From positions 1 to 64,000 of the IMG/VR virus record IMGVR_UViG_3300044695_003856: 64,000 nucleotides of DNA, one strand, 5' to 3'. Both the position numbers and the translations under genes were made by a program. The notes under the pieces were generated by a model that did not search any database, was not told the DNA's origin, and saw only the letters and a list, made by a program, of their open reading frames with translations. Source of the DNA: a virus. This document shows positions 1 through 64,000 of the stretch, in pieces. How positions within the stretch are numbered: position 1 is the stretch's first letter; the number at the start of each line of letters is the position of its first letter.

Positions 1-241
1 CATCGGAATCTTTGCCCCCGATGTAGGACACATGGAGGCTCGTTGAGTTGTGTCCTGCAACCCCGTTGGTGACTTTGTCGTCGGTCGCCAAGGTCGTGAT
101 GTTTCCGTTCGGCTCAATGATTTTGTGATACCCCACCGCCTTCCAGCCCAACCCCTCCTTCCAATGTTTGCGGATGGATGCGATGGTGGTGTTCTTGGGG
201 GTAGCCGTGCAATGGACGACGAGGTGGGTGATATTTCTCAT
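1..241 (-). CDS. N-acetylmuramoyl-L-alanine amidase (partial, C-terminus outside window)
   Basis: The translation starts MRNITHLVVHCTATP and continues with GWKAVGYHKIIEPNG and HNSTSLHVSYIGG. This is the Amidase_2/PGRP fold that cuts the bond between N-acetylmuramate and L-alanine in peptidoglycan. The His in LVVHCTAT is the expected first zinc ligand and the Tyr in GYHKII the expected catalytic tyrosine; the remaining ligands would lie beyond the left edge. About 80 residues are visible. The start codon overlaps the stop of the upstream gene by four bases (ATGA). It is a likely second lysis enzyme in addition to the GH19 protein at 15886. Confidence 0.88.
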   Translation of the reverse strand, partial: MRNITHLVVHCTATPKNTTIASIRKHWKEGLGWKAVGYHKIIEPNGNITTLATDDKVTNGVAGHNSTSLHVSYIGGKDSD

Positions 242-489
242 TCTTCGGGGTTAAGGAGTGGGTAGTAACAAACGGTATGGTCCTGCTCGGTGGGTAACTG
301 GGAGGCTGACACTTCATGAACCCCCGCCCATTGAGCCTTGGCGGGGTCGTACCCAAGCAACTCGCAAGCACGGCGGTACTCGCACAGGAGGGCGTGGTTC
401 TGCTCCAAGTCAGCGGGCGATATGGCTATCATCAGTCGCTCCAAGGCGTTTGTGAGGGCTTTGGCGGGTCGGGTAGAGTGGTAGGTCAT
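238..489 (-). CDS. Small protein of unknown function upstream of the amidase
   Basis: An 83-residue protein (starts MTYHSTRPAKAL), mostly helical in appearance, with no family I recognise. It is the first gene of a leftward unit and is translationally coupled to the amidase by an ATGA overlap. Its ATG lies only five bases after a TAAATTTG promoter box, so the message is probably leaderless or nearly so. The coupling suggests a lysis-related or early accessory role, but nothing in the sequence proves it. Confidence 0.7.
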   Translation of the reverse strand: MTYHSTRPAKALTNALERLMIAISPADLEQNHALLCEYRRACELLGYDPAKAQWAGVHEVSASQLPTEQDHTVCYYPLLNPEE

Positions 490-493
490 ACCG

Positions 494-501
494 CAAATTT
501 A
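494..501 (-). promoter_or_regulatory. Bacteroidota-type promoter (-7 box) for the leftward unit
   Basis: On the minus strand the box reads TAAATTTG (consensus TAnnTTTG), followed by CGGT and then the ATG at 489. The expected transcription start falls at or next to the start codon. An operator-like motif overlaps the box. Confidence 0.6.
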
Positions 502-567
502 TACCCGATAGCGCAGAAATATGCCCAAAACAGAGAGTTTTGAAAATCTTATACCGCATCGGGTGTA
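500..567. promoter_or_regulatory. Two operator-like TATACCC motifs between divergent promoters
   Basis: TATACCCGATAGCG lies at 500-513, overlapping the leftward -7 box, and TATACCGCATCGGGTGTA at 550-567, a near-palindrome. The same motif occurs twice upstream of the gene at 63082. The spacing and symmetry suggest binding sites for one repressor. Confidence 0.5.
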
Positions 568-619
568 AATGCTCCAAAAGAAAAATGACTACAATGGTCG
601 CAAAAGGGTAGAGGCGTTG

Positions 620-627
620 TAACTTTG
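620..627 (+). promoter_or_regulatory. Bacteroidota-type promoter (-7 box) for the first rightward unit
   Basis: TAACTTTG matches TAnnTTTG. It is followed by a short A/C-rich leader and the ATG at 649. No convincing -33 TTTG is visible at the normal distance. Confidence 0.6.
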
Positions 628-648
628 TCGGACACTAAACCACCAACC

Positions 649-894
649 ATGCCACAAACCATCAAAAAGTACCCCGTCGTCGTTGTAGAATCAGCGACTG
701 ACCCCGTGTCCAAAGAAACCTGCGGAGGCGACCAATACACCCTTGTAACCCCAAAGAGCAAGGCGAGAGCATTTTCAATGGCCAAACTATTGAAGAACTT
801 TTACGAAGTCCATGTGTACGAAGAAGACACCGATGTCCGAGGCCATTGGATTTTTAAGAATGGCGTTATGATTGAAAATATGTTCAGCAACTAA
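649..894 (+). CDS. Small protein of unknown function, first gene of the early unit
   Basis: An 81-residue protein beginning MPQTIKKYPVVVVES. The ATG at 649 is preferred over an upstream in-frame start at 625 because 625 lies right at the promoter box (620-627) and 649 follows the usual ACCAACC leader. The sequence alternates short strands and helices (YTLVTPKSKARAFSMAKLL, then EVHVYEEDTDVRGHWIF), as in a small alpha/beta protein. No family recognised. Confidence 0.65.
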   Translation: MPQTIKKYPVVVVESATDPVSKETCGGDQYTLVTPKSKARAFSMAKLLKNFYEVHVYEEDTDVRGHWIFKNGVMIENMFSN

Positions 895-904
895 CCCCAA
901 AACC

Positions 905-1024
905 ATGACCCACGAAACCAAAACCAAACTCAAAGCAGCCCTTGCGACGGGCTACATCGTGCTGACCACCTGCCTCGGCCTCGCATTTTTCGGCAGATTC
1001 TTTCTCGCAATCATCACCAACTAA
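905..1024 (+). CDS. Small single-span membrane protein
   Basis: A 39-residue protein: a charged N-terminus (MTHETKTKLKAAL) and one hydrophobic segment at residues 14-37. It sits between two early genes with the spacers AACCCCAAAACC and AACCCCCAAACC that are typical of this phage. A similar small membrane protein is encoded at 50656. Its function is unknown. Confidence 0.6.
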   Translation: MTHETKTKLKAALATGYIVLTTCLGLAFFGRFFLAIITN

Positions 1025-1035
1025 ACCCCCAAACC

Positions 1036-1596
1036 ATGCACAAATTCAAAACCACCAACATCAAAGGGAAGGACTATGTTGAAGTCAACCAACGCCTCCT
1101 GTTCTTCCGCAACGAGCCAACCTATGCGGGTTGGTCCATTGAATCCGATCTCGTTGACCTGCAACCCGACCGCTGCTGCATCAAGGCAATGATTCGGGAT
1201 GCCGATGGCCGCATCCGTGCTACGGGCCATGCTCATGAGGACCGCACCAGTTCCATGATTAACAAGACCTCCTATGTAGAAAACTGCGAAACATCTGCCT
1301 TTGGCCGTGCCTTGGCCGCCCTTGGTATCGGGATTGAAACGAGCATCGCAAGTGCTAACGAGGTGTCCATGGCCATCGCCAAGCAGGAGAACCTCAACGA
1401 CCTCAACGACAAACTCGGCCTCGTTCCCGCCTACGACGACCTCACCGCCGCAACCCTGAAAGCCGACTTCTTGAAACTGGTGCAGAAGTTACCCGCTGAC
1501 CAGCAGGAACGCTTTATGAAGGACCTGGACCAAATGACCCCCGCCCGATTTGAGAAAGGCATTCAATTCATTCAAAATCAACTCTCTAAAAAATAA
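1036..1596 (+). CDS. ERF/Rad52-like single-strand annealing recombinase
   Basis: A 186-residue protein. The stretches KDYVEVNQRLLFF, GWSIESDLVDL, IKAMIRDADGRIRATGHA and especially YVENCETSAFGRALAALGIG are the pattern of phage single-strand annealing proteins of the ERF/Rad52-like group. They coat ssDNA and anneal complementary strands during recombination and repair. The C-terminal third is helical and variable. Neighbours are typical early phage genes, and the coiled-coil gene at 63082 is of a kind often found beside such recombinases. The family is clear; the exact subfamily is not. Confidence 0.8.
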   Translation: MHKFKTTNIKGKDYVEVNQRLLFFRNEPTYAGWSIESDLVDLQPDRCCIKAMIRDADGRIRATGHAHEDRTSSMINKTSYVENCETSAFGRALAALGIGIETSIASANEVSMAIAKQENLNDLNDKLGLVPAYDDLTAATLKADFLKLVQKLPADQQERFMKDLDQMTPARFEKGIQFIQNQLSKK

Positions 1597-1599
1597 GCC

Positions 1600-1839
1600 A
1601 TGACCTTACTTGAAAAATGTAATGCCGATGTTTACAAGGCCATCCTTGATATCAAGAATGAAGAAGTTTGTTATGGCGAGAAATTAATTAGTATCCTACA
1701 ACGACATGAATATTATCATGATTTGACTTTCAGTGAAATAATGTGGTTTGCCGCTCATCTTCCATTGGCAATTTGGGACCGCAAAGTCCATACCTTCTAC
1801 ATCCTTTTTCAATCCCAACAAACCACCGTAATGCCATGA
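1600..1839 (+). CDS. Small conserved protein, paralogue of the gene at 57921
   Basis: A 79-residue protein with CNADVYKAILDIK near the N-terminus and WDRKVHTFYILFQSQQTT near the C-terminus. The same blocks occur in the protein at 57921-58163. The gene is more AT-rich than its neighbours, which suggests a mobile cassette. Its stop overlaps the next start (ATGA), and the paralogue is coupled to its own downstream gene in the same way. Function unknown. Confidence 0.75.
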   Translation: MTLLEKCNADVYKAILDIKNEEVCYGEKLISILQRHEYYHDLTFSEIMWFAAHLPLAIWDRKVHTFYILFQSQQTTVMP

Positions 1840-2285
1840 ACCATTTAGTAACCATCCCCAAGTCGGACATCTCCAAGCAGGACATCGCCGACATCGCCGC
1901 TGGCCTCATCCTCCGCATCGAGGAAGGCGAGGTCAACCCCATCGCCGCCCATGTACGCTTGAAGGCGGTCGTCAAAGCCTTGGAGCAAGTCCTAAAGGCA
2001 ACCGAGGACATCGTGAGGGACGAAGCCGAAAAGCACGGCAAAACCTTCTCCGCCTTCGGGGCAGAAATCCAGGTCAAGGAGGGGGCGTTGACACCCGACT
2101 ACACGCACGACCAAGTTTGGAGCGACTTGCAGGCAAGCATGAAAGCCCGTGAGGAACTGCTAAAGATGGCCTTCCGCAACGCTGGCAAGGCAACGGTGTA
2201 CGACGAAGCTACGGGTGAAGCGGTCCCCGTATGTCCCGCCAAAGGGACAAAACCAAGCATCGCTGTTACTTTTAAAACCAGTTAA
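1836..2285 (+). CDS. Phage early protein of unknown function, possibly recombination-associated
   Basis: A 149-residue protein. Residues 20-75 form a long amphipathic helix region (RIEEGEVNPIAAHVRLKAVV, VLKATEDIVRDEAEKHGK), and the C-terminal half contains FGAEIQVKEGALTPDY. This layout is common in phage proteins encoded next to annealing recombinases, and I know no established activity for it. The ATG at 1836 overlaps the preceding stop. Confidence 0.7.
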   Translation: MNHLVTIPKSDISKQDIADIAAGLILRIEEGEVNPIAAHVRLKAVVKALEQVLKATEDIVRDEAEKHGKTFSAFGAEIQVKEGALTPDYTHDQVWSDLQASMKAREELLKMAFRNAGKATVYDEATGEAVPVCPAKGTKPSIAVTFKTS

Positions 2286-2286
2286 G

Positions 2287-2595
2287 ATGAAAGACGGACA
2301 AACAATCGGCCAATGGCTGAACTGGGATTTTGAGGCGAATGGGGATTTGGAAATCTACGGCAAGAATGGCAACCTAATCTACCATGAATATTCAAATGGA
2401 TTTTGGCAAAAGTATGAACACGATTTTCAATGCAGATTAATCTACACAGAGGATTGCTCTGGGTTTTGGGAAAAGTCTGAATACGATTCCGAAAGCAATC
2501 GTATATACTATGAAAATAGAAATGGCTTGATTACGGACAACCGCACCCCCGAAATCATTGAACACAACGGACGCAAGTACCAACTAATCCCCTAA
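2287..2595 (+). CDS. YD-like repeat protein, paralogue of the gene at 56337
   Basis: A 102-residue protein. After an N-terminal block MKDGQTIGQWLNWDFEANG it carries about three 20-residue repeats of the type YSNGFWQKYEHDF / CSGFWEKSEYDSESN, then a fixed ending HNGRKYQLIP. The paralogue at 56337 shares the N-terminal block, the repeats and the ending, and the two are almost identical at DNA level over the first 65 bases. The beta-rich repeats resemble short RHS/YD repeats. Function unknown. Confidence 0.75.
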   Translation: MKDGQTIGQWLNWDFEANGDLEIYGKNGNLIYHEYSNGFWQKYEHDFQCRLIYTEDCSGFWEKSEYDSESNRIYYENRNGLITDNRTPEIIEHNGRKYQLIP

Positions 2596-2597
2596 CC

Positions 2598-2819
2598 ATG
2601 CCCGAACAACCCATCCAAAAGAGAGGCTCCCAACGCCGAAACCGCAACGCAACTGTCAAGGCCGTGTACCTACTGCTCAACAAGCCTATGCGTGTTGAAC
2701 GATTGGCCGAGGCCGTAGATTTGCCCCTCCGCCAAACCTACCGAATCATTACCCACCTCAAAGCAACGGGGTGGTTGCAAAGCGACAGGTCTTACTACTG
2801 GCTAACCATAAACCCCTAA
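2598..2819 (+). CDS. Small winged-helix DNA-binding protein (first of a tandem pair)
   Basis: A 73-residue protein: basic N-terminus (RGSQRRNRNATV), then a helix-turn-helix with PMRVERLAEAVDLPLRQTYRIITHLKA and a wing (GWLQSDRSYYWL). It is a paralogue of the next gene, with the same arrangement and the shared motif RxTYRI. Probably a transcriptional regulator or DNA-structuring protein of the phage. Confidence 0.7.
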   Translation: MPEQPIQKRGSQRRNRNATVKAVYLLLNKPMRVERLAEAVDLPLRQTYRIITHLKATGWLQSDRSYYWLTINP

Positions 2820-2821
2820 CC

Positions 2822-3043
2822 ATGCCCAAACCCAAAGGAAAAGAAATCCAACGAAGGGTGGCCACCATCTACGCCGTGTCATACCTCGCACAACGCCCAT
2901 ACAGGGCCACAGAACTCGCCGAAGTGCTTGGGGTGACCATCCGTACCACCTACCGAATCCTAAGCGATTTACGGGCCTCAAATTGGCTCGTAAAAGAAAA
3001 CTGCAAATACTCAATTCAACCTAACAAAATCCAAAGCCAATGA
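2822..3043 (+). CDS. Small winged-helix DNA-binding protein (second of a tandem pair)
   Basis: A 73-residue protein starting at the ATG after CTAACC. It has the same fold as the preceding gene: PYRATELAEVLGVTIRTTYRILSDL forms the helix-turn-helix and NWLVKENCKYSI the wing. The pair probably arose by tandem duplication and then diverged at DNA level. Its stop overlaps the next start by four bases (ATGA). Confidence 0.7.
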   Translation: MPKPKGKEIQRRVATIYAVSYLAQRPYRATELAEVLGVTIRTTYRILSDLRASNWLVKENCKYSIQPNKIQSQ

Positions 3044-3750
3044 TGAAGGACTTTCCTAAATCTGTTGAGGATGGCAAAGAATCCGAGAATTTGTTTATGT
3101 TCCTTTTTGCGAAAAAGAATGGGATACCATGCAAGCCATCAACCCAAAAACAAAACACGGTTGAGCATATTGATTGTTTTTGTGGTGACTGGGCCTTTGA
3201 TGTAAAGGGACAAAGGAAAAAGAAACGGGCGAATGATGACTTTTGCAATGACCAAATACTTTTGGAGATTAAAGGAGTTGCAGGTTTTGACGGCTGGCTT
3301 TACGGGAAGGCCGAATACATTGCTTGGGAAACATCCGATTCCTTTCTTATCTTTAGAAGGCAAGACCTTGTAAACCACTACGAAGCCAACGAGCATCTTT
3401 ACGAAAAAATCAACCGTCCAAACAAAAAAGACCTTTTTGTGTGGGTTCCATTTGACCACCTCAAAACAATTAAATTCTCAATTTTACCTAAACCCCAACC
3501 CCAACCCATGAGTAACTACACCCCCCAACCCAACACCTTCTCCCTGTTCGCTAACGACAAGGGCGACAACCCAAAACGCCCCGACTACCGTGGGGACATC
3601 ATTCTCCCCGACGGGACCAAGATGCGGTTATCCGCATGGGTCAAGGAAGGGCAGAGCGGCAAGAAGTTCCTGAGCGGCAAGGTCGAGCCGATGAACGAAT
3701 CCCGTCCAGCCAACGCATTTGAACCACAGGCTGGAGATATGCCGTTTTAG
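3040..3750 (+). CDS. Apparent fusion: PD-(D/E)XK-like nuclease domain plus SSB-tailed small protein
   Basis: A 236-residue protein in two parts. Residues 1-150 look like a restriction-type nuclease (CGDWAFDVKG and NDQILLEIKG supply D/E...xK signatures). Residues 157-236 begin with an internal Met at 3508 and form a small beta-rich domain (YRGDIILPDGTKMRLSAWVK, GKKFLSGKVEP) ending in GDMPF, like the tip of SSB proteins that recruits partners. The linker PKPQPQP is encoded by a sequence that looks exactly like this phage's intergenic spacers. The second part may also be translated alone. The first part is more AT-rich than the second. Confidence 0.65.
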   Translation: MMKDFPKSVEDGKESENLFMFLFAKKNGIPCKPSTQKQNTVEHIDCFCGDWAFDVKGQRKKKRANDDFCNDQILLEIKGVAGFDGWLYGKAEYIAWETSDSFLIFRRQDLVNHYEANEHLYEKINRPNKKDLFVWVPFDHLKTIKFSILPKPQPQPMSNYTPQPNTFSLFANDKGDNPKRPDYRGDIILPDGTKMRLSAWVKEGQSGKKFLSGKVEPMNESRPANAFEPQAGDMPF

Positions 3751-3752
3751 TG

Positions 3753-3760
3753 TAACTTTG
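3753..3760 (+). promoter_or_regulatory. Bacteroidota-type promoter (-7 box) for the structured leader RNA
   Basis: TAACTTTG, three bases after the stop of the previous gene. Transcription would start near 3766 and give a leader of about 115 bases that ends in an intrinsic terminator before the initiator gene. Confidence 0.65.
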
Positions 3761-3765
3761 CCCGA

Positions 3766-3880
3766 AGATTACATTTACCAATAACGCCCGTGTGTGATTC
3801 CAGCCACACGATGCGTCCGACTAAGGGTTAGCCGCTTTAACCCTGCCCCGACTGCTGGAATCAGTTGGGGCTTTTTTTTT
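3766..3880 (+). ncRNA. Three-hairpin leader RNA with complementary loops (sRNA or attenuator)
   Basis: Hairpin 1 pairs CGTGTG (3789-3794) with CACACG (3805-3810). Hairpin 2 pairs AGGGTTA (3824-3830) with TAACCCT (3838-3844). Hairpin 3 is the terminator at 3846-3870. The loop of hairpin 1 contains GATTCCAG (3796-3803), and the loop of hairpin 3 contains CTGGAAT (3855-3861), running into CTGGAATC. The two loops can form seven perfect pairs, either as a kissing loop or as an alternative pairing that opens the terminator. No riboswitch class known to me fits. Confidence 0.6.
3846..3880 (+). terminator. Intrinsic terminator just before the replication initiator
   Basis: CCCCGACTG (3846-3854) pairs with CAGTTGGGG (3862-3870) with one G-U pair, followed by nine T at 3872-3880. 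It ends five bases before the ATG at 3885, so it can only act as an sRNA end or as an attenuator for the downstream genes. Confidence 0.85.
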
Positions 3881-3884
3881 ACTC

Positions 3885-4589
3885 ATGAAGCAAATATCAT
3901 GGTTCAAGTTCTGCCCAGCCGATTGGATGATGGGCCGAATATCCCGCCAACCCGCCGAGGTGCAGGTGGCCTTCATCCGATTGTGTTGCGTCTATTGGAA
4001 CGCAGAATGCGAGATGTCAACCGACCACGCCGAACTGGAAGCCGATGGGCATCTTGAACGGTTACTCCAAACCCGATTGGTAGAATCCAACGGGCCGTCG
4101 GTCTTCATCAAGTTCCTTGACATCCAATGGGAGGAAGCCAACCTGCATCGGACCAAGATGTCCCAAGCGGGGAAGCGGAGTGCCGAAAGGAGGTCAGCAA
4201 AGGTTGAAGAAAATCCAACTAAGGTTGAACCTATGTTGAACCTACCTTCAACTAAGGTTGAACCAATGTTCAATAGAGAAGAGGAGAGAAGAGAAGAGAA
4301 GAAGAGAGGAGAAAATACTTGTGTGCTTTTTGACCAATTTTGGACCCTCTACCCTCGCAAGACCTCCAAGCAGTCCGCATCCAAAGCCTTCGCCAAGTTG
4401 AAGGACGAAGACCAGCAGAAGGCCATCAACAACATCTCCCGCCTCTACTCCGAAACCCCCGTGCAGTTCGTTCCCCATGCGGCGACCTACCTCAACCAAG
4501 GCCGATGGGAGGACCAAGTAATCCCAAGGAACGCTACCTTCAACCCACTAAACCAATCCGATGACGAACCCTTACCATCTTACCGCTGA
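3885..4589 (+). CDS. Phage replication initiator with YdaU/DUF1376-like N-terminus
   Basis: A 234-residue protein. Residues 1-45 (WFKFCPADWMMGRISRQPAE, VQVAFIRLCCVYW) match the start of phage replication proteins of the YdaU/DUF1376 type. The C-terminal domain (FDQFWTLYPRKTSKQSASKAF ... PHAATYLNQGRWEDQV) matches the conserved end of such proteins, which load the replicative helicase. The middle is low-complexity and encoded by direct repeats that may be the origin. The gene overlaps dnaB by 29 bases, as in lambda O-P type modules. Confidence 0.8.
   Translation: MKQISWFKFCPADWMMGRISRQPAEVQVAFIRLCCVYWNAECEMSTDHAELEADGHLERLLQTRLVESNGPSVFIKFLDIQWEEANLHRTKMSQAGKRSAERRSAKVEENPTKVEPMLNLPSTKVEPMFNREEERREEKKRGENTCVLFDQFWTLYPRKTSKQSASKAFAKLKDEDQQKAINNISRLYSETPVQFVPHAATYLNQGRWEDQVIPRNATFNPLNQSDDEPLPSYR
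4216..4273 (+). repeat. Iteron-like direct repeats inside the initiator gene (possible origin)
   Basis: CAACTAAGGTTGAACC followed by TATGTT or AATGTT occurs at 4216-4237 and 4249-4270, 33 bases apart. A further GGTTGAA lies at 4202. A purine-rich tract (GAAGAGGAGAGAAGAG...) follows at 4277-4314. In lambda the origin iterons also lie within the initiator gene, beside an easily melted segment. Confidence 0.5.
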
Positions 4590-5844
4590 ACGCAGGCTCC
4601 TGTCCTGCCTCATGGACCAGTTCACCAACCGAGCGGTCCTCCTTCTGCAAATTCCCGAACGCCTATTCACGGGGAACCATGTCCTCGTATATCGGGCCAT
4701 TGAATCCCTGCACCGAGCAGAGCGACCCGTTGACTTGGTTGCGGTTCACAAGCACCTCATTGACAACGGGCAGGCCCATGTCATCGCTGAATTTGTGGAC
4801 ATCTTGGACGGCAACACGCTGACCTCCGACTGGAAGGTGTACGCCTCGGACCTCAACGAAGCGTGGAAGCAGCGGGAGGAACAACGCATCATGGACGAGT
4901 TGGCCCATGACAGGGACATACCCAAAGCCTTCGCCCGCTATCAATCCATGCAGGCCATTGAAACCAACGCAACCGAAACTACCGCTCACGAACTGGCTAA
5001 GACCTACCTCATGAACATGAACGAGGTCCGTGAAGGCAGGCGCAAGGATTCAATCTTTCCCACCTACATCAGCCCGATGGACCGAATGCTTACAGGGTTC
5101 AAGCCTACCGAGTTTATCCTCTTAGGTGGAAGGCCCGCAATGGGCAAGACGCTCTTGGCCCTGCAAATCGCAATGAATCAAGCCATGGCCGACATTCCCG
5201 TGGTCTTTTTCACGCTGGAAATGTCAGCGGAGCAACTGACCCAGCGGATGCTCTCCAACCTCGCCACCATGGACGGGGCGCACTTTCTCAACCCCACCGA
5301 GCGAATCAGCACAAAAGATTTTATGGATTTGGGCCAAAAAGCGGACCTCCTAAAGTCCAAACCGCTGTATATCGTGGACCTGCACCAAGCCAACCTGGAC
5401 CGCATTGAGGGCGAAATCGCCAAACTGAAAACCAAGTACGGGATTTGCGGATTCTACTTGGACTACCTCCAACTCGTAGAGCCGACCAAGATTGACAAAG
5501 CCAAGCCAAAAATTGAGCAGATGACCAACATATCCAAGACCCTCAAAGCAATATGCAAACGGCAGAAGGTGTTCGGGGTTGTGGTGTCATCGCTATCCCG
5601 TGCAACCGAGGGAAGGAGCGACCATAGGCCCATCATGTCGGACCTTCGGGAAACGGGGCAACTGGAATTTGATGCGGACAAGATTGGCTTTGTTTACCGC
5701 CCCTACGAACACGACAGGAACCAACCAGCGGACCTCATGGAGGTCATCGTCCGCAAAAACCGCAACGGTTCCCTTGGCATCGCAAACATCCAATGCCACC
5801 TTCCCTTTACCAAAGCCAACGAATACCCACCTAATTCGCTATGA
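4561..5844 (+). CDS. dnaB: Replicative DNA helicase, DnaB family
   Basis: A 427-residue protein. An N-terminal helical domain starts MTNPYHLTAERRLLSCLMDQ and continues through residue ~115. The RecA-like domain holds Walker A (GGRPAMGKTLLALQ, about residues 183-196), the conserved FTLEMSAEQLTQRML, Walker B (GFYLDYLQLV) and VSSLSRATEGRSDHRPIMSD ... RETGQLEFDADKIGFVYRP. It unwinds the fork as a hexamer. Slightly shorter than bacterial DnaB (about 450-470). It overlaps the initiator upstream and the VRR-NUC gene downstream (ATGA). Confidence 0.95.
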   Translation: MTNPYHLTAERRLLSCLMDQFTNRAVLLLQIPERLFTGNHVLVYRAIESLHRAERPVDLVAVHKHLIDNGQAHVIAEFVDILDGNTLTSDWKVYASDLNEAWKQREEQRIMDELAHDRDIPKAFARYQSMQAIETNATETTAHELAKTYLMNMNEVREGRRKDSIFPTYISPMDRMLTGFKPTEFILLGGRPAMGKTLLALQIAMNQAMADIPVVFFTLEMSAEQLTQRMLSNLATMDGAHFLNPTERISTKDFMDLGQKADLLKSKPLYIVDLHQANLDRIEGEIAKLKTKYGICGFYLDYLQLVEPTKIDKAKPKIEQMTNISKTLKAICKRQKVFGVVVSSLSRATEGRSDHRPIMSDLRETGQLEFDADKIGFVYRPYEHDRNQPADLMEVIVRKNRNGSLGIANIQCHLPFTKANEYPPNSL

Positions 5845-6170
5845 TGGAAGAATACAATCTCCAAGCATCCTGCGTCAAGTTGTTCGCTTTGATGCGACCC
5901 AACGAGCAGGGGCTGCTATTCCTCAACCTCAACAACCCCCGTTCCCGCTCCAACGGTTTCTTCCTAAAGGGAATCGGGCTGACCGCTGGCGTTGCTGACA
6001 TGACCTACCTATCCCCGAAAGGAGCGGTATTTCTTGAATTTAAAACACCCAAGGGCAAGCAGTCGCTATCGCAGAAATGGTGGCAGGGGGTCGTTCAGGA
6101 GGCGGGGTACAGGTACGAGGTCATCCGCTCGGTAGAAGATTTCCAGCGGGTGTTGGCTGAATGTGGGTAG
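5841..6170 (+). CDS. VRR-NUC domain nuclease (Holliday-junction resolvase-like)
   Basis: A 109-residue protein. The motif pattern GLTAGVADMTYLSPKGAVFL followed by EFKTPKGKQSLSQKWW is that of stand-alone VRR-NUC proteins: D in GVADM, E and K in FLEFK as the PD-(D/E)XK metal site, and Q in the SLSQKWW helix. Phage members of this family act as structure-specific nucleases on branched DNA. It is coupled to dnaB by ATGA, which fits a role at replication or recombination intermediates. Confidence 0.88.
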   Translation: MMEEYNLQASCVKLFALMRPNEQGLLFLNLNNPRSRSNGFFLKGIGLTAGVADMTYLSPKGAVFLEFKTPKGKQSLSQKWWQGVVQEAGYRYEVIRSVEDFQRVLAECG

Positions 6171-6178
6171 GTTGTTTA

Positions 6179-6186
6179 TATCTTTG
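6179..6186 (+). promoter_or_regulatory. Bacteroidota-type promoter (-7 box), probably leaderless transcript
   Basis: TATCTTTG, then ACAC and the ATG at 6191. The transcription start would coincide with the start codon or fall within a few bases of it. Confidence 0.6.
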
Positions 6187-6190
6187 ACAC

Positions 6191-6382
6191 ATGCGCCTCA
6201 TACTGCTCCTTCTGCTCCTGACCGCCTGCACCAACGACCGCCCTTGGAAGGTTATTGAGGTGCGGACCAAGGGGGATGCCTGCGAGTATGTGTTGAGCAG
6301 GTCCAACGGATTCGGGCCGCAGGTAAAAAACAAGACCGATACTTGCGGGAAATATCAATTATTCCAAACCATAAAGCCATAA
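6191..6382 (+). CDS. Small lipoprotein
   Basis: A 63-residue protein with a short signal peptide (MRLILLLLLLTAC) ending in a lipobox LLTAC; Cys13 would be the lipidated residue. The mature part is about 50 residues with two more cysteines (DACEY, DTCGKY), which could form a disulfide outside the cytoplasm. It is produced early under its own promoter, so a role at the host envelope, such as superinfection exclusion, is possible but unproven. Confidence 0.7.
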   Translation: MRLILLLLLLTACTNDRPWKVIEVRTKGDACEYVLSRSNGFGPQVKNKTDTCGKYQLFQTIKP

Positions 6383-6418
6383 ACCATGAAACCAACCCCC
6401 ACCCCTAACCCCTAACTT

Positions 6419-6592
6419 ATGAAGAAATCCATTGAGACACTTGATCTTGAAAACGCAGAAAAAGAATTGCGTATATCTGATGTTATAAGTAGTTTAACTC
6501 TTGAAGATATTACTAAAATAGTAAATGCTTTTACGGACATTAATATACCTATTGAAGCAGTAAGGGAAGAAATAGAGTTAAATTACTGCTAA
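6419..6592 (+). CDS. Small acidic protein of unknown function
   Basis: A 57-residue acidic helical protein (SIETLDLENAEKELRISDVI, LTLEDITKIVNAFTD). It is markedly AT-rich compared with its neighbours. The spacer before it (CCCCACCCCTAACCCCTAAC) is a long example of the phage's C/A-rich linkers. No family recognised; likely a recently acquired cassette. Confidence 0.6.
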   Translation: MKKSIETLDLENAEKELRISDVISSLTLEDITKIVNAFTDINIPIEAVREEIELNYC

Positions 6593-6639
6593 CTCGCATA
6601 TTTGTCTAACCCCAACCCCTAACCCATAAACCCAAAGTA

Positions 6640-7530
6640 ATGATCATTAACCTCGAAAGATTTGGACCAAACGTCCACGTTTCAAAAGTCGGTCCTAAGC
6701 AGTTGTTCCTGCTCCTGTCGGACCTGCACTGGGATAACCCACATTGCGACCGGGACCTCCTCAAGAACCACCTAGACGAAGCAGTCCGCAGGAATGCAGC
6801 CATCGTAGTGAACGGAGACTTCTTTTGCCTCATGCAAGGGAAAGGCGATCCACGTAGGAGCAAGGACGACATCCGTCCTGAGCACAACAACGGCCGTTAC
6901 CTGGACTCCATCATCGAGACAGCAGTGGAGTGGTTCAAGCCATACGCAAACCACTTGGTCTTGCTAGGTTATGGGAACCATGAGACCGGCGTACTCAAGC
7001 ACCAAGAGACCGACATCCTGCGACGCTTTGCTGACCTGATGAACTACCAGAACGGTACCAACATCCAAGTAGGCGGATACGGCGGTATCTTCTCCGTGCT
7101 TATGGACCCGCCGGTTGGTAAAAACAAAGGCCGTCAATACGTAATTCACTACTTCCACGGTTCCGGAGGCGGAGGCGTGGTCACCAAGGGCGTCATTCAA
7201 GACCAGCGTATCATGGCTTCAGTGGAAGGTTACAACTGCACATGGCAGGGCCACGTGCATGAGTTGTATCACCACATCAACATCGTTCATCGCTACGATC
7301 CTCATAACAGAAAAATCTCACAAAGACACATCGATCAGATAAGAACTGCCACCTACAAGGAGGAATGGGATGGCGGCGTTGGAGGATTCCACGTGGAGAA
7401 GGGCCGTGGTCCAAAGCCATTGGGCGGTTACTGGCTGCAGCTTGAACTCGTTCGTTTACGCGGGAGGAAGGACAGCCTGGACGAAATCAAAGTAGTTTCG
7501 GATTTCACAGCCTGCACACGGATGTACTGA
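6640..7530 (+). CDS. Calcineurin-like metallophosphoesterase
   Basis: A 296-residue protein with the classic motif order of the family: LLLSDLHWD (D-x-H), VVNGDFF (GD), LLGYGNHETG (GNHE), HYFHGSGGG and WQGHVHELY (GHxH). These residues bind two metal ions. Phage proteins of this kind are assigned to nucleic-acid or nucleotide phosphoester cleavage, though the substrate cannot be read from sequence. It lies just upstream of the primase-helicase, so a role in DNA processing is plausible. Confidence 0.9.
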   Translation: MIINLERFGPNVHVSKVGPKQLFLLLSDLHWDNPHCDRDLLKNHLDEAVRRNAAIVVNGDFFCLMQGKGDPRRSKDDIRPEHNNGRYLDSIIETAVEWFKPYANHLVLLGYGNHETGVLKHQETDILRRFADLMNYQNGTNIQVGGYGGIFSVLMDPPVGKNKGRQYVIHYFHGSGGGGVVTKGVIQDQRIMASVEGYNCTWQGHVHELYHHINIVHRYDPHNRKISQRHIDQIRTATYKEEWDGGVGGFHVEKGRGPKPLGGYWLQLELVRLRGRKDSLDEIKVVSDFTACTRMY

Positions 7531-7531
7531 T

Positions 7532-7539
7532 TATCTTTG
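7532..7539 (+). promoter_or_regulatory. Bacteroidota-type promoter (-7 box) for the primase-helicase unit
   Basis: TATCTTTG directly after the stop codon of the phosphoesterase gene. The ATG used lies at 7557. An ATG at 7541 opens only a short frame and was not chosen. Confidence 0.6.
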
Positions 7540-7556
7540 CATGAAACAACCACAAC

Positions 7557-9422
7557 ATGTACACAGAACTTATCGACGGCTCGATACAGAGCCGCAATCA
7601 AAACGCTCGGATTGTTCACCTCGAAGATATCGGTTACGAGTCTTGCGACCATGAACGCTATACCTCCCTGTTTCAGTATGGGGAGTCCATCCGGAATCAC
7701 TTTGCCGTAAACGGATCCGTAAAGGGCTACAGAGGCGAGTTCTACATGAACATCCTCTGGGTGGACATCGACAATGCCGATGTGTCTTTAGCGCTCCAAT
7801 CGTCCAAGGACTTCGTAAAGAAACTCGTCTCCGAGTACTTAGTGGACCCAAGCCAGGTTTACATCTGCTTCTCCGGGAAGAAAGGGCTCCACATCGGGAT
7901 CCACTCGTCCTTGTTTGGTGGGTTTGCCCCATCTCCCGACTTGCCAGCTCGAGTGAAGCGCCTTGTCGCTTCGCTAACCGAAGGCATACCCAGCGTGGAC
8001 CATGGCATCTACAACAACAACAGGGCCTTTCGGGCCATCAACTCCCGTCATCCGGACAGCGGCTTGTACAAGAGCGGTCTGCGGTACGAAGATTTCATGG
8101 CCCAGGACATCGAGGAGATTTCCTTCTACGCTGAAGTTCCCAACCCGACCTTCCGATTCAGTGCCGAGGTCAACCCGGCACGTCCCAACAAGCGCCTCAT
8201 TGAAGCGTGGGAGTATGCGTGCTACACGGATGACTACAGCCATGAGGTCGGATCCGATCGGAAGAAGGAGGATGGAGGTCTCTTCTCGCCCCCTACGGAG
8301 GGCGATAGGAACAACAAGCTATTCAAGCAAGCTTGCGCTCTCTTTGACAAGAGCCAGTTCAAGTTCTACGACATCATGCAGATACTCTCTGGGCTCAACG
8401 ATGCGGGTACCAACCCGCTAGACTACAAAGAGCTCTACAACATTACTCGGTCGGCCCAGCAGCGCACCCAAGTGAAAGCAGAGGCCGGTGATGGAGTGAA
8501 AACTTGGTTCGCCCTGCATGAGCAGATTCCAGACATCCTGAACGCCCTGGACGAGAAGAGCGGTACGTATGACCTAGCATTTGATGAGTTTAACGACCTA
8601 ATCAAGGGAGACCTCAAGGGCAAGCTCATCGTGCTTGCCGGGCAGGGTGGCACCAAGAAGTCGCTCTACGCTCAAGAGATCATGTTCCGCAACGCAAGGA
8701 ACGGCATGCGTGGTATCTACAACAACCAAGAGATGTCCCGGACGCAGTTCCTCAAGCGAAGCATCAACATGTATCGTGATGGCTATGCTCCTAAGAGGCT
8801 CTGGGACGAGTTTAAGGAGCTCTACTCCTCCGATCGGGAGGAAGCTACCAAGAAGGTCCAAGAGATGCTCAAGGACGACTTTAGCAAGCGGATCATCGTG
8901 GATTACAAGCTAGCGTCCAACGCGGCGCACTACCGGTCCATCGTCGAGCAGGTGGAGAACGCCTATGGCAAGATAGACATGTTCGTGGTGGATGGGTTGT
9001 CCATGATGGCAGACAGCGGTGGGGAGAAGGATTCAGCGGAGAAGCACACCCGGGAGCTGAAGTATCTCGCCAACGAGCTGAACATCCCGATCGTTGCTTT
9101 GGTCCACGTCACGAAGAACATCCCGAGGCACACTCGGGATCTGACTCCCTACCTGCGTGGTAGCGGAAAGATTTACGACAATGCCGACATCTTCATCTCC
9201 TGCAGCCTTGTGGTGGACACGGAGAGGACCTCAAACGATGACGTCGTTTACCGGACGGATGTTGGTTATCTTCGCCTCTTCGACAAGAGGGATTCTGGAG
9301 AGACCGTGAACGTGGTATACAACTTTGACCCGAACACGCTATCGATGTCTTCCTCGCATATCGACCCAGCATCTATTGAAATCAAACTTAAAAACCGCTA
9401 CCTCAATGCAGACAAGTTTTAA
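7557..9422 (+). CDS. Bifunctional primase-helicase (AEP-like primase plus RecA/DnaB-fold helicase)
   Basis: A 621-residue protein. The N-terminal half has primase-polymerase features: ILWVDIDNAD (residues ~62-71), VYICFSGKKGLHIGI (~101-115) and NNRAFRAINSRHPDSGLYK. The C-terminal half has a P-loop (LAGQGGTKKSLYA, ~358-370), FVVDGLSMM as Walker B (~475) and the helicase-like VALVHVTKNIPRH. The P-loop has Lys where Gly normally precedes the catalytic Lys. This would make primers and unwind DNA in one chain, as T7 gp4 does. The phage also encodes DnaB at 4561, so it has two helicases. Confidence 0.85.
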   Translation: MYTELIDGSIQSRNQNARIVHLEDIGYESCDHERYTSLFQYGESIRNHFAVNGSVKGYRGEFYMNILWVDIDNADVSLALQSSKDFVKKLVSEYLVDPSQVYICFSGKKGLHIGIHSSLFGGFAPSPDLPARVKRLVASLTEGIPSVDHGIYNNNRAFRAINSRHPDSGLYKSGLRYEDFMAQDIEEISFYAEVPNPTFRFSAEVNPARPNKRLIEAWEYACYTDDYSHEVGSDRKKEDGGLFSPPTEGDRNNKLFKQACALFDKSQFKFYDIMQILSGLNDAGTNPLDYKELYNITRSAQQRTQVKAEAGDGVKTWFALHEQIPDILNALDEKSGTYDLAFDEFNDLIKGDLKGKLIVLAGQGGTKKSLYAQEIMFRNARNGMRGIYNNQEMSRTQFLKRSINMYRDGYAPKRLWDEFKELYSSDREEATKKVQEMLKDDFSKRIIVDYKLASNAAHYRSIVEQVENAYGKIDMFVVDGLSMMADSGGEKDSAEKHTRELKYLANELNIPIVALVHVTKNIPRHTRDLTPYLRGSGKIYDNADIFISCSLVVDTERTSNDDVVYRTDVGYLRLFDKRDSGETVNVVYNFDPNTLSMSSSHIDPASIEIKLKNRYLNADKF

Positions 9423-9714
9423 CATCCTCCACAAGCGTCCCGAAGGGATGGAATATGAAGCCTACAAGGAAGAACGCAGAGCCGCGAATAAAGCCCTACG
9501 GGCTTATCTGAAGGGCCAGAAGGAAGAGAAGCAGGGGAAACACTCGACCCGCTACAACACAATTCGACAACTAGAGAAGTACATGCTGGAAGGTTGGTCC
9601 GAACTAGCTCCGAACGAAAAGAAGTTTAAGGAGTTATTGGTGGAGACTGACGAGCATGAAAGACGGAAAGATACACCTGGGGACGATATTCCACCAGGAG
9701 GAGACGGGAGCTAG
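9406..9714 (+). CDS. Small charged early protein
   Basis: A 102-residue protein with a highly charged helical core (YEAYKEERRAANKALRAYLK) and a Gly/Pro-rich end (DTPGDDIPPGGDGS). The ATG at 9406 lies inside the end of the primase-helicase gene, and its own end overlaps the glycosyltransferase start by 59 bases. It is found between replication and modification genes. Possibly nucleic-acid binding; no family assigned. Confidence 0.7.
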   Translation: MQTSFNILHKRPEGMEYEAYKEERRAANKALRAYLKGQKEEKQGKHSTRYNTIRQLEKYMLEGWSELAPNEKKFKELLVETDEHERRKDTPGDDIPPGGDGS

Positions 9715-10741
9715 CCTGTACCGGCTAGCGATGCCCAACCTGTGGCTGGAGAAGGAGAAAGCGGACCGGTTCCTGCTGACGAACTTCAAGCAGATCCCGG
9801 ACATTGACCACGAAGACGTCAAGACTGTGGATGTGTTCCTCATCTCGAGGAACCTGCACATTGACGAGGATGACAAAATCCGTGAGGTCTTTGACTACCT
9901 GCGTAAGCATGGCGCCAAGATCGTCCTGGACTACGATGACTACTGGGTGCTCCCATCGGACCACCACATGTACCAGCACTACAAGGACCAGAAGCTGCCC
10001 CACCGGCTGGCTTTGAACATCTCCCTGGCCGATCACGTGTTCTGTACGACAACACACCTCCAGGAGCGCATAGAGCCTCTCAATAGCAATACAACCGTTG
10101 TGGCTAATACTCCATACCCCGAAGGGATGGAGTCGTTTGTAGCGCATCCTACGCAGTCTGAGAAGGTCAGGTTCGGTTGGTTCGGTGGTGCGCAGCACAT
10201 TCCGGACGTGAACTTGATGGCCGAGTCCATGAAGTCGCTCTACAAGGACAAGTCCTTGAACGGGAAGTACCTCTTGGTTTGTGCCGGATGGAACGACAAC
10301 GAAGCCTACAAGGCTTACGAGAACGTCTTCACGGCCGGGTACCGGAATGCGAACTACGCCAGGATCAACGCTATGAGCGTTTATGAGTACGCCTTTGGGT
10401 ACAACGAGGTGGATGTCTGTTACGCCCCCTTGAGGGCGGACAAGTTCAACCATTACCGCTCTGAGCTTAAATGCGTTGAAGCAGGGATTATGGGTAAGCC
10501 GCTGATTTGCTCCAAGATACCGCAGTACGAAGACGTTATCAAGCACAATGTCAACGGGTTACTGGTTGGAGAGAAAGAGTCTGGGGCTTGGTACCGGTAC
10601 ACGAAGATGCTCATCAACGACAAGGACATGCGTGATGAGCTTGCCAAAAACTTACAGGAAACGGTCTTGAGGGACTTTGACTACCGAAAAGTGTACGAAA
10701 AAAGAGTCAGTGTGTACGAAAAACTGGTCAATAAAAGGTAG
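9656..10741 (+). CDS. Glycosyltransferase, GT-B fold (GT4-like)
   Basis: A 361-residue protein. FHQEETGASLYRLAMPNLWL at the N-terminus, KIVLDYDDYWVLP in the middle and the C-terminal LKCVEAGIMGKPLICSKIPQ plus NGLLVGEKESGAW are the acceptor and nucleotide-sugar binding signatures of GT-B enzymes. Such phage enzymes glycosylate phage DNA, virion proteins or host surface polysaccharide; the sequence does not decide between these. It ends the first early unit. Confidence 0.85.
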   Translation: MKDGKIHLGTIFHQEETGASLYRLAMPNLWLEKEKADRFLLTNFKQIPDIDHEDVKTVDVFLISRNLHIDEDDKIREVFDYLRKHGAKIVLDYDDYWVLPSDHHMYQHYKDQKLPHRLALNISLADHVFCTTTHLQERIEPLNSNTTVVANTPYPEGMESFVAHPTQSEKVRFGWFGGAQHIPDVNLMAESMKSLYKDKSLNGKYLLVCAGWNDNEAYKAYENVFTAGYRNANYARINAMSVYEYAFGYNEVDVCYAPLRADKFNHYRSELKCVEAGIMGKPLICSKIPQYEDVIKHNVNGLLVGEKESGAWYRYTKMLINDKDMRDELAKNLQETVLRDFDYRKVYEKRVSVYEKLVNKR

Positions 10742-10759
10742 TATTAGGGAAACATCCAT

Positions 10760-10767
10760 TATCTTTG
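10760..10767 (+). promoter_or_regulatory. Bacteroidota-type promoter (-7 box) ahead of the fibre/lysis unit
   Basis: TATCTTTG. Transcription would start near 10773 and meet a strong terminator at 10849-10883 before the first gene at 10911. Confidence 0.65.
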
Positions 10768-10772
10768 GAGTA

Positions 10773-10883
10773 CGATTTGAGTTTCTCACAGCCTAAGCTT
10801 TTGGTTCGTGGTTGTCCAAAGGAGGGTTAGGGGTTGTTGGGACATTAAGGGGGTAGGATGCGAACCGCATCCTCCCCTTTTTT
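10773..10883 (+). ncRNA. Terminated leader RNA upstream of the fibre genes
   Basis: A promoter, about 80 bases of leader and a strong terminator lie before the first gene. CTTTTGG (10798-10804) can pair with CCAAAGG (10816-10822) with one G-U pair, and TGTCC (10813-10817) can alternatively pair with GGACA (10839-10843). The layout and size match the element at 3766. It is either a small RNA or an attenuator that controls late expression. Confidence 0.5.
10849..10883 (+). terminator. Intrinsic terminator before the fibre genes
   Basis: AGGATGCG (10855-10862) pairs perfectly with CGCATCCT (10866-10873). The stem is extended by GGGG/CCCC around one bulged base and followed by six T. Confidence 0.88.
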
Positions 10884-10910
10884 GTTGAATAACTGACTAA
10901 AACTACCGAA

Positions 10911-11432
10911 ATGATTAGATTGGCAACCATCAATATTACCAGGCCCGGCGATACCACAGCTTACACCATTGGCGACCGGATCTTTACCGCTGCTACCGGC
11001 ATTACAACCGCTGGGGCCGTGTTTGCCAACCTCGGTGAAACGATGTTCGGTAATGGCTATGTAACCAAGGCCAAAATCTTTGTTTCGGGTACCGCCTTTA
11101 CGGCTAGTCTTCGTTTGCACTTGTACACCTTGGCATCCGGGGAGACTTTGGCTACTGGTACTACGGTGGCTGACAACGCCGCTATGGGTGTAGCCCTGGC
11201 CGATTTTGCTAAGTATGAAGGGTATATCGACTTTACGACCTGGGTGAACGGCACCAACTGCTCGTTCTCCATCGTTGACGACATCCGTCTTTGCTTCCAG
11301 AGGGGCACGCTTCGTGGCGAACTAGCGAATGCAGGGACCTTGGTGGGTATCCTTGAAGCCAGGACCGGCTTCACTCCTACATCTGGTCAGACGTTCCAGG
11401 TTGAGTTAATGTCTGACGCTTATGAGGGTTAA
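10911..11432 (+). CDS. Putative virion or surface protein
   Basis: A 173-residue Gly/Ala/Thr-rich, beta-type protein (ATINITRPGDTTAYTIGDRI, TGITTAGAVFANLGE). It has the composition of phage capsid-decoration or fibre-associated proteins and is the first gene of the fibre unit. I cannot assign a family; the structural role is inferred from composition and position. Confidence 0.6.
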   Translation: MIRLATINITRPGDTTAYTIGDRIFTAATGITTAGAVFANLGETMFGNGYVTKAKIFVSGTAFTASLRLHLYTLASGETLATGTTVADNAAMGVALADFAKYEGYIDFTTWVNGTNCSFSIVDDIRLCFQRGTLRGELANAGTLVGILEARTGFTPTSGQTFQVELMSDAYEG

Positions 11433-11631
11433 GGGTCAGCCCAATGGCAGAGCTTTAAGGGGTAGGAGGGGTTTTACGACCTTTTACCTATCGGTGTCCG
11501 ATCAGTCGGCCGCTGCTTTGGCTTGGACTGCTTTTAACAACCGTGCTACGGGAGATGGCGCTGTTCCTGCTGAGCCGGCGGCTCAGGATGGAGCTTGTCT
11601 TTACACTAGATTCCTTTACCTATACAGCTGA
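11422..11631 (+). CDS. Small protein between virion genes
   Basis: A 69-residue protein (starts MRVKGQPNGRALRGRRGFTT). It overlaps the previous gene by 11 bases and the next start by one base (TGATG), so it fills the gap in a tightly packed unit. The N-terminus is basic and the rest mixed. No family recognised. The tight coupling is the main evidence that it is translated. Confidence 0.5.
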   Translation: MRVKGQPNGRALRGRRGFTTFYLSVSDQSAAALAWTAFNNRATGDGAVPAEPAAQDGACLYTRFLYLYS

Positions 11632-12992
11632 TGCCTACGCCTTCATTGCTTATTGTCCCTTCCAGGTGGAAGACCGGTAACCCCGGTAAGCTGTACTCAC
11701 AGATACCCACGAATGGCAATGGCGACTTCAATGTTACGGGCGTTGTCACGGGTGGCACGAGTATCGGCACAAGGGTCAACAACTTGGGGTATATTGAGCC
11801 TATAACAACGAGTGGTACTCCGAGGTTGGACTACTACACCAGTAGTGGGGTCCCGGGGTGTCCTGCTTTATTGGTGGAGCCTTCGGGGACAAACTTGGCG
11901 TTTAATAGTGCACAATTTGACGATGCGTATTGGTCAAAATCAAGTCTAAATACAAGCGGGTCTTGGGTAAATGTAGCGACTGCGCCTGATGGAACGATGA
12001 CGGCTGATAAAATGATTCCAAATTCGGTTAATACCGCACACTCAATTAACCGAACAGGATTTGCATCGGCGGCTTATACGTTTTCTGTTTTTGCAAAAGC
12101 AGATGGAGAATCCATTATTAGTTTATGGCTAAGAGGCAATACTGTTAGGGCTGAATTTAACTTAGTGAGCGGAACAGTATCCAACATAACTGTGACATCG
12201 GCAAGAATTGAAAATTACGGGAATGGATGGTATCGTTGTTCTGTTTACGATTCAACCGCAGGAACAACTATCGGCATTTATGGCAGGGCTGGAGGTGGTT
12301 TTCAAGGGAATGACGTTGATGGCGTTTTACTTTGGGGCGCACAACTTGAAACAGGCTCTGTCGCAACATCCTACATCCCCACCACCACAGGTTCGGTTAC
12401 CCGTGCAGCAGATATCGTATCGGTATCGGGAGCGGTGAGTGGTAGTATCGGACAGACCGAGGGTACGATTTATCTTGATTTTAGCACCATAGTTGGTACA
12501 AATTCAAACGTGATATTTGCTTTAGGCGATTCGGGCGCTGGTCAAAACCGCTTGAGAATACTTGGAAATGCTTCAAGAGAATTAAGGTTTATTTTTCAAT
12601 TAAACGGAAACGTAACCCAATATGACTTTGTGAGAATAGGGGCAGTCACTTCTTTAACTGACTTTAAGATTGCGATAGCTTACAAAAGTGGCGATATAGC
12701 TATTGCCATAAACGGAGTATTGGCGAACACTGCTTCAAGTGGATTGACTTTTAACGGTCCACTTAACTCTGTTGAGTTATCAGCAGCTACGGTAGGGTTT
12801 TTGACTCAGAGGTATCGTGCTGTGGCTCTACACACCACCCGCCTAACGAACGCTGACCTTGTGCTCCTAACGCTGCCTGGCAACAACACTTATCTACCAC
12901 AGGCTATATGGGACAACTACTTGTCAAGGACTGGTAATTCAGAAGTACCCGATTGTTTGTACACAAGACACGCTGACCTTTTAGACGTATGA
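11631..12992 (+). CDS. Fibre-type protein with LamG/concanavalin-like domains (paralogue 1 of 3)
   Basis: A 453-residue protein. The N-terminal block (SLLIVPSRWKTGNPGKLYSQIP) is followed by PALLVEPSGTNLAFNS, a carbohydrate-binding-like domain with NYGNGWYRCSV, then FYFGAQLE-type LLWGAQLETGSVATSYIPT, and a C-terminal jelly-roll (GTIYLDFSTIVG to ALHTTRLTNADLV). These blocks recur in the next two genes. Proteins with this pattern are tail-fibre or adhesion components in Bacteroidota phages. Base composition is AT-rich in the middle and GC-richer at the ends. Confidence 0.75.
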   Translation: MPTPSLLIVPSRWKTGNPGKLYSQIPTNGNGDFNVTGVVTGGTSIGTRVNNLGYIEPITTSGTPRLDYYTSSGVPGCPALLVEPSGTNLAFNSAQFDDAYWSKSSLNTSGSWVNVATAPDGTMTADKMIPNSVNTAHSINRTGFASAAYTFSVFAKADGESIISLWLRGNTVRAEFNLVSGTVSNITVTSARIENYGNGWYRCSVYDSTAGTTIGIYGRAGGGFQGNDVDGVLLWGAQLETGSVATSYIPTTTGSVTRAADIVSVSGAVSGSIGQTEGTIYLDFSTIVGTNSNVIFALGDSGAGQNRLRILGNASRELRFIFQLNGNVTQYDFVRIGAVTSLTDFKIAIAYKSGDIAIAINGVLANTASSGLTFNGPLNSVELSAATVGFLTQRYRAVALHTTRLTNADLVLLTLPGNNTYLPQAIWDNYLSRTGNSEVPDCLYTRHADLLDV

Positions 12993-14332
12993 TTATACTC
13001 CCAAGCTTAGAGATTGTCCCTGCGAAATACAACGTCAGTACGAATACACTGCTGTCTCAGATTCCTATTGATGGGACTGGGGACTTTACGGTTACACGCG
13101 CTACGTCACCAACTACAAATCAGTCCACAAGGGTCAACGCCTTGGGTCTTATTGAGACCGTTGCTGACAATGTCCCTCGCTTGGACTATCCCATCGGGGG
13201 AGGCTGTCCTGCGTTGCTTGTAGAGCCGAGTGCGCAGAATCTTTGCTTGCAGAGCGAGGATTTAGATATATTTCCGTGGAATACCACCAACACCGCGGTT
13301 ACAGTAAATGTGACTGGGACAACCGACCCAGCTGGAGGCAATAAGGCTGACCAAATATTTGAAACTGCTGCAAGCGGTCTTCACTTTTTGGCGCAAACAA
13401 TGACCATCGTTAACGGCACGACTTATGCTGGAAGCGTTTTTCTCAAGAAAGCCACAGGGTCGCCCGATTGGATGCAAGTGGCTTTTTCTACCACGGGTCT
13501 TGCTGGATTCGCAAACTTTAACCTTACAAGCGGCACGGTAGGCAATGCTTTGGCGGGTTGTACGGGTAGAATTGAGAACTACGGCAACGGTTGGTATCGT
13601 TGCACCTTAATTCAAACCGCAAATGCAAATGGAACAAGCGGAGGACCAATCATTGTTTTTACCAACAACACAAATTCAATCACAAGGTTTGTAAGTTATA
13701 CGGGCAACACGGCCACAAGTATTTACGCTTGGGGCGCACAACTTGAAACAGGCTCGGTTGCTACATCTTATATCCCAACGGTAGCCTCTGGTATCACCCG
13801 TGCTGCTGATGTTATCAGAAAAACGAACATCACATCCCTCATCGGTCAATCCGAGGGGACGGTCTATTTTGAGGTTGAGGTTACGGCAGAGGCGAGGGAT
13901 AGATTGTTTTTTACGCTTGATAGCGCGTCTAATAGCTTGATTCAGGGATGGGTTGATTCATCACGGCAAGTAAAGATGTTCATACAGAATGCAGGGGCAA
14001 CCGTAATGACAACTTTGTCATCTTCGGCTTTATCTATCGGCTATCACAAAGTCGCTTTTGCCTACAATGCGGCAACAAATGGCTGCGAGATGTTTATTGA
14101 TGGAGTTCAGAATCCGGTTGCTTCAAGAACAGTTACGGGCGCAGGGCTACCCGCATTTAATAACTTCACCTTTGGAGGCTTCATAACATCAACAACGGAT
14201 GTATTTAAAGCTCACATCCGAGCGGGGGAACTCCACCCCAACCGCCTAACGAACACACAGCTCGCTTTGCTCACATCACCTTACACTAGCTATTCAAGCA
14301 TGGCTTCAGCATTATCATATACACTAGGATGA
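12989..14332 (+). CDS. Fibre-type protein with LamG/concanavalin-like domains (paralogue 2 of 3)
   Basis: A 447-residue protein with the same order of blocks as its neighbours: SLEIVPAKYNVSTNTLLSQ, CPALLVEPSAQNLCLQSE, ENYGNGWYRCTLI, YAWGAQLETGSVATSYIPT, GTVYFEVEV and AGELHPNRLTNTQLALLT. It shares an exact 27-base stretch with the previous gene around 13729. Its start overlaps the previous stop (ATGA). Together the three genes look like a tandem family for receptor binding or virion decoration. Confidence 0.75.
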   Translation: MIILPSLEIVPAKYNVSTNTLLSQIPIDGTGDFTVTRATSPTTNQSTRVNALGLIETVADNVPRLDYPIGGGCPALLVEPSAQNLCLQSEDLDIFPWNTTNTAVTVNVTGTTDPAGGNKADQIFETAASGLHFLAQTMTIVNGTTYAGSVFLKKATGSPDWMQVAFSTTGLAGFANFNLTSGTVGNALAGCTGRIENYGNGWYRCTLIQTANANGTSGGPIIVFTNNTNSITRFVSYTGNTATSIYAWGAQLETGSVATSYIPTVASGITRAADVIRKTNITSLIGQSEGTVYFEVEVTAEARDRLFFTLDSASNSLIQGWVDSSRQVKMFIQNAGATVMTTLSSSALSIGYHKVAFAYNAATNGCEMFIDGVQNPVASRTVTGAGLPAFNNFTFGGFITSTTDVFKAHIRAGELHPNRLTNTQLALLTSPYTSYSSMASALSYTLG

Positions 14333-15609
14333 GTACACCAAGCATAAAAGTAGGACAAGGGAACTGGGGTATCAAGGCGGGAAACCTCCTTGCTTACGCC
14401 AACACGGACAAGAAGTTCGTTGCAAGAGACTTCACGGTTGGAAGGCTTTTGGACACTGCTACACGGGTCAACGCAAGTGGGAATATTCAGATTGTAAATG
14501 CAAACGTCCCTCGTATTGACTACTTCGGAGGACAAGCCAGTTTGCTTGTGGAGCCGAGTGCTACAAACTCAATGTTTTACTCGCAATTTATAAATTCTTG
14601 GCCCACAAAAACAGGATTAACGATAACCGACAATAATGCAATTTCTCCCGATGGAACTCAAAACGCAAGTTATATTCAACAAACAACCGGGGGGGCTATT
14701 GTAAGTTTAATATCTCCCGTGGTGACTGTGGCATCTGCGCAGCCGCAATCCGTTAGCTTTTATGCAAAGGCAGGGCAAGTAACAAGCGTGACGCTTCAAT
14801 TTGGAACTCCGGCTTTATGGGTTGGCAGTACAAGGGTTCGTTTTACGATTGACCTATTGACGGGTGGTATTTCAATAATTTCAGGCACGGGAACTGCGTC
14901 CTCTGTGGCCGTTGGAAATGGTTGGTATAAGTATTCTGTTGTAACTGCCGCAACCGTTGCGAGTGGTACAACGTCTATTCAAACAGTAACAAACACGGTT
15001 TTTTCTCCAAATAGCGGAGATGGATTTTATTTGTGGGGCGTTCAATGGGAACAAAATACTTCAACTCCTACCTCCTACATCCCCACCACTACTGGCTCTG
15101 TCACCCGCAACGCAGATGTTATTTCTTTGACTGGTGTTGCTGGGTTGATTGGACAGACGGAGGGGACGCTTTATGCGGAGGTGGATGTGAGAAATACTAT
15201 TTCAAGGGTTGCGTCCATCTTGCAATTAAGGCAGGATGGAAATAATCAAATTACACTTGGTATTACAACTGCATTTGGTGGTACTAATACAATAGCGGCA
15301 AGAGCGCAACAGGCTGGCTCATTTGTTGTTGGATTCTTCCAACCAAACAATGCAGCAGGCATCTATAAAATAGCGTTTGCGTATAAAAGCACGGATTGCA
15401 AGTTGTATATAAATGGAACTGATTCAGGCGTTACTATATCTCTAAACAATGCATTTACTGCGTTTAGTTTTAATGAAATTCAGTTAGGAATGAGCAATTC
15501 GGCAAATCAATTTAACGACCGCATCCGTGCAGTATCAATCTACCAAACTAGACTCCCGAACACCACAACAGACGGCTCACCTTCACTTCAATCAATAACC
15601 ACTTTGTAA
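14329..15609 (+). CDS. Fibre-type protein with LamG/concanavalin-like domains (paralogue 3 of 3)
   Basis: A 426-residue protein, the most divergent of the three at its N-terminus (STPSIKVGQGNWGIKAGNLL) but with the same later blocks: QASLLVEPSATNSMFYSQ, VGNGWYKYSVV, YLWGVQWEQNTSTPTSYIPT, GTLYAEVDVRN and the ending IYQTRLPNTTTDG. It is coupled to the previous gene by ATGA and lies directly before the lysis genes. Probably an alternative or additional adhesion protein. Confidence 0.75.
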   Translation: MSTPSIKVGQGNWGIKAGNLLAYANTDKKFVARDFTVGRLLDTATRVNASGNIQIVNANVPRIDYFGGQASLLVEPSATNSMFYSQFINSWPTKTGLTITDNNAISPDGTQNASYIQQTTGGAIVSLISPVVTVASAQPQSVSFYAKAGQVTSVTLQFGTPALWVGSTRVRFTIDLLTGGISIISGTGTASSVAVGNGWYKYSVVTAATVASGTTSIQTVTNTVFSPNSGDGFYLWGVQWEQNTSTPTSYIPTTTGSVTRNADVISLTGVAGLIGQTEGTLYAEVDVRNTISRVASILQLRQDGNNQITLGITTAFGGTNTIAARAQQAGSFVVGFFQPNNAAGIYKIAFAYKSTDCKLYINGTDSGVTISLNNAFTAFSFNEIQLGMSNSANQFNDRIRAVSIYQTRLPNTTTDGSPSLQSITTL

Positions 15610-15610
15610 G

Positions 15611-15889
15611 ATGGACTTCCCTATCTCCGAAACCATTACCGCAGTCGTAGCAGCCGTTGTAGGCTGGATCACCGGTGGTAAAGTACAGAAAGAATCCGCA
15701 GAGATTCAAAACGCCAAAGAAATTATGGCGATGTGGAAAGAAACCGCAGAAGCCCATAAAGAGGAGATAGAAGCCCTACGCAAGGAGATTACCTCCCTGC
15801 GAGAGAAACTCGACGAGATGGAGAACCACATCCGTAAGATCGAGGCAGAGAACTTTGAGCTGAAAAAACAACTCGGCAAAGGACTATGA
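15611..15889 (+). CDS. Holin-like membrane protein with coiled coil
   Basis: A 92-residue protein. Residues 7-24 (ETITAVVAAVVGWITGG) form one membrane span, and residues 25-92 form a long charged coiled coil (EEIEALRKEITSLREKLDEM). It lies immediately upstream of, and coupled to, the endolysin gene, so a holin or lysis-accessory role is likely. A spanin-type role cannot be excluded. Confidence 0.7.
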   Translation: MDFPISETITAVVAAVVGWITGGKVQKESAEIQNAKEIMAMWKETAEAHKEEIEALRKEITSLREKLDEMENHIRKIEAENFELKKQLGKGL

Positions 15890-16488
15890 ACCTGGACAAC
15901 CTGTCAATACCCGATAAGGTAAAGCAGGAGCTGTGGTCCGTGATGTCTAAGTTCGGGATAAGAACCGCCGAACGACTCGCTCACTTCCTAGGGCAATGCC
16001 ACCACGAATCGGGTGGCTTTACCAAAGTCCGGGAGAACCTCAACTACTCCGAGAAAGCACTCCTCAAGACCTTCCCCAAGTACTTCAAAGGGAAGGACCC
16101 TAAGCCTTATGTCAAGAACCCCGAAGCGTTAGCCAACTATGTCTACGCCAATAGGGGTGGGAATGGCTCAGAAGCCTCTGGAGACGGTTGGAGACACCGA
16201 GGTAGGGGTTACATCCAACTAACGCTCAAAAGTAATTACAAAGCCTTTGATGCCTTCACAGACGAAGACATCTTAGCGAACCCCGACCTGGTAGCGACCA
16301 AGTACCCCCTGCTCTCAGCAGCTTGGTTCTGGGATGTGAACCGGATCAACAACCTGGCAGATGCCGGCACGGACTTTGATGACATCGCTAGAGTCACCAA
16401 GAAGGTCAACGGAGGCCACCATGGCCTACACGAAAGGGTCATCCTAACACATCGCTACCTTTCTGAACTCTCTTCTACGGGAACTTAA
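15886..16488 (+). CDS. Endolysin, glycoside hydrolase family 19
   Basis: A 200-residue protein. AHFLGQCHHESGGFTKVREN carries the catalytic Glu of GH19 (HHESGGF), and GWRHRGRGYIQLTLKSNY is the hallmark substrate-binding segment; NYVYANRGGNGSEASGDG and AAWFWDVNRINNLAD also fit. It cuts the glycan chain of peptidoglycan. Length is normal for a single-domain phage GH19 lysin with no separate wall-binding domain. It follows the holin-like gene with an ATGA overlap. Confidence 0.93.
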   Translation: MNLDNLSIPDKVKQELWSVMSKFGIRTAERLAHFLGQCHHESGGFTKVRENLNYSEKALLKTFPKYFKGKDPKPYVKNPEALANYVYANRGGNGSEASGDGWRHRGRGYIQLTLKSNYKAFDAFTDEDILANPDLVATKYPLLSAAWFWDVNRINNLADAGTDFDDIARVTKKVNGGHHGLHERVILTHRYLSELSSTGT

Positions 16489-16530
16489 CCAACCATTGGT
16501 TGGTTATTGTATTGACTAAACGACAATACA

Positions 16531-16707
16531 ATGTTTAACGAAGAAGACGACTTGTTGCCCGAAGAGATGGATCTCATTGAGCAGGAGGAGGACGATGATG
16601 ACGATTTTGACGCCATTGACGAAGAATGGTTCAAGAAGCTCGAAAACATGGAAGTCCCTGCCTGTAACATGGATAATCCCGATGAGTGCCTAAACTGCGG
16701 ATCATGA
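16531..16707 (+). CDS. Small acidic protein
   Basis: A 58-residue very acidic protein (runs of Glu and Asp, such as EQEEDDDDDFD), ending with Cys residues (VPACNMDNPDECLNCGS). The 42-base space before it contains two inverted repeats, the second touching the start codon (TGTATTG at 16507, CAATACA at 16523). The next gene starts inside its stop (ATGA). Function unknown; possibly a partner of the basic proteins that follow. Confidence 0.6.
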   Translation: MFNEEDDLLPEEMDLIEQEEDDDDDFDAIDEEWFKKLENMEVPACNMDNPDECLNCGS

Positions 16708-17000
16708 ATCGCGTAGACAAAGCCAAGATGCCCTGCAACAGCCCTCGTCCTTCTACCAAGACTGGGAAGAAGAAGATGGTGAAAGCCTGTTCTGGTGGCA
16801 AGGAGAAACTTATCCATTATGGCGCCGAAGGATACGGCCATAATTATAGCCCTGCAGCTCGTAAGTCATTCCGGGCAAGACATAGTTGCGATACAGCCAC
16901 TGACAAGCTAAGCGCTCGTCATTGGGCCTGTAAAGACCTCTGGGCTGGACCCGGGGGCAGTAAGAAAGCATCACCAAGCAACAGAAAAGGCAAGTACTAA
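16704..17000 (+). CDS. Small basic Cys-containing phage protein (DUF6321-like)
   Basis: A 98-residue basic protein. KMPCNSPRPSTKTGKKKMV, ACSGGKEKLIHYGAEGYGHN and SPAARKSFRARHSCD match a small family common in environmental tailed phages and encoded among late genes. The ATG at 16704 is preferred over a GTG at 16686. Its role is not established; a minor virion or DNA-condensing role would fit its charge. Confidence 0.7.
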   Translation: MNRVDKAKMPCNSPRPSTKTGKKKMVKACSGGKEKLIHYGAEGYGHNYSPAARKSFRARHSCDTATDKLSARHWACKDLWAGPGGSKKASPSNRKGKY

Positions 17001-17281
17001 TGAAGTGTTCCTCCTCCTGTAAGTGCAAGTCTTGCTCCTCAAAGAGCAAGAGCGCTCGTTACTATGCAGCAAACCCTGAAGCTAGGGAGAAGAAGAAAGA
17101 GTACGACACCAAGTACCACGCCACTCCTGAGCGGATTAAGTACCGCACAGAGCTGGGTAAGAAGAACCGCGAGATGGGTAGCAAGAAGGGCGATGGCAAG
17201 GACGTGTCCCACACCAAGAACGGAGGCTTCGTCCTGGAGGCTGCTTCCAAGAACCGGGCTAGAAACCGAGGGAAAAAATGA
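17000..17281 (+). CDS. Small basic protein with Cys cluster
   Basis: A 93-residue protein starting MKCSSSCKCKSCSSKS, followed by ARYYAANPEAREKKKEYDTK and YHATPERIKYRTELGKKNRE. Four or more cysteines at the N-terminus could bind zinc, and the rest is strongly basic. The YYAANPE-KYHATPE repeats are also seen in proteins near HNH endonucleases, but no HNH catalytic residues are present. The start overlaps the previous stop (TAATG). Confidence 0.65.
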   Translation: MKCSSSCKCKSCSSKSKSARYYAANPEAREKKKEYDTKYHATPERIKYRTELGKKNREMGSKKGDGKDVSHTKNGGFVLEAASKNRARNRGKK

Positions 17282-17622
17282 AAGACGCCTGCTACCACAA
17301 AGTCAAAGCACAGTACGATGTATTCCCGTCTGCCAGGGCTAGTCAGGCCATTGCCAAATGCCGCAAGGGTTCTGGCTCGGTCCGTAAGACCGAAAAAGGT
17401 ACTGAGCTGAAGAGATGGCAGAGCGAGAAATGGGTGGACCAGAAGACCGGTAAAGCCTGTGGTGCCGGTGGGAAGAACGAGTACTGCCGTCCCACGAAAC
17501 GAGTATCCGAGAAAACCCCTAAGACTGCTTCAGAGATGTCTTCGGCCGAGAAGCGGAGGAAGATCTCAGAGAAGGAGCGTGTCGGTATGGGGGCAAGAGT
17601 AAAGCCAATTAAACGCAAGTAA
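17278..17622 (+). CDS. DUF5872-like protein
   Basis: A 114-residue basic protein. CYHKVKAQYDVFPSARASQA, LKRWQSEKWVDQKTGKACG and EYCRPTKRVSEKTPKTASEM are the conserved blocks of the DUF5872 family, widespread in marine and freshwater phages and some large viruses. It has no demonstrated function that I know of. Part of a run of four tightly coupled small basic genes between the endolysin and the spanin-like gene. Confidence 0.78.
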   Translation: MKDACYHKVKAQYDVFPSARASQAIAKCRKGSGSVRKTEKGTELKRWQSEKWVDQKTGKACGAGGKNEYCRPTKRVSEKTPKTASEMSSAEKRRKISEKERVGMGARVKPIKRK

Positions 17623-17623
17623 T

Positions 17624-17788
17624 ATGCCACTCAAGAAAGCCAGAGGAAAAGGAGAGAAAGCCATTCAGAAGGCTGTATCTGCCAACATTCAAGAACTCAC
17701 TCGGGCCAACCGGGAGAAGCCTGCCGGTAAGAAACGTAGTGAAAAACAAATTGCAGCAATCGCCTACTCAGCTGCCAGAAAGAAATGA
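17624..17788 (+). CDS. Very small basic protein
   Basis: A 54-residue, Lys/Ala-rich protein (MPLKKARGKGEKAIQKAVSA, KQIAAIAYSAARKK). It resembles short phage proteins with a KQIAAIAxSxA ending, found next to the previous two families. A DNA- or RNA-binding role is suggested by charge only. The stop overlaps the next start (ATGA). Confidence 0.65.
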   Translation: MPLKKARGKGEKAIQKAVSANIQELTRANREKPAGKKRSEKQIAAIAYSAARKK

Positions 17789-18399
17789 CCCTAGACTCCA
17801 ACTCCAAGCACTACCTGGTCCACGCATTGTGGATTGTCATACTCCTGTTCTCCCTACAAACCTGCATGCAGGAGAGAGAGCGCAGGAAGGAAAAAGAAGC
17901 CTTCCTAGAAGCCGTCCAGGACAGCGCTGTGCATTACAAGAAGGTTGGTGATGACCTATACGCCCAGAACGCTCTACGGAGCCTCACAATCGACGAACTC
18001 AAGCGTAGCAATATCAAGGGTAAGGCAGAGGTAAAGAAGCTCACCAAGAGGCTCTCTGAGGCTAAAGCGTTTGTTGACATCCTGGTGGTCCATGATACGA
18101 TACGAGACGTAATTGTACGCAATGACACGATTCCCGGCGATTTCTCCTACTGGGACTCTTGCTTGGCCCTGTCCGTGGCAAACGATAGCATCACCTACCA
18201 GTTGGCTCCCTTGAGCCTACAGCTCGTTCAGCACCGGTATGGTGACTTGGTGATTGCTTCAGCAAAGGTCGATGGCTGCGGTGTAGTCACAAAGATCTCC
18301 GGGTTCTCTGTTGCCCCTCCAAAAAAGAAGTGGTACGAAAATCCCGTACTAGTGGGGATACTCGGCTTTACGGCCGGAGCATTGGCTATTTCACGATAG
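17785..18399 (+). CDS. Spanin-like membrane protein with coiled coil
   Basis: A 204-residue protein. Residues 8-28 (YLVHALWIVILLFSLQTC) form a membrane span, followed by a long charged coiled coil (about 30-105), a periplasmic-type middle with two cysteines, and a hydrophobic C-terminus (PVLVGILGFTAGALAIS). An N-terminal anchor plus coiled coil near lysis genes suggests a spanin or other lysis-accessory protein. It is the last gene of the rightward late unit and overlaps the convergent gene at 18386 by 14 bases. Confidence 0.6.
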   Translation: MTLDSNSKHYLVHALWIVILLFSLQTCMQERERRKEKEAFLEAVQDSAVHYKKVGDDLYAQNALRSLTIDELKRSNIKGKAEVKKLTKRLSEAKAFVDILVVHDTIRDVIVRNDTIPGDFSYWDSCLALSVANDSITYQLAPLSLQLVQHRYGDLVIASAKVDGCGVVTKISGFSVAPPKKKWYENPVLVGILGFTAGALAISR

Positions 18400-18658
18400 T
18401 GAAAGAGAGGTCAACTTGAATGCCTAAGACATGAGCCAAAGCCATTACTTCCTTTTGAGAAGCATAGCTTGGGGTTCTCTCGAAGTACGGCTCTGCCATG
18501 TACTTGCGGATACGATCGTAGTCTATCTCGTTCTCCTCACAGACCTTCTTTAGAGAGGTCTGTTTCCTTTTAATCTGTAGCTTAATTACCGCCCTAAGGC
18601 GGCTATTGCTCCTCAGTATGCAGTACTTGAAGGAGCGAATGTTTATTGGTTCGCTCAT
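18386..18658 (-). CDS. Small HTH-like regulator at the end of the leftward unit
   Basis: A 90-residue basic protein. The C-terminal two-thirds (LKKVCEENEIDYDRIRKYMA, SQKEVMALAHVLGIQVDLSF) resembles an XRE-type helix-turn-helix of Bacteroidota phages, although the recognition helix is degenerate. It is coupled to the giant polyvalent gene by ATGA and ends inside the 3' end of the convergent spanin-like gene. Confidence 0.6.
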   Translation of the reverse strand: MSEPINIRSFKYCILRSNSRLRAVIKLQIKRKQTSLKKVCEENEIDYDRIRKYMAEPYFERTPSYASQKEVMALAHVLGIQVDLSFTIVK

Positions 18659-21600
18659 TTCTTCCTGTTGGACTTCAGCAGGATGTCGACGATTTCGCTT
18701 TTCTCGTTTTCGCTAATGATGTCGAAAGTTGACAGAGTCTCAAGGTAGTCCATGGCTTCTTGTTCGTCCTTTATGGCATTGAACTCGTCGGCGACAAAGT
18801 TGACCCTTTTTGTGCTAGGCATTTTCTTTATCTCCAGGAACTCCTTTGGCAACGCATTCTCGTAGACCTTTTTGTCAAAGTCATCTTGAATCTGTCGAAC
18901 CAGCTCCTCGGCCTTGTCGTACTTGGTTGCTCCGGATTGCAAGGAGATAAGTCTCGCTATAGCCGCGTCCTTTTCGGACTCTGTAGTCGCTTCTGAGTAC
19001 TGCCTGGCAATAATTGATGTAGCGCTCTTGTACTCACTCTTCTGCTTGGATTCAAACTTTTGCTTTTCCGTTGGAGATAGCTTTTCCATCAACAATGGAT
19101 CCGTGGACATCGCCTTTTGGAACAGCTTCTCTTTCGCCTTGTTCTCGCTTATGAATCCGCTAAGCCTAGCCACTCGCTCCATCGTTGTAAAGCTGTCAGA
19201 TAGGAACCCGTCGCTCATTTGTACGGCAAGCATCCTAGACCTTTCGGTTGGCAGTCCTGTAAGCGCTTGGATGCCTTGTGTGGTCCCTCTTAGGTTCTCG
19301 TCATCGTAGTATGACCTTATTGCGTCACTGATGTTTCTCAGCTTTATGCTAACCGAAGGCACAGACTCTATGAGTTCAGGGGTGATGTCCAAAGCCATCC
19401 TCACCTTTGAGGCATCCTGTTCGGCCTCGACTAGTTGGTACCCGGTCTTGAGAATCGCAGAGCCTATTGCTCCATAAAGGCCAAACGACTTGGTTGCATC
19501 AACGGCCAGATCCAAAGCAACTCTCCTCACCCTCTTGTCTCCCCTCAGTTTCTTTAGCTCTTCGTCTTCGTCGTCACCTTCAAATATTGACTCAAAGAGT
19601 GGTCTCAATAGCCTAAAGGCAACCGAAGACCCAATAGCAGACCACATAAACACGTTCATGTTTTGTACTAAGTCGCCTTCTCCTCTCTGAATCCTTTTGA
19701 CGGCCATTATTGCTTGTCGGTGGAGCTGAGGCACGATGGTGGCAAAAGAGTAAAGAGTTGTCCTGTGCCTTGATTCAGCAGAACTCATCATTTCTTCATT
19801 CTTTGTTTGCAGAAACGACTCAGCTAAATCCATAGTCTTTTCTTCAGCGTAATCTCTCGCCTCTTGAACCGTCATTGTTTTTCTTGCATTTTCATATTCC
19901 CTGACGTATATGGGCAAGGACAACATTATCGACGCGGCATCAAAATACGCGGAAGGTGCGGCACCAAGAGATATTAATGCTTTATTAAACTGACTCACAT
20001 AGGTAGAGAAACCCCTATCGTCCGATGGTATGGATTTCACAATTGCGGCTGCATCAATTCTTGACCCAAGTCTCTCTTGCAACAAGAGTCCCGACTTCAA
20101 TGAAACAAACGAATCTCTAAGATCCGCTTTTCCACTTATCAGCATCGATAGCCCATCTAAGTAGTTGGTAATACCGTATGAAAGGATTGGGCCAGGGAAA
20201 GAAGCAAGTTGAGAAAATGCTGACCCAAAATTAAAAAACATTTGTAGTCCAAGACCTAAATTGAGCCATTTACCCAGAGCCCCTTCAGATGTCTTCCTCA
20301 TTAACCAAGAGTCTTGCTGACGAGAGGTGATGTACCTGCCAATGTTTTCCCTTAATTCCTCTGTAGTGTTCTTCCCGAAATAAGACGAGATTAAGTCGGA
20401 GTTCTCTTTGTTGAAGACGGCCTGAAATCTCTTCAGTATTGGCAGTTTAGCTGCCGTGTTACTCATCGAATCAAAGTACTCGCCGAGTTGTGCGTCGTAG
20501 CTCTTTACCTTTACCTTACCGCCGGAAACCCTTTCAATCATAAAGCGGGACATAGCACTAACCGCATTTGTGCTCAGACCCTCGTCAAGAAGAGCGTCGA
20601 CGTCTGGAACCTGATTATTCATTTCAGACTCGACACTTGATGGGAAGTACTCTATCTCGGATGGAACCGAGTTGTTGTAGATCCTGTTGAGTATTTCGCC
20701 AATGAAGTCGTCGTTTTTGTATGCAGACAAGTTGAGCGTTCTTGGATTTAGCAGTTCGGAGCTTATGTTGTTCTCCTCCATGACCCGTGCAGCCGTTTGA
20801 GCAGCTCGCTTTATTAGAGCCTGGTCATTATTCATTAACTCCCGAATGTCATCGTTCTCCTTTAGATTAACGAAGTCAACAATGTCCCTCATGGACTGTT
20901 CGCTTAGCCCAATCTTTCTTTCGCCTTTGCCGTCCTTCTTCAAGAAGTGCGGGTCCTTCATAAGTTGATAAAAGAACAAGACGTTATTGATATTCAACTT
21001 TGTTATTTCTTTTCCATTCTCGTCTTTAATGACGAGCTTCTCGCCATTAATCATTGGCGTTGAAAGCATGCGTCTTGTGTATGCGAATCGGTTTCCAAAC
21101 AATCCAGTTATTACGTTGCCCCTATTCTTGTTGAGCTCTGCATTAAGCCTTTTCTTTTGAAATGTTCCGGCCTTAACTTGATCCTGGAGCCTGTTGAAGA
21201 AGTCAATAGTTTCCTGTGAAGGAGTTTTGCCCTTTAGCTTGTCTAGGAGGTAAATCAGCCCCCCACCAACGGTGGTTCGGTAAAAGCTACCTTTGCCGCG
21301 CTTTACGTTGTTCGGATTTGGAGCCGTTGTGGTTCCTCCAAATGTGGTCCTCTTATCAAACATGGATGACAGAATGTCAAACTCTTCAACAGAGTCCACA
21401 ATGATTTCTCCATTATTGATGCTGACCTGGTTGGAGTTGTTTCCCTTGTTTTGCGACAAGAACTCCCTGGCCTCGTTTGCGTCCTTGAACTCAACGACAG
21501 ACCTTTCGTTTTGGTTTGTTATAGCACTTTTTGCGTTCTTCTCGTCTGCTGCTTTTTGAGCAGCCAAAGACTCAATTAGCTGTCCTTGGTTTATTCGGCC

Positions 21601-24600
21601 ATCCTTGTAGGTCTGTGCGGCTATCTCATTGTAGGACAAGAGTTGCTCGTCGCTGAGTTTTTTTACACCTCCAAGGGCCTCGATTTCTTCCCTTATTCCA
21701 ATAAGGATGTCAGAGCTGGACTTGTCAAGCTTTCGTTCCGTCGTTAAGGACGAGATTTGCTTGAATATCTTCTGATCGCTTAGGAGCTTTGTTAGGTTAC
21801 CCTGGAGCGTCGCTCTTGCATCTTGAAGTTCTTTGTCAAGGAGAGCCTTTTTTGCTTTCTGTAGCCCTGAATAAACCTTTGGGTAAGCCTTGACCACCTC
21901 TTTCGCCCAGACTTGCTTAGCAGCTGATAAAACAGCTGCTTCGTTAAATCCTTCAATAAGGTTGGAGGTCTTTTCGAGGAAGCCTTTGAAGGTCACCATG
22001 CCGTTATCAAGCTCTAACTTGATGTACTTGGCTAAAGCCTTTAGGAAGGCGATGTCTTCTTTTGAGTTACCCTCTGGGTCAAATGCAATGCCCATCTTCT
22101 TGAGTCCGTCAAAGTACTTCTTTGCTGTCTCACGAAACTCTTTGCGTTGCTCTGCAATGGTTTTTGCTGGCTTTGCTTCGGGAGTTTGTCCGAGTAGCTC
22201 GTCTACAGCATTTATCAATTCAGGGTTAGATCCATCTGCTTTGGCTTTGTGGTAGGCGTTAGAAATTGATTTTGCCCAAAATCGAACTCCGTCCTTTTTT
22301 AATTTCTTGGAAGGCCTTATCACTTCGCCATCTTTTGACGCAATGTCATAGGCTATTGTCGCTATTCCTACGCCTTTTTTGCTAGTATACGATTCTTCTG
22401 ACGAAAAGCTGCCATCGCTATTTCTTTTAAATTCAAAGGAGCCAACCTCCTCACCATTTGTGTTTTTTATTGTGACAAAAAACGTTTTGTTTGCAGACAG
22501 CTTTGTTTTTGAGACTTGATATATGTCGCCATTCTTGTCGGTCATATAGGTTTTCCCGTCACTCCCTTCATTGAAAGATGAAAGCCCTGATTGAGGCCAG
22601 GATATGTCTCCATAATCAACGTTTATTGCCGTTGGCGTTTCCTCGCCGCTTTCTAAACGAAATTTGTCAGATGCCAGTCCCTCCAACGCCTTCGCGGTAG
22701 CCTCTACCCTCGCCTCAGGCTGGGCCTTCGGTCTTCCCTTCATCACCTCGATCGACTTCTCTCCGTTCTCTACAGCTTGTAGTATCCTGTTGTATCCATC
22801 AATCACTTCTCCGTTGGATGAAACGATAGGTGGTACAGCTGCAGTAGTACCTGCAGTCTCTCTCATCTCGCCTGCGGCGATGTATTCTTCCAAAGATGGA
22901 TCGTTCTTCCGTAGTTCGTCAATGCTTGCTGTTTCCCGAGTGTAGTCTTCTGACGCAATCCTCCTAAGAGTAAAGTCGGAGAAGCCTTGGTCTGACTGCA
23001 TCTCTGAAGCCATCCTGGCAACATCTTCGCCGGTCTCAACCTTAGTACCTGGTTGCGCTTGTCTCAAATAGCTTGACACGTCTACCTCTTGTTTTGCCTT
23101 AGCAGTAGGTATACGAACATGAGCCTCGTTTCCGAAAGTGTCATCGATCTGCAATTCTTCTACGGGAACATTGAGTTTAACAATGGCCTTCCCATATCCT
23201 TCTGCTTGCCCAGTTTCTTTAGTTGAAAAGAACACCCCATCTTCTAGACCGGTCATTTTGCCCGATTCTTCAATTTGGCTTTTTTTCTCAGAGCTAGTCC
23301 TATGATAGACTGTGACCATCCCGTTTTCGTCTATCTCTGCGCCATTGTTGGATAGTTCTTCCAAAAGGTCTTGTGCATTAAGCAGCGCGTCTCCACTTAA
23401 TCTTTTTGACAAACCAACACCCTCAGCCGATTTTGGCTGGGCTTGTGGAGCGCGGACCATGTCGACTCCTTCTCCTGGATTTTCGTCAAGATATTCCAGT
23501 AGCGATTTTTCGCTTGAGAAGTCTCCGCCAAAAGCATCATTTAAGTCAATTGTAAACCCGAATTTCTTGTAAAAAGAAACCAGCTTAGACGGAGACATGG
23601 CCTTAGTTCCGAATGGGCTTGCATACAAGGTCAACTTTGTTCCAAGTTCATCCGCGGCAGACGTAATGTCAGACATGACCTCGGATCCAACACCTTTGCC
23701 AGTGTCATCTATCGCCATTATGGACCTTAATGCAACCTCATTTCTGTCTCCTTTGTCAAATCGGTCAAACTCAACAAGGGCCTTGCCGTTGTAAACGAAT
23801 CCATCACCAAAAAACGGAATCTCCAATCCGCCCAAAGAAGACAGCCTGTTTAGAAACCGGTTTAAAACTTTGTCATTTGAAAAATCACGCTCTTCAACTT
23901 CTTGTGCTACGACCTTTGTCTCTTTTGCTTTTTCGGACTTGTTGTAGTCATCAACGAGTTTTTCAATCGCTTCTTCCTTTGTGCTTCCAAGGATTCCCTT
24001 AAATGGATTTGTTGCTGTTCCCGGACCAAACATTGTCTCCGTATTCATCCAGAATTGAATGCTTCTGTCGTACCATAGTCTCCCAATAACGCGATCGCCA
24101 AGACGAACCTCCCATTCTGCGTCGAATTTGAAATCTTCCCCTTTGACTACCTTGACATCTTTAACACTAATGTCTCCTTCCTGCGGGATAGATGCTTCCT
24201 CTTTGGTCAATCCGGAATCGGCAAATTTGGCGCCCAAATACTGCTCAAACTTCGCCTTACCCCAGTCTCCATCAATCCTTGAACTGATGTAATCCGATGC
24301 AGCCTTAACGGCCTGGGCAAGGCTTTGCCCGGCGTCAATAGCGAGTATGGCTGTATCAATAGCTGTGTTCCATACGGCCTTGCTGATTGGCACAATACCA
24401 AAGGTCAAGTCGATGTTTGCTCTGCCTCCTGGCTTCGCTTCCAAAGCGCGAAGTGTCTCCTTCAGCTTGTCCAATATCGCCTTACCCTCATCGGCCTTCT
24501 GCTGTTCTGTCTTCCTTGTTTTTTTGCCAGTAGCAGGAGGGGTTTCCCCCTCCTGTGCTACAGCGGGAGGAGTTACTTGCCCTTCTTGGCGCCCTTCTTC

Positions 24601-27591
24601 TTGAGGAACGGGGGTAACATCTTCTCCTTGGCCTCTCCCTTCTTGGGGGGCATTGGTTTCTTGCCGTACATCTTGTTCGGTTTGAGGTTCTACTCCGACA
24701 GCTGCAGGTGTCGTTCCTGTTTCCGCAATATTGGGGAAAATCTTTACGAGTCGTTTAACTGGAACAACGCGCTGTATTGTGCTTAGGAGAGCCCCCTCTG
24801 GGACTGTACCAATTTGGCGCTGAGACTCAGCAATAGCAATATCCAAAGCCAACTCCTGATCGTCAACCTGTATCTCATTGCCAGACTGAGCGTCACGCAA
24901 TACGACAGACGTCAAGTTTCCATCTTCGCTAAAGTTGGAAGATACGTACTCCATGTTTGTAAATGGAGTGCTCGGAGATACATCGTCTCCAAGTTTTAGC
25001 AAGCCTTGCTGGGCCTTGTACTCTCCGTTCTTCTGACGCTTCATTTCAGCCTCAGAAACGAATTGGTACTTTAAGCCGGTTCTTGACTGGGTAATGGGGA
25101 CCTTGGTAAGGACGAGGAATCCTCGTTCTCCGGTCTGAGGGTTGGTGACTGGGGTTCCGAAGAATCGGTCTGTGGAGACTTTTTGCGGTAACCCTGGTTT
25201 AGCAAATCTGACAACACCCTTAACCTGTCTTGCTTTTCCAGTTTGCTCAGTAGTAGTAATTGTTGCGAATTCATAGTCTAATAGGTTGTCAATTTGTAAC
25301 TCAATTAACTGAGAAAGAGATTGCTTTTCTGCCTCAGATAGGTTTTCGGACTCTAAGATACGAGTTTGTTCGTCAATCATCTGCTCGGCTACAGCCTCAA
25401 TCTCGGCCATGTCGATTTCCTCGGCATTGGTCATCCTTTGAGTCAACGGATTAAGGATTGGATCAATTCTTTCAGAGATGACGTTTAAGACGTTTTGGTC
25501 TGATTCCGGTATCTGTAGCTCAATGCCTTGAGAAGTCTCGACAGGGGCCACCTGTGTGGCTGTGCCGGCGTCTGTCCGTTCCTGCTCCTCTTTGTAAATC
25601 TGGTCGATCTCTCCCTGAAGCTTGGTAATCTTCTTTTCAATAGTTTCTCGCTGTGAAGGCGATGTGCGATTGTTTATTTGACCATCAAGCCTGTCAATCT
25701 CAAGCATGTTATCAGCCACCTTCCTGGCATTGATGTCATCGAATTCTTGCGGTATCGACTCGTAAACATTCGACACCTTTTTTAAACGATCGGTGTTCTT
25801 CTTGTAAGACTCTCCCTTGAACTTGTCTTTGTTCTCCTCGAACAAGTCCATGACTGAATCTATGTCGCCCTTTCTCCCCACATGGTGATACAAGTCCTCT
25901 TTGAACCTAGCCCCGTTTGAAATAAATCCTACACCGGCCAAGGGCGTTACCGCTATGGCTGTGTTTACGACGATGTCTTTGTAGTCAGAAAGCTCTGCCG
26001 GCCTGGGAGCAAATTGCTCCGACTGCTCAAGACCAGCCATTTGGTTTCGAACGGACTCATTAATGGCCTCTTGGGCCACTTGGTCGATAATCTCTTCGGT
26101 TATCTCAACGCCTTGAGCCGCAGCGAAAGCCTTACTGGCCTGGTAGGCTCCACGAATGGCTACCTCAAGCCCCTTGCCTGAAGCCAAAGCCCTTACGGCG
26201 TTGTCCGCAAAAGACTTGGCCATTCCCAACTTAACAAACTTGTTAATGGGCACTACGTTCTCAATTAATCCAGTCTTCAAGGAAGCCATGCCAGCTAATG
26301 CGGCCCGTGTTTGCGGGTCTATTTTAGCACCGGTTTCAATAGCGGCCCTGTCTATCTCGTTGGCGTATTCGTCGTAAGTCGTTGCGGTAGTTCCAATTGT
26401 AGCCAAAGCCGTTTGTGCGACACGCCCGTAAGGCGTAGAAAACGCTGCAATAGCAGGGATCATATTGAGACCTTGCTCAAAGATGAAACCAACGGCGTTG
26501 CCAACGCCTCCAGTAAAGCCTCCCTTTTTAGAGTCATACGGAGCTTTAAATGCAGCCATACGCGGGTCCTTGGTTGACATCTGACTGTCCATTAACCCGG
26601 ACTTCATCTTGTCGCCAATCCCGGTAGCACCAAGGGTGCTAAACAAGTCCGCAGCCACATAGCCAAGACCAGCCCCGAAACGTGAAAGCGATAAAGCTGC
26701 CTTCCCAAAGAAATTGGTCTCTTCAATGTCTTGCGCTTCCTTGTTCGCTTCCTCGTTTAATTGGTTGAGCTCTTGCCCGTATTGATTGACTTGCTCAAGA
26801 AGCGGACTCGCCACTTGAAGTACTTGTTCGAATTCTCCAAACAACGATTCGTATTGACTGCCGATTTCCTCAGCGCTCTGCCTTGTTTGATTGTAAGACT
26901 GCTCATCTCCCATTGCTTCGTAATACTTCATCTTACCAAAAAGAGAAGTCAATTCTTGCCCTAAAATCTCTCTGTCTTGCTGCAACTGAGGGTCTGAAGA
27001 TTTAGCCATAAAGTCGTTCCAAGAAAGCGGGGCGTCTGGGTATAGGTCGTTGTATTGCTCTTCAGCAAACCTCAAGTTTACGTCTAACGCGTTTCTTAGC
27101 GCAGAAGTCCTCGCCAACTTGGACTCTGATCCGACAGCTCCCTCTTGTGCCACGGAAGTGAAGTAGTCGCGAATGGATTCTACGTCCTTCTTTCCTTTTG
27201 TGAAATCAAGGATTTGCTGACCTTCAAGGGTATTTGAAAAGGTGGTTGGTAGGAACTCAATGTCTTCTGCCGGTCTTTGCGGAGCAGCCATTTCTCCACC
27301 AACAAAGCCTCCAGTAAAGGGAGGCAGCATTGGTTCCTCAAGACCACTTCTCCCGCGTTGTGGAGCCACAGCGGTCCTAGATAAAGGCTCCGCTGTCTTT
27401 AAGTCTTCAAGAAGGTTCCCAGTTCTTTTGGCTATTCTGCCGACCTGGCCGTCAAAGATGACGTCGTCCTTGTACTGTGGGTTGTCTGTGATCCATGCTT
27501 GGACAAGTGAAACATCGTCAATGTTTGCAGCGTCTTGGCCAAGGTCTTGTCGCAATGCGCTTGCAAGGTCTCTGTATTTTATTTTTGGCAC
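18655..27591 (-). CDS. Giant polyvalent virion protein (2978 residues) with multiple effector-like domains
   Basis: Several modules can be seen. Approximate positions: amphipathic and hydrophobic segments at 295-560; coiled coil at 600-690; Pro/Glu-rich linker near 960-1030; a GNAT-like acetyltransferase at 1255-1350 (DDTGKGVGSEVM, VSFYKKFGFTI); an ADP-ribosyltransferase-like module at 1420-1505 (VTVYHRTSSEKK, DGVFFSTKETGQAEGYGKA); a ParB-like module at 1585-1622 (PPIVSSNGEVIDGYNRILQA); a second GNAT-like block near 1735-1780; and a long C-terminal part with hydrophobic helices. This is the plan of phage polyvalent proteins, which are packaged and injected to protect or process incoming DNA. 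Enzyme activities are inferred. Confidence 0.75.
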   Translation of the reverse strand: MPKIKYRDLASALRQDLGQDAANIDDVSLVQAWITDNPQYKDDVIFDGQVGRIAKRTGNLLEDLKTAEPLSRTAVAPQRGRSGLEEPMLPPFTGGFVGGEMAAPQRPAEDIEFLPTTFSNTLEGQQILDFTKGKKDVESIRDYFTSVAQEGAVGSESKLARTSALRNALDVNLRFAEEQYNDLYPDAPLSWNDFMAKSSDPQLQQDREILGQELTSLFGKMKYYEAMGDEQSYNQTRQSAEEIGSQYESLFGEFEQVLQVASPLLEQVNQYGQELNQLNEEANKEAQDIEETNFFGKAALSLSRFGAGLGYVAADLFSTLGATGIGDKMKSGLMDSQMSTKDPRMAAFKAPYDSKKGGFTGGVGNAVGFIFEQGLNMIPAIAAFSTPYGRVAQTALATIGTTATTYDEYANEIDRAAIETGAKIDPQTRAALAGMASLKTGLIENVVPINKFVKLGMAKSFADNAVRALASGKGLEVAIRGAYQASKAFAAAQGVEITEEIIDQVAQEAINESVRNQMAGLEQSEQFAPRPAELSDYKDIVVNTAIAVTPLAGVGFISNGARFKEDLYHHVGRKGDIDSVMDLFEENKDKFKGESYKKNTDRLKKVSNVYESIPQEFDDINARKVADNMLEIDRLDGQINNRTSPSQRETIEKKITKLQGEIDQIYKEEQERTDAGTATQVAPVETSQGIELQIPESDQNVLNVISERIDPILNPLTQRMTNAEEIDMAEIEAVAEQMIDEQTRILESENLSEAEKQSLSQLIELQIDNLLDYEFATITTTEQTGKARQVKGVVRFAKPGLPQKVSTDRFFGTPVTNPQTGERGFLVLTKVPITQSRTGLKYQFVSEAEMKRQKNGEYKAQQGLLKLGDDVSPSTPFTNMEYVSSNFSEDGNLTSVVLRDAQSGNEIQVDDQELALDIAIAESQRQIGTVPEGALLSTIQRVVPVKRLVKIFPNIAETGTTPAAVGVEPQTEQDVRQETNAPQEGRGQGEDVTPVPQEEGRQEGQVTPPAVAQEGETPPATGKKTRKTEQQKADEGKAILDKLKETLRALEAKPGGRANIDLTFGIVPISKAVWNTAIDTAILAIDAGQSLAQAVKAASDYISSRIDGDWGKAKFEQYLGAKFADSGLTKEEASIPQEGDISVKDVKVVKGEDFKFDAEWEVRLGDRVIGRLWYDRSIQFWMNTETMFGPGTATNPFKGILGSTKEEAIEKLVDDYNKSEKAKETKVVAQEVEERDFSNDKVLNRFLNRLSSLGGLEIPFFGDGFVYNGKALVEFDRFDKGDRNEVALRSIMAIDDTGKGVGSEVMSDITSAADELGTKLTLYASPFGTKAMSPSKLVSFYKKFGFTIDLNDAFGGDFSSEKSLLEYLDENPGEGVDMVRAPQAQPKSAEGVGLSKRLSGDALLNAQDLLEELSNNGAEIDENGMVTVYHRTSSEKKSQIEESGKMTGLEDGVFFSTKETGQAEGYGKAIVKLNVPVEELQIDDTFGNEAHVRIPTAKAKQEVDVSSYLRQAQPGTKVETGEDVARMASEMQSDQGFSDFTLRRIASEDYTRETASIDELRKNDPSLEEYIAAGEMRETAGTTAAVPPIVSSNGEVIDGYNRILQAVENGEKSIEVMKGRPKAQPEARVEATAKALEGLASDKFRLESGEETPTAINVDYGDISWPQSGLSSFNEGSDGKTYMTDKNGDIYQVSKTKLSANKTFFVTIKNTNGEEVGSFEFKRNSDGSFSSEESYTSKKGVGIATIAYDIASKDGEVIRPSKKLKKDGVRFWAKSISNAYHKAKADGSNPELINAVDELLGQTPEAKPAKTIAEQRKEFRETAKKYFDGLKKMGIAFDPEGNSKEDIAFLKALAKYIKLELDNGMVTFKGFLEKTSNLIEGFNEAAVLSAAKQVWAKEVVKAYPKVYSGLQKAKKALLDKELQDARATLQGNLTKLLSDQKIFKQISSLTTERKLDKSSSDILIGIREEIEALGGVKKLSDEQLLSYNEIAAQTYKDGRINQGQLIESLAAQKAADEKNAKSAITNQNERSVVEFKDANEAREFLSQNKGNNSNQVSINNGEIIVDSVEEFDILSSMFDKRTTFGGTTTAPNPNNVKRGKGSFYRTTVGGGLIYLLDKLKGKTPSQETIDFFNRLQDQVKAGTFQKKRLNAELNKNRGNVITGLFGNRFAYTRRMLSTPMINGEKLVIKDENGKEITKLNINNVLFFYQLMKDPHFLKKDGKGERKIGLSEQSMRDIVDFVNLKENDDIRELMNNDQALIKRAAQTAARVMEENNISSELLNPRTLNLSAYKNDDFIGEILNRIYNNSVPSEIEYFPSSVESEMNNQVPDVDALLDEGLSTNAVSAMSRFMIERVSGGKVKVKSYDAQLGEYFDSMSNTAAKLPILKRFQAVFNKENSDLISSYFGKNTTEELRENIGRYITSRQQDSWLMRKTSEGALGKWLNLGLGLQMFFNFGSAFSQLASFPGPILSYGITNYLDGLSMLISGKADLRDSFVSLKSGLLLQERLGSRIDAAAIVKSIPSDDRGFSTYVSQFNKALISLGAAPSAYFDAASIMLSLPIYVREYENARKTMTVQEARDYAEEKTMDLAESFLQTKNEEMMSSAESRHRTTLYSFATIVPQLHRQAIMAVKRIQRGEGDLVQNMNVFMWSAIGSSVAFRLLRPLFESIFEGDDEDEELKKLRGDKRVRRVALDLAVDATKSFGLYGAIGSAILKTGYQLVEAEQDASKVRMALDITPELIESVPSVSIKLRNISDAIRSYYDDENLRGTTQGIQALTGLPTERSRMLAVQMSDGFLSDSFTTMERVARLSGFISENKAKEKLFQKAMSTDPLLMEKLSPTEKQKFESKQKSEYKSATSIIARQYSEATTESEKDAAIARLISLQSGATKYDKAEELVRQIQDDFDKKVYENALPKEFLEIKKMPSTKRVNFVADEFNAIKDEQEAMDYLETLSTFDIISENEKSEIVDILLKSNRKK

Positions 27592-27593
27592 GG

Positions 27594-28925
27594 CTATTTT
27601 TTATTTACGCCCCTCGACTTCATTAATTGCTCGACTGCACTCATTTTTTGAGCTTGACGCTTTGTTGGAGCAATGCTCGCTCCTTTTGACATCAGTAGTT
27701 GTTCTGCTCTGTCATCCGGAAGAACGACGTATACCGCTTCGTCTTCGCCGCCTTGAGCCCTTAGATCTGCCTCAAACTTCTTGAGGTATTCAACCGTCCT
27801 CTTGGCTTCTGCAACCATTTCCTGATTGCTCATATTGGCTTTTCTTTTTTTGAACAAGTTAAGCTTTTCTTGGTCAACCGCCTTTTTTATTGCAGCCTCT
27901 TCTAATTTCGGCTTGGCTGCAAATCCGGCACCAACAAAAGCTGTTCCTTCGATCCTAGAAGCGTTGGGGTCGTCAGCGCTAGTTACAGGAATCTTCTTGC
28001 CTTGCGCATTCGTATAGTATGGCATTTTCCTAACCTCGGTAACCGTCGGGTTAGACTGAATGACTTGCCCAGAATTGTTTACTGCGGGAGACATTAAGCC
28101 CTCCATCTTCACTGGGGAAGAAAGCTTGAGCGGTTGTCCCGACGTTAGCAAAGTTGGATCAGTGAGACCCGTCGTTGTACCCCTAACGTCCTCTGGTCTT
28201 GTTGTAACTCCGGCTACAGAACCAATAATCTCATCCAACCTTTGGAGTTTGTAAACATTGTCTGGATCGTTCATGAGTTGCTCACGCTTTGCCTCAAGTT
28301 GCTTAATCAAGCTTTCTTGATCCTTCCTGAACGACGCAGATTGAGCGGCACCATACTGCCGCCCTTGCTCCCCTAGTACTCCTCTGATTTTTGGCTCAAG
28401 GCCAGAGATTTCTTTAAGGAAAACTTTTTCAAGCCTCTTTTCTTCTTGTTCGGCCAACTTCAGTTCACGATCGGTCGCATAATCAAGGCGCTGTTGCTGC
28501 TGATAGGCCAAATTCGCTTCCCTTTCTACAAGTGCTGTCTGTGCAGCACCGGTAGAGATGGCCCTGGCTTGCTGTTGTAAGCCTTGTACGCGCTTACGAA
28601 ACTCTTGGTTCAACGCAAAGCTCTCAGGTACGGACATGTCCACCTTGCTGGGGTCGATGCCGAACTCGGCGGCTTTGTTTACGAACTGATTCAGCTCGTC
28701 TACGCCGGCAAAGAACTGCGCTCTTGACTGCTCGTCAGCCATGGCCATGACATTGGGGTTCAATCCAAATTGTCCTTCACTGACCATCTCCATAGGCTGC
28801 ATGGCAGCCCTGGACATCGGGTTAGCAGTGGCAGCACTGACGCCTTGGTTCATCCGAAATACCGGCACCTGAAATCCAAGACCAGCGGTCTGCTGGGCTA
28901 CTCTAGGGGTAAGTTCAACGGCCAT
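27594..28925 (-). CDS. Internal virion/ejection protein, coiled coil
   Basis: A 443-residue protein rich in Gln, Ala and Glu. The middle (about 130-260) is a long coiled coil (LAYQQQQRLDYATDRELKLA). It lies between the polyvalent protein and another Gln-rich protein, directly downstream of the tail hub, which is where podovirus-type phages encode the proteins ejected with DNA. The assignment rests on composition and position. Confidence 0.55.
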   Translation of the reverse strand: MAVELTPRVAQQTAGLGFQVPVFRMNQGVSAATANPMSRAAMQPMEMVSEGQFGLNPNVMAMADEQSRAQFFAGVDELNQFVNKAAEFGIDPSKVDMSVPESFALNQEFRKRVQGLQQQARAISTGAAQTALVEREANLAYQQQQRLDYATDRELKLAEQEEKRLEKVFLKEISGLEPKIRGVLGEQGRQYGAAQSASFRKDQESLIKQLEAKREQLMNDPDNVYKLQRLDEIIGSVAGVTTRPEDVRGTTTGLTDPTLLTSGQPLKLSSPVKMEGLMSPAVNNSGQVIQSNPTVTEVRKMPYYTNAQGKKIPVTSADDPNASRIEGTAFVGAGFAAKPKLEEAAIKKAVDQEKLNLFKKRKANMSNQEMVAEAKRTVEYLKKFEADLRAQGGEDEAVYVVLPDDRAEQLLMSKGASIAPTKRQAQKMSAVEQLMKSRGVNKK

Positions 28926-29767
28926 TATCGTCTTCTAAAAACTGGGCTTTGCGTTTGCATGTATGGGACATAAGACTGCTCTACGCCTTGATTCAAATAA
29001 GAATTAGGGCTGTAAAACCCAGGAAATCCCAATCTTGAAAACATTTGCGTTTCAAGAGGGTTTGCGTATCTAGGGGTTTCCGTCATTGCCGCTGGCTCTT
29101 CAGCCATTGGTGTGGGCGTATTCTTCAGCGCGTTGTACATCCGGAAGTTCTGAATGTATTGCGGGATGTCCGCAACGGAAGCACCAGCTGCAGCACCAAT
29201 GTTGGCTCTCTGCTGAGCGACGTCAGCCTCTAAGCCTTCCCTTTGACGGATGTAGTCCTGGAAACCGAGTTGGTAATCCATGGCTTCCAAGTTCCTCTGC
29301 TGTTGCATCTCCTGGTTTCTCATGTTAATCAACTGGTCCAGCTCAGCTCGGTTCCTTGTCTGCATGTTCATATCGGTAAGCAAGCCCTGCCTCTGCTGTG
29401 CAGCGGCATTCGAACTCACTCCCTGCATGTAGGCTAAGCCTGCTCCACCACCCAGTCCTGCAGCGATCTGACGACCACGCTCCATTTGCCTGGCAGTCTG
29501 CTCATCGGCAGCTCTCTGATAACCCATCATGGGTTGGTCAGCCAATTGTTGCTGTTGGGCGATTCTTTGGCTCAGGAGAGGGTTTTGACGGAAAGCGGGC
29601 AGAGAAGGTCGCTGAAGACCAGAAAGTCTTTCCTGGGCCCTCTTACGAGCTTGATTGGCCACTAGGGCCGATATAAGGTTGCCACCAATGTTGGCCCCCA
29701 TTGACACATACGGGTTCACGCCCATACGGGCTTGTACTGATTTAGCAAGTAACTCGTCAATTGTCAT
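28925..29767 (-). CDS. Internal virion/ejection protein, Gln/Met-rich
   Basis: A 280-residue protein with a Gly-rich N-terminus (NPYVSMGANIGGNLISALVA) and a Gln/Arg/Met-rich helical centre (RGRQIAAGLGGGAGLAYMQG, QQRNLEAMDYQLGFQDYIR). Its composition matches the preceding gene. Start and stop codons are contiguous with neighbours. Probably part of the same ejected complex. Confidence 0.55.
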   Translation of the reverse strand: MTIDELLAKSVQARMGVNPYVSMGANIGGNLISALVANQARKRAQERLSGLQRPSLPAFRQNPLLSQRIAQQQQLADQPMMGYQRAADEQTARQMERGRQIAAGLGGGAGLAYMQGVSSNAAAQQRQGLLTDMNMQTRNRAELDQLINMRNQEMQQQRNLEAMDYQLGFQDYIRQREGLEADVAQQRANIGAAAGASVADIPQYIQNFRMYNALKNTPTPMAEEPAAMTETPRYANPLETQMFSRLGFPGFYSPNSYLNQGVEQSYVPYMQTQSPVFRRR

Positions 29768-29769
29768 CG

Positions 29770-30192
29770 TTAAAGAAATTTGAGGTATTCGGTCCTATTA
29801 GGCATAACATTCTTGCGCATATTTTGTATCTCGGAAAGATAAGCGTCCTGCCTGGCAGAGGCCATGGCTTCAGAAATGGCTTGGTTACGATCGGCCATCT
29901 CGGAGGCATACATCTGACCATACTCCTCCTCGGCTTGAGCTTCAGCATCCGCTTGTGCTCCACCTCCGAAGAGCGATCCAGCGGCTCCTCCCAAGGCACT
30001 ACCAACTGATGCCCCTACTGCCGTGCCAAGCCCGGGAATAACGCTTCCAGCAATAGCTCCTAGGGTTCCACCAATAGCTGTAGCCCAAGGCGTAGCAGCT
30101 TGCTGCTTCTCTTGCTTGGCTTTAGCCCCTGCCTCCTCAATGTAGGAGAACTTGTTGGGCATCATGACGGGGTTGTATAGACTTGGATCCAT
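29770..30192 (-). CDS. Glycine-zipper protein, probable ejection protein
   Basis: A 140-residue protein whose centre (about 38-75) is a glycine zipper (TLGAIAGSVIPGLGTAVGAS, SALGGAAGSLFGGG), a motif that forms membrane-inserting helices. Flanking regions are charged. Such proteins occur among the ejection proteins of short-tailed phages and may help the DNA cross the host envelope. One-base overlap with the tail hub gene. Confidence 0.6.
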   Translation of the reverse strand: MDPSLYNPVMMPNKFSYIEEAGAKAKQEKQQAATPWATAIGGTLGAIAGSVIPGLGTAVGASVGSALGGAAGSLFGGGAQADAEAQAEEEYGQMYASEMADRNQAISEAMASARQDAYLSEIQNMRKNVMPNRTEYLKFL

Positions 30193-33100
30193 TACCTGAA
30201 GACTTTTCTAAATTGGTTGACGGCAGAGCGAAGGTTGATGCCGGTTGACGTGTTGCTAAACCACAGATTAATTGTGTGGTAAGCCCCTACCAGCCTCTTT
30301 CCAGCGCTCTCACGAATGACGTTTGTGCTACTCATGCCGAGTCTCGATACGATACCAGTGGTTTGATTGTTGGTGCTTGATGGCGTAAGTCCAGCGCTGT
30401 CGTTGTAAGCAGTTATGTTGAACTGGCTGAATAACGACCGACTATTAATACCAACAACATCAAGGACTTTTGGTTCATTCAAGTTCTTGTTGAAAACGTA
30501 CTCGATGTTTGCGTCAACGGTTTTTAAATGGTTTCCGGTTAGAAGTGAAAGATAGCTGTTGCCACCTTTCCATTTATTAATGTGGATGTCGATAACTTCG
30601 TGGCTCGACTGTCCGCTATGCGTCTGAATCATGTAGGTGCTGCCGTTCAAGTCAAAGACGTACAACGGTCTGTTTCCTATTTTACCTCCATGGCCATTGT
30701 CCTGCACGTCCCAATCAAGGTTAGACATAAATGCGTCTAACTTGACGCCATACGACAGCCACTTAATGACTTCCTGGTTCTCAAAGTTGTCGTCACTAGG
30801 TAAAGCCCCCATAATGTACAAGACCTTGTCAACGCGGTCGTATGACATCTGAATCGTGTGCTCAAGCCAAGGAACGTAGGTCTCCGAGAAGTTCTCCCGG
30901 AAGTACTGCTCCATCCTTGACAGCGACACAATCTTGGCGCCATCCAATAGGTTTATGAGGACACCACGCTTGGTGTCCAAAGCGTAAACTCCGTTCTCCG
31001 TTGGAATCATGCATCGAAGCAGCTCGACGCCATAGTTCGTTGTCAGATACTTTGGAGGGGTGTTGTCGCTGATGTAGGTTCCACCCTGTACGGCCAACGT
31101 AGAGTTGTCCTGAAGCGTTGTGAGCGACTTGTTGACATACAGCAGAGAGATAGAGTCGTCCTGGCCAATGATGGGCTCTCCATCGTTGAGAAGAGCAATC
31201 TTGGTGACCTTGCCGTACTTCTCGTCCATGTCAAAGAAGTTCAATGCCCTGAACCTCGAGAAGCCATCCTGGTTAAGGTCTGCGCTACGCACATCTGAGT
31301 AGATGAGTCTGGCAGGGTAGTTCTGTGATACAGATGTCAACCGGTTCTCGGAGAAGAACTTCTTAGGGAAGTTCTCAATGGAGTAGCCGAAGTTGTAGTT
31401 GTAGAATGCGTCTGCTTGGTAATCGCCAACGCTACTAGCGTTTGGAGCGGTCCTGTTGTAGTACGGGAAGCGATTTTTATCTGAATTGTAGAACGCATTG
31501 GCTTCACCTTCGGTGTACATCTCGATGTACTCCGGGCTGGTTTTTGCTCCAGTCTTAAACACGCGTTGAGTGAATCCTCCCGCAGTTTGTGCATATTCGC
31601 ACATACCCCTAAAATCAAAGTCAAGCCCACCGATGCCACTGGCGGTTGGTAAATAATATCCGGGCACATTGTACTCGTCGTTGACCTTGTATCGGTACTT
31701 TGAAATAAAACAATCTCCACCCCAGACATCAAGTGCGATCCTTTGACTTGTTCCGGTTACCGGAGCATAAGCTCCCGTATGGATATACTCTTGAATCCTA
31801 TTGGCATCACCATACCTTCCGTCAGGCTTTCCGGCACGGAAGTTAGCCACATACAGGGCTTGCTGCATGTCGTCTGCAGGGCTTGAGTACTGCGTAAATG
31901 TTGGAGTTCCCGTTGAATAAACAAATTCAGCTCCACAATCAACATTTTCTATAGGCGCGTAATTTAGGTCAGGCCCATCACGAAGAAGAAGTGGATAAGA
32001 AGGGACTAATCCTACGTTTTCAGTTCGATTAGACCCCAACCAGGTCACGTTCATTAATGGGTTTCCGTAAATAAGCCCATTCCTTAGCTGCCTGGTACCG
32101 CCTGTTGGATTGTACTGATTCAAGTATTGAGCGAAAGCAATGCTCGCAAAAGTGTTAACCCTTCCGGTATTTGTAGTATCCCTAGGTATGTAACCAAATT
32201 GCCCAGCACTCAATGGGCAATAGTTTGCCGTGATTAGGTATAGCGGATCGTCCAAGAACTGATCAAGGCTAATAACTGTAGTTCTTTGAGCTTCAATATT
32301 GGTTGAGTACAGGTTGGCAGTGCCAACGTCACTCATGTCTATGGACGAGTTCTTCTGCTGAGCAGTTAAGTCTGTTCCGGCTATCAGGTAATTGACGGAG
32401 CTTCTTCCGTCACCAACGCTAGCGCCATTAGATGACGCAAACTCTGTGGTATTCAATAAGATCTTTGAATTACCCTTTGTTACCGGTATCAACAATTCAG
32501 TTGTTGAGAGAGAAGATAAATCCAAAAGAGTTCTTGTGTAATAGGCGTAATTTAGTCCGCCACTAGCAAGGCTTCCAGTTACGTCGGCTGCCTTCTGAGA
32601 TCCCACAAAAGAAGCGGTTTGTATTCCGTTTGCTTGAAGGAAAGACTCTTGTATCTTGCGCCTATAGGTGTCGTCGTAGTTTCCGCTAACCCCAGAAGAC
32701 CTTTGAGTCTTCATATTGATATAGCTATTCGGATACCAGTGCAAGCTATGACTAAGACATGAGTACACCCTAGCCTCAACGTATCCTGAAGGATATGTTA
32801 TAGACATTCCGCTAACAGTTACCGTTGACGTCGTCGTCGTTGGCGTAAGCGAAGACAATATGAACCCACATACATCAACGATGTCCACTTTCATCGTGAC
32901 TAGCTCTGGCGTCTTTATGAGAGGCGATCCTGCGCTATTGTATACGTAATCAATAGCTGGCGCAAAAGCCTTCTTCCAGCGCATTCTGTTTTCTGGAATA
33001 GAATTGATTCCTTGATAAGCTGGCAGCTTATATGGGTCCAGCACGGATCCGGTTACGCGTTGTGAAAAAACGGTAAGCGCTTCCATGTTCCTTGCGGCTC

Positions 33101-35054
33101 CCATTTTAAGTGACTTAGGCCCTAAATAATCTAGCTCTCCAACTCCGTTGGTTACCGTGTAGTCATTGTTTGTGTTGATATCTTTTCCGGGCGTTGACAC
33201 GCCTAAATAAAGACTTGCGGGGATGATAGGGCTTTGATAAATGATGTCCCTGTCTCGGTCCATTCGAACCACGGCCATTCCTCTGGCCCATGCGGGGTGT
33301 CCAGAGACATCTACTCTAAGCCCCAGGGCTTGTGGAAGGCTCGACCCGTCCGTACCGGAAGCCAAAAGTGAGTAAGGCCCAAACTCATTGTTGCCGGTAC
33401 TTGTCACGCCCAAATGTTCCCGCTTTGGGAACTTCCAAGAGAATTGGTCGGAAGAGTGATTGTACGCGTTCCCCTTTAATGGCAACAAGTCAGCGGTACC
33501 GCTAGCCGTTGAAAAATTTGGGTACGGAGCAAAAGGCCCACCTGGCAATGCAATGATGAGCGATGTGCCCGCAATGGAAACAATCTCTGTTTCAAAAGAC
33601 AAGCTCGTTGCGCCAACGGTTACTGTACAACCGACAGACTCTCCGACTACATATCCTGTAGCTCCAGCTGGCCACCCAGCCCCTCGAGTTATCGTTATTG
33701 TGTTGGCGTTGTAACTAATTCCCCCTGTTGCAATTGACCCAGTAACCCGACTAAAGGTCTTAGGCGTACTTGCCGAAAAGTTCGAGAAGTTCAGCGGCTT
33801 TACTGGAGACCAGTTGCCGTATTGGTCGTGATACGTGATGCCAAAGCGATACACTTCGTCACGAAAATAACCACGATAACGAGTGGTATTCAGCGGGTCT
33901 TCATAATCAACCCTTCTGCGAATAGTCTTCGCCTCAATAATGTTAACCTCATCATCCGCAATTCTTCGATCGAAGTACTTGATGTTTCCAGCAAGAAGGC
34001 GGTTGTCTTTCTCCACAATTGTCTTGACGGTTTCCACCGGCGCATCAGGCGCCGTAATCTCATCAATATCCAACTCAAACTCCGGCTCATTGCCAGTGTA
34101 CGTCCCAGTAAGCGTTGTAGTACCAGTATTCGTGTTTGGAAACTCGTTTACATAAGCGACCAACTGCTGAACATATGTTCCGTCGTTGTTCTTAACAACA
34201 GCTATCTCTATCCTGTCATAATCAATTGACGTTTCGCCAGTTGATAGGGCTATGCTGTAACTGATGGACCTGGACGTTTGCTGACCTACTGCTCCGCCAT
34301 AGTAATTGACTGTGCTTCCAGAGCTGTAAGACAGAGGGATAATGGGCACTGGGTTCGTAAACGTAGACCATTTCGTGTACGTACTTGGAGATGTCGAGGC
34401 CTGCTTTAATCGGTACGCCAGTTGATATGTCCCCGCCAATAAAGAACCATCGTTGCCCAATCCGGTAATCGTCATAGCCATTGCAGAGCTTGCGTCTGAA
34501 ATGACATTGAGCTGATCCGCTGAAGAATAAGGAAAAGTGCCTCCTTGCCAAACATCTCTGTCCATTTGGATTTTCCTGAGCGTGTTGGAAAAGTCAGTGA
34601 AGTACACCGTCTTGTTCTCCCTGTCTTCAGTAAAAAACGAGTCAATGCTTGTTGTAGCAGAAAAGTTTAAGTCAGTACCCGTGTAGATGGTGTAGATGGT
34701 TCCGTCAGAAAAATTCCCATTTTGTGCGAAAAAGTAAATTCCGTGGTCGCTATTGCTTCCGCCGTCTTCGTCAACGTATGTGTAAACAACAAAGCCATCA
34801 ACTGGCGTTCCACTCACGACCGCTTTAGCGACCGTGTATCCAAGGATGTTGATGTTCTCAATTGGATATCCAGTGTTTAGGTTTTGCGATTGAAGCAGCA
34901 AGGAGCTCCTGACTTGATTGATAATCATCTGCTCACCGGCAGATGTCAACTCAATGTTGGTTGCATCGCGATAGGTTTCCTCCGGCTGAAAGGCCGGAGA
35001 AAAGTCCCTGTGCATGCCCTTGAAGAATGTCTGACCCTCTTTCTTAATTTCCAT
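30192..35054 (-). CDS. Large tail hub / stabilisation protein (1620 residues)
   Basis: The N-terminus (EIKKEGQTFFKGMHRDFSPA, EETYRDATNIELTS) matches the long tail-hub proteins of Bacteroidota short-tailed phages, including crAss-like ones. These start with an extended arm (FxKGMxRDFxPxxQP) followed by beta-propeller-like repeats. The remainder is beta-rich with many Ser/Thr/Tyr. It would plug the connector and carry fibres. It is encoded next to the two connector proteins, which supports the role. Confidence 0.75.
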   Translation of the reverse strand: MEIKKEGQTFFKGMHRDFSPAFQPEETYRDATNIELTSAGEQMIINQVRSSLLLQSQNLNTGYPIENINILGYTVAKAVVSGTPVDGFVVYTYVDEDGGSNSDHGIYFFAQNGNFSDGTIYTIYTGTDLNFSATTSIDSFFTEDRENKTVYFTDFSNTLRKIQMDRDVWQGGTFPYSSADQLNVISDASSAMAMTITGLGNDGSLLAGTYQLAYRLKQASTSPSTYTKWSTFTNPVPIIPLSYSSGSTVNYYGGAVGQQTSRSISYSIALSTGETSIDYDRIEIAVVKNNDGTYVQQLVAYVNEFPNTNTGTTTLTGTYTGNEPEFELDIDEITAPDAPVETVKTIVEKDNRLLAGNIKYFDRRIADDEVNIIEAKTIRRRVDYEDPLNTTRYRGYFRDEVYRFGITYHDQYGNWSPVKPLNFSNFSASTPKTFSRVTGSIATGGISYNANTITITRGAGWPAGATGYVVGESVGCTVTVGATSLSFETEIVSIAGTSLIIALPGGPFAPYPNFSTASGTADLLPLKGNAYNHSSDQFSWKFPKREHLGVTSTGNNEFGPYSLLASGTDGSSLPQALGLRVDVSGHPAWARGMAVVRMDRDRDIIYQSPIIPASLYLGVSTPGKDINTNNDYTVTNGVGELDYLGPKSLKMGAARNMEALTVFSQRVTGSVLDPYKLPAYQGINSIPENRMRWKKAFAPAIDYVYNSAGSPLIKTPELVTMKVDIVDVCGFILSSLTPTTTTSTVTVSGMSITYPSGYVEARVYSCLSHSLHWYPNSYINMKTQRSSGVSGNYDDTYRRKIQESFLQANGIQTASFVGSQKAADVTGSLASGGLNYAYYTRTLLDLSSLSTTELLIPVTKGNSKILLNTTEFASSNGASVGDGRSSVNYLIAGTDLTAQQKNSSIDMSDVGTANLYSTNIEAQRTTVISLDQFLDDPLYLITANYCPLSAGQFGYIPRDTTNTGRVNTFASIAFAQYLNQYNPTGGTRQLRNGLIYGNPLMNVTWLGSNRTENVGLVPSYPLLLRDGPDLNYAPIENVDCGAEFVYSTGTPTFTQYSSPADDMQQALYVANFRAGKPDGRYGDANRIQEYIHTGAYAPVTGTSQRIALDVWGGDCFISKYRYKVNDEYNVPGYYLPTASGIGGLDFDFRGMCEYAQTAGGFTQRVFKTGAKTSPEYIEMYTEGEANAFYNSDKNRFPYYNRTAPNASSVGDYQADAFYNYNFGYSIENFPKKFFSENRLTSVSQNYPARLIYSDVRSADLNQDGFSRFRALNFFDMDEKYGKVTKIALLNDGEPIIGQDDSISLLYVNKSLTTLQDNSTLAVQGGTYISDNTPPKYLTTNYGVELLRCMIPTENGVYALDTKRGVLINLLDGAKIVSLSRMEQYFRENFSETYVPWLEHTIQMSYDRVDKVLYIMGALPSDDNFENQEVIKWLSYGVKLDAFMSNLDWDVQDNGHGGKIGNRPLYVFDLNGSTYMIQTHSGQSSHEVIDIHINKWKGGNSYLSLLTGNHLKTVDANIEYVFNKNLNEPKVLDVVGINSRSLFSQFNITAYNDSAGLTPSSTNNQTTGIVSRLGMSSTNVIRESAGKRLVGAYHTINLWFSNTSTGINLRSAVNQFRKVFR

Positions 35055-35746
35055 TAATTGGGGGTTTTAGGCGTTCTAATCAATCGTTTTTGGTTGGGGA
35101 GCATGGTAAGCCACATGGCAATCGCGGCTTCAATCTCGGGCTTCTGAGGCTGGTTACGCTTCGACATAGCATCGGCCTTCAAGGTGACCCACTGCTGGTA
35201 CAACATCTGGACCTCGCTCATTGGAATTTCGTTGCGCTTCTTGTAGCGCTCCCTCTTGACGAACATATATTCGATGTAAGCAACGATCGCCCTCAAGTAA
35301 TACTCTGGTACCAACGGAGTGTTGTTCGCGTCCACAGGCATGGCGTAATAGCGTAGGATCACCTTGTCGTAGCCATTGCTGGTTACGGTACTGCTGAAGA
35401 TTAGGTTGCTGCCTTGACGGCTCACGATGTAGTCCTTGTCGTACTGAGTTTGGTCGTCATCCGGAACATTCGACCAGTAGTTGGAATCAAAGAACGGATA
35501 GGTGACGTGACCGCTAGCCCCTACCTGTATCGCAATAGAGTCGATGTACACGCAATTGCTAGGAATCGAATAGACACCACCAGAGATGGCCCCCGTGGTA
35601 TTGGTCAAGTTCAAGGTCGTCAGACCAATGTCCCTGGTACCTTGGAACGCCCATTCGTAGAAGAGAACCCGGTAACGGTCGTTCTCCATGCCCAAGGCAA
35701 TCGCTGCGCTGCTGACGATCTCGTCGATGCTTACGGTATTGATCAT
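35054..35746 (-). CDS. Head-tail connector protein 2 (adaptor-like)
   Basis: A 230-residue protein. SIDEIVSSAAIALGMENDRY, LFYEWAFQGTRDIGLT, the central beta part VYSIPSNCVYIDSIAIQVG, and the C-terminal helices YYLRAIVAYIEYMFVKRERY form the helix-strand-helix plan of ring proteins that sit below the portal. One base overlaps the tail hub, four bases the next upstream gene. The length is typical of gp4/adaptor-type connectors. The exact position in the virion is inferred. Confidence 0.68.
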   Translation of the reverse strand: MINTVSIDEIVSSAAIALGMENDRYRVLFYEWAFQGTRDIGLTTLNLTNTTGAISGGVYSIPSNCVYIDSIAIQVGASGHVTYPFFDSNYWSNVPDDDQTQYDKDYIVSRQGSNLIFSSTVTSNGYDKVILRYYAMPVDANNTPLVPEYYLRAIVAYIEYMFVKRERYKKRNEIPMSEVQMLYQQWVTLKADAMSKRNQPQKPEIEAAIAMWLTMLPNQKRLIRTPKTPN

Positions 35747-36483
35747 TGCTCTTTAGCTTGTTCTAAGTTGGTGGATTGGTAAAGCTCTGTTTCTCGGATA
35801 GATATACCAGCTAATTGCAGAGATCTAAACAAAAGCTCGTTGTGGAACATCGCATCAATCTCTGGATTGACAATTGGTGCCGTCGTCTTGATAGCTCTTG
35901 GGAATACGATGACCTCTACGAGGTAAGACGAGCCGGTCACTGGGGCAGCAGGGTAAAACTCAATCTGCCCAAGGCTCGTTGTCCCCGATGTGCCAGAGGC
36001 ATACGAAGACACGGCGTAGATGGCGCCCCTATTGCCGGCAACGGCCGTGTTAAACGTTCTCAGTCCTTTGTAGACATTCGTTGCCGCCCTGATAGACCTT
36101 ACCATCTTGGCGCTGACATAATCCGTTGTAGAGCCTGTAGCGGCTTGTACCAGGAAGTCGACGACCTTGTAGAGAGATGTGCTACCGGTTCCCAGTGCCG
36201 AATTGATTGTCGAAAAGGTTATAGCGCTTACTCCGCTAGCAATACCGGTAACCGTCGCGGTTCTAAGCAATGTCCCAATACCCTGCTGAAATGCGTCTTC
36301 ACGGCTGAAATCAAGAGCGTCAACGTCCTTTCGGTCCTGCTTCTTGGAAGGGAAAAGAATCTCGTCAACAAGGCTCAACTGAGCCGTATTGAAGAAGTTG
36401 TCTTTTTCAGTGTCCGTAAAGTAGGGCGATCCAACTTTGTCGCAAATGAGGTCAAACCTCGCACTTAATTCTGCTGCTGTCAT
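35743..36483 (-). CDS. Head-tail connector protein 1
   Basis: A 246-residue protein beginning with a helical bundle (MTAAELSARFDLICDKVGSP, LSLVDEILFP), then a beta-rich centre and a helical end (EIDAMFHNELLFRSLQLAGI). Its layout parallels the following connector, and its stop overlaps that gene's start. A structural, ring-forming role is likely from position between the capsid genes and the tail hub. Confidence 0.6.
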   Translation of the reverse strand: MTAAELSARFDLICDKVGSPYFTDTEKDNFFNTAQLSLVDEILFPSKKQDRKDVDALDFSREDAFQQGIGTLLRTATVTGIASGVSAITFSTINSALGTGSTSLYKVVDFLVQAATGSTTDYVSAKMVRSIRAATNVYKGLRTFNTAVAGNRGAIYAVSSYASGTSGTTSLGQIEFYPAAPVTGSSYLVEVIVFPRAIKTTAPIVNPEIDAMFHNELLFRSLQLAGISIRETELYQSTNLEQAKEQ

Positions 36484-36530
36484 TGGGCGTTGCTATCTTT
36501 CATTTAACAAACAATCCAACATACGGGTTC

Positions 36531-36558
36531 AAAAGAAAAGGGAGCCGAAGCTCCCTTA
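36531..36558 (-). terminator. Intrinsic terminator downstream of the collagen-like gene
   Basis: On the minus strand AAGGGAGC pairs with GCTCCCTT around a TTCG tetraloop and is followed by TTCTTTT. It separates capsid-region transcription from the connector genes. Confidence 0.8.
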
Positions 36559-36579
36559 ACCAATCCAATTAAAGCCCCT

Positions 36580-37164
36580 TTATTTATCAGTCCATTCTAA
36601 GTCGTCGTTTTCTGCAACCGTTAACACTTGGCCCGCGTTTCCTACGGCTAAGTTTTTCCATACGGATCCATCCCAATACTTGATGTCTCCCTTTGCGTCT
36701 CCATTACTGAAACCTGGACCGGCAGGACCTTGCGCTCCTGTAGCGCCAGGAGGACCGACATCGCCAGGGGGACCAAGCTCTCCAGGGACTCCTTGGTTGC
36801 CTTGTGGTCCAGGAGGACCAGCAGGACCCGTGCTTCCGGATGCTCCCGGACTCCCAGACGCTCCAGTAGGACCCGCAGGGCCCACAGGACCCGTGGTGCC
36901 ATTCTCCCCAACGACTCTGCCGGCATTAACCAATCGGCCGCTGACAAAGCGTAGAATCAAGTCGTTCTGCTGGATGTAGGCCGTCTCTATCTCGTCAAGC
37001 TGTACTTGCGGTACAATGACCTGCGGTGTTTGAGTAGCCAAAAACTGAGCCACCCTCTCGGAAGATGACCCGACATTCGCTGCTATTTCAACAGCGCTAG
37101 CATCTGGGTACCTTTCTCGGTACCTCAGAATGCGTAGCTCTGTATCCGTAAAAGTTGATGGCAT
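36580..37164 (-). CDS. Collagen-like repeat protein with N-terminal HTH-like segment
   Basis: A 194-residue protein. Residues 1-45 resemble a helix-turn-helix ([20 protein letters not shown]). Residues ~90-155 are Gly-X-Y repeats ([16 protein letters not shown] and so on, about 20 triplets), which form a trimeric collagen helix. The C-terminus ([20 protein letters not shown]) is the short end domain seen in phage fibre proteins. Likely a trimeric virion spike or decoration. Confidence 0.78.
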
Positions 37165-37958
37165 TACTTCTGCGGCCTCTTGGGAGTCATGTGCTTGTTA
37201 AGCTCAGCCATGGTAATCTCTGGGCCCTGCTCCTCAACCGGTTCTTTAACCACCTGCTTGGGCTCCTCTTTCTCCGAGTCCAAGAAGCCAATACGACTCT
37301 CGATCATGTCCAAGACTTCTTTCTCGTTGACCAATTTGCCAATCGTTGAGTTCTCGTCCACGCCCAAGGTGTAGCTGCCAAAGCGGTACACGCCATCGTT
37401 CGTTGTGATAACGCCACGGCCTACAGCCGTGCGTACCAGGTGACGCATACGGGCTTCCTTGTTCGGAATGTTGTACACCTTCAAGAACTGCTTTGGGTTA
37501 CGCTCAGCATACGTGAGAACGCTCTCAAATGCTAATGTTTCGTCCTCCTCGTCGTAGAACATACCACAAAGCGACGCAACCTCCAAGAGCCTACGGCCCT
37601 TCAGCTCAGAAGCCAACGTGAGCGCCTTGGCGTTCAACAGCTTGTCCTCAATGCGCTGCCTGGACTCAACCTCTGGCTGAAGCCTCTTAAACAACGCAGT
37701 ACCATTAAACCATGGAGACTCCGGATTGTTCGGATGGTTCGTCAAGAAGTCCATCAAGTCCTTGTTGGCCTTGTGGACCAACATTGGTTCGTCGATATTG
37801 AAATGAAAACGCTTGTAGCGTGTACGACCATCCGGAAGGATGGTCTCCGTCAAACGATGGACTTGTCCGTCCAAGGTCTTGTACTCCGAAAAGTGAAAAG
37901 TACTCCCGTTTCCTGCCTGCAGGAGGAAGAACTCAAAGTCGCTTTGTTTTACTGGCAT
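37164..37958 (-). CDS. Conserved virion-region protein of unknown function
   Basis: A 264-residue protein. The N-terminal half contains [19 protein letters not shown] and [17 protein letters not shown]; the C-terminal half is helical and ends in a charged tail ([20 protein letters not shown]). It follows the capsid gene after a terminator and precedes the collagen-like gene. Possibly a capsid-associated or assembly protein. No family recognised. Confidence 0.6.
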
Positions 37959-38005
37959 TGTTTTGATTTTATGACACTATAACACCGAATGTTTCGATTG
38001 GTTCC

Positions 38006-38040
38006 AAAAAGAAAACCCCCGCCTTTCGGCGAGGGTTCTC
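38006..38040 (-). terminator. Intrinsic terminator downstream of the capsid gene
   Basis: On the minus strand ACCCTCGCC pairs with GGCGGGGGT around GAAA, followed by TTTCTTTTT. Placement after the major capsid gene would raise capsid levels relative to later genes. Confidence 0.85.
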
Positions 38041-38058
38041 AACGTAGAACCGCTGCGT

Positions 38059-39432
38059 TTAGGCAGCGTACAACAAACCGTGGTTGTTGGCAGCACGGAG
38101 CTCCACACCGATGGACGAGTAGAAGTCCACCGTGAATCCGTCACGTCCGTTAGCACGGGATGCAGAGGCGCCAGCTTCAGGAGAGGTGATACCTTCCTGG
38201 ACGGTGCGCCGGAACTCGAGGCTTTGGCCGAGCAAGTCCTGCTTGTAGCGCAGGTTGATCAGCGGGTTGCCACGGTCGTCGGTACCCATGTTCAAGAACA
38301 ACATGGCTTTGTCCCAGTTGATACCAGAGGTAGCAGGAGCAGGGAAGAGAGCCTCGTTGGCGAATGGGTAGTACAGAACGAAGTTCAAGATCTTGTCCAT
38401 GAACTTGTACTTGGTGATGTTGATACCGGTCATGATGCCTTCGCCGGAGAACACTCCAAAGCTGATGCCGCCATTCAAGGTATAGTCACGCAAGGCGAAC
38501 TGAGCGTCAGCGTAAGCAGAGCTACCGCAAAGAACGGTAAACTCAGATCCTTGGCTGTTCAAGCACATCAGGCGAACTTGCTCGGCAAGGTCGGTCTCAG
38601 CGATGGCAGAGGAGTAGGTTCCTACAACGCCTCCAGCAATGACGCGTGGGAGGATGCCGTTACCGCCCAATGGGTTGGTCAAGCTATTGACGTTACCGGT
38701 GGTTGCAGATCCATTTGACTTCGCAGCCAAGATGTACATTTCACGGTCCATGGCCATTTCCTGCATGGTCTCCATCTCGTTGATGTAGTAGTAGGAAGCT
38801 TCGCTGTCCGACTTCTTCACCCACTTCATGTTGGAAGCCTGGGTAGTCGAGCAAGTGACCGCACGACGCATGATGCCCAAGTACTCATTCACCTGGTTTT
38901 CTTCCCAAATACGGCCGCTAGGGCTGTTGGAGTATTCAGGTTGCAGGTTGTACAAGTGAGCGAACTTCATACCGGCAGACAAGTTGCTGGTGCGTGAGCC
39001 AAGGAAGTTGAAGTTAAGCGTTCCGGAAGCAGTTGCTCCACCGCCACCAGTTACCGCGGTGATTACGCCGTAAGCATCGTTTTCAAAACGAATGACGTCA
39101 CCAACCAAGAAGGTTGCTTGAATACCGGTGCCAGAAGCGTAAGTCACGGCACCAGTCGTGTCGCTGGTAGTTCCCGTAGCGCCAGAGGAGGTGATGGCCT
39201 GGCGGAACTTGCCTTTCTCAAACCAGCTGAACACGTCGTTGCCAACAACGGGGTTCTTGCGGCCGATACGGCTCAAGAGCGTAGTGATGGTGTACTGAGG
39301 GAAGCGATACGTGATGTAATCGCTAAAGTCTGGTTTTTGGATTCCACCAAAAACGTAGGTGCTGTCTACATTACCAGTTCTGATGGTATTGGGAGCAGCG
39401 TTGTTTGGGTTGCCTGTATTTACGTAAGCCAT
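38059..39432 (-). CDS. Major capsid protein, HK97 fold
   Basis: A 457-residue protein starting MAYVNTGNPNNAAPNTIRTG. It has an E-loop-like early part, a long Gly/Ser/Thr-rich insert (near 85-140) and later core segments (NEMETMQEMAMDREMYILAA, EFTVLCGSSAYADAQFALRD, DDRGNPLINLRYKQDLLGQS). Position directly after the scaffold gene and before a terminator, and the size, identify it as the coat protein. Individual HK97 domains cannot be drawn exactly from sequence alone. Confidence 0.8.
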   Translation of the reverse strand: MAYVNTGNPNNAAPNTIRTGNVDSTYVFGGIQKPDFSDYITYRFPQYTITTLLSRIGRKNPVVGNDVFSWFEKGKFRQAITSSGATGTTSDTTGAVTYASGTGIQATFLVGDVIRFENDAYGVITAVTGGGGATASGTLNFNFLGSRTSNLSAGMKFAHLYNLQPEYSNSPSGRIWEENQVNEYLGIMRRAVTCSTTQASNMKWVKKSDSEASYYYINEMETMQEMAMDREMYILAAKSNGSATTGNVNSLTNPLGGNGILPRVIAGGVVGTYSSAIAETDLAEQVRLMCLNSQGSEFTVLCGSSAYADAQFALRDYTLNGGISFGVFSGEGIMTGINITKYKFMDKILNFVLYYPFANEALFPAPATSGINWDKAMLFLNMGTDDRGNPLINLRYKQDLLGQSLEFRRTVQEGITSPEAGASASRANGRDGFTVDFYSSIGVELRAANNHGLLYAA

Positions 39433-39451
39433 TTTGTTTTTTGTTTAAAGT

Positions 39452-40591
39452 TTAAAATAAAGGTTTTTCACCCTTCATCAACCTCTCAACTTCGGATTCA
39501 ACAAGAGAAAGCGCCTTTCGTGGCGTAACCTCAGCGATGTTAGTCGTCTTGGGTCGGTCCACGTTGGACAAGTTTTGAATTACAGCGGCTTTTCCTGAGT
39601 TCTTGGCACTGCGCGTAGCGTACTCAAGCACCTTGTCGAACATCTCCAATTTGTAGGCGCTTTGCACCATCTTCTGGAAATCCGGTTCTCCACTAGGCTT
39701 CAGGAAGTGCTTAATCTGGAACTCAGTAGCTTTGGCTTTGTCGTTGTAGGTGGTAAGCATCTTTTCGATGCTCGCCCGGTCTTGGTCTTTGACCTTGACG
39801 CGATCTACACGCTCAACGCTCTTGATTGCTATTTTTAGGTTCTCGTCGTAAGCCCTTTGGCTCTGCTCCGCCTTAATAGCAATCTGTTGCTTCTGAGCAT
39901 CCTGCTGCAACTTCAAGTCCTTTCGTATCCTCTTCGCGTTAAGGCGAATTTGGGTCTCGTCAAGGGAGGCCAAGTAATCATCGAGCTCCTCCTTCGAATC
40001 GAAGTCGGATTTCAGCTCATACGACAAAAGTTCCACATCGGGAACCGCATCGTAATCAAAGGAAGCCAAGCCCAGGTAACCGAGCCAGTCTCCCCCCTGC
40101 TTCATGATCTCGTTGGCCTCTCGAATCATATCGTTGGCGAAGACGGTCTTGGTGGATTCTTTCGTTTCCTCCAACTCCTGCTTGAGCTGCTTGAACTTTT
40201 CGACAAACTCCGAAGAGTCTTTCACGTCGCTAAGCCCTAACGTCTCAAACTCCGATTGATACTTGGTAACGAAATCATCTGTTACCGGTATCTCCTTGCC
40301 TTCGTCCAGGTCAATGTCGAAATTGAGGTCCTTTTCAGGGTTCTCATCAGCATTAACATTTTGATTGCTGTCTTCGTTTGTTTCGGAGACTTCAGGCTCG
40401 CCGTCCGGGTCTACATCAACGTCGACTTGAGCCGGAGGCTCAGGCTCTGCAGGTGGTTCTGCTTGCGCAGCAGGTTGGTCCACAATGCCTTGCGCTCTCA
40501 ATGCGGCAAGTTCGTTTTCGTCACCACCGGGCGTAGCCGTAGGTGCGTTGCCCTCCAGCTTCTGGAGAGCCAACAATTCTAAATCTTCCAT
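39452..40591 (-). CDS. Scaffolding protein
   Basis: A 379-residue, strongly acidic protein. A Pro/Ala/Glu-rich N-terminus (AQAEPPAEPEPPAQVDVDVD) is followed by long charged helices (KLQQDAQKQQIAIKAEQSQR) and a basic end (VTPRKALSLVESEVERLMKG). This is the usual form of a scaffold: acidic, helical, and encoded between portal and capsid. It would shape the procapsid and then leave or be degraded. Confidence 0.8.
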   Translation of the reverse strand: MEDLELLALQKLEGNAPTATPGGDENELAALRAQGIVDQPAAQAEPPAEPEPPAQVDVDVDPDGEPEVSETNEDSNQNVNADENPEKDLNFDIDLDEGKEIPVTDDFVTKYQSEFETLGLSDVKDSSEFVEKFKQLKQELEETKESTKTVFANDMIREANEIMKQGGDWLGYLGLASFDYDAVPDVELLSYELKSDFDSKEELDDYLASLDETQIRLNAKRIRKDLKLQQDAQKQQIAIKAEQSQRAYDENLKIAIKSVERVDRVKVKDQDRASIEKMLTTYNDKAKATEFQIKHFLKPSGEPDFQKMVQSAYKLEMFDKVLEYATRSAKNSGKAAVIQNLSNVDRPKTTNIAEVTPRKALSLVESEVERLMKGEKPLF

Positions 40592-40597
40592 AAGTGT

Positions 40598-42823
40598 TTA
40601 TTGGTTTTTTTGTTCTTTCAAAGCCTCCATGATGAGGTTGAAGTTCTGCTCCTGCTCCTTTTTGAGCATGTCGAGTTGAGTTTGTTGCTCCATGGTACGG
40701 CTCTTTAACTCTTCTCTTAACACCTGAAGCTGGCCTTTGTTCTCGGAACGAGCGCGATCCACCTGGATTTGCTTCTCCGTGTCTCCCATAATCTGCTGCT
40801 GTACAGCCTGTTGTTGCATGGCCATCTGCTGCTTTTGGGCTTGCTGCCCTTGGGCTGCTTTCCGGTCCGCCAACGCCAGGAACTTCTTAACACTTTCCTT
40901 TGTGTCAGGATTGAACAATAGAACCATCGCCTCAGCGATGCTCAAGCTGTTCGCCTGGACGGCTGCACTGACGAGCTGTTCAAACTTCTGACGGTTGTTC
41001 ATGATGTCGTCAGAATTGACTTTCACGAAGATGCCATAGTCCTGCAATGGAATTTCATCGTCCACCTCCATGATGTCAATGCCGATCTGAGAAACAATCG
41101 GCTCGTACTGCTCCTTGAGGAATGGGAAGATGGTCTTGATGTAGTTCGCGTACTTCTGCAGCAGTTCGTTCTCGAAAATCTCGAAAGCCTTGTTCAAAGG
41201 CTGTGTTATCAAACTGCTCTGCATTACGGCCATTTGGCTCACACCAACCAAAGCATCGCCCTTCTGGAAACCCTGACGCGCATCGTTGATGCCGGAGATC
41301 TTGTCAATCTCCATGTCGATGTAGCTCGCTAGGTTCAGGTACAGGTTGATGGAATTGGAAATACCGGTATCAATACTCGGGAATGGATTGCCCGCCGGAG
41401 GAACGCCCTCCTGGCCGCTACTCGTAAAGGCAATACCGGCCGTCTTCAAATAGTACATGATGTCCTGCAACTGCAGGTTGTCCGGCTTGTAACGCAAGTC
41501 GTAGACAAATCCTTTACGGCCGGCCGAAGACATCTCCTGCTGCACCGTGTACATGATCAAGTCCTTGAACTCCTGCAACGCGGCCATCTCTTCCACCTTC
41601 GAAACACTGCGGAAGTTCACATACTGCGGGGAGATAATCGTGTAGCTGTACTCCGCCCTGACGGGGTTGTCCACGCTGTCCCTTACGATATTGTTGGCCT
41701 CACCCCACTCTTTCACAATGCTGGAACCCACCAGGGTGGCTTTCCGGATCGTCTCGACGTTTCGCTCCTCAATCCTTCCACCGGCTTCCTTTTCCTTGTC
41801 GCTCAGCTTAGCCTTCTCCCCTTTTCCTAGGATCTTGACGTGCTCCCCGCCATACTGGTCCACGGTGACCTTGGCCCTCACCTGGCGGATGTCTCGCCAT
41901 TCGGCGTAGAACACCAAGCACATGAACTGGTTGTTCACGGTAATGTAGGGTAGCAGGAAGTTGGTGCCGTTCTGCGAATAACCACCCCAGAGCCAAGAGC
42001 CTTGGTCGTAGCGGATGCTGTTCAGCTCTTCAAGCGTCAAACCATAGGTGTCGCAGACCTCCGTGACCGGAGCGTAGCGCCACTCGCCAATAAAGGCCGA
42101 TGTGCTGAAGCTGTCGTCAAAGACATACGGGTCCGCAATCACATACCTCGGGTCTACCCGACGGATGTGTGGTTTTCCATACCTCAACTCATGCTTCCCA
42201 ATGGCCCGGCCGACAATCAAGATGTCTCGCCAAAAGGCGAGCCTCGTCTGCACGTACTTGTCTCGCTCCACCTCGTAGCGGAGAATCGAGTCCATGGTCC
42301 GCTCAATCGGCTCCTTGTAGGAGGACTTCATGTACAACTCCAACTCTTCGTCGGAGTAGGGCATGAATGCCGGTTCCTTCATCTCCATGAGTTCCCCCGT
42401 AGGGTCAATCTGAGGCATCACCATGGCCATAATCTTCTCAGCCATAATCTGAGCCTTCTTCTTCATCTTCCGCGACACTGCGTCGCGGTTTAACGTCTTG
42501 CAGCTTACGTCCAGCTTCTGGACCGCCACCTCTCCCTCCAACAGGTTAATCTTGTTGCGGATCTTGTTGTAGTTAATCCACAAGGCCGGCAAGCTCTTGC
42601 CGTTGTAGTCTTTCTGCAGGAAGTCAAACTTTTTGGACAAGTCATAATCTCCATTGTAGAAGTTCATGCTCTTGTCCATGGCGGTATAGAGGTTCGGGAT
42701 GTACCCGTTGGCGACCGTTTGTCCCAGAATCGCCAGGATAGCGTTCTTGTGGTAATCCTCCCCTTTCTGGGAGTCTGGTACCCACATGTTGGGGAAAGTG
42801 GTCTGGATCGCTTCTGCGCTCAT
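40598..42823 (-). CDS. Portal protein
   Basis: A 741-residue protein. The conserved centre contains SLPALWINYNKIRNKINLLE, GEVAVQKLDVSCKT and RRVDPRYVIADPYVFDDSFS, in keeping with the large portals of Bacteroidota short-tailed phages. The C-terminal 150 residues are Gln-rich helical coiled coil (the crown or barrel). It forms the twelve-fold ring for DNA packaging. Coupled upstream to the terminase gene by ATGA. Confidence 0.88.
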   Translation of the reverse strand: MSAEAIQTTFPNMWVPDSQKGEDYHKNAILAILGQTVANGYIPNLYTAMDKSMNFYNGDYDLSKKFDFLQKDYNGKSLPALWINYNKIRNKINLLEGEVAVQKLDVSCKTLNRDAVSRKMKKKAQIMAEKIMAMVMPQIDPTGELMEMKEPAFMPYSDEELELYMKSSYKEPIERTMDSILRYEVERDKYVQTRLAFWRDILIVGRAIGKHELRYGKPHIRRVDPRYVIADPYVFDDSFSTSAFIGEWRYAPVTEVCDTYGLTLEELNSIRYDQGSWLWGGYSQNGTNFLLPYITVNNQFMCLVFYAEWRDIRQVRAKVTVDQYGGEHVKILGKGEKAKLSDKEKEAGGRIEERNVETIRKATLVGSSIVKEWGEANNIVRDSVDNPVRAEYSYTIISPQYVNFRSVSKVEEMAALQEFKDLIMYTVQQEMSSAGRKGFVYDLRYKPDNLQLQDIMYYLKTAGIAFTSSGQEGVPPAGNPFPSIDTGISNSINLYLNLASYIDMEIDKISGINDARQGFQKGDALVGVSQMAVMQSSLITQPLNKAFEIFENELLQKYANYIKTIFPFLKEQYEPIVSQIGIDIMEVDDEIPLQDYGIFVKVNSDDIMNNRQKFEQLVSAAVQANSLSIAEAMVLLFNPDTKESVKKFLALADRKAAQGQQAQKQQMAMQQQAVQQQIMGDTEKQIQVDRARSENKGQLQVLREELKSRTMEQQTQLDMLKKEQEQNFNLIMEALKEQKNQ

Positions 42824-44703
42824 TTACGTTCTAATTTGCCCTCTTTGTTGGTGACGTACCCCAACCCAGCAAAAAGGTTGTCATCCGTCTTTTTTCTTAA
42901 CAAACGGCTTTTAGATGCGGTTCGTAAGTTAATCAAAGTTAGACCCCATGCGTCAACGCGGTCGTACTTCCGCTTCCGGTTCTCAGGGTTGTAATTCGCC
43001 AAATCCGCCAACAAGTCTCCAAAAAAGTACTGCTCGATGTTGTTCGAGATGTCGTCATCCAAGATGCCAATCATTTGGTCTTGAATCATTTCGTCCATGT
43101 AAACGCCGTACTCGACGCTGTTCCCCGGCCGGGCTAATTTGCCAATCTTGGGTGGCTTTTTCGCCAAAAACCTAGCCAGCTCCCGGTCCTGGAAGTAGGC
43201 GATCATCCTGGCTCTGTTCCTCTCAATCAGCACCGTGCAAGGGTTCTTCTTGCTGTAGTACTCCAGAGCCAATGCGCATTGCTCGTACGCTTCGTTCATG
43301 TCCTTGGGCTTCGCCGTGTACTGCAGGACAGCCCCCTGGCTGGCCGTTTCTTCATCCAAAGACAAACCCTTCGCGATAAAGAACGACAGGTCCGACCCGG
43401 ACCCTTCCTTCTTGGCGCCATCCGTAGGGTCACAACCGGCCGCATACAGCACGTCGTCCTCCGGCTCCTCGCGCATGATGATGTCCCCATCCTCCTTGGG
43501 GATGAAGACGACCTTGTCGTTGGACTTACGGAATACACCACGCTTGAGCAGTGGCGGATTTGTGTCCAAGAATCCCATCCGGTTATTGAGCAGCTCCACA
43601 TCAAAGGGCGACTCACCCACCTGGATGAACATCTCCTCGGGTTCCAATGGGTACTGCACCACGAAGTCGTAATATCGCTTCATAGACTGCTTTTTCTTCT
43701 TCTCACGCTCGCTGAGGATGTACTTGAGCCCCTCAATCACGTTCTCGTTACCAAAGTCCCCCTCGATCATGAAACCGCTCCACCCTGCGGCAAAGTATCT
43801 CTTCAGGCCATAGCTCTCCGCGTTGTACCAGAAGTCCTTGAAGTCGTCCCCATTCTCCGCTGCATCTCCGGCCGTACCGGCCAGGATGGGTACGCCCTTC
43901 CTTGTGATACCATCATCGGCCGCCAATGCCGGCTCCGTGTAGGACCAGTTCTGCTTCAACTGCCCAGGCAACCACTTGCCAGGCTCTTCGTACACCACCA
44001 TGCGCATACCGGCACCCTCAAAGGATGTCGGCTCGGGGGAACGGCCGAAGATGACTGAGTTCAGCCCCACCTTCCGGATGTTGCCATCCTTGTCGCGCAC
44101 TTTCTTGGAAAGGTCTAGCCTGGACGCGGAGTTCCCAGCCAGTGACGTAGCCCGGAGGAAAGCCGGTAGGTTGTTGTAACCGGTCTTCAGTACGTCGTTC
44201 ATGAACTTCTTCATGTCCTCCTCAGTCTTGGACGTAAAACCAATCTCCGAGTACGGGTTGTGGATTGCCGTGCAGTACATGGCGTTAGCCAGGCTGTACG
44301 ACTTACCCCAACGTCTTCGTCCGCCCAGGATGACTCCTTTACCGGTGTTGTCCTCGTACAAGTCGGAACCACCGTAGAGGCACGACTCAATCAAGTTGAA
44401 GAACTCGGCGTTGCAGCGCCGAAACTCCGGGGAGATAAGACCTCCGTTCTTGGACTTCATCTTCCAGAAATAGGTGTACATGTACATCATTCCGCAGATG
44501 CCGTTGTACCCAAACCGGGTTCTTCGTATCTGCTCATGTTCCCACTTGGCTTGCTCCGTCTTGTTGGAGAAGCTCGGGATGATCATGCGCTGAGGTTTGT
44601 ACGTAGACATCTCCAAGGCACCAATCTTGTCAAGGTAGTGCTTGACCCGATCGTTGACATCGTAAGCCTGGTTGTACAGAAAGTCAATAAGGCTCTGCTT
44701 CAT
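42820..44703 (-). CDS. terL: Terminase large subunit (packaging ATPase-nuclease)
   Basis: A 627-residue protein. Walker A is GVILGGRRRWGKSYSLANAM (about residues 120-139). Walker B is MRMVVYEEPGKWLPGQ. The nuclease domain shows VLYAAGCDPTDGAKKEGSGS, with the metal-binding Asp, and later NPCTVLIERNRARMI and VEYGVYMDEMIQDQMIGILD. It pumps DNA through the portal and cuts concatemers. Length is normal for the family. Confidence 0.95.
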   Translation of the reverse strand: MKQSLIDFLYNQAYDVNDRVKHYLDKIGALEMSTYKPQRMIIPSFSNKTEQAKWEHEQIRRTRFGYNGICGMMYMYTYFWKMKSKNGGLISPEFRRCNAEFFNLIESCLYGGSDLYEDNTGKGVILGGRRRWGKSYSLANAMYCTAIHNPYSEIGFTSKTEEDMKKFMNDVLKTGYNNLPAFLRATSLAGNSASRLDLSKKVRDKDGNIRKVGLNSVIFGRSPEPTSFEGAGMRMVVYEEPGKWLPGQLKQNWSYTEPALAADDGITRKGVPILAGTAGDAAENGDDFKDFWYNAESYGLKRYFAAGWSGFMIEGDFGNENVIEGLKYILSEREKKKKQSMKRYYDFVVQYPLEPEEMFIQVGESPFDVELLNNRMGFLDTNPPLLKRGVFRKSNDKVVFIPKEDGDIIMREEPEDDVLYAAGCDPTDGAKKEGSGSDLSFFIAKGLSLDEETASQGAVLQYTAKPKDMNEAYEQCALALEYYSKKNPCTVLIERNRARMIAYFQDRELARFLAKKPPKIGKLARPGNSVEYGVYMDEMIQDQMIGILDDDISNNIEQYFFGDLLADLANYNPENRKRKYDRVDAWGLTLINLRTASKSRLLRKKTDDNLFAGLGYVTNKEGKLERK

Positions 44704-45179
44704 GCGTGGAAGTCGTCAATTGCCGACATGCTACCCACTTCGCTGTCCTGCGGTTGCTCCATGTTCATCTCGTTGTTGATGAGAAGCTCGATGGCTTTGC
44801 GTTGCTTGGTGAGGTCTATGAGCGAAGCAGAAAGCTTCTTGATCTCGTCAGCCTCTAAGCCGGCAGCACCCTTGAGTCGTTTACGAATCTCGGAGAGAGC
44901 TGCCTCTAGGGCTTCCAGTGACTCCCTTTCGGAACCAATGCCCTGCATCTCGTAGTATGCTTCGATGTACTTGTCCATCTTGTCCTTGCGGATAGAAGCC
45001 ACAGAGCCAATGGCTCGTTGGTAGCGTTCATCTGGACCTAGGTTCTTGTAGGGAGACTTCCAGTCTGCGTAGAGGGCCACGAACTTAAACTCGTCCGATG
45101 TGATGCCCTTGAACTGCGGAAGGATGGAAAGGTGAGGGTTGTCGTCAAAGACGTCCTCTTGACTTATCTTAAATAGCAT
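44700..45179 (-). CDS. Protein upstream of terminase; possible small terminase-like factor
   Basis: A 159-residue protein. IKRKQ-type basic segments are absent; it has an N-terminal part (PHLSILPQFKGITSDEFKFV), a middle helix pair (RYQRAIGSVASIRKDKMDKY) and a coiled-coil region (ESLEALEAALSEIRKRLKGA). It is coupled to terL by ATGA. Position and helical content fit a packaging partner such as a small terminase, but I see no clear DNA-binding motif. Confidence 0.5.
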   Translation of the reverse strand: MLFKISQEDVFDDNPHLSILPQFKGITSDEFKFVALYADWKSPYKNLGPDERYQRAIGSVASIRKDKMDKYIEAYYEMQGIGSERESLEALEAALSEIRKRLKGAAGLEADEIKKLSASLIDLTKQRKAIELLINNEMNMEQPQDSEVGSMSAIDDFHA

Positions 45180-45213
45180 GCACTATTAACCAAGAAAAAG
45201 GGATTCCGTTTCC

Positions 45214-46497
45214 TTAGAATTGCTGCTCTCGAATAACCAATGCGTAACGAAGGAACGACTTTGACTGACCTCCTGGTACTGGCGTTGATAGACTAAATGG
45301 CACCACGACCCCATTAGCCGTACTTAACTGGTTAGAAGCCCAAACTATAGAATCAACGGGCACATAAGAGGCAATATTAAATGGATCTCCAGACGCATAA
45401 CGAAGATTTGAGTGAATCGCCAATAAAGCATCCCTTGAAGGCAAAACCCAATCGGTGTAAGTTACTCCTTCAACCGTCGCACTAAAGGCTAGGGCATCGA
45501 CAGAGGCGCCAGTTCCTGTTGCGGTTGTAGCAATAAGGCTTGTATTTGTAGAACTAGATGCAATCAAGACGCTTCCGGATGCCGCCCCAGCGACATTTAC
45601 ACCAGTAACGGCGACTTGAGGCGTACTCCAAACAATTCCCGTGCTTAACACATTCTCGTACAAAACATAAGCTTTTTTTGTTGATGTGTCAACATGAAAT
45701 ATTACTCCACCAAAAGACCTATCCCCAATTTGCGGGATTCTTCCAAGGGTTGGCCAAGAAAGGACGTTAATTTTGGTGTTTGTCAAAAGACCATTTGCAT
45801 TTGCAAAAGATGTGTTTTGCGTTACAACTTGAATGGACGATGCCGCTTCAGCGGCTGTAGCCCTAATGATAGGCACCGCCGATCCAGTTGGCGCACTAAC
45901 AAATACTGAAGCATTGTTTAAAACAACGCCCGTAGGGAAAGAAAATCCGTAAGAACCAACTCCAACGTAAGTCCCCGTTACCTGCGCGGTTGTTAGTCCA
46001 ACATTGCTGTAGACTCCATTGACGACCGGCGCATTTGTGCCAGTCTGAGTTACATCTAGACTAATAAAGCTAAAAGGGGAATCGTTCGACCTTGATTCAA
46101 CAATGATGTCACTTTGACCCTTTAAAGTGGTAAAGTTTACTGGCGCGCTAGCCGGCTGGTTCATCACGACCAAGGTGGCAAAGCCCGATTTTGTCAACTG
46201 ACTAATATATGACGAGTTAACCAAGACCTCTCCATTAGCCGAAGGCCATGCCGAAGGACCAGTCCTCGTTGGGGTTCCAATGGAAACAAACTGCCCAAGT
46301 CCTTGCGAAAACTGCCCCGACTTAAAGGACTGAATGGTGTCGTTAGACACCCTCAAGTCGCCATTTGTGAACACCACTGCCGTCTTATTGGTCTGCGTAG
46401 TGTACATGTAGACAATCTGTGATGCGTTAATCGCACATGGAGAGTCGGGGACTCCATTGGTACCAATGAAGTTAAAGTAGATTAGCTTTGCGCTCAT
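45214..46497 (-). CDS. Virion surface protein with C-terminal DUF1566/C-type-lectin-like domain
   Basis: A 427-residue beta-rich protein. The last ~170 residues contain GDRSFGGVIFHVDTSTKKAY, YTDWVLPSRDALLAIHSNLR, SIVWASNQLSTANGVV and the end SFLRYALVIREQ. This is the plan of the DUF1566/Lcl_C domain (W-x-LPS and W-A-S motifs), a C-type-lectin-like fold used for ligand binding. The N-terminal part is Ser/Thr/Val-rich. It probably decorates the virion or binds a receptor. No reverse transcriptase for diversification is present nearby. Confidence 0.65.
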   Translation of the reverse strand: MSAKLIYFNFIGTNGVPDSPCAINASQIVYMYTTQTNKTAVVFTNGDLRVSNDTIQSFKSGQFSQGLGQFVSIGTPTRTGPSAWPSANGEVLVNSSYISQLTKSGFATLVVMNQPASAPVNFTTLKGQSDIIVESRSNDSPFSFISLDVTQTGTNAPVVNGVYSNVGLTTAQVTGTYVGVGSYGFSFPTGVVLNNASVFVSAPTGSAVPIIRATAAEAASSIQVVTQNTSFANANGLLTNTKINVLSWPTLGRIPQIGDRSFGGVIFHVDTSTKKAYVLYENVLSTGIVWSTPQVAVTGVNVAGAASGSVLIASSSTNTSLIATTATGTGASVDALAFSATVEGVTYTDWVLPSRDALLAIHSNLRYASGDPFNIASYVPVDSIVWASNQLSTANGVVVPFSLSTPVPGGQSKSFLRYALVIREQQF

Positions 46498-46510
46498 GTC
46501 GGTTTAGTGC

Positions 46511-47218
46511 TTAGAAGCCTGGGATAATGTCTGTAAGTAAGTCCGTAGAAGCTAATACCAGGCTGTCTGGTGTGTCCAAGTAAATCTCCGAAACAACGCC
46601 TGTGACACCTGCGTCGATAAATCGGCGGTCGGCCGCAATAACTCCAGCAGACTTTAGGGTTTTAAATGCGATAATAGAACCAGACGCTCCGTTTGTAGAA
46701 GAATTAAGAACTCGGTTTCCGTTAATAAAGGTTAACCGGAATGGAACTGACAGCGTTTTAATATCGTTGCTGGTCGTTGCTCTTGTGCTCAAATCCGCAG
46801 GAGTACTTGTAATCGCAAACTCGTAGCACTTGTCCCTGTGTTTGTACTGAACATTCGAAGACCCGGACGCCGTAAGGTAAGCCACGGCGATGTTCTCAAT
46901 GTTGATGATGAATGTGCCGGTAGCTGTTCCAACTCCTGTAACAGGAGCATCGTACTTGCCGATACCACTCACCGAACTTGTAACCTGGGTGAGTGTGCCT
47001 GAAGTACCCGTTAAGTTAGCATAAGACCCCGTGGTAATGGTAGCCACACGATCTGCACCAATCTGTGCGTCGTAGAACTCTACATACCTGTTGCTCCCCG
47101 AGCCGGAATAGGCCCACTTAAAGTCATCCGAGGAAATGGCCGTGACTCTCAGCGTATTACCCGTGAGAGCGGTACCGTTGTTATTAATTACTTCTTGAAA
47201 GCGAATTGCACTTGCCAT
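46511..47218 (-). CDS. Putative virion structural protein
   Basis: A 235-residue Thr/Ser/Gly-rich beta protein (MASAIRFQEVINNNGTALTG, TGKYDA-type KYDAPVTGVGTATGTFIINI). Composition resembles capsid decoration or fibre proteins, and it lies between regulatory genes and the other surface protein in the leftward late unit. No family recognised. Confidence 0.6.
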   Translation of the reverse strand: MASAIRFQEVINNNGTALTGNTLRVTAISSDDFKWAYSGSGSNRYVEFYDAQIGADRVATITTGSYANLTGTSGTLTQVTSSVSGIGKYDAPVTGVGTATGTFIINIENIAVAYLTASGSSNVQYKHRDKCYEFAITSTPADLSTRATTSNDIKTLSVPFRLTFINGNRVLNSSTNGASGSIIAFKTLKSAGVIAADRRFIDAGVTGVVSEIYLDTPDSLVLASTDLLTDIIPGF

Positions 47219-47264
47219 AGTTTTGTTAGTTCTGAAACATTAACAATACGGCCTTGGCGATGGT

Positions 47265-47603
47265 TCACTCCTCGTCTTCCCCGAAGACGTCATCAAAGCC
47301 ATGGTCGATCTCAATGATCGCCCCAAGCATCGTGAGTAGCTTGTCGCAGAACTCTTCGTCCGCCCAATCAATCATCCCCCAGTAGCAAACCACAGGCCCA
47401 TCCAACGTCTCCGTCTCAAAGACCTTCGTCTCGTCATCAAAAGACACAATCTCCGCGTACTGCACAATGCTGTACCGGTCATCCGCATGGGGAACCACCT
47501 TGTGCGTAGCGCTCTCCCAATAGCCAGGTCCATCCGACCCTTCGTCCAACCATGAACGCCGATGGAACTCAAATCCGTAATGCTCCAAGATATGCTCACT
47601 CAT
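47265..47603 (-). CDS. Acidic protein of unknown function
   Basis: A 112-residue acidic protein (HILEHYGFEFHRRSWLDEGS, VVCYWGMIDWADEEFCDKLL), ending EDEE. It overlaps the upstream gene by eight bases and stands in the leftward unit behind the RepL-like gene. No family recognised. It may be translated with its upstream partner. Confidence 0.65.
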   Translation of the reverse strand: MSEHILEHYGFEFHRRSWLDEGSDGPGYWESATHKVVPHADDRYSIVQYAEIVSFDDETKVFETETLDGPVVCYWGMIDWADEEFCDKLLTMLGAIIEIDHGFDDVFGEDEE

Positions 47604-47847
47604 GGTCTAAGATCCTCCGTTTGTAGTTGCTGCTCTCCAATAAAGCCCTGTAACGGCTCTCAAACACCGAAAGAGGCGTATGAACCATCTCCTCGTACAA
47701 GCCGTAGTCCCTCGGCTTCACGAACAACGCATGCTCCCACATGACGCTGTCAAACTTCGTGTCCGGGTCCATGGCCAACCTCTCGTAGTAGTCCTCCATC
47801 AACTCCACCACCACGCCGGGGTGGAAGTTTAAATGCACTTTTGTCAT
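47596..47847 (-). CDS. Small protein of unknown function
   Basis: An 83-residue protein starting MTKVHLNFHPGVVVELMEDY and ending LLESSNYKRRILDHE. A TTG start at 47865 would extend it by six residues to overlap the RepL-like stop, but the ATG at 47847 is preferred. Charged and helical at the end. It follows the RepL-like gene by 14 bases and is probably co-transcribed with it. Confidence 0.65.
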   Translation of the reverse strand: MTKVHLNFHPGVVVELMEDYYERLAMDPDTKFDSVMWEHALFVKPRDYGLYEEMVHTPLSVFESRYRALLESSNYKRRILDHE

Positions 47848-47861
47848 ACCACCATAACACC

Positions 47862-48305
47862 TCAACCCCGTCCAAGTTCCGAATCACCCAACTTTTCCCC
47901 AAATAAGTACTTCCCCCGATCCCCCACAAAGACCAAACGATGGTTTACCAACCACTCATTCCCCGATCGAACCAACAACCCCTCCCGAACCAATGCCTTC
48001 ACAGCCTTGTGGTAGGCCGACCGATCGGCCGTCTTCCCAAGCTGTACCTGGCAGAAGTCCTGATAGCTCGTAAAACTCAATGCGACGACCCTGGAGCCAC
48101 TTTTAAGACGCTGGAGTACGTGCATAGCCAACTGCAACTCGGAGGGCTTAAAACGCATTAAAACGTCTATAGCGGGTAAGAACAGCTTAACGAACCTACC
48201 GCGGTCCCAAGTGGACCCGCTATGAACCCTTACGTGCTCATCAGAGATGAACTTCTCCCCAGTCTCCTCATCCAACAGAGAACGCTTCCGTACGTATTTA
48301 GCCAT
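47862..48305 (-). CDS. RepL-like plasmid-type replication initiator (winged helix)
   Basis: A 147-residue protein starting MAKYVRKRSLLDEETGEKFI. The order KRSLLDEETGE, then RGRFVKLFLPAIDVLMRFKP, a winged helix (FTSYQDFCQVQLGKTADRSA, YHKAVKALVREGLLVRSGNE) and the end FVGDRGKYLFGEKLG follows the RepL family of small-plasmid replication proteins. The ATG at 48305 lies four bases after a TATCTTTG box and is chosen over an upstream start at 48365. Two identical 18-base inverted repeats lie upstream. Similarity is judged by eye; a related phage regulator is the alternative. Confidence 0.6.
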   Translation of the reverse strand: MAKYVRKRSLLDEETGEKFISDEHVRVHSGSTWDRGRFVKLFLPAIDVLMRFKPSELQLAMHVLQRLKSGSRVVALSFTSYQDFCQVQLGKTADRSAYHKAVKALVREGLLVRSGNEWLVNHRLVFVGDRGKYLFGEKLGDSELGRG

Positions 48306-48309
48306 GCTA

Positions 48310-48317
48310 CAAAGATA
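48310..48317 (-). promoter_or_regulatory. Bacteroidota-type promoter (-7 box) for the RepL-like unit
   Basis: On the minus strand the box is TATCTTTG, followed by TAGC and the ATG at 48305, so the transcript should be leaderless or nearly so. A palindrome TTGGGAACCCAA lies upstream at 48333-48344. Confidence 0.65.
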
Positions 48318-48347
48318 ACCCAAATGACCTACTTGGGTTCCCAAAAT

Positions 48348-48387
48348 GTGGTAGAAATTCACCACAAAAGTGGTAGAAATTCACCAC
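48348..48387. repeat. Twin inverted repeats upstream of the RepL-like gene (iterons or operators)
   Basis: GTGGTAGAAATTCACCAC occurs exactly at 48348-48365 and 48370-48387. Each is an inverted repeat (GTGGT...ACCAC), and the period is 22 bases, about two helical turns. The position just upstream of the -7 box fits iterons or autoregulatory operators. Confidence 0.8.
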
Positions 48388-48804
48388 ACACCCCTTTTTA
48401 GACCCCCTAAAAAACGCTGTTTTCAATAGCGTAGAGGCACTATTTTGAAACACCCCAAAAAAGTGTCTTGTATATAGAAGAATAGGACCCTAAATGAAGT
48501 AGCAAAAACCAGTTGACTACAAAGCGTAGCCAATAGGATCATCCCCCCCATTTTGGGGATGTGTCCCGGTAGGGATGCAACCCCTAATGCCCCCACCAGG
48601 CCGATGCAATCGGCCCGATAAGCCAACCGGTTAGGACCTGTAACCACTTAACATCCCTCCTACAACCCAAAATGACCCTCATTTGTGCCTTTTAAGGCAC
48701 ATTAGGTCGGTATTATCCCGAATTGGTAGTCAAAATGTGACAACTAGTGCGAAATCGTAGTCATCACGTCAGCTTGGAGCTGACGGTGGTGATACGAAAA
48801 AAGG

Positions 48805-48855
48805 GATAGGCGTAAATTTTGGATGGGTATAAATTTTGAATAGGTCTAAATTTTG
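48805..48855 (+). repeat. Three tandem 17-base repeats
   Basis: The units start at 48805, 48822 and 48839 and read GATAGGCGTAAATTTTG, GATGGGTATAAATTTTG and AATAGGTCTAAATTTTG. The period is exact at 17 bases and the half TAAATTTTG is invariant. They resemble plasmid iterons; the invariant half is also close to a -7 box. Confidence 0.8.
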
Positions 48856-48952
48856 GCATACCCCCCCATCCGTCCGTGCTGACCGGTCGTCCCGAAAGTA
48901 CCTCCCCCCCCGTCTGTTCTGGCTCTAAACAATCCATTATCAGTTTACATTG

Positions 48953-49205
48953 TGTTATATAACATATTGTACAACAAGCGGTTAGTGTATCTGTTGTTGT
49001 CTATAACAAATGATACAGCGTAGGTAAATTTGTTTGTGTTGTGTTGTCTATAACAAATGAATTTCTGTTGTTGTCTATAACATTGAATAAAGCAGTGAAC
49101 AAAAGTTAGGGGAAAAAAGTTTGTTGTTGTAACATATTGCAAAGCAAAACCGGCTATCCTATGTTAGCAAAAATTAGGGCATGAATGTATCTTGTGTTAT
49201 AACAC
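48953..49205. repeat. Cluster of TGTT...AACA inverted repeats
   Basis: TGTTATATAACA at 48953-48964; TGTTGTCTATAACAAATGA at 48995-49013 and again exactly at 49042-49060; TGTTGTCTATAACATTGA at 49069-49086; TGTTGTAACA at 49125-49134; GTGTTATAACAC at 49194-49205. At least six sites share TGTT and AACA half-sites, suggesting a multi-site DNA-binding array. Confidence 0.7.
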
Positions 49206-49240
49206 TATACAAAAGGAGGCGTTAGGTTAAAAATTAATTG

Positions 49241-49280
49241 TGTCCAATAAAATGGACGATGTGTCCAATAAAGTGGACAT
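49241..49280. promoter_or_regulatory. Twin TGTCCA-n-TGGACA operator-like sites
   Basis: TGTCCAATAAAATGGACGA (49241-49259) and TGTCCAATAAAGTGGACAT (49262-49280), 21 bases apart and so on the same face of the helix. They lie about 40 bases upstream of the -33 box of the following promoter. Confidence 0.65.
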
Positions 49281-49285
49281 CCGGT

Positions 49286-49463
49286 GGATAATGCATTATC
49301 CCAAAAAAATCTAAAAAAAATTTGGATTATTGGAATGTATTTTGTACCTTTGTTTTAATGATTCGGGAAAAATAGTACTGAATCGGATTTTTAACCCTTA
49401 ATACCTTATATCAAATGAACACCCAAACCCAAACCCCGAACGCTAAAGAGATAATGCATTATC
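49286..49463. promoter_or_regulatory. Duplicated palindrome flanking the early promoter
   Basis: GGATAATGCATTATCC, a perfect 16-base palindrome, at 49286-49301 and GATAATGCATTATC, 14 bases perfect, at 49450-49463 inside the first codons of the gene at 49415. They flank the promoter 49321-49352 and fit autoregulation, perhaps by looping. Confidence 0.65.
49321..49352 (+). promoter_or_regulatory. Complete Bacteroidota promoter for the second early unit
   Basis: TTTG at 49321-49324, a 20-base spacer and TACCTTTG at 49345-49352. This is the best match to the full -33/-7 consensus in the window. The leader to the ATG at 49415 is about 55 bases. Confidence 0.8.
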
Positions 49464-50278
49464 CCTTTAGTACCGAAGCCCTAAGGCTAAAGTTTAACAA
49501 GGTCCTCAAAGCCTTAGATGAACTAAAGGATAAAGATAGCCTTAGTAATCTAAAGAACTTTGAAGCCGTTTTAGACAATACGCTGAAGCGTTCTAAATTA
49601 GTGCTTCAAGCTTCAGAAATTGCGGATAAACAATTGAAGAGGGAACAATTAGCCAAAGCCTTAGGCCTAAGCGTCCCTATGATTAAAAAATATGTTTATT
49701 TAGCCGAAGCCGAAGCCAAAGCCGAAGCCGAAGCCGTAGCAAAATTCAAAGCCTTGAATAAAGAACGATTAGACAAAGGTCTAAAAGTGAACTACGGCAT
49801 AGATGCAATAACCCTACACTTAAAAGGCGAAAAGGTCTATTTAAGTGATGAAGAGTTACAAGCCAAAAGGGACGAAGCCGAAAACGAACGAACCAAGAAA
49901 CAAGCCGAAGCCAAAGCCAAAGCGAAGCCCAAAGCCGAACCAAACCCCGAAGCCGAAGCCGAAGCCAAACCAAACGAAGCGAACTATGTATTCAACCCCG
50001 TTCTTTTCGGCTTTGAGAACGATAGCATGGAGGATATAACACTAAACATTATTCATAGCCCTAAAAATACGGCAAAGCCTTATATCGTTAGTTCTAATGT
50101 ACCTTCGTTTGTACTTAGGGCTATGTTTGACAAAATTTTGAGGCATACCGAAAAATGCGAAGCCGACTTAGAACGTATCAAACAATACGAAGCCGACCCA
50201 ACAGAGGAAGCCGAAATTGAGGACGCAAATTTTGACCTTAGCGGTCATGAACATATCCGCTTCGTCATCGCAAAATGA
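49415..50278 (+). CDS. Putative DNA-binding regulator with EAEAKAKA-rich linker
   Basis: A 287-residue protein. Residues 1-75 are helical, and residues ~75-100 contain a helix-turn-helix-like stretch (KREQLAKALGLSVPMIKKYV). Two Ala/Glu/Lys-rich segments (AEAEAKAEAEAVAK near 99-112 and KKQAEAKAKAKPKAEPNPEA near 160-182) act as flexible or coiled linkers. A C-terminal domain follows (VFNPVLFGFENDSMEDITLN). It is the first gene after the repeat-rich region, and a palindrome lies both before and inside the gene, so it is probably the autoregulated repressor or a partition/origin-binding protein. Family not recognised. Confidence 0.6.
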   Translation: MNTQTQTPNAKEIMHYPFSTEALRLKFNKVLKALDELKDKDSLSNLKNFEAVLDNTLKRSKLVLQASEIADKQLKREQLAKALGLSVPMIKKYVYLAEAEAKAEAEAVAKFKALNKERLDKGLKVNYGIDAITLHLKGEKVYLSDEELQAKRDEAENERTKKQAEAKAKAKPKAEPNPEAEAEAKPNEANYVFNPVLFGFENDSMEDITLNIIHSPKNTAKPYIVSSNVPSFVLRAMFDKILRHTEKCEADLERIKQYEADPTEEAEIEDANFDLSGHEHIRFVIAK

Positions 50279-50280
50279 AA

Positions 50281-50308
50281 AGAGAGGGCTTCAGCCCTCT
50301 TTTTTTTG
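50281..50308 (+). terminator. Intrinsic terminator after the regulator gene
   Basis: AGAGGGCT pairs with AGCCCTCT around TC and is followed by eight T. It makes the regulator a separate transcription unit. Confidence 0.9.
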
Positions 50309-50428
50309 TCTTCACTATCACTATCGTTCACTATCTGTCGTGCGGCATCCCCGCACGGCTTCATTCATTCGGCATCCCCGCACCGGTGCCTTCAAGTTCA
50401 ATGCATTCATATCTAAAATTTTTACACC

Positions 50429-50653
50429 ATGACAAGTCCAATAGCAGAATATTCCAATGGTTTCCCAAACGATTTGGTAAAATACCAAGAACTCTTGTAT
50501 GAGTTCTGGGAGACCGAGCACTTCAAAAATTACAGGATGGGTTTCATCACAAAAAACGAAGCAGAAAGCCTATTCGTCCTAGACTTAGTTGAAGAAAACA
50601 CCCTAATTACAAGACTAACCGAAACACTAAATTCATCATTTCTTAAAATGTAG
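50429..50653 (+). CDS. Small acidic protein of unknown function
   Basis: A 74-residue protein (SNGFPNDLVKYQELLYEFWE, ESLFVLDLVEENTLITRLTE). It starts after a region with a duplicated CGGCATCCCCGCAC sequence (50342, 50371). Helical; no family recognised. First of a long series of small early genes. Confidence 0.6.
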   Translation: MTSPIAEYSNGFPNDLVKYQELLYEFWETEHFKNYRMGFITKNEAESLFVLDLVEENTLITRLTETLNSSFLKM

Positions 50654-50655
50654 CC

Positions 50656-50781
50656 ATGAAATACAACTCCCCTACTCCGCTTCGTGATGACCAGTCTATC
50701 CCTCTTTGGGTCAAAGTCATTGCCTTCTTTTGGTTCGTCTGCTACTTTGGACGCTTTCTCTTCGCTCTAATCTTTTCCTAA
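50656..50781 (+). CDS. Small single-span membrane protein
   Basis: A 41-residue protein: a polar N-terminus (KYNSPTPLRDDQSIPLW) and one hydrophobic segment (residues 18-40, VKVIAFFWFVCYFGRFLFAL). It starts two bases after the previous stop. It parallels the small membrane protein at 905 in the other early cluster. Function unknown. Confidence 0.6.
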   Translation: MKYNSPTPLRDDQSIPLWVKVIAFFWFVCYFGRFLFALIFS

Positions 50782-50803
50782 AACCCTCTAAAAACCCTTA
50801 TGT

Positions 50804-51253
50804 ATGAAGTACGCATCCCATCGCAAGATTACCTCGGTAGCCGAGAAATCTCCCTTTGAGCAGGTCGAAATCACATCCTCGCACATTGCTCAATCCTATG
50901 CTAGGCAATTCTACCATGAAGACTTGACCTTGTATGAATCCTTCTTCATCATCATGATGAATCAGGCAAACAAGACCATCGCCTACGCTAAAATATCGCA
51001 GGGAGGAATCTCCGCAACGGTCGTAGACCCACGAATCATTTGTAAATTAGCAGTGGACTCCCTTTGCTCGGCCGTAATCTTGGTGCACAACCATCCAAGC
51101 GGGAACGTCAAAGAGTCGGAGGTAGACAAGGGTCTAACCAAAAAGCTAATGCACGCCCTAAGCTACCTTGATATTCGAGTACTCGACCACATCATCCTAA
51201 CGGAGCATAACTATAGGTCCTTCGCGGACGAAGGACTCATGCCTACAATCTAA
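50804..51253 (+). CDS. RadC-like JAB-domain protein
   Basis: A 149-residue protein. VILVHNHPSGNVKESEVDKG is the JAMM metal motif of RadC-like proteins (H-x-H-P-S-G, then S-x-x-D), followed by the conserved LSYLDIRVLDHIILTE. Here the family forms a stand-alone JAB domain without the N-terminal helix-hairpin-helix of chromosomal RadC. The family is common on phages and integrated elements and is linked to DNA repair or anti-restriction, but its biochemical role is still unclear. Confidence 0.88.
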   Translation: MKYASHRKITSVAEKSPFEQVEITSSHIAQSYARQFYHEDLTLYESFFIIMMNQANKTIAYAKISQGGISATVVDPRIICKLAVDSLCSAVILVHNHPSGNVKESEVDKGLTKKLMHALSYLDIRVLDHIILTEHNYRSFADEGLMPTI

Positions 51254-51281
51254 CCAAATCCACCCTCTAAACCCTTATATC

Positions 51282-51707
51282 ATGTATCAAATTCAGCACG
51301 AAACCGAAGAAGTCCTTTGCAACCCAAGGGAAGACGACAACCTAGGCTCCATGCTCTGCTACCATCGTATGTACGACCTAGGAGACAAGAACCCCTATCT
51401 GCCTGGGCATTACAAACCAAACCCGAGAGACTTCTCGGGATGGGGACACATGCGACAATACCTTGAGAAAGTACACGACCTAGCGGTCTGCCTACCTATC
51501 TACATGTACGAGCATGGCGCTGTCGCTGTGAGCACCAAACCGTTCTCATGCCGATGGGACAGCGGACAAATAGGCTTCATCTTCGTATCCAAGGAGAAAC
51601 TCCGCAAGGAGTACGGAGTGAAGCGTATAACGGCATCCCTTGTAGCCAAGGCGGTGCGCATTCTCGAAGCAGAAGTCCAAGAATACAACCAATACCTCAA
51701 CCAATAA
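51282..51707 (+). CDS. Conserved phage early protein
   Basis: A 141-residue protein. NPREDDNLGSMLCYHRMYDL, VCLPIYMYEHGAVAVSTKPF and SCRWDSGQIGFIFVSKEKL are blocks shared with a widespread family of small phage and plasmid proteins (the DDNLGxM...H and CxWDSGQVGFI motifs). No proven function is known to me. It stands between the RadC-like and clamp-like genes. Confidence 0.7.
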   Translation: MYQIQHETEEVLCNPREDDNLGSMLCYHRMYDLGDKNPYLPGHYKPNPRDFSGWGHMRQYLEKVHDLAVCLPIYMYEHGAVAVSTKPFSCRWDSGQIGFIFVSKEKLRKEYGVKRITASLVAKAVRILEAEVQEYNQYLNQ

Positions 51708-51740
51708 ACCCTAACCCAAAACCCTTAAACCCAAAAACCT

Positions 51741-52373
51741 ATGTTAGCATACATTAACCACCGCCTCCCATCCCTGCACATGACAGCAAGCAAAGACCCA
51801 TTCAGGGAATCCATGCAATACGTCCAGGTAAAAACGTTTGACACGCCCGGCATATACGGCCCCGCGGGGATTTACGCCACGGCCACGGACGCCCATACTT
51901 TGGTCTTTTGCGATTTAGCGGAGCATCTTTCAGGCATTGAAAACGTGCCCGGCCCGGAGCTATTGATTAAAGCCGACCAATACAAAAAGTTAACCGGGCC
52001 TAAGGTCTGTTTTTTAGACTTCGCCCAACCCGGCCAAATCATTACAAGGGATAAACAGAACCAACAATTAGACGCGGTGCCGTACTTAACAGCCGACCAG
52101 GGCCCTAAATACCCACAATGGGAACGGGTGATTCCAACAATTGAACCCGAGCCCACCGGAGTAATAGGGCTAGATCCTGAAAAGTTAGCCAAGGTATGCG
52201 GCATAATGAATGCCGGACCGCTGATTTTTGAACTACGCGGAGCAAGGGGCGCAATTACTGCCCAATATGTAATCCCGGAGAAACACGGCACCGCGAAGGC
52301 CGTAATTATGCCCGTTATGATATACGACACCTGGAACAAAGACCGGGGGCAGGCAACAGAAAAAGCCCGATAG
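51741..52373 (+). CDS. Sliding-clamp-like protein (DnaN fold), tentative
   Basis: A 210-residue protein. LLIKADQYKKLTGPKV, LTADQGPKYPQWERVIPTIE and GVIGLDPEKLAKVCGIMNAG resemble the second and third domains of the beta clamp, where FPDYxRVIP-like and GxDPxxLxxV motifs occur. At two domains instead of three it would have to form a larger ring, or act as a clamp competitor. Its codon use (many GCC, GGC, CCC) differs from the neighbouring genes, suggesting transfer. Clamp identity is plausible but not certain. Confidence 0.45.
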   Translation: MLAYINHRLPSLHMTASKDPFRESMQYVQVKTFDTPGIYGPAGIYATATDAHTLVFCDLAEHLSGIENVPGPELLIKADQYKKLTGPKVCFLDFAQPGQIITRDKQNQQLDAVPYLTADQGPKYPQWERVIPTIEPEPTGVIGLDPEKLAKVCGIMNAGPLIFELRGARGAITAQYVIPEKHGTAKAVIMPVMIYDTWNKDRGQATEKAR

Positions 52374-52429
52374 GAGGCCAACGGAATAAATATACACAAC
52401 TAATACCTCAACCAATAAACCCTTATATC

Positions 52430-52822
52430 ATGAACGGAGACCTCGCATACCGACTAGATCTTAGGCTAGATGCCCTAAAAACGGAGGCCATTGATGCCAT
52501 CCGAGACATCCTTGAGAAGGCCAATGCCTATAATGTAACCCTCAACCACAGCGTAATCCTCCAATGCCTGAATAAGAATGCCTACTCGGAAACCAAGGAG
52601 GTATACATGACCGGCAAGTGCTTCATCGTGGACTCATTCGGTGAATCCGAATTGGAAGAACTCAAATACATCCCCATCGTACCCCTGCTAAGCATCCTCA
52701 GGCTCATTGAGGAGGGCGAGTACGACATAGAGGAACACATCGAGGACAAAGACCTATCCAATCACATCCAAGCCCAAGAGGACGCCCACTTCGACAATTT
52801 CTGCCAACAAAACAACATCTAA
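52430..52822 (+). CDS. Acidic protein of unknown function
   Basis: A 130-residue acidic helical protein (AYRLDLRLDALKTEAIDAIR, SILRLIEEGEYDIEEHIEDK). It starts after the CCCTTATATC motif shared with other genes in this cluster. No family recognised. Confidence 0.65.
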   Translation: MNGDLAYRLDLRLDALKTEAIDAIRDILEKANAYNVTLNHSVILQCLNKNAYSETKEVYMTGKCFIVDSFGESELEELKYIPIVPLLSILRLIEEGEYDIEEHIEDKDLSNHIQAQEDAHFDNFCQQNNI

Positions 52823-52840
52823 CCCTTTAAACCCTTATGT

Positions 52841-53584
52841 ATGAAACCACGCAAAATCCCACGACGACACAAAGAGAAGGTCGTCTACGTCGACGGACCT
52901 AACCTGTTCGTCATCGCCCTGGCTCCCTCTTCCAATGAGAAGATTACCGAGTCCAACGCATCCATCATCCAAACCAACACCTACTCCCTCGAGCAGTGGG
53001 AGATAGCCAACAGCGGGAGGAAGATAAAGATGCGGGAGTTCTTCGCACTCGACGCATCCAACTGCATGGACTGCCCTTTCTCCGCTAACTCCGGGACGGG
53101 GGAATGCTACACCCACAAGCCACGACAATACTCTGGCTTCCTATCACAACTGCGTAGCATCAAACGGGAACACCTCACTCCCTTCAATGAGGATAAGCGT
53201 ACACGCATTCTCGTGCTCTCTGAGGGACGATATGTCCGCTTTGGTACCTATGGTGAGCCGAGCCTAATGGATTCAACCTTGGTCTCCCAAATAACCCGTG
53301 TGGCGTCCACGTGGACCGGTTACACCCATCAGTGGACCAAAGACTGGGCGAAGCCCTTTGCGTCTTGGTTCATGGCATCGGCGCACACCGAGTCGGAGGT
53401 AGACCTTGCGGACCAGGTTGGGTTCCGATCGTTCTTAGCCAAGGACAAGGACGACCCAGTCGTTGGTGTGCAGTGCCCGGCATCCAAGGAAGCAGGCTAC
53501 AAATCCACTTGTCAGAAATGTGGCTTATGCTCGGGCATCCTGGGCAAAGGCAAGAAATCAGTAAGTATCAACGAACACTATTAA
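52841..53584 (+). CDS. Cys-rich phage protein (DUF7227-like)
   Basis: A 247-residue protein. Two Cys clusters are seen, CMDCPFSANSGTGEC (residues ~67-81) and CPASKEAGYKSTCQKCGLCS (~208-227), with a conserved middle (ILVLSEGRYVRFGTYGEPSL, SWFMASAHTESEVDLADQVG). The architecture matches phage proteins around DUF7227, in which the clusters probably bind zinc or an iron-sulfur centre. Activity is unknown; a link with replication has been suggested only by gene context. Confidence 0.65.
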   Translation: MKPRKIPRRHKEKVVYVDGPNLFVIALAPSSNEKITESNASIIQTNTYSLEQWEIANSGRKIKMREFFALDASNCMDCPFSANSGTGECYTHKPRQYSGFLSQLRSIKREHLTPFNEDKRTRILVLSEGRYVRFGTYGEPSLMDSTLVSQITRVASTWTGYTHQWTKDWAKPFASWFMASAHTESEVDLADQVGFRSFLAKDKDDPVVGVQCPASKEAGYKSTCQKCGLCSGILGKGKKSVSINEHY

Positions 53585-53603
53585 CCCTTAAACCCTTATC
53601 AAA

Positions 53604-53879
53604 ATGAAACGATCAACAAATCCATTTGAAGACAAGTCCGTCATCGATGTCAAAACACTATTGGTTAAGTATGAGTTCGATGAATTACACGAACTATTTG
53701 CCTACATTGTTGAAAGCCGACTAAATGGGCAAAAGAAACAGGCAAGAGAAATCTATTACGAACTCCCATCGCACATGGGAGGGGAGCGATACCAATTCCT
53801 TGACTTCCTAACGGAAATGAATATAGATGCCGAGGAGTTTAGGAAATTCCTAGAAGTACCATCATTCGTATCAAATTAA
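53604..53879 (+). CDS. Small protein of unknown function
   Basis: A 91-residue protein (SVIDVKTLLVKYEFDELHEL, KKQARDEIYY-type QAREIYYELPSHMGGERYQF), largely helical and acidic. It follows the repeated CTTAAACCCTTATCAAA leader. No family recognised. Confidence 0.6.
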   Translation: MKRSTNPFEDKSVIDVKTLLVKYEFDELHELFAYIVESRLNGQKKQAREIYYELPSHMGGERYQFLDFLTEMNIDAEEFRKFLEVPSFVSN

Positions 53880-53902
53880 GTCAACCCTTAAACCCTTATC
53901 AA

Positions 53903-54118
53903 ATGAAGAATCTAAAACTAGACTTGACCTCCGAAGTAATAAAGAAGGACTACGAATGGTCCCTCGATTGGAACGGGAGGGAAATCTCGGGCAATGCTAC
54001 GCTTGAGTCAAGCGATTCGAGCTTGGAGATTAACGCATTCATTGACGAAGACTGCCTTGACGGACTGACACCGGATCAGGTAGACGAAATCGCATCCTAT
54101 GTAGAAGCAAACATCTAA
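53903..54118 (+). CDS. Small acidic beta-rich protein
   Basis: A 71-residue protein. YEWSLDWNGREISGNATLES and SSLEINAFIDEDCLDGLTPD suggest a small beta sheet and a C-terminal helix. It carries the same leader motif as the previous gene. Function unknown. Confidence 0.6.
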   Translation: MKNLKLDLTSEVIKKDYEWSLDWNGREISGNATLESSDSSLEINAFIDEDCLDGLTPDQVDEIASYVEANI

Positions 54119-54129
54119 ACCCCAAGCCT

Positions 54130-54300
54130 ATGAAATCCTTTTATCTTTTTCAACGAGTCATGTACAAGGGTATGGACTGCATTGTAACTAACGCATCCAT
54201 TTCCTGCGGGAAACATTACGAAGTGTCTCCCGTTGGTCGCAATCAATACTTCATCGCGGGGTATTGGGAAATTAAAACCTCTAAAACCAAAAACCTATGA
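54130..54300 (+). CDS. Small protein of unknown function
   Basis: A 56-residue protein (MKSFYLFQRVMYKGMDCIVT, then NQYFIAGYWEIKTSKTKNL) with two cysteines. It fits between its neighbours, with its stop overlapping the next start (ATGA). Function unknown. Confidence 0.55.
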   Translation: MKSFYLFQRVMYKGMDCIVTNASISCGKHYEVSPVGRNQYFIAGYWEIKTSKTKNL

Positions 54301-54581
54301 ACAACACCACCCTCAATTACGGAGATGGCGTCCGTCAAATCTGCCTACATCGGGAAGACTTGGTCTTCCTGGACGGATGTGTACTGCACATCAAGGAACG
54401 CACCTTGTTTGAGAAGGACAAGAACGCCAAACCTAGCCCTTTGTGGGGAGAGCAGTACCACAACCCCATCAAGCTCGATGACCTAGAGATTGACGAACTC
54501 GGAGACCTCAAGCATGAGATCGAAGACAAGTACCCAGACAAATCAGCATCCATCCTAAACCAAATCAACATTAAATTCTAA
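54297..54581 (+). CDS. Small protein of unknown function
   Basis: A 94-residue protein (RQICLHREDLVFLDGCVLHI, LDDLEIDELGDLKHEIEDKY). The start overlaps the preceding stop by four bases. Acidic at the C-terminal half. No family recognised. Confidence 0.6.
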   Translation: MNNTTLNYGDGVRQICLHREDLVFLDGCVLHIKERTLFEKDKNAKPSPLWGEQYHNPIKLDDLEIDELGDLKHEIEDKYPDKSASILNQINIKF

Positions 54582-54593
54582 CCCCTATCAATT

Positions 54594-54989
54594 ATGAAAA
54601 TCATTCTAACACTCCAAGAATCGGAAGAAATCTTCCACACAGCGCTATGCAATGCAGAAAGCACCGGCCACATGGCCGGCTATGGATTGCAATTGCGTTG
54701 GCATGAGAAGTCATACAAAGAAGCTAGGGAACGCCTCAAAGAAAGAGGCGAGGAGATATGTCAAGAAGACATCCTCCTCGAGATACTGCGTGGCGGTGGT
54801 CATCTCACCTACTTCGACATAGAGGGAGGGGGAGGGGAGCCATGGCCTATCAACCTGCAAGACGTCCACGACAAGGTCTGCAATGCGCCTACCAGAAACA
54901 TCTTGAACTTCATTGAACAGGAAGACGATGCCGAAGATGCAGACGTCATCCTTCAGACGGTGTTCATGGGCGAAGTCATGTTCGGTTAA
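54594..54989 (+). CDS. Small acidic protein of unknown function
   Basis: A 131-residue protein: ILTLQESEEIFHTALCNAES, YKEARERLKERGEEICQED and a Gly-rich YFDIEGGGGEPWPINLQDVH. The Trp-Pro containing middle is unusual in this cluster. It resembles small phage proteins without assigned function. Confidence 0.6.
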   Translation: MKIILTLQESEEIFHTALCNAESTGHMAGYGLQLRWHEKSYKEARERLKERGEEICQEDILLEILRGGGHLTYFDIEGGGGEPWPINLQDVHDKVCNAPTRNILNFIEQEDDAEDADVILQTVFMGEVMFG

Positions 54990-55007
54990 CAACTAAATCT
55001 ACACTAT

Positions 55008-55418
55008 ATGAAGTACAGACTCATTCACGTATCCAAGCAACAGCATGGTCCCAATACGGACTACCTCGTCATAACCGAGGACGGACAAGTAGTGCATCGC
55101 AGGCCCGACGAAGCAGGCGAAGGAAGGCATGCCGTCGTTGATTACTTCGGTACAAGAGTAACAGACCAAGGAGTGGACCGGGCAGACCCATGGCCTATGC
55201 TTGATGACGGACAGCAATGGTGTCAAGACTACGAGAAAGACCATGAAGTAGAGGCAGACATGCAAGAGTATGACATCTTGCTCGACATCTTCTCGTTCCT
55301 TCAACCGACGATCCCCTTCGGAGGGTGGATCAGGGATGACTCTATCTTCCCTGACGTATTCTCCAGGTCAAGATTCCCTACGCTATTACTAAACAACAAC
55401 CAAACCCCCAATGTATGA
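55008..55418 (+). CDS. Protein of unknown function
   Basis: A 136-residue protein. The N-terminal part (YRLIHVSKQQHGPNTDYLVI, EDGQVVHRRPDEAG) looks beta-rich and the C-terminal part acidic, then hydrophobic (LLDIFSFLQPTIPFGGWI). The stop overlaps the next start (ATGA). No family recognised. Confidence 0.6.
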   Translation: MKYRLIHVSKQQHGPNTDYLVITEDGQVVHRRPDEAGEGRHAVVDYFGTRVTDQGVDRADPWPMLDDGQQWCQDYEKDHEVEADMQEYDILLDIFSFLQPTIPFGGWIRDDSIFPDVFSRSRFPTLLLNNNQTPNV

Positions 55419-55672
55419 AGTCACCTACCAGAATCCACGTCAACCAACACCACATCCGCTCTAACAAGGCGAATGGTACCGACCTACCGGTCATCACCGT
55501 CAAGCAAGGCAGGAAGAACACCTACTGCAACGAGGTAGAGATACTCGGCCCTAGTCGAGTCATCTACTCTGGCTCTGGATGCGACACCAAGGCGCTCCTA
55601 TCCTGCGGTGCTCGAGTCGTTATTGAAACCTTTTCCCCTGTCAACATCACTAAACCCCAAACCAATGAATAA
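55415..55672 (+). CDS. Small basic protein of unknown function
   Basis: An 85-residue protein (RIHVNQHHIRSNKANGTDLP, ITVKQGRKNTYCNEVEILGP, SRVIYSGSGCDTKALLSCGA). It ends in ETFSPVNITKPQTNE, a tail that is coded by the linker region before the next gene. It overlaps neighbours on both sides. Resembles small phage beta proteins; function unknown. Confidence 0.62.
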   Translation: MKSPTRIHVNQHHIRSNKANGTDLPVITVKQGRKNTYCNEVEILGPSRVIYSGSGCDTKALLSCGARVVIETFSPVNITKPQTNE

Positions 55673-55982
55673 ATCAATCATCCGAAGCAAGATCCTCCAC
55701 CTGCAACTTACCGACCCACTAGGTGGCGACTACACGCTACTCACTGACTTTATTGATGGCTCCATCAAGTACATGCTCTACGATGGGCATTCCTCCTATG
55801 GGACCAAGTTTCCACTATCGCAGTTAGGCATGCCCAAGGGCGTCTATCTGCCCGTAGAAACCAAGTATGAAGACGAGACCATGGAAGAGTTCCGTGACCG
55901 AGTCATTGACTGCGTTCGTGAGCACTCACGCATGGTCATTGTAAGAATTGTAGAAAACCAAGTTAAATTTTATCAGCCATGA
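55665..55982 (+). CDS. Small protein of unknown function
   Basis: A 105-residue protein starting MNKSIIRSKILHLQLTDPLG, with SIKYMLYDGHSSYGTKFPLS in the middle. The ATG at 55665 is chosen over one at 55608 because it follows the AAACCCCAAACC-type leader and overlaps the previous stop. No family recognised. Confidence 0.6.
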   Translation: MNKSIIRSKILHLQLTDPLGGDYTLLTDFIDGSIKYMLYDGHSSYGTKFPLSQLGMPKGVYLPVETKYEDETMEEFRDRVIDCVREHSRMVIVRIVENQVKFYQP

Positions 55983-56287
55983 GAAGAAGATACGAAGAAG
56001 ATGAAGTGCCCGAATCAGTAGGGTATACGGTTGACTGCTACAAGAAGAACCCAGACACGGGTGCCTTGGAGTTAGCGAAGAGCCGTGACTACAGCGACTA
56101 CAACGATGCCTGGGCGAACACAATCGGACCGGTGATGGTGCCTAAGCCACCTGTTGGCGCCGAGTACAGCGTTCTAACCAAGCGCGAGTATTGGAATGTA
56201 CCATCGGGGAGTCGTGACGTGCCGGACGACTGCGAAGACAGCGTCGCATTTGTTGAGTACTACATCGATGACCCTGATGCAGAATGA
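55979..56287 (+). CDS. Small acidic protein of unknown function
   Basis: A 102-residue protein (RRRYEEDEVPESVGYTVDCY, PDTGALELAKSRDYSDYNDA) ending in an acidic tail (DDPDAE). Its start overlaps the preceding stop. No family recognised. A promoter follows its stop. Confidence 0.6.
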   Translation: MRRRYEEDEVPESVGYTVDCYKKNPDTGALELAKSRDYSDYNDAWANTIGPVMVPKPPVGAEYSVLTKREYWNVPSGSRDVPDDCEDSVAFVEYYIDDPDAE

Positions 56288-56288
56288 T

Positions 56289-56319
56289 TTTGAAATGTCA
56301 ACTTTATTTTTTAAATTTA
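56289..56319 (+). promoter_or_regulatory. Promoter of the TTTA variant
   Basis: TTTG at 56289-56292, a 19-base spacer, and TAAATTTA at 56312-56319. It matches the Bacteroidota pattern except for A in place of the last G. The transcript would begin near 56325, just before the ATG at 56337. Confidence 0.5.
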
Positions 56320-56336
56320 CGACCTAAACAACAAAC

Positions 56337-56651
56337 ATGAAAGACGGACAAACAATCGGCCAATGGCTGAACTGGGACTTTGAGGCGAATGGGGACTTGG
56401 AAATCCGAGACAAAAATGGTAGGCAACTCTACATACAGTATTCAAATGGATTTTGGGAAAAGCGTGAATTTGATTCTAATCGTTATCGTATCCTTACCTA
56501 CAGGGAGGATTGCAGCGGATTTTGGGAAAAGTGTGAATACGATTCTCAAGGTAACAAAGTATATTGCGAGAACTCAAATGGAAAAATCATAGACAACCGC
56601 ACCCCCGAAGTCATCGAACACAACGGACGCAAATATCAATTAATCCCATGA
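56337..56651 (+). CDS. YD-like repeat protein, paralogue of the gene at 2287
   Basis: A 104-residue protein with the same MKDGQTIGQWLNWDFEANG start, three repeats of the YSNGFWEKREFDSNRYR type and the ending HNGRKYQLIP. It is in an AT-rich cassette with its own promoter, whereas its paralogue sits inside an operon. The high DNA identity of the first 65 bases implies a recent copy or gene conversion. Function unknown. Confidence 0.75.
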   Translation: MKDGQTIGQWLNWDFEANGDLEIRDKNGRQLYIQYSNGFWEKREFDSNRYRILTYREDCSGFWEKCEYDSQGNKVYCENSNGKIIDNRTPEVIEHNGRKYQLIP

Positions 56652-56959
56652 ACACACACACCGTTTCCAAATGCAGGGTAAGCGTTATGGCCTACCTCAG
56701 ACAACATCTTGATTTCGTCAAGACCACCGAAGAGTTCTTCGGTCAAGACCCAGTGTCCCTTCCTCCCGATCATGTCGGGGGGATATGGGTATCCGGGGAG
56801 AACGGAGACACCTACCGACGCAAGAGGATCTTCAACTACTACAACGAATCGTCCGACTACACGGGCGGTGTGCTTCGTCAATTTACTGAAGCACTAGCTA
56901 ATTACGGATGGTACTGCGAGTGGTACGACGCCGGCACTGTACACATTTACCCTTACTAA
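56648..56959 (+). CDS. Protein of unknown function
   Basis: A 103-residue protein (HTVSKCRVSVMAYLRQHLDF, GIWVSGENGDTYRRKRIFNY, NYGWYCEWYDAGTVHIYPY). The ATG at 56648 overlaps the previous stop (ATGA) and is preferred over an upstream in-frame start. Aromatic-rich at the end. No family recognised. Confidence 0.62.
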   Translation: MNTHTVSKCRVSVMAYLRQHLDFVKTTEEFFGQDPVSLPPDHVGGIWVSGENGDTYRRKRIFNYYNESSDYTGGVLRQFTEALANYGWYCEWYDAGTVHIYPY

Positions 56960-56969
56960 ACCAAAACAA

Positions 56970-57245
56970 ATGAAATACCATAGAACAAAAGATGGGGAAA
57001 AGATTTTGCTGACCGACTTAGAAACAGACCACCTCCAAAACATAATCAAATGGATTGAGCGAAAGGCGAAGGAAGGATTGACTATAAGAGTGGGTGGTGG
57101 CAGGTGTGCAGAAGATATGTGGTACGATGAAGAAACCTATTATGGTGAAAGAGCCAAAAGAGAACTTAACTTTTTAGACTACAAATCGGAATTAGAACGC
57201 AGGGTTCGCTTGTCAACAACGTCCAATCTAAACCCAAAACCATGA
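56970..57245 (+). CDS. Small conserved phage protein
   Basis: A 91-residue protein. DGEKILLTDLETDHLQNIIK, WIERKAKEGLTIRVGGG and EDMWYDEETYYGERAKRELN match a common family of short phage proteins, with HLxNIIxWIxxxA as core. It is coupled to the next gene by ATGA. Role unknown. Confidence 0.65.
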   Translation: MKYHRTKDGEKILLTDLETDHLQNIIKWIERKAKEGLTIRVGGGRCAEDMWYDEETYYGERAKRELNFLDYKSELERRVRLSTTSNLNPKP

Positions 57246-57529
57246 AACTAGAAATCGGAAAAACATATCTAACCAAACACGGCAGATTTGTAAAAATCGA
57301 AAAAGAACCTTGGGAGGGAATATTCAACGGTGAATATGAAAAAGATGGAAGAGATGATTTTACTAGTAGATGGAAAACTGATGGTAGAGCTTGGAATTTC
57401 TTGTTTATGAGTGGTGAATTTTATACTCCCGAACACGACATCCTGATGGAAGATTGTGATGAAGCGAGGGTAATTTCCGAACAAATGAAATCAGAAAGAA
57501 AACAAAAGGCTTACGAAGAAACAAACTGA
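57242..57529 (+). CDS. Small protein of unknown function, SH3-like start
   Basis: A 95-residue protein. LEIGKTYLTKHGRFVKIEKE resembles the beginning of an SH3-like barrel; the rest is charged and aromatic-rich. AT-rich composition. No family recognised. Confidence 0.6.
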   Translation: MKLEIGKTYLTKHGRFVKIEKEPWEGIFNGEYEKDGRDDFTSRWKTDGRAWNFLFMSGEFYTPEHDILMEDCDEARVISEQMKSERKQKAYEETN

Positions 57530-57597
57530 ACAAAATGATTTTTAGTGGCAAATAATCTATCGAATTACATTATCATCAACAACTAAACCCAAAAACT

Positions 57598-57741
57598 ATG
57601 AAAAAGAAATTCTACAGATTGACATGGGGTGGTGGCATGGCTCAAATTTGTTGCGGCAAGTTAGAGACAGTCGCCATCCTATTCGACCTCCTTGAGCAAG
57701 GTCAATCAGTAAAAGTTGTGCAAATTGAAAAAACATCCTAA
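57598..57741 (+). CDS. Very small protein of unknown function
   Basis: A 47-residue protein (MKKKFYRLTWGGGMAQICCG, KLETVAILFDLLEQGQSVKV) with a Cys pair. It lies in a 68-base gap plus its own frame. The same leader type (AACCCAAAAACT) precedes it. Function unknown. Confidence 0.5.
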   Translation: MKKKFYRLTWGGGMAQICCGKLETVAILFDLLEQGQSVKVVQIEKTS

Positions 57742-57753
57742 ACCCCTACAACC

Positions 57754-57924
57754 ATGCCTACAATCTATCCAACCGGTCAGCACGCAGAGTCGCTGATTAA
57801 GTACCACGTCGAGCGTATCCAAGCCATGGAGCGCGAGCTAGCCAACGTCAAGCAGGAGAACGAACTACTGCATTCCATCATCAAACAACAAGCCTCTAAA
57901 GAGGCGCAAATCGTTAAGCCATGA
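57754..57924 (+). CDS. Small coiled-coil protein
   Basis: A 56-residue protein with one coiled coil (about 12-45, YHVERIQAMERELANVKQEN). It is coupled to the next gene by ATGA. The coil suggests an oligomeric accessory factor, but no family is recognised. Confidence 0.55.
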   Translation: MPTIYPTGQHAESLIKYHVERIQAMERELANVKQENELLHSIIKQQASKEAQIVKP

Positions 57925-58163
57925 CCAACCTACTAACCCAATGCAATGCGGATGTGTATAAAGCCATCCTTGACATCAAAGAAAGCCAACCCGAAATTGG
58001 GGATAAACTCATCTCTATCCTGCAAGAAAACCGAGAATATTATCATATAACTCTTAGTGATATTCTTTGGTTTAGTGCCCATCTTCCTTGGCCAATCTGG
58101 GACCGCAAGGTCCACACCTTTCACCTACTATTCCAGTCCCAACAAACCACCACAATGCAATGA
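57921..58163 (+). CDS. Small conserved protein, paralogue of the gene at 1600
   Basis: An 80-residue protein with CNADVYKAILDIKESQPEIG, YYHITLSDILWFSAHLPWPI and WDRKVHTFHLLFQSQQTT. The arrangement and several blocks are identical in the paralogue at 1600-1839. Both copies end with an ATGA overlap to their next gene. Function unknown; the retention of two copies suggests a useful early role. Confidence 0.75.
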   Translation: MTNLLTQCNADVYKAILDIKESQPEIGDKLISILQENREYYHITLSDILWFSAHLPWPIWDRKVHTFHLLFQSQQTTTMQ

Positions 58164-58447
58164 AGAAAGCCCCAAGCCTGTACGACAGGATTAAAGAGCC
58201 CTACCGCCAAGCCATACTCGATAGCCTGGACCAGTACCCCAAGGGCGCGTCAAGAGTCATCGAGACTCTCCGATCCAAGCAAGACCCGCTCAAGCTTACC
58301 ATCGAGGAGATGCTTGACATGGGTACATTCGCCTTCAGCTCAGAAGACAAGAGCAAGTTCACCAAGCGTAGCCAACACGCCGTGTACGCCTTCTGTGAGC
58401 AGTTCTTCAACCAAGTAGAAACCGAAGAACATGTACGGATTCATTAA
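58160..58447 (+). CDS. Small protein of unknown function
   Basis: A 95-residue protein (APSLYDRIKEPYRQAILDSL, SRVIETLRSKQDPLKLTIEE) of mostly helical type. The ATG at 58160 overlaps the previous stop. It overlaps the next gene by 17 bases. No family recognised. Confidence 0.62.
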   Translation: MKKAPSLYDRIKEPYRQAILDSLDQYPKGASRVIETLRSKQDPLKLTIEEMLDMGTFAFSSEDKSKFTKRSQHAVYAFCEQFFNQVETEEHVRIH

Positions 58448-58760
58448 CAGCAGAGGAGAGCACGCAGTCTTGGAGGCTGGGTACCTCGTTAAGAAAGCCG
58501 GCACGGAGATGCCTTACAATCGCAACATGGACAACATCATAGCGGCCATCAACAAGCACTGCCCTAACATGGACGCAAGCGAGTACATCATGCTTGACCG
58601 GATCGGGGCAACAGCAACGGTCGTGAAGTTCTTCAGCTCCTGCGATGAAGCACGTCGCTACGCTCGATCGTCTAAGCAGAAACGCTACATGGACGTGTCC
58701 ACATGGAGCCAACACCCCGTTGGTTTGCGTCAAGCCATCTGGGACCTACTAACGCAGTAA
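58431..58760 (+). CDS. Small protein of unknown function
   Basis: A 109-residue protein starting MYGFINSRGEHAVLEAGYLV, with SSCDEARRYARSSKQKRYMD and QHPVGLRQAIWDLLTQ at the end. Basic in the second half. The stop and the next start overlap by one base (TAATG). No family recognised. Confidence 0.62.
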   Translation: MYGFINSRGEHAVLEAGYLVKKAGTEMPYNRNMDNIIAAINKHCPNMDASEYIMLDRIGATATVVKFFSSCDEARRYARSSKQKRYMDVSTWSQHPVGLRQAIWDLLTQ

Positions 58761-59107
58761 TGGCTACGCGTGGGAGGTCAGCTAGAGCCAAGGGCAACAG
58801 CTATGAATTAGCCATCAAGAACGAGCACATCGAGATGGGCTTCGGGGAGGTGTTCACCTCTCGCAACGAATCCAAGCGGATGGATGACAAAGGGGTTGAC
58901 CTGGTAGGTCTCCCCTACCACATCCAATGCAAGGCCGTGGAGAAGCTCTCACCGAGCATGCACAAGATCCTTTCAGACATGCCTAACGACCGCATCAGGG
59001 CCGTGTTCCACAAGCGGAACCGGTTAGGTAGTGTGGTGTGTCTGAACAAGGACGATTGGTATCGTATCTTACAACATCTCAACAAGACTAAATTCTTTAA
59101 GAAATGA
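58760..59107 (+). CDS. PD-(D/E)XK nuclease, Holliday-junction-resolvase-like
   Basis: A 115-residue protein. GNSYELAIKNEHIEMGFGEV supplies the Glu, KRMDDKGVDLVGLPYHIQCK the Asp and the Q-x-K metal/catalytic core, in the order of the restriction-endonuclease fold. The size is that of small phage resolvases and recombination nucleases. Probable role: cutting branched DNA or processing ends. The start at 58760 is preferred over 58703 because it abuts the previous stop. Confidence 0.75.
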   Translation: MATRGRSARAKGNSYELAIKNEHIEMGFGEVFTSRNESKRMDDKGVDLVGLPYHIQCKAVEKLSPSMHKILSDMPNDRIRAVFHKRNRLGSVVCLNKDDWYRILQHLNKTKFFKK

Positions 59108-59334
59108 AACAGGAAGAACGTACCTACAACATGATCGTTGACGATATACCCTTTGAGGTAACCGTCTCCATATCCGAGAGCATGACGCTACGAGGGCTGT
59201 CGCCCTGTGGCTACCTGGTCAAGCACGTCTGCATTGTTGGATCGCGTGGGCATAAGCTAGGCGTCAACATGAACGAGCTACCCTTTGATATCGCTGATGC
59301 AATCCATAAAAAACTGAACGATGAAACAACTTGA
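59104..59334 (+). CDS. Small protein of unknown function
   Basis: A 76-residue beta-rich protein (YNMIVDDIPFEVTVSISESM, GYLVKHVCIVGSRGHKLGVN). It is coupled to both neighbours. No family recognised. Confidence 0.6.
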   Translation: MKQEERTYNMIVDDIPFEVTVSISESMTLRGLSPCGYLVKHVCIVGSRGHKLGVNMNELPFDIADAIHKKLNDETT

Positions 59335-59473
59335 CATCATTTTTACAGCACTGCTGAGTGGAAAGTCCATTCGTGTCGTGAAACGCTACCTCCAGATGAA
59401 GTACAAGATGGACGTATCGGACGAAGTATTACGTAACAGAAAGAAGCAAATGAAAGGAGAGAAGAATGTCTAG
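59321..59473 (+). CDS. Very small basic protein
   Basis: A 50-residue basic helical protein (MKQLDIIFTALLSGKSIRVV, then MKYKMDVSDEVLRNRKKQMK). It overlaps both neighbouring genes, which supports its being translated. Its HTH-like look (KSIRVVKRYLQ) is too short to be sure. Function unknown. Confidence 0.5.
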   Translation: MKQLDIIFTALLSGKSIRVVKRYLQMKYKMDVSDEVLRNRKKQMKGEKNV

Positions 59474-59909
59474 TCGATTTTTCGGGAACACAGAACAAAT
59501 CTGTGACCCTACCTTGTACCCTTACTTGGTCTCGCACAATCGAGACAGGAAGGAGATGATTGTACGCAGGATCTACCAGCGTGGTGACCTGCTCTTGGAG
59601 TGCGAGAAGGAGTTCGTGGATTTAACCAAGACTCCCGATGCCGAGGAGAACGACGTATGGAAGTGCGTCTTCCGGAAGAACCGTATGCGCATGAATGCCG
59701 AGATGCCATACGAGAAGATGGTGTACGCCTTTCGGTCCTTCTTCAGCCCTGACGAAGTGAAGACCAAGTACGATCCGGAGATGGTCAGCGACATCTTGAA
59801 GATGTCGGACGATGGAGCTACGAGAGCAGAGGTTTGCAAGAAACACTCCATAACGACCGCGTCCTTCATGTCCATTATGCGACAGTTGTCGCAACAAGAA
59901 TCCAAATAA
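59466..59909 (+). CDS. Protein with C-terminal helix-turn-helix
   Basis: A 147-residue protein. The last 35 residues (MVSDILKMSDDGATRAEVCK, KHSITTASFMSIMRQLSQQ) form a helix-turn-helix of the type in resolvases and transposases. The first part is charged (RRIYQRGDLLLECEKEFVDL). Probably a DNA-binding regulator or processing factor. A promoter for the next gene begins directly after its stop codon. Confidence 0.65.
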   Translation: MSSRFFGNTEQICDPTLYPYLVSHNRDRKEMIVRRIYQRGDLLLECEKEFVDLTKTPDAEENDVWKCVFRKNRMRMNAEMPYEKMVYAFRSFFSPDEVKTKYDPEMVSDILKMSDDGATRAEVCKKHSITTASFMSIMRQLSQQESK

Positions 59910-59941
59910 TTTGGAAGTTCACGAATTAATTATTACCTTTA
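59910..59941 (+). promoter_or_regulatory. Promoter of the TTTA variant for the SSB-tailed gene
   Basis: TTTG at 59910-59913, a 20-base spacer and TACCTTTA at 59934-59941, ahead of the ATG at 59963. Confidence 0.62.
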
Positions 59942-59962
59942 CCATCAACAATTAAACCCCCC

Positions 59963-60244
59963 ATGCAAATGGAAAAAAAACCCAAAATCTGGGCTGACGG
60001 AATGTCCGTTAAAGCCTCCTTGCGTAATGGCAAGTCACTCATCTCTACATCCTACAACGTGGAGAAGTTCTGTGCATTCCTTCGTAAGCATGCCAACGAG
60101 AAAGGCTATGTGAACGTAGACTCTTGGGAGAAGGATCAGCCAGGCAAGTTCGGAGACACGCACAGCGCTTCGCTGAACGACTACAAGCCTACTTCTAAGC
60201 CGGCCAATGTCCCACAAGAGGAAGAGGCTGACATGCCGTTCTAA
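59963..60244 (+). CDS. SSB-tailed small protein, possible ssDNA-binding protein
   Basis: A 93-residue protein: a beta-rich core (MSVKASLRNGKSLISTSYNV, FCAFLRKHANEKGYVNVDSW), a Lys/Pro linker and an acidic tail ending EEEADMPF. The ending is like the SSB tip that docks helicase, polymerase and repair partners. The fusion protein at 3040 also ends DMPF. It is not a normal OB-fold SSB by length (usual is 110-180), so a divergent or partial SSB is possible. Monocistronic: own promoter and terminator. Confidence 0.58.
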   Translation: MQMEKKPKIWADGMSVKASLRNGKSLISTSYNVEKFCAFLRKHANEKGYVNVDSWEKDQPGKFGDTHSASLNDYKPTSKPANVPQEEEADMPF

Positions 60245-60267
60245 ACGAACTGCCGATAGTGAGAAGA

Positions 60268-60292
60268 GGGGAGCTTAGGCTCCCCTTTTTTT
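60268..60292 (+). terminator. Intrinsic terminator after the SSB-tailed gene
   Basis: GGGGAGC pairs with GCTCCCC around TTAG and is followed by seven T. Confidence 0.9.
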
Positions 60293-60293
60293 A

Positions 60294-60301
60294 TATCTTT
60301 A
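60294..60301 (+). promoter_or_regulatory. Promoter of the TTTA variant, probably leaderless transcript
   Basis: TATCTTTA, then CCTT and the ATG at 60306. The box begins just after the T-tract of the preceding terminator. Confidence 0.5.
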
Positions 60302-60305
60302 CCTT

Positions 60306-60644
60306 ATGAGAACATACCCCGAAGAAGTGATGTTTGCCCTTATTGGCTACGCCTATGAGGTCACATCCATACCGCCAGAAGTTATCGCATCGCCTGAGTA
60401 CGCCAACAAGGTCGCAGATGTCCGGGTAATCATTGCCGACATCGCCTTTATGAACTACACCTTGTCCATGGTTGACATCGCTAAGGCGATGAACATTTCT
60501 AGGCAAACCGTTCGGGATTACATTGAGCGGTACGCCCTGGTCATGCGGGAGAACGGAGACTACTCCTTCATCCGCAGGATGATCTACCAACACACGGACG
60601 ATCACATGAGCACCAAGCGGAAAGCTTATTTCTGCGCAGAGTAA
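60306..60644 (+). CDS. Helix-turn-helix protein
   Basis: A 112-residue helical protein. MVDIAKAMNISRQTVRDYIE is a clear helix-turn-helix, placed after a helical pair (VADVRVIIADIAFMNYTLS). Its surroundings resemble the DNA-binding end of DnaA, but there is no ATPase part. Between terminators, with its own promoter, it is likely a small regulator or an origin-binding factor. Confidence 0.65.
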   Translation: MRTYPEEVMFALIGYAYEVTSIPPEVIASPEYANKVADVRVIIADIAFMNYTLSMVDIAKAMNISRQTVRDYIERYALVMRENGDYSFIRRMIYQHTDDHMSTKRKAYFCAE

Positions 60645-60671
60645 AGGGCACCTTGAGTGCCCTCTTTTTTG
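60645..60671 (+). terminator. Intrinsic terminator after the HTH gene
   Basis: AGGGCAC (60645-60651) pairs with GTGCCCT (60657-60663) around CTTGA, then CTTTTTT. Confidence 0.88.
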
Positions 60672-60692
60672 TTATTAAAGTAAACAATAGCC

Positions 60693-61247
60693 ATGCATAC
60701 AATCTACATCAAGAAGGACAAAAACTGGGCTGAGAACGACTATATGGTCCCCACCATGGGGACGATATGGAAACGTACCTACATGCTCACTGAGAGCTGC
60801 CGACACGCCACAAAGGGCGGTTATGGCATCAACAAGCTCTGGGGCATATCTGGGAGACCTTACCACAAGAGAAACTCGGTACGCGTCTGCTGGATGCCGG
60901 AGGGGGATGTATTCAGAATTTATGCCACATCCTATGTGAATGGCACCAGGGAGATCCGTGGTATGGCCACGGTGCGTCCTGGCGAGGAGATTCACTGCTT
61001 AATCTCCAACCAAGGGAACAACGCTTCGGTGTGCATTAACGGGGTTTGTACCACCTTCAAGGTGCGTCTGCCATTTATCACCTATGCCCTACCGGTCTAC
61101 TTTGGTGGGATCCTGCCGGCTCCCCATGACATGGAGGTCCTTTGGGTGGATGCTCCCTTCTATCGCCACTTAGCTCGGTCCTGCCGAGACTTCTTCACCA
61201 AGACCTTGGCTTTCTTGGGGGTTCGTAAACCATCCATGGAGCGGTGA
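60693..61247 (+). CDS. Beta-rich protein of unknown function
   Basis: A 184-residue protein: MHTIYIKKDKNWAENDYMVP, RNSVRVCWMPEGDVFRIYAT, YVNGTREIRGMATVRPGEEI and PVYFGGILPAPHDMEVLWVD. The last block (YFGGxxPAPHDM) is shared by several Bacteroidota hypothetical proteins with a jelly-roll look. A carbohydrate-related role is possible. Its 3' end overlaps the convergent gene at 61160 by 88 bases, so at least one of the two ends may be poorly expressed. Confidence 0.65.
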   Translation: MHTIYIKKDKNWAENDYMVPTMGTIWKRTYMLTESCRHATKGGYGINKLWGISGRPYHKRNSVRVCWMPEGDVFRIYATSYVNGTREIRGMATVRPGEEIHCLISNQGNNASVCINGVCTTFKVRLPFITYALPVYFGGILPAPHDMEVLWVDAPFYRHLARSCRDFFTKTLAFLGVRKPSMER

Positions 61248-61432
61248 TTAATGACGATGTAAAGCCGGTTGTCATGCTTGACGTGGTCAATCCGATCGGC
61301 GGTGATGAGGTGGTAAACCTGTTCGTAGCTCATCCAAGCTTTAAATCGCTCCTTGTAGACATCGATGTAGTGTTCGATGGTCAGGAGTGGGTAGTTGGCC
61401 TTCTTACAAAGCTCAAGGCTTATCCTGGGCAT
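61160..61432 (-). CDS. Small DNA-binding protein, excisionase/MerR-like HTH
   Basis: A 90-residue basic protein. WMSYEQVYHLITADRIDHVK plus HDNRLYIVINHRSMDGLRTP is similar to the HTH_17 helix-turn-helix with wing of excisionases and small regulators. It starts inside the next leftward gene by 20 bases and ends within the convergent rightward gene. A regulator of nearby expression is the likely role. Confidence 0.6.
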   Translation of the reverse strand: MPRISLELCKKANYPLLTIEHYIDVYKERFKAWMSYEQVYHLITADRIDHVKHDNRLYIVINHRSMDGLRTPKKAKVLVKKSRQDRAKWR

Positions 61433-61664
61433 CGAGGTCTCTTATGATACGCTTGAGGTAGATGGCTAGGTCTAAGGCTTCTTCCAGGGCATGCTGTGCC
61501 CAGTCCCGCAGGGACAGGTCATTACGAGTCATGGTGGTGCCATACTTGGCATACCCTTTCTTGGACCTCTCCTTGATTTCCAATATGACGCTCTCTTCCA
61601 CCGAAAAGTCGGGCTTTGCGTTGTAATTCACGTTTATTTTGCCGTAGCTTGTGTCTTGTTCCAT
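61413..61664 (-). CDS. Small MazG-like all-alpha protein (dATP/dGTP pyrophosphohydrolase-like)
   Basis: An 83-residue protein. EIKERSKKGYAKYGTTMTRN and WAQHALEEALDLAIYLKRII are the conserved blocks of phage proteins in the all-alpha NTP-pyrophosphatase group (EExLDxxIYL; KYGTxxxR). The function may be dNTP clean-up or pool adjustment. It is transcribed leftward against the surrounding early genes, divergent to the gene at 61687. Confidence 0.65.
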   Translation of the reverse strand: MEQDTSYGKINVNYNAKPDFSVEESVILEIKERSKKGYAKYGTTMTRNDLSLRDWAQHALEEALDLAIYLKRIIRDLDAQDKP

Positions 61665-61686
61665 ATCGCTAAGTTAACCGAAAACC

Positions 61687-61920
61687 ATGAAGAAAGTTCA
61701 TTTCATCCCATGTGACGACATTCAGACCAACCATACGATCCACGTATGCACCTGCCAACCGGTGGTCAAGAAGGAACAATCCGGCGAGGATGGGCCCTTC
61801 ATTGGCATCTACCACCGCTACACGGACAACAAGGGCTACATCAAGGAGGTCTGTCGGGATCTGGGCGTATCAACGCCCAAGTTCAGTTACATACAGATTT
61901 CACAAGATGCTGTCACTTAA
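61687..61920 (+). CDS. Small protein of unknown function
   Basis: A 77-residue protein (KKVHFIPCDDIQTNHTIHVC, IGIYHRYTDNKGYIKEVCRD) with three cysteines. It ends just ahead of the large RNA candidate. No family recognised. Confidence 0.6.
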   Translation: MKKVHFIPCDDIQTNHTIHVCTCQPVVKKEQSGEDGPFIGIYHRYTDNKGYIKEVCRDLGVSTPKFSYIQISQDAVT

Positions 61921-61981
61921 TCAGAAACATATCTGAATAAAAATAATCACCAAGTAGTCTTTTTATTACGAGAACCGACTA

Positions 61982-61989
61982 TAACTTTG
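61982..61989 (+). promoter_or_regulatory. Bacteroidota-type promoter (-7 box) for the large RNA
   Basis: TAACTTTG, within ACTATAACTTTGGG. There is a T-rich stretch (TCTTTTTA) about 20 bases upstream. No start codon followed by a long frame appears downstream until 62592, so a non-coding transcript is expected. Confidence 0.65.
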
Positions 61990-61994
61990 GGCTG

Positions 61995-62521
61995 TTAATA
62001 GCGCATGAGTTAGAGTTCAAGTCATAAGAGGATTACCTGAGTTCAGACCGTCTCAGCACAAAACTGGTCCAAACTTGCATTTCTAGTCGATGCTTGGTTC
62101 GAGCAAAGTAAAGTCCCACAGCAAGCGCCTTCGAAACTCCTTTATTGGTTTCGTGATCCGCCTTCGGAGATACGCAGCTGACGGCATTCAAAATTAAAGT
62201 AAACCAATCAGGGGGCGGATCTTTCTGACCAAAGATTTGCCAAACTACCTTTGGCGAATCGCCTGGTCTTCTTTTCCGCCACCAAGCCTCCGGAGGGGTG
62301 GTTAAACCACAGCCCACCAACCGGTGGGCCAATGAGACCCAATGGGAACCAACCCGGAGGATGGCGAGGTAGTCATGCCTTCGGATTGGTAGTAGTGAAC
62401 CGTGGCGGATTGACGGGATGTGAGACATCTTTTTGAATTGTTTTTTCACCACCAAATGCTTGCGCCTTGGGGGAAGTATTTGAGTAGTGAGAGCCCCGGA
62501 CCACCTTGGGGGTGGCCGGGG
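61995..62521 (+). ncRNA. Large structured RNA candidate (about 440-530 nt)
   Basis: Perfect stems are seen at: 62037-62041/62052-62056 (CTGAG/CTCAG); 62132-62137/62148-62153 (CGAAAC/GTTTCG); 62155-62162/62214-62221 (GATCCGCC/GGCGGATC, closing a 51-base domain); 62227-62231/62264-62268 around 62234-62244/62250-62260 (11 bp, one G-U); 62276-62282/62402-62408 (CCGCCAC/GTGGCGG), enclosing 62287-62293/62354-62360, which in turn encloses hairpins at 62298-62310 and 62312-62329; and 62494-62499/62516-62521 with inner CCACC/GGTGG. GATGT/ACATC plus five T (62417-62434) may be an end. Domains, junctions and length recall GOLLD/ROOL-type ornate phage RNAs, but no class can be named. Confidence 0.68.
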
Positions 62522-62543
62522 GGACAGAACTATCGGGATGTAG

Positions 62544-62591
62544 TTGGGATTAGCGATCGGGGTTGTATATTTGGCGTGTAATAAACACGCC
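62544..62591 (+). promoter_or_regulatory. Promoter with palindrome touching the start codon
   Basis: TTG at 62544-62546, a 19-base spacer, and TATATTTG at 62566-62573. Directly after it, GGCGTGT (62573-62579) and ACACGCC (62585-62591) form a perfect inverted repeat that ends one base before the ATG at 62592. It may be an operator or, less likely, an RNA hairpin at the 5' end. Confidence 0.6.
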
Positions 62592-62921
62592 ATGAATAGC
62601 CCAGACATTGAACACAACGTTGGTTTCACCAACCCCGGAGCTACTCCGATGTACGAAATGCTTCTCTTTGTTTACCACTGGGGAGAGGATTTCAAGACCA
62701 AGAAGATGAAGACAGCCTTTGTCGAGAAGGCTAAAGCCCTTCTCGAGAGAGAGTACAAGATGATCGGGAAGGCTTACCAGGATGGTAAGAAATCCTCGAC
62801 TCCTGTGGAGGCTAAGAGCTACTACGCAGAAGCCTACCCGATGAACGGCAGAGCCGTTCACTTTGAAGATGAAGAAGGGTATAGGGATGCTAAGTTCATT
62901 GGTCTAAATCCGGAGGAATAG
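62592..62921 (+). CDS. Small protein of unknown function behind the large RNA
   Basis: A 109-residue protein starting MNSPDIEHNVGFTNPGATPM, with helical middle (KKMKTAFVEKAKALLEREYK) and an acidic end. The ATG at 62592 is preferred over the upstream start at 62544 because that would lie inside the promoter. It is the first gene downstream of the RNA and could be linked with it. No family recognised. Confidence 0.62.
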   Translation: MNSPDIEHNVGFTNPGATPMYEMLLFVYHWGEDFKTKKMKTAFVEKAKALLEREYKMIGKAYQDGKKSSTPVEAKSYYAEAYPMNGRAVHFEDEEGYRDAKFIGLNPEE

Positions 62922-62940
62922 TTTCCGTTTATGGGTAATT

Positions 62941-63009
62941 TATACCCTATCGGGAACCGAAAGTGCGTTTTTAGCGTTTATTTGATTTTGCCGTACCCAA
63001 TAGGGTATA
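62941..63009. promoter_or_regulatory. Two TATACCC operator-like motifs (second regulon site)
   Basis: TATACCCTATCGGGAACC at 62941-62958 and, on the minus strand, TATACCCTATTGGGTA at 62994-63009. They match the pair near 500-567. The second stands three bases before the -33 element of the following promoter. Confidence 0.55.
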
Positions 63010-63011
63010 TT

Positions 63012-63042
63012 TTTGCGTAAAGTAGTGAAATGCAATACTTTG
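63012..63042 (+). promoter_or_regulatory. Promoter for the terminal coiled-coil gene
   Basis: TTTG at 63012-63015, a 20-base spacer, and TACTTTG at 63036-63042, one base shorter than the usual box. The leader to the ATG at 63082 is about 30 bases. Confidence 0.5.
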
Positions 63043-63081
63043 TGCGTAATTTTACTCTTCTAAACCCCAACCCCCTAAAAA

Positions 63082-64000
63082 ATGGAAAACCAATTAATTC
63101 AATCATTACCAGCAGAAGTGGCGCAAATTGCGCAAAGCGTTTCAGTTGAAAAAAGGAACGAAGTGCAGAGCGTATTAAATCACGTTTTTAATGGCGTATC
63201 AAAAATGCGTGAACAACTTGAGACTGTCGTGGTCCAGGATGAGAGCGACAAAACAAACATGAAACTCGCTAACACGATCAGGCTTGGGGTAAGACAGGTC
63301 CGTTTGGATGCCGAGAAAACATTTGACGCTAAAAGAGCCGAGGTTCAGGCCCAGATGCTAAGCTTCAAGACGGAAGACCAGCTTTGGCTAAAGGCCAAGC
63401 AGACGATGCAGATTTTAACCAAGGAAATTGAAGAGGCCGCAAGGTGGAAGGAAGAGACCAAGGAACGCTTTGAGTTAGAACAAAAGGAGCTAAAGACCCA
63501 ACAAAGGATGCTCCAGATGGCTAAGGTTGCCCCTGAAATGCCTCGGTCTGAATTTGAAAATATGAGCGATGATGGCTTTGCCATATTCTTTGCCCAAATT
63601 GAAAAGTTGCATCAAGAGAAGATTGAGGCAGAACGTAAAGCCGAAGAAGAAAGAGTGGCGAGAGAAAAGGCAGAGGCAGAAGAGCGTGAGCGCGTTAGAG
63701 CCGAGAACGAAAGGCTAAGGGCCGAAGCCGAGGCAAGAGAAAAACAACTTGCAGAAGAAAGGGCCAAAGCCGAAGCCGAACGTAGAGCCATTGAGAAAAA
63801 GGCGGCAGAAGAGAAGGCTAATCAGGATGCTATTTTAAGAAAAGAACGAGAGGCAAAGGAAAAGCTGGAGGCCGAGTTGAAAGCTAAAGCCGAAGCCGAA
63901 CAAAAGGCTAAAAAAGAAGCAGAGGCAAAGGCCGCTGCTGAGTTAAAGGCTCAGCAAGAAGCTGAGAAGAAGGCAAAGGCCGCTCCCGACAAGGCCAAGC
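63082..64000 (+). CDS. Coiled-coil phage protein, probably recombination-associated (partial)
   Basis: 306 residues are visible and the frame is still open at the right edge. The first 110 residues (ENQLIQSLPAEVAQIAQSVS, KMREQLETVVVQDESDKTN, IRLGVRQVRLDAEKTFDAKR) match phage proteins usually encoded next to ERF-type or RecT-type annealing proteins. The later 170 residues are one long Ala/Glu/Lys coiled coil (ERLRAEAEAREKQLAEERAK). The gene is under TATACCC-type operators. It may be an exonuclease or recombinase partner; the activity is unproven. Confidence 0.72.
   Translation, partial: MENQLIQSLPAEVAQIAQSVSVEKRNEVQSVLNHVFNGVSKMREQLETVVVQDESDKTNMKLANTIRLGVRQVRLDAEKTFDAKRAEVQAQMLSFKTEDQLWLKAKQTMQILTKEIEEAARWKEETKERFELEQKELKTQQRMLQMAKVAPEMPRSEFENMSDDGFAIFFAQIEKLHQEKIEAERKAEEERVAREKAEAEERERVRAENERLRAEAEAREKQLAEERAKAEAERRAIEKKAAEEKANQDAILRKEREAKEKLEAELKAKAEAEQKAKKEAEAKAAAELKAQQEAEKKAKAAPDKAK

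Follow-up and report, generated by a model that had tools for sequence, protein, structure and literature searches.

The gap between two small plus-strand genes of a Bacteroidota-type phage is filled by a candidate RNA that we read as an independently transcribed, non-coding structured RNA probably acting in trans, a reading to which we assign a probability of just under one half from sequence analysis. Very probably the stretch is no mere spacer but a real structured element that has been conserved. It folds strongly, and five related viruses keep it whole or as its core, which makes a real functional RNA probable. The window analyzed comprises bases 1-64,000 of a 71,351-base IMG/VR phage record, whose terminase is a distant relative (22-26%) of those of crAss-like phages. 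The locus includes the following features:

61687-61920, plus strand: upstream gene, product of unassigned function (77 aa), a conserved neighbour of the RNA
61982-61989, plus strand: TAACTTTG, a TAnnTTTG (Bacteroidota -7) box read in the sequence, predicted promoter of the RNA
61996-62524, plus strand: predicted structured RNA, long form, both ends predicted, from fold z and conservation to about 62510 followed by poorly conserved spacer
62069-62222, plus strand: core (about 150 bases) common to long and short forms, from identity to the short form and covariance model R1
62223-62524, plus strand: long-form extension, absent from four short-form phages
62544-62573, plus strand: TTG-N19-TATATTTG, promoter-like sequence of the 62592 gene, from sequence reading
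62573-62591, no strand assigned: perfect palindrome GGCGTGT-AATAA-ACACGCC (7+5+7) directly before the 62592 ATG, identical in the full-length relative
62592-62921, plus strand: downstream gene, product of unassigned function (109 aa), adjoining the RNA in every record

A neighbour-gene scan recovered one full-length relative, L002 of IMGVR_UViG_3300021091_000364, which is 81% identical including the TAACTTTG box. Four more phages, found by a terminase scan and then a whole-record DNA search, carry only the core (window 62069-62222) at 81-84% identity. Since the core occurs in these four without the extension, the RNA exists as a long and a short form; the short-form phages lack the 3' extension of about 300 bases, and their 62592-type gene starts about 26 bases after the core. 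Covariance model R1 of the core recovers it in six records, and a core model search of 41 related phage records found nothing beyond the four short-form phages. No RNA was seen in the parts examined of contigs sharing the 60693 gene. Distant blastn searches of phage and plasmid collections gave no match or chance matches, searches of viral and genome contigs for exact core patterns returned, by eye, the known relative and chance matches alone, and sequence patterns in prokaryote genomes gave nothing beyond chance. All finds fall in six records from a single phage clade, each of which keeps the gene order 60693 - 61160/61413 (minus strand) - 61687 - RNA - 62592. In the relative's genome, the gap upstream of the 60693 homologue (L047:3160-3330, minus strand) holds two identical terminator hairpins (GGGGAGCTTAGGCTCCCC plus a T run) flanking nested inverted repeats with a z of -8.6; the window has one copy (compare 60264-60292).

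Fold strength was assessed against shuffled sequences and against 72 control windows of 250 bases from the same phage, which had a mean z of -0.73 and a minimum of -3.22. The long form reached z -3.59, with none of 100 dinucleotide shuffles folding as well, and its relative in L002 reached z -8.44. Windows starting at 62096, 62196 and 62275 (z -3.55, -3.61 and -4.72) beat all 72 controls, whereas nested folding of the first 250 bases (61996-62245) was no better than chance (z +0.14). These scores show that the excess structure is real and lies in the 3' two thirds, so that the multi-branched fold beyond chance proposed in the earlier note holds for 62096-62524 and not for the first 250 bases. 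The helices number more than ten, in agreement with the count of at least ten stems given there. The short form taken as a whole did not fold better than shuffles (z -0.93).

The core and the hairpins at its 5' side contain the following elements:

62039-62076, plus strand: hairpin P2, with an invariant outer stem AGUU/AACU and a conserved loop GUCU...CAAAA
62077-62093, plus strand: hairpin P3, GCAU/AUGC in the window and L002, GCAC/GUGC in the short form
62099-62131, plus strand: conserved, mostly unpaired stretch GAGCAAAGUAAAGUCCCACAGCAAGCGCCUUCG, near-invariant between window and L002 and strongly conserved in the short form
62132-62153, plus strand: hairpin CGRAACY/GGUUUCG, 100% of cells paired, five distinct sequences
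62146-62210, plus strand: alternative or pseudoknot pairing AUUGGUUU (62146-62153) / AAACCAAU (62203-62210), sequence invariant in all
62155-62222, plus strand: domain closed by GAUCCGCC (62155-62162) / GGCGGAUC (62215-62222), 100% of cells paired

P2 covaries across three lineages. Its inner stem reads ACC/GGU in the window, ACU/AGU in L002 and CUGU/ACAG in the short form and is complementary in all three, in a structural register that was hand-aligned across a one-base register difference. P3 has a double change, one pair being altered on both sides between the forms. In the hairpin at 62132-62153 two pairs vary on one side only, and the closing helix of the domain (GAUCCGCC/GGCGGAUY) is paired in all five distinct sequences, one pair varying from G-C to G-U. 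This is the long-range stem noticed earlier in the DNA as GATCCGCC/GGCGGATC, which can indeed be read there and encloses 52 bases. The core helices are too conserved for covariation to show. Over the whole unit, the window and L002 differ by 9 compensatory changes against a shuffle mean of 6.1, which is not significant (23 of 200 shuffles were as high), and a column-shuffle z of -9.75 was set aside as evidence because two coding controls also scored strongly (-6.55 and -3.78). The AUUGGUUU/AAACCAAU helix crosses the GAUCCGCC/GGCGGAUC domain and is the minimum-energy helix of the short form. GGUUU can pair with CGRAAC or with the invariant AAACCAAU, the two being mutually exclusive, and the pairing may be a pseudoknot, a switch or chance.

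Inverted repeats of a DNA-level element, such as a replication origin or a packaging or recombination site, could resemble RNA helices of this kind. The minus strand of the unit folds nearly as well (z -3.24), the window and L002 together favour neither strand clearly, and the core is conserved at the nucleotide level whatever the codon frame. We nevertheless hold a DNA element to be improbable: one-sided changes keep G-U pairs on the plus strand that would be A-C mismatches on the other, P2 keeps its hairpin and conserved loop while the stem changes, and a promoter-like box marks the start of the conserved block.

The structure of the extension is derived from two sequences, the window and L002, and its helices are well defined in their consensus:

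62227-62268, plus strand: GACCA (62227-62231) / UGGUC (62264-62268) around an 11-bp hairpin (62234-62244/62250-62260)
62281-62370, plus strand: branched domain of 62281-62291/62359-62370, 62295-62303/62347-62355 and 62312-62318/62323-62329, consensus pair probabilities 0.86-1.00
62372-62414, plus strand: irregular helix 62372-62387/62397-62414, from the two-sequence consensus
62416-62445, plus strand: small hairpin GGAUGU/ACAUCU followed by broken U-runs, a weak terminator-like site, from sequence and consensus
62446-62490, plus strand: long hairpin UCACCACCAAAUGCUU/AAGUAUUUGAGUAGUGA, from the two-sequence consensus
62495-62520, plus strand: G+C-rich hairpin CCCGGACCACCU/GGGUGGCCGGG, the last conserved helix, from consensus and identity profile

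The first of these is the 11-bp stem with one G-U pair inside GACCA/TGGTC of the earlier note, and its pairs are identical in L002. Two further stems named there, CCGCCAC (62276-62282) / GTGGCGG (62402-62408) and CCTCCGG (62287-62293) / CCGGAGG (62354-62360), are present in the window but are not kept intact in L002, where the former loses three of its seven pairs and the latter some pairs too; the two-sequence consensus favours 62281-62291/62359-62370 over the CCGCCAC/GTGGCGG partners. The branched domain shows one C-G to U-A compensatory change, in 62312-62318/62323-62329. The hairpin at 62416-62445 is A+T-richer yet paired in L002, and the terminator scan makes no call there.

The earlier description of this stretch as free of a credible gene is borne out on both strands. 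A 199-aa minus-strand ORF was rejected as a gene, being broken by several stops in L002. On the plus strand, the four short-form records have an open frame of 97 codons across the core (L089:1682-1906, minus strand, and also G022, G025 and G039), reading MVYKNEKHGYRF...RLRNPFIGFVIRLRRYVVDGIQFKILNQ. The core could be a small protein gene, its frame running to 75-97 codons in the short form (…KSLSKRLRNPFIGFVIRLRRYVVDGIQ…) and surviving in the long form decayed or as a remnant of 35 aa from an ATG at 62090; all the sequences can be read as KSxSKRLRNxFIGFVIRLRRYxxDGIQ. Because this product looks protein-like, we ran a codon test in which the share of unchanged residues that keep the same codon was compared between the core and five neighbouring genes (Fisher). 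Between the window and L002 the same codon was kept for 26 of 27 unchanged residues in the core versus 243 of 404 in the genes (p=5e-5), between the window and G026 for 19/23 versus 130/286 (p=8e-4), and between L002 and G026 for 22/25 versus 128/293 (p=1e-5), the genes lying at about 45-60%. Core changes between the window and G026 were even across codon positions (4, 6 and 5) whereas the genes had a third-position excess, a contrast that alone is not significant (p=0.2). Moreover, the long form and the short form differ by a shift in this frame, and in the window a stop interrupts it. Together, the same-codon excess and the broken frame indicate that the constraint acts on nucleotides, and conserved protein-coding substitution patterns are absent from the core. 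Neither Pfam nor PHROG matches the frame, phage records gave no relative, and a small protein would leave the extension unexplained. We therefore give the protein reading little credence and reject the plus-strand ORF, which lacks codon constraint, as the sole explanation of the core; an additional small peptide might conceivably be made from it.

The limits of the conserved block show in the identity profile. Identity between the window and L002 is 0.27 over 61940-61969, jumps to 0.73 and more where the TAnnTTTG box begins, and then ranges over 0.65-1.00 as far as about 62510. It then drops to 0.45 in the spacer at 62540-62569 and reaches 0.93 over the palindrome and the 62592 start codon. 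The box itself, TAACTTTG, can be read directly before the gene-free stretch as described earlier. The RNA's own promoter, as claimed there, is a predicted one, from a sequence match that is kept in L002; a clear -33 TTG is absent. In the short-form records TAGATTTG stands upstream of the core. TAnnTTTG boxes also occur at window positions 620, 7532, 49345, 62566 and 63008 and at record base 67622, 18-67 bases before several start codons, a placement fitting a Bacteroidota host. As such, TAnnTTTG is not enriched in the phage, so that each single box is weak evidence. The promoter-like sequence of the 62592 gene is degenerate (TATCTTCG) in L002, and in the short form TATATTTG lies just before the ATG. 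The palindrome that follows has no other exact copy within the window and overlaps the likely transcription start of the 62592 gene, and it is possibly a repressor operator. The terminator scan found no U-tract terminator at the proposed 3' end (62524), although such terminators occur elsewhere in this phage, and read-through into the 62592 gene may therefore occur. Two transcription units, the RNA and the 62592 gene, each with a promoter-like sequence, would be the simplest reading.

The main rival is that the element is a cis-acting, riboswitch- or attenuator-like 5' leader of the 62592 gene, with read-through from 61982 and alternative folds setting expression. The RNA always lies directly upstream of this gene on the same strand (6/6 records), and outside the window's own record the gene turned up in five records, exactly those with the RNA. 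The short-form core ends about 26 bases from the start codon, its mutually exclusive pairings would suit a leader, and there is no strong terminator between RNA and gene. Against this, the gene has promoter-like sequence of its own in both forms, the spacer between RNA and that sequence is poorly conserved, 530 bases would be unusual for a 109-aa gene, and Rfam leaders and riboswitches give no match. Because these phages keep their whole gene order, the linkage of RNA and gene says little by itself. A leader is a serious possibility, though we consider it less likely than not. The promoter-like sequence of the downstream gene is our reason for preferring an independent RNA acting in trans. This reading is also consistent with the limits of the conserved block, which starts at the TAnnTTTG box and ends before poor spacer and the gene's own TTG-N19-TATATTTG, and with a core that is 81-84% kept in short-form phages versus 44-66% identity for the flanking proteins.

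The product of the 62592 gene has no match in Pfam or PHROG, and its structure model is poor (mean pLDDT 48.5). We observed that the 3' end of the gene (TTCATTGGTCTAAATCCGGAGGAATA; window 62890-62921, L089 about 1320-1350, minus strand) is nucleotide-identical between the window and the short-form phages, despite an identity of about 51% between the proteins; a CCGGAGG within it could pair with CCUCCGG of the RNA. Downstream (record bases 65919-69003, L046:5919-9003), genes for a DUF3799 PDDEXK nuclease, a Rad52-like protein and an ECF-type sigma factor are clustered, and this sigma factor might drive a phage-specific promoter class.

The always-kept core, the dispensable extension and the unpaired stretch at 62099-62131 suggest a target-contacting core on a scaffold. 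During infection the RNA would be made as a separate transcript from the box at 61982, and it would act in trans. Its common working unit would be the 5' part of about 190 bases, comprising P2, P3, the stretch at 62099-62131 and the GAUCCGCC/GGCGGAUC domain. The stretch is a proposed contact site, most likely for a host or phage target (RNA or protein), with the helices holding or protecting it, and the extension of about 300 bases of stable helices may be a lineage-specific scaffold.

Few large structured RNAs are known from phages, and what they do is little understood. Here, phages that are otherwise syntenic carry either the long form or a naturally shortened one, which separates the always-kept part from the dispensable part, and the short form (about 200 bases) offers a small version suited to structure and target-capture work. 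The all-Rfam scans (4227 families) yielded no match at the gathering level and none at E<=10 over 61900-62650, so membership in GOLLD, ROOL, ARRPOF or OLE by covariance model fell away, and for the short form they gave nothing or chance matches far below the cut-off. A direct search of the whole record with RF03087 (ROOL) gave no match, and the controls did not score either. ARAGORN found no tRNA in the window and, in the relatives, none close to the RNA, with a single odd call of low grade 3 kb downstream in L046.

ROOL is a phage-borne RNA of about 570-600 bases with many helices, suspected pseudoknots and a little-understood function, and it assembles into an RNA nanocage (PMC12286853). ROOL and GOLLD RNAs are often, though not as a strictly defining trait, found near phage tRNA genes, and in GOLLD, a large phage-borne RNA, a universally conserved part stands beside a variable one (PMC12286853). 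The resemblance to GOLLD, ROOL and ARRPOF remarked on at the outset holds in size and phage context and not in model matches, tRNA proximity or distribution. Like ROOL (RF03087), the window RNA has a phage origin, similar size, many helices and suspected pseudoknots; unlike it, it has no model match, no tRNA island nearby, an observed range of one phage clade and a short form. With GOLLD it shares the pairing of a kept and a variable part in a large phage RNA, but GOLLD has its conserved part on the 3' side, with many members longer than 800 bases, whereas here that part is 5' and the total is about 530. ARRPOF and OLE are likewise large structured bacterial RNAs, without an all-Rfam match here and not comparable in context. 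Cis-regulatory leaders and riboswitches of phage genes also have a conserved fold upstream of one gene and alternative pairings; here the downstream gene has its own promoter-like sequence, no Rfam leader matches, and the long form is far larger. The earlier suggestion of a new class holds to the extent that the RNA forms a new sequence family, in which an extension may or may not follow the core, and class status is conceivable. A new class of large phage RNA, with a universal 5' core and an optional folded 3' scaffold, acting in trans during infection, possibly with a switch or pseudoknot and possibly forming a ROOL- or GOLLD-like RNA-only assembly, is a tentative proposal with the odds against it. 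By model search, the predicted RNA is a new sequence family within the large structured phage RNAs, outside ROOL, GOLLD, OLE and ARRPOF.
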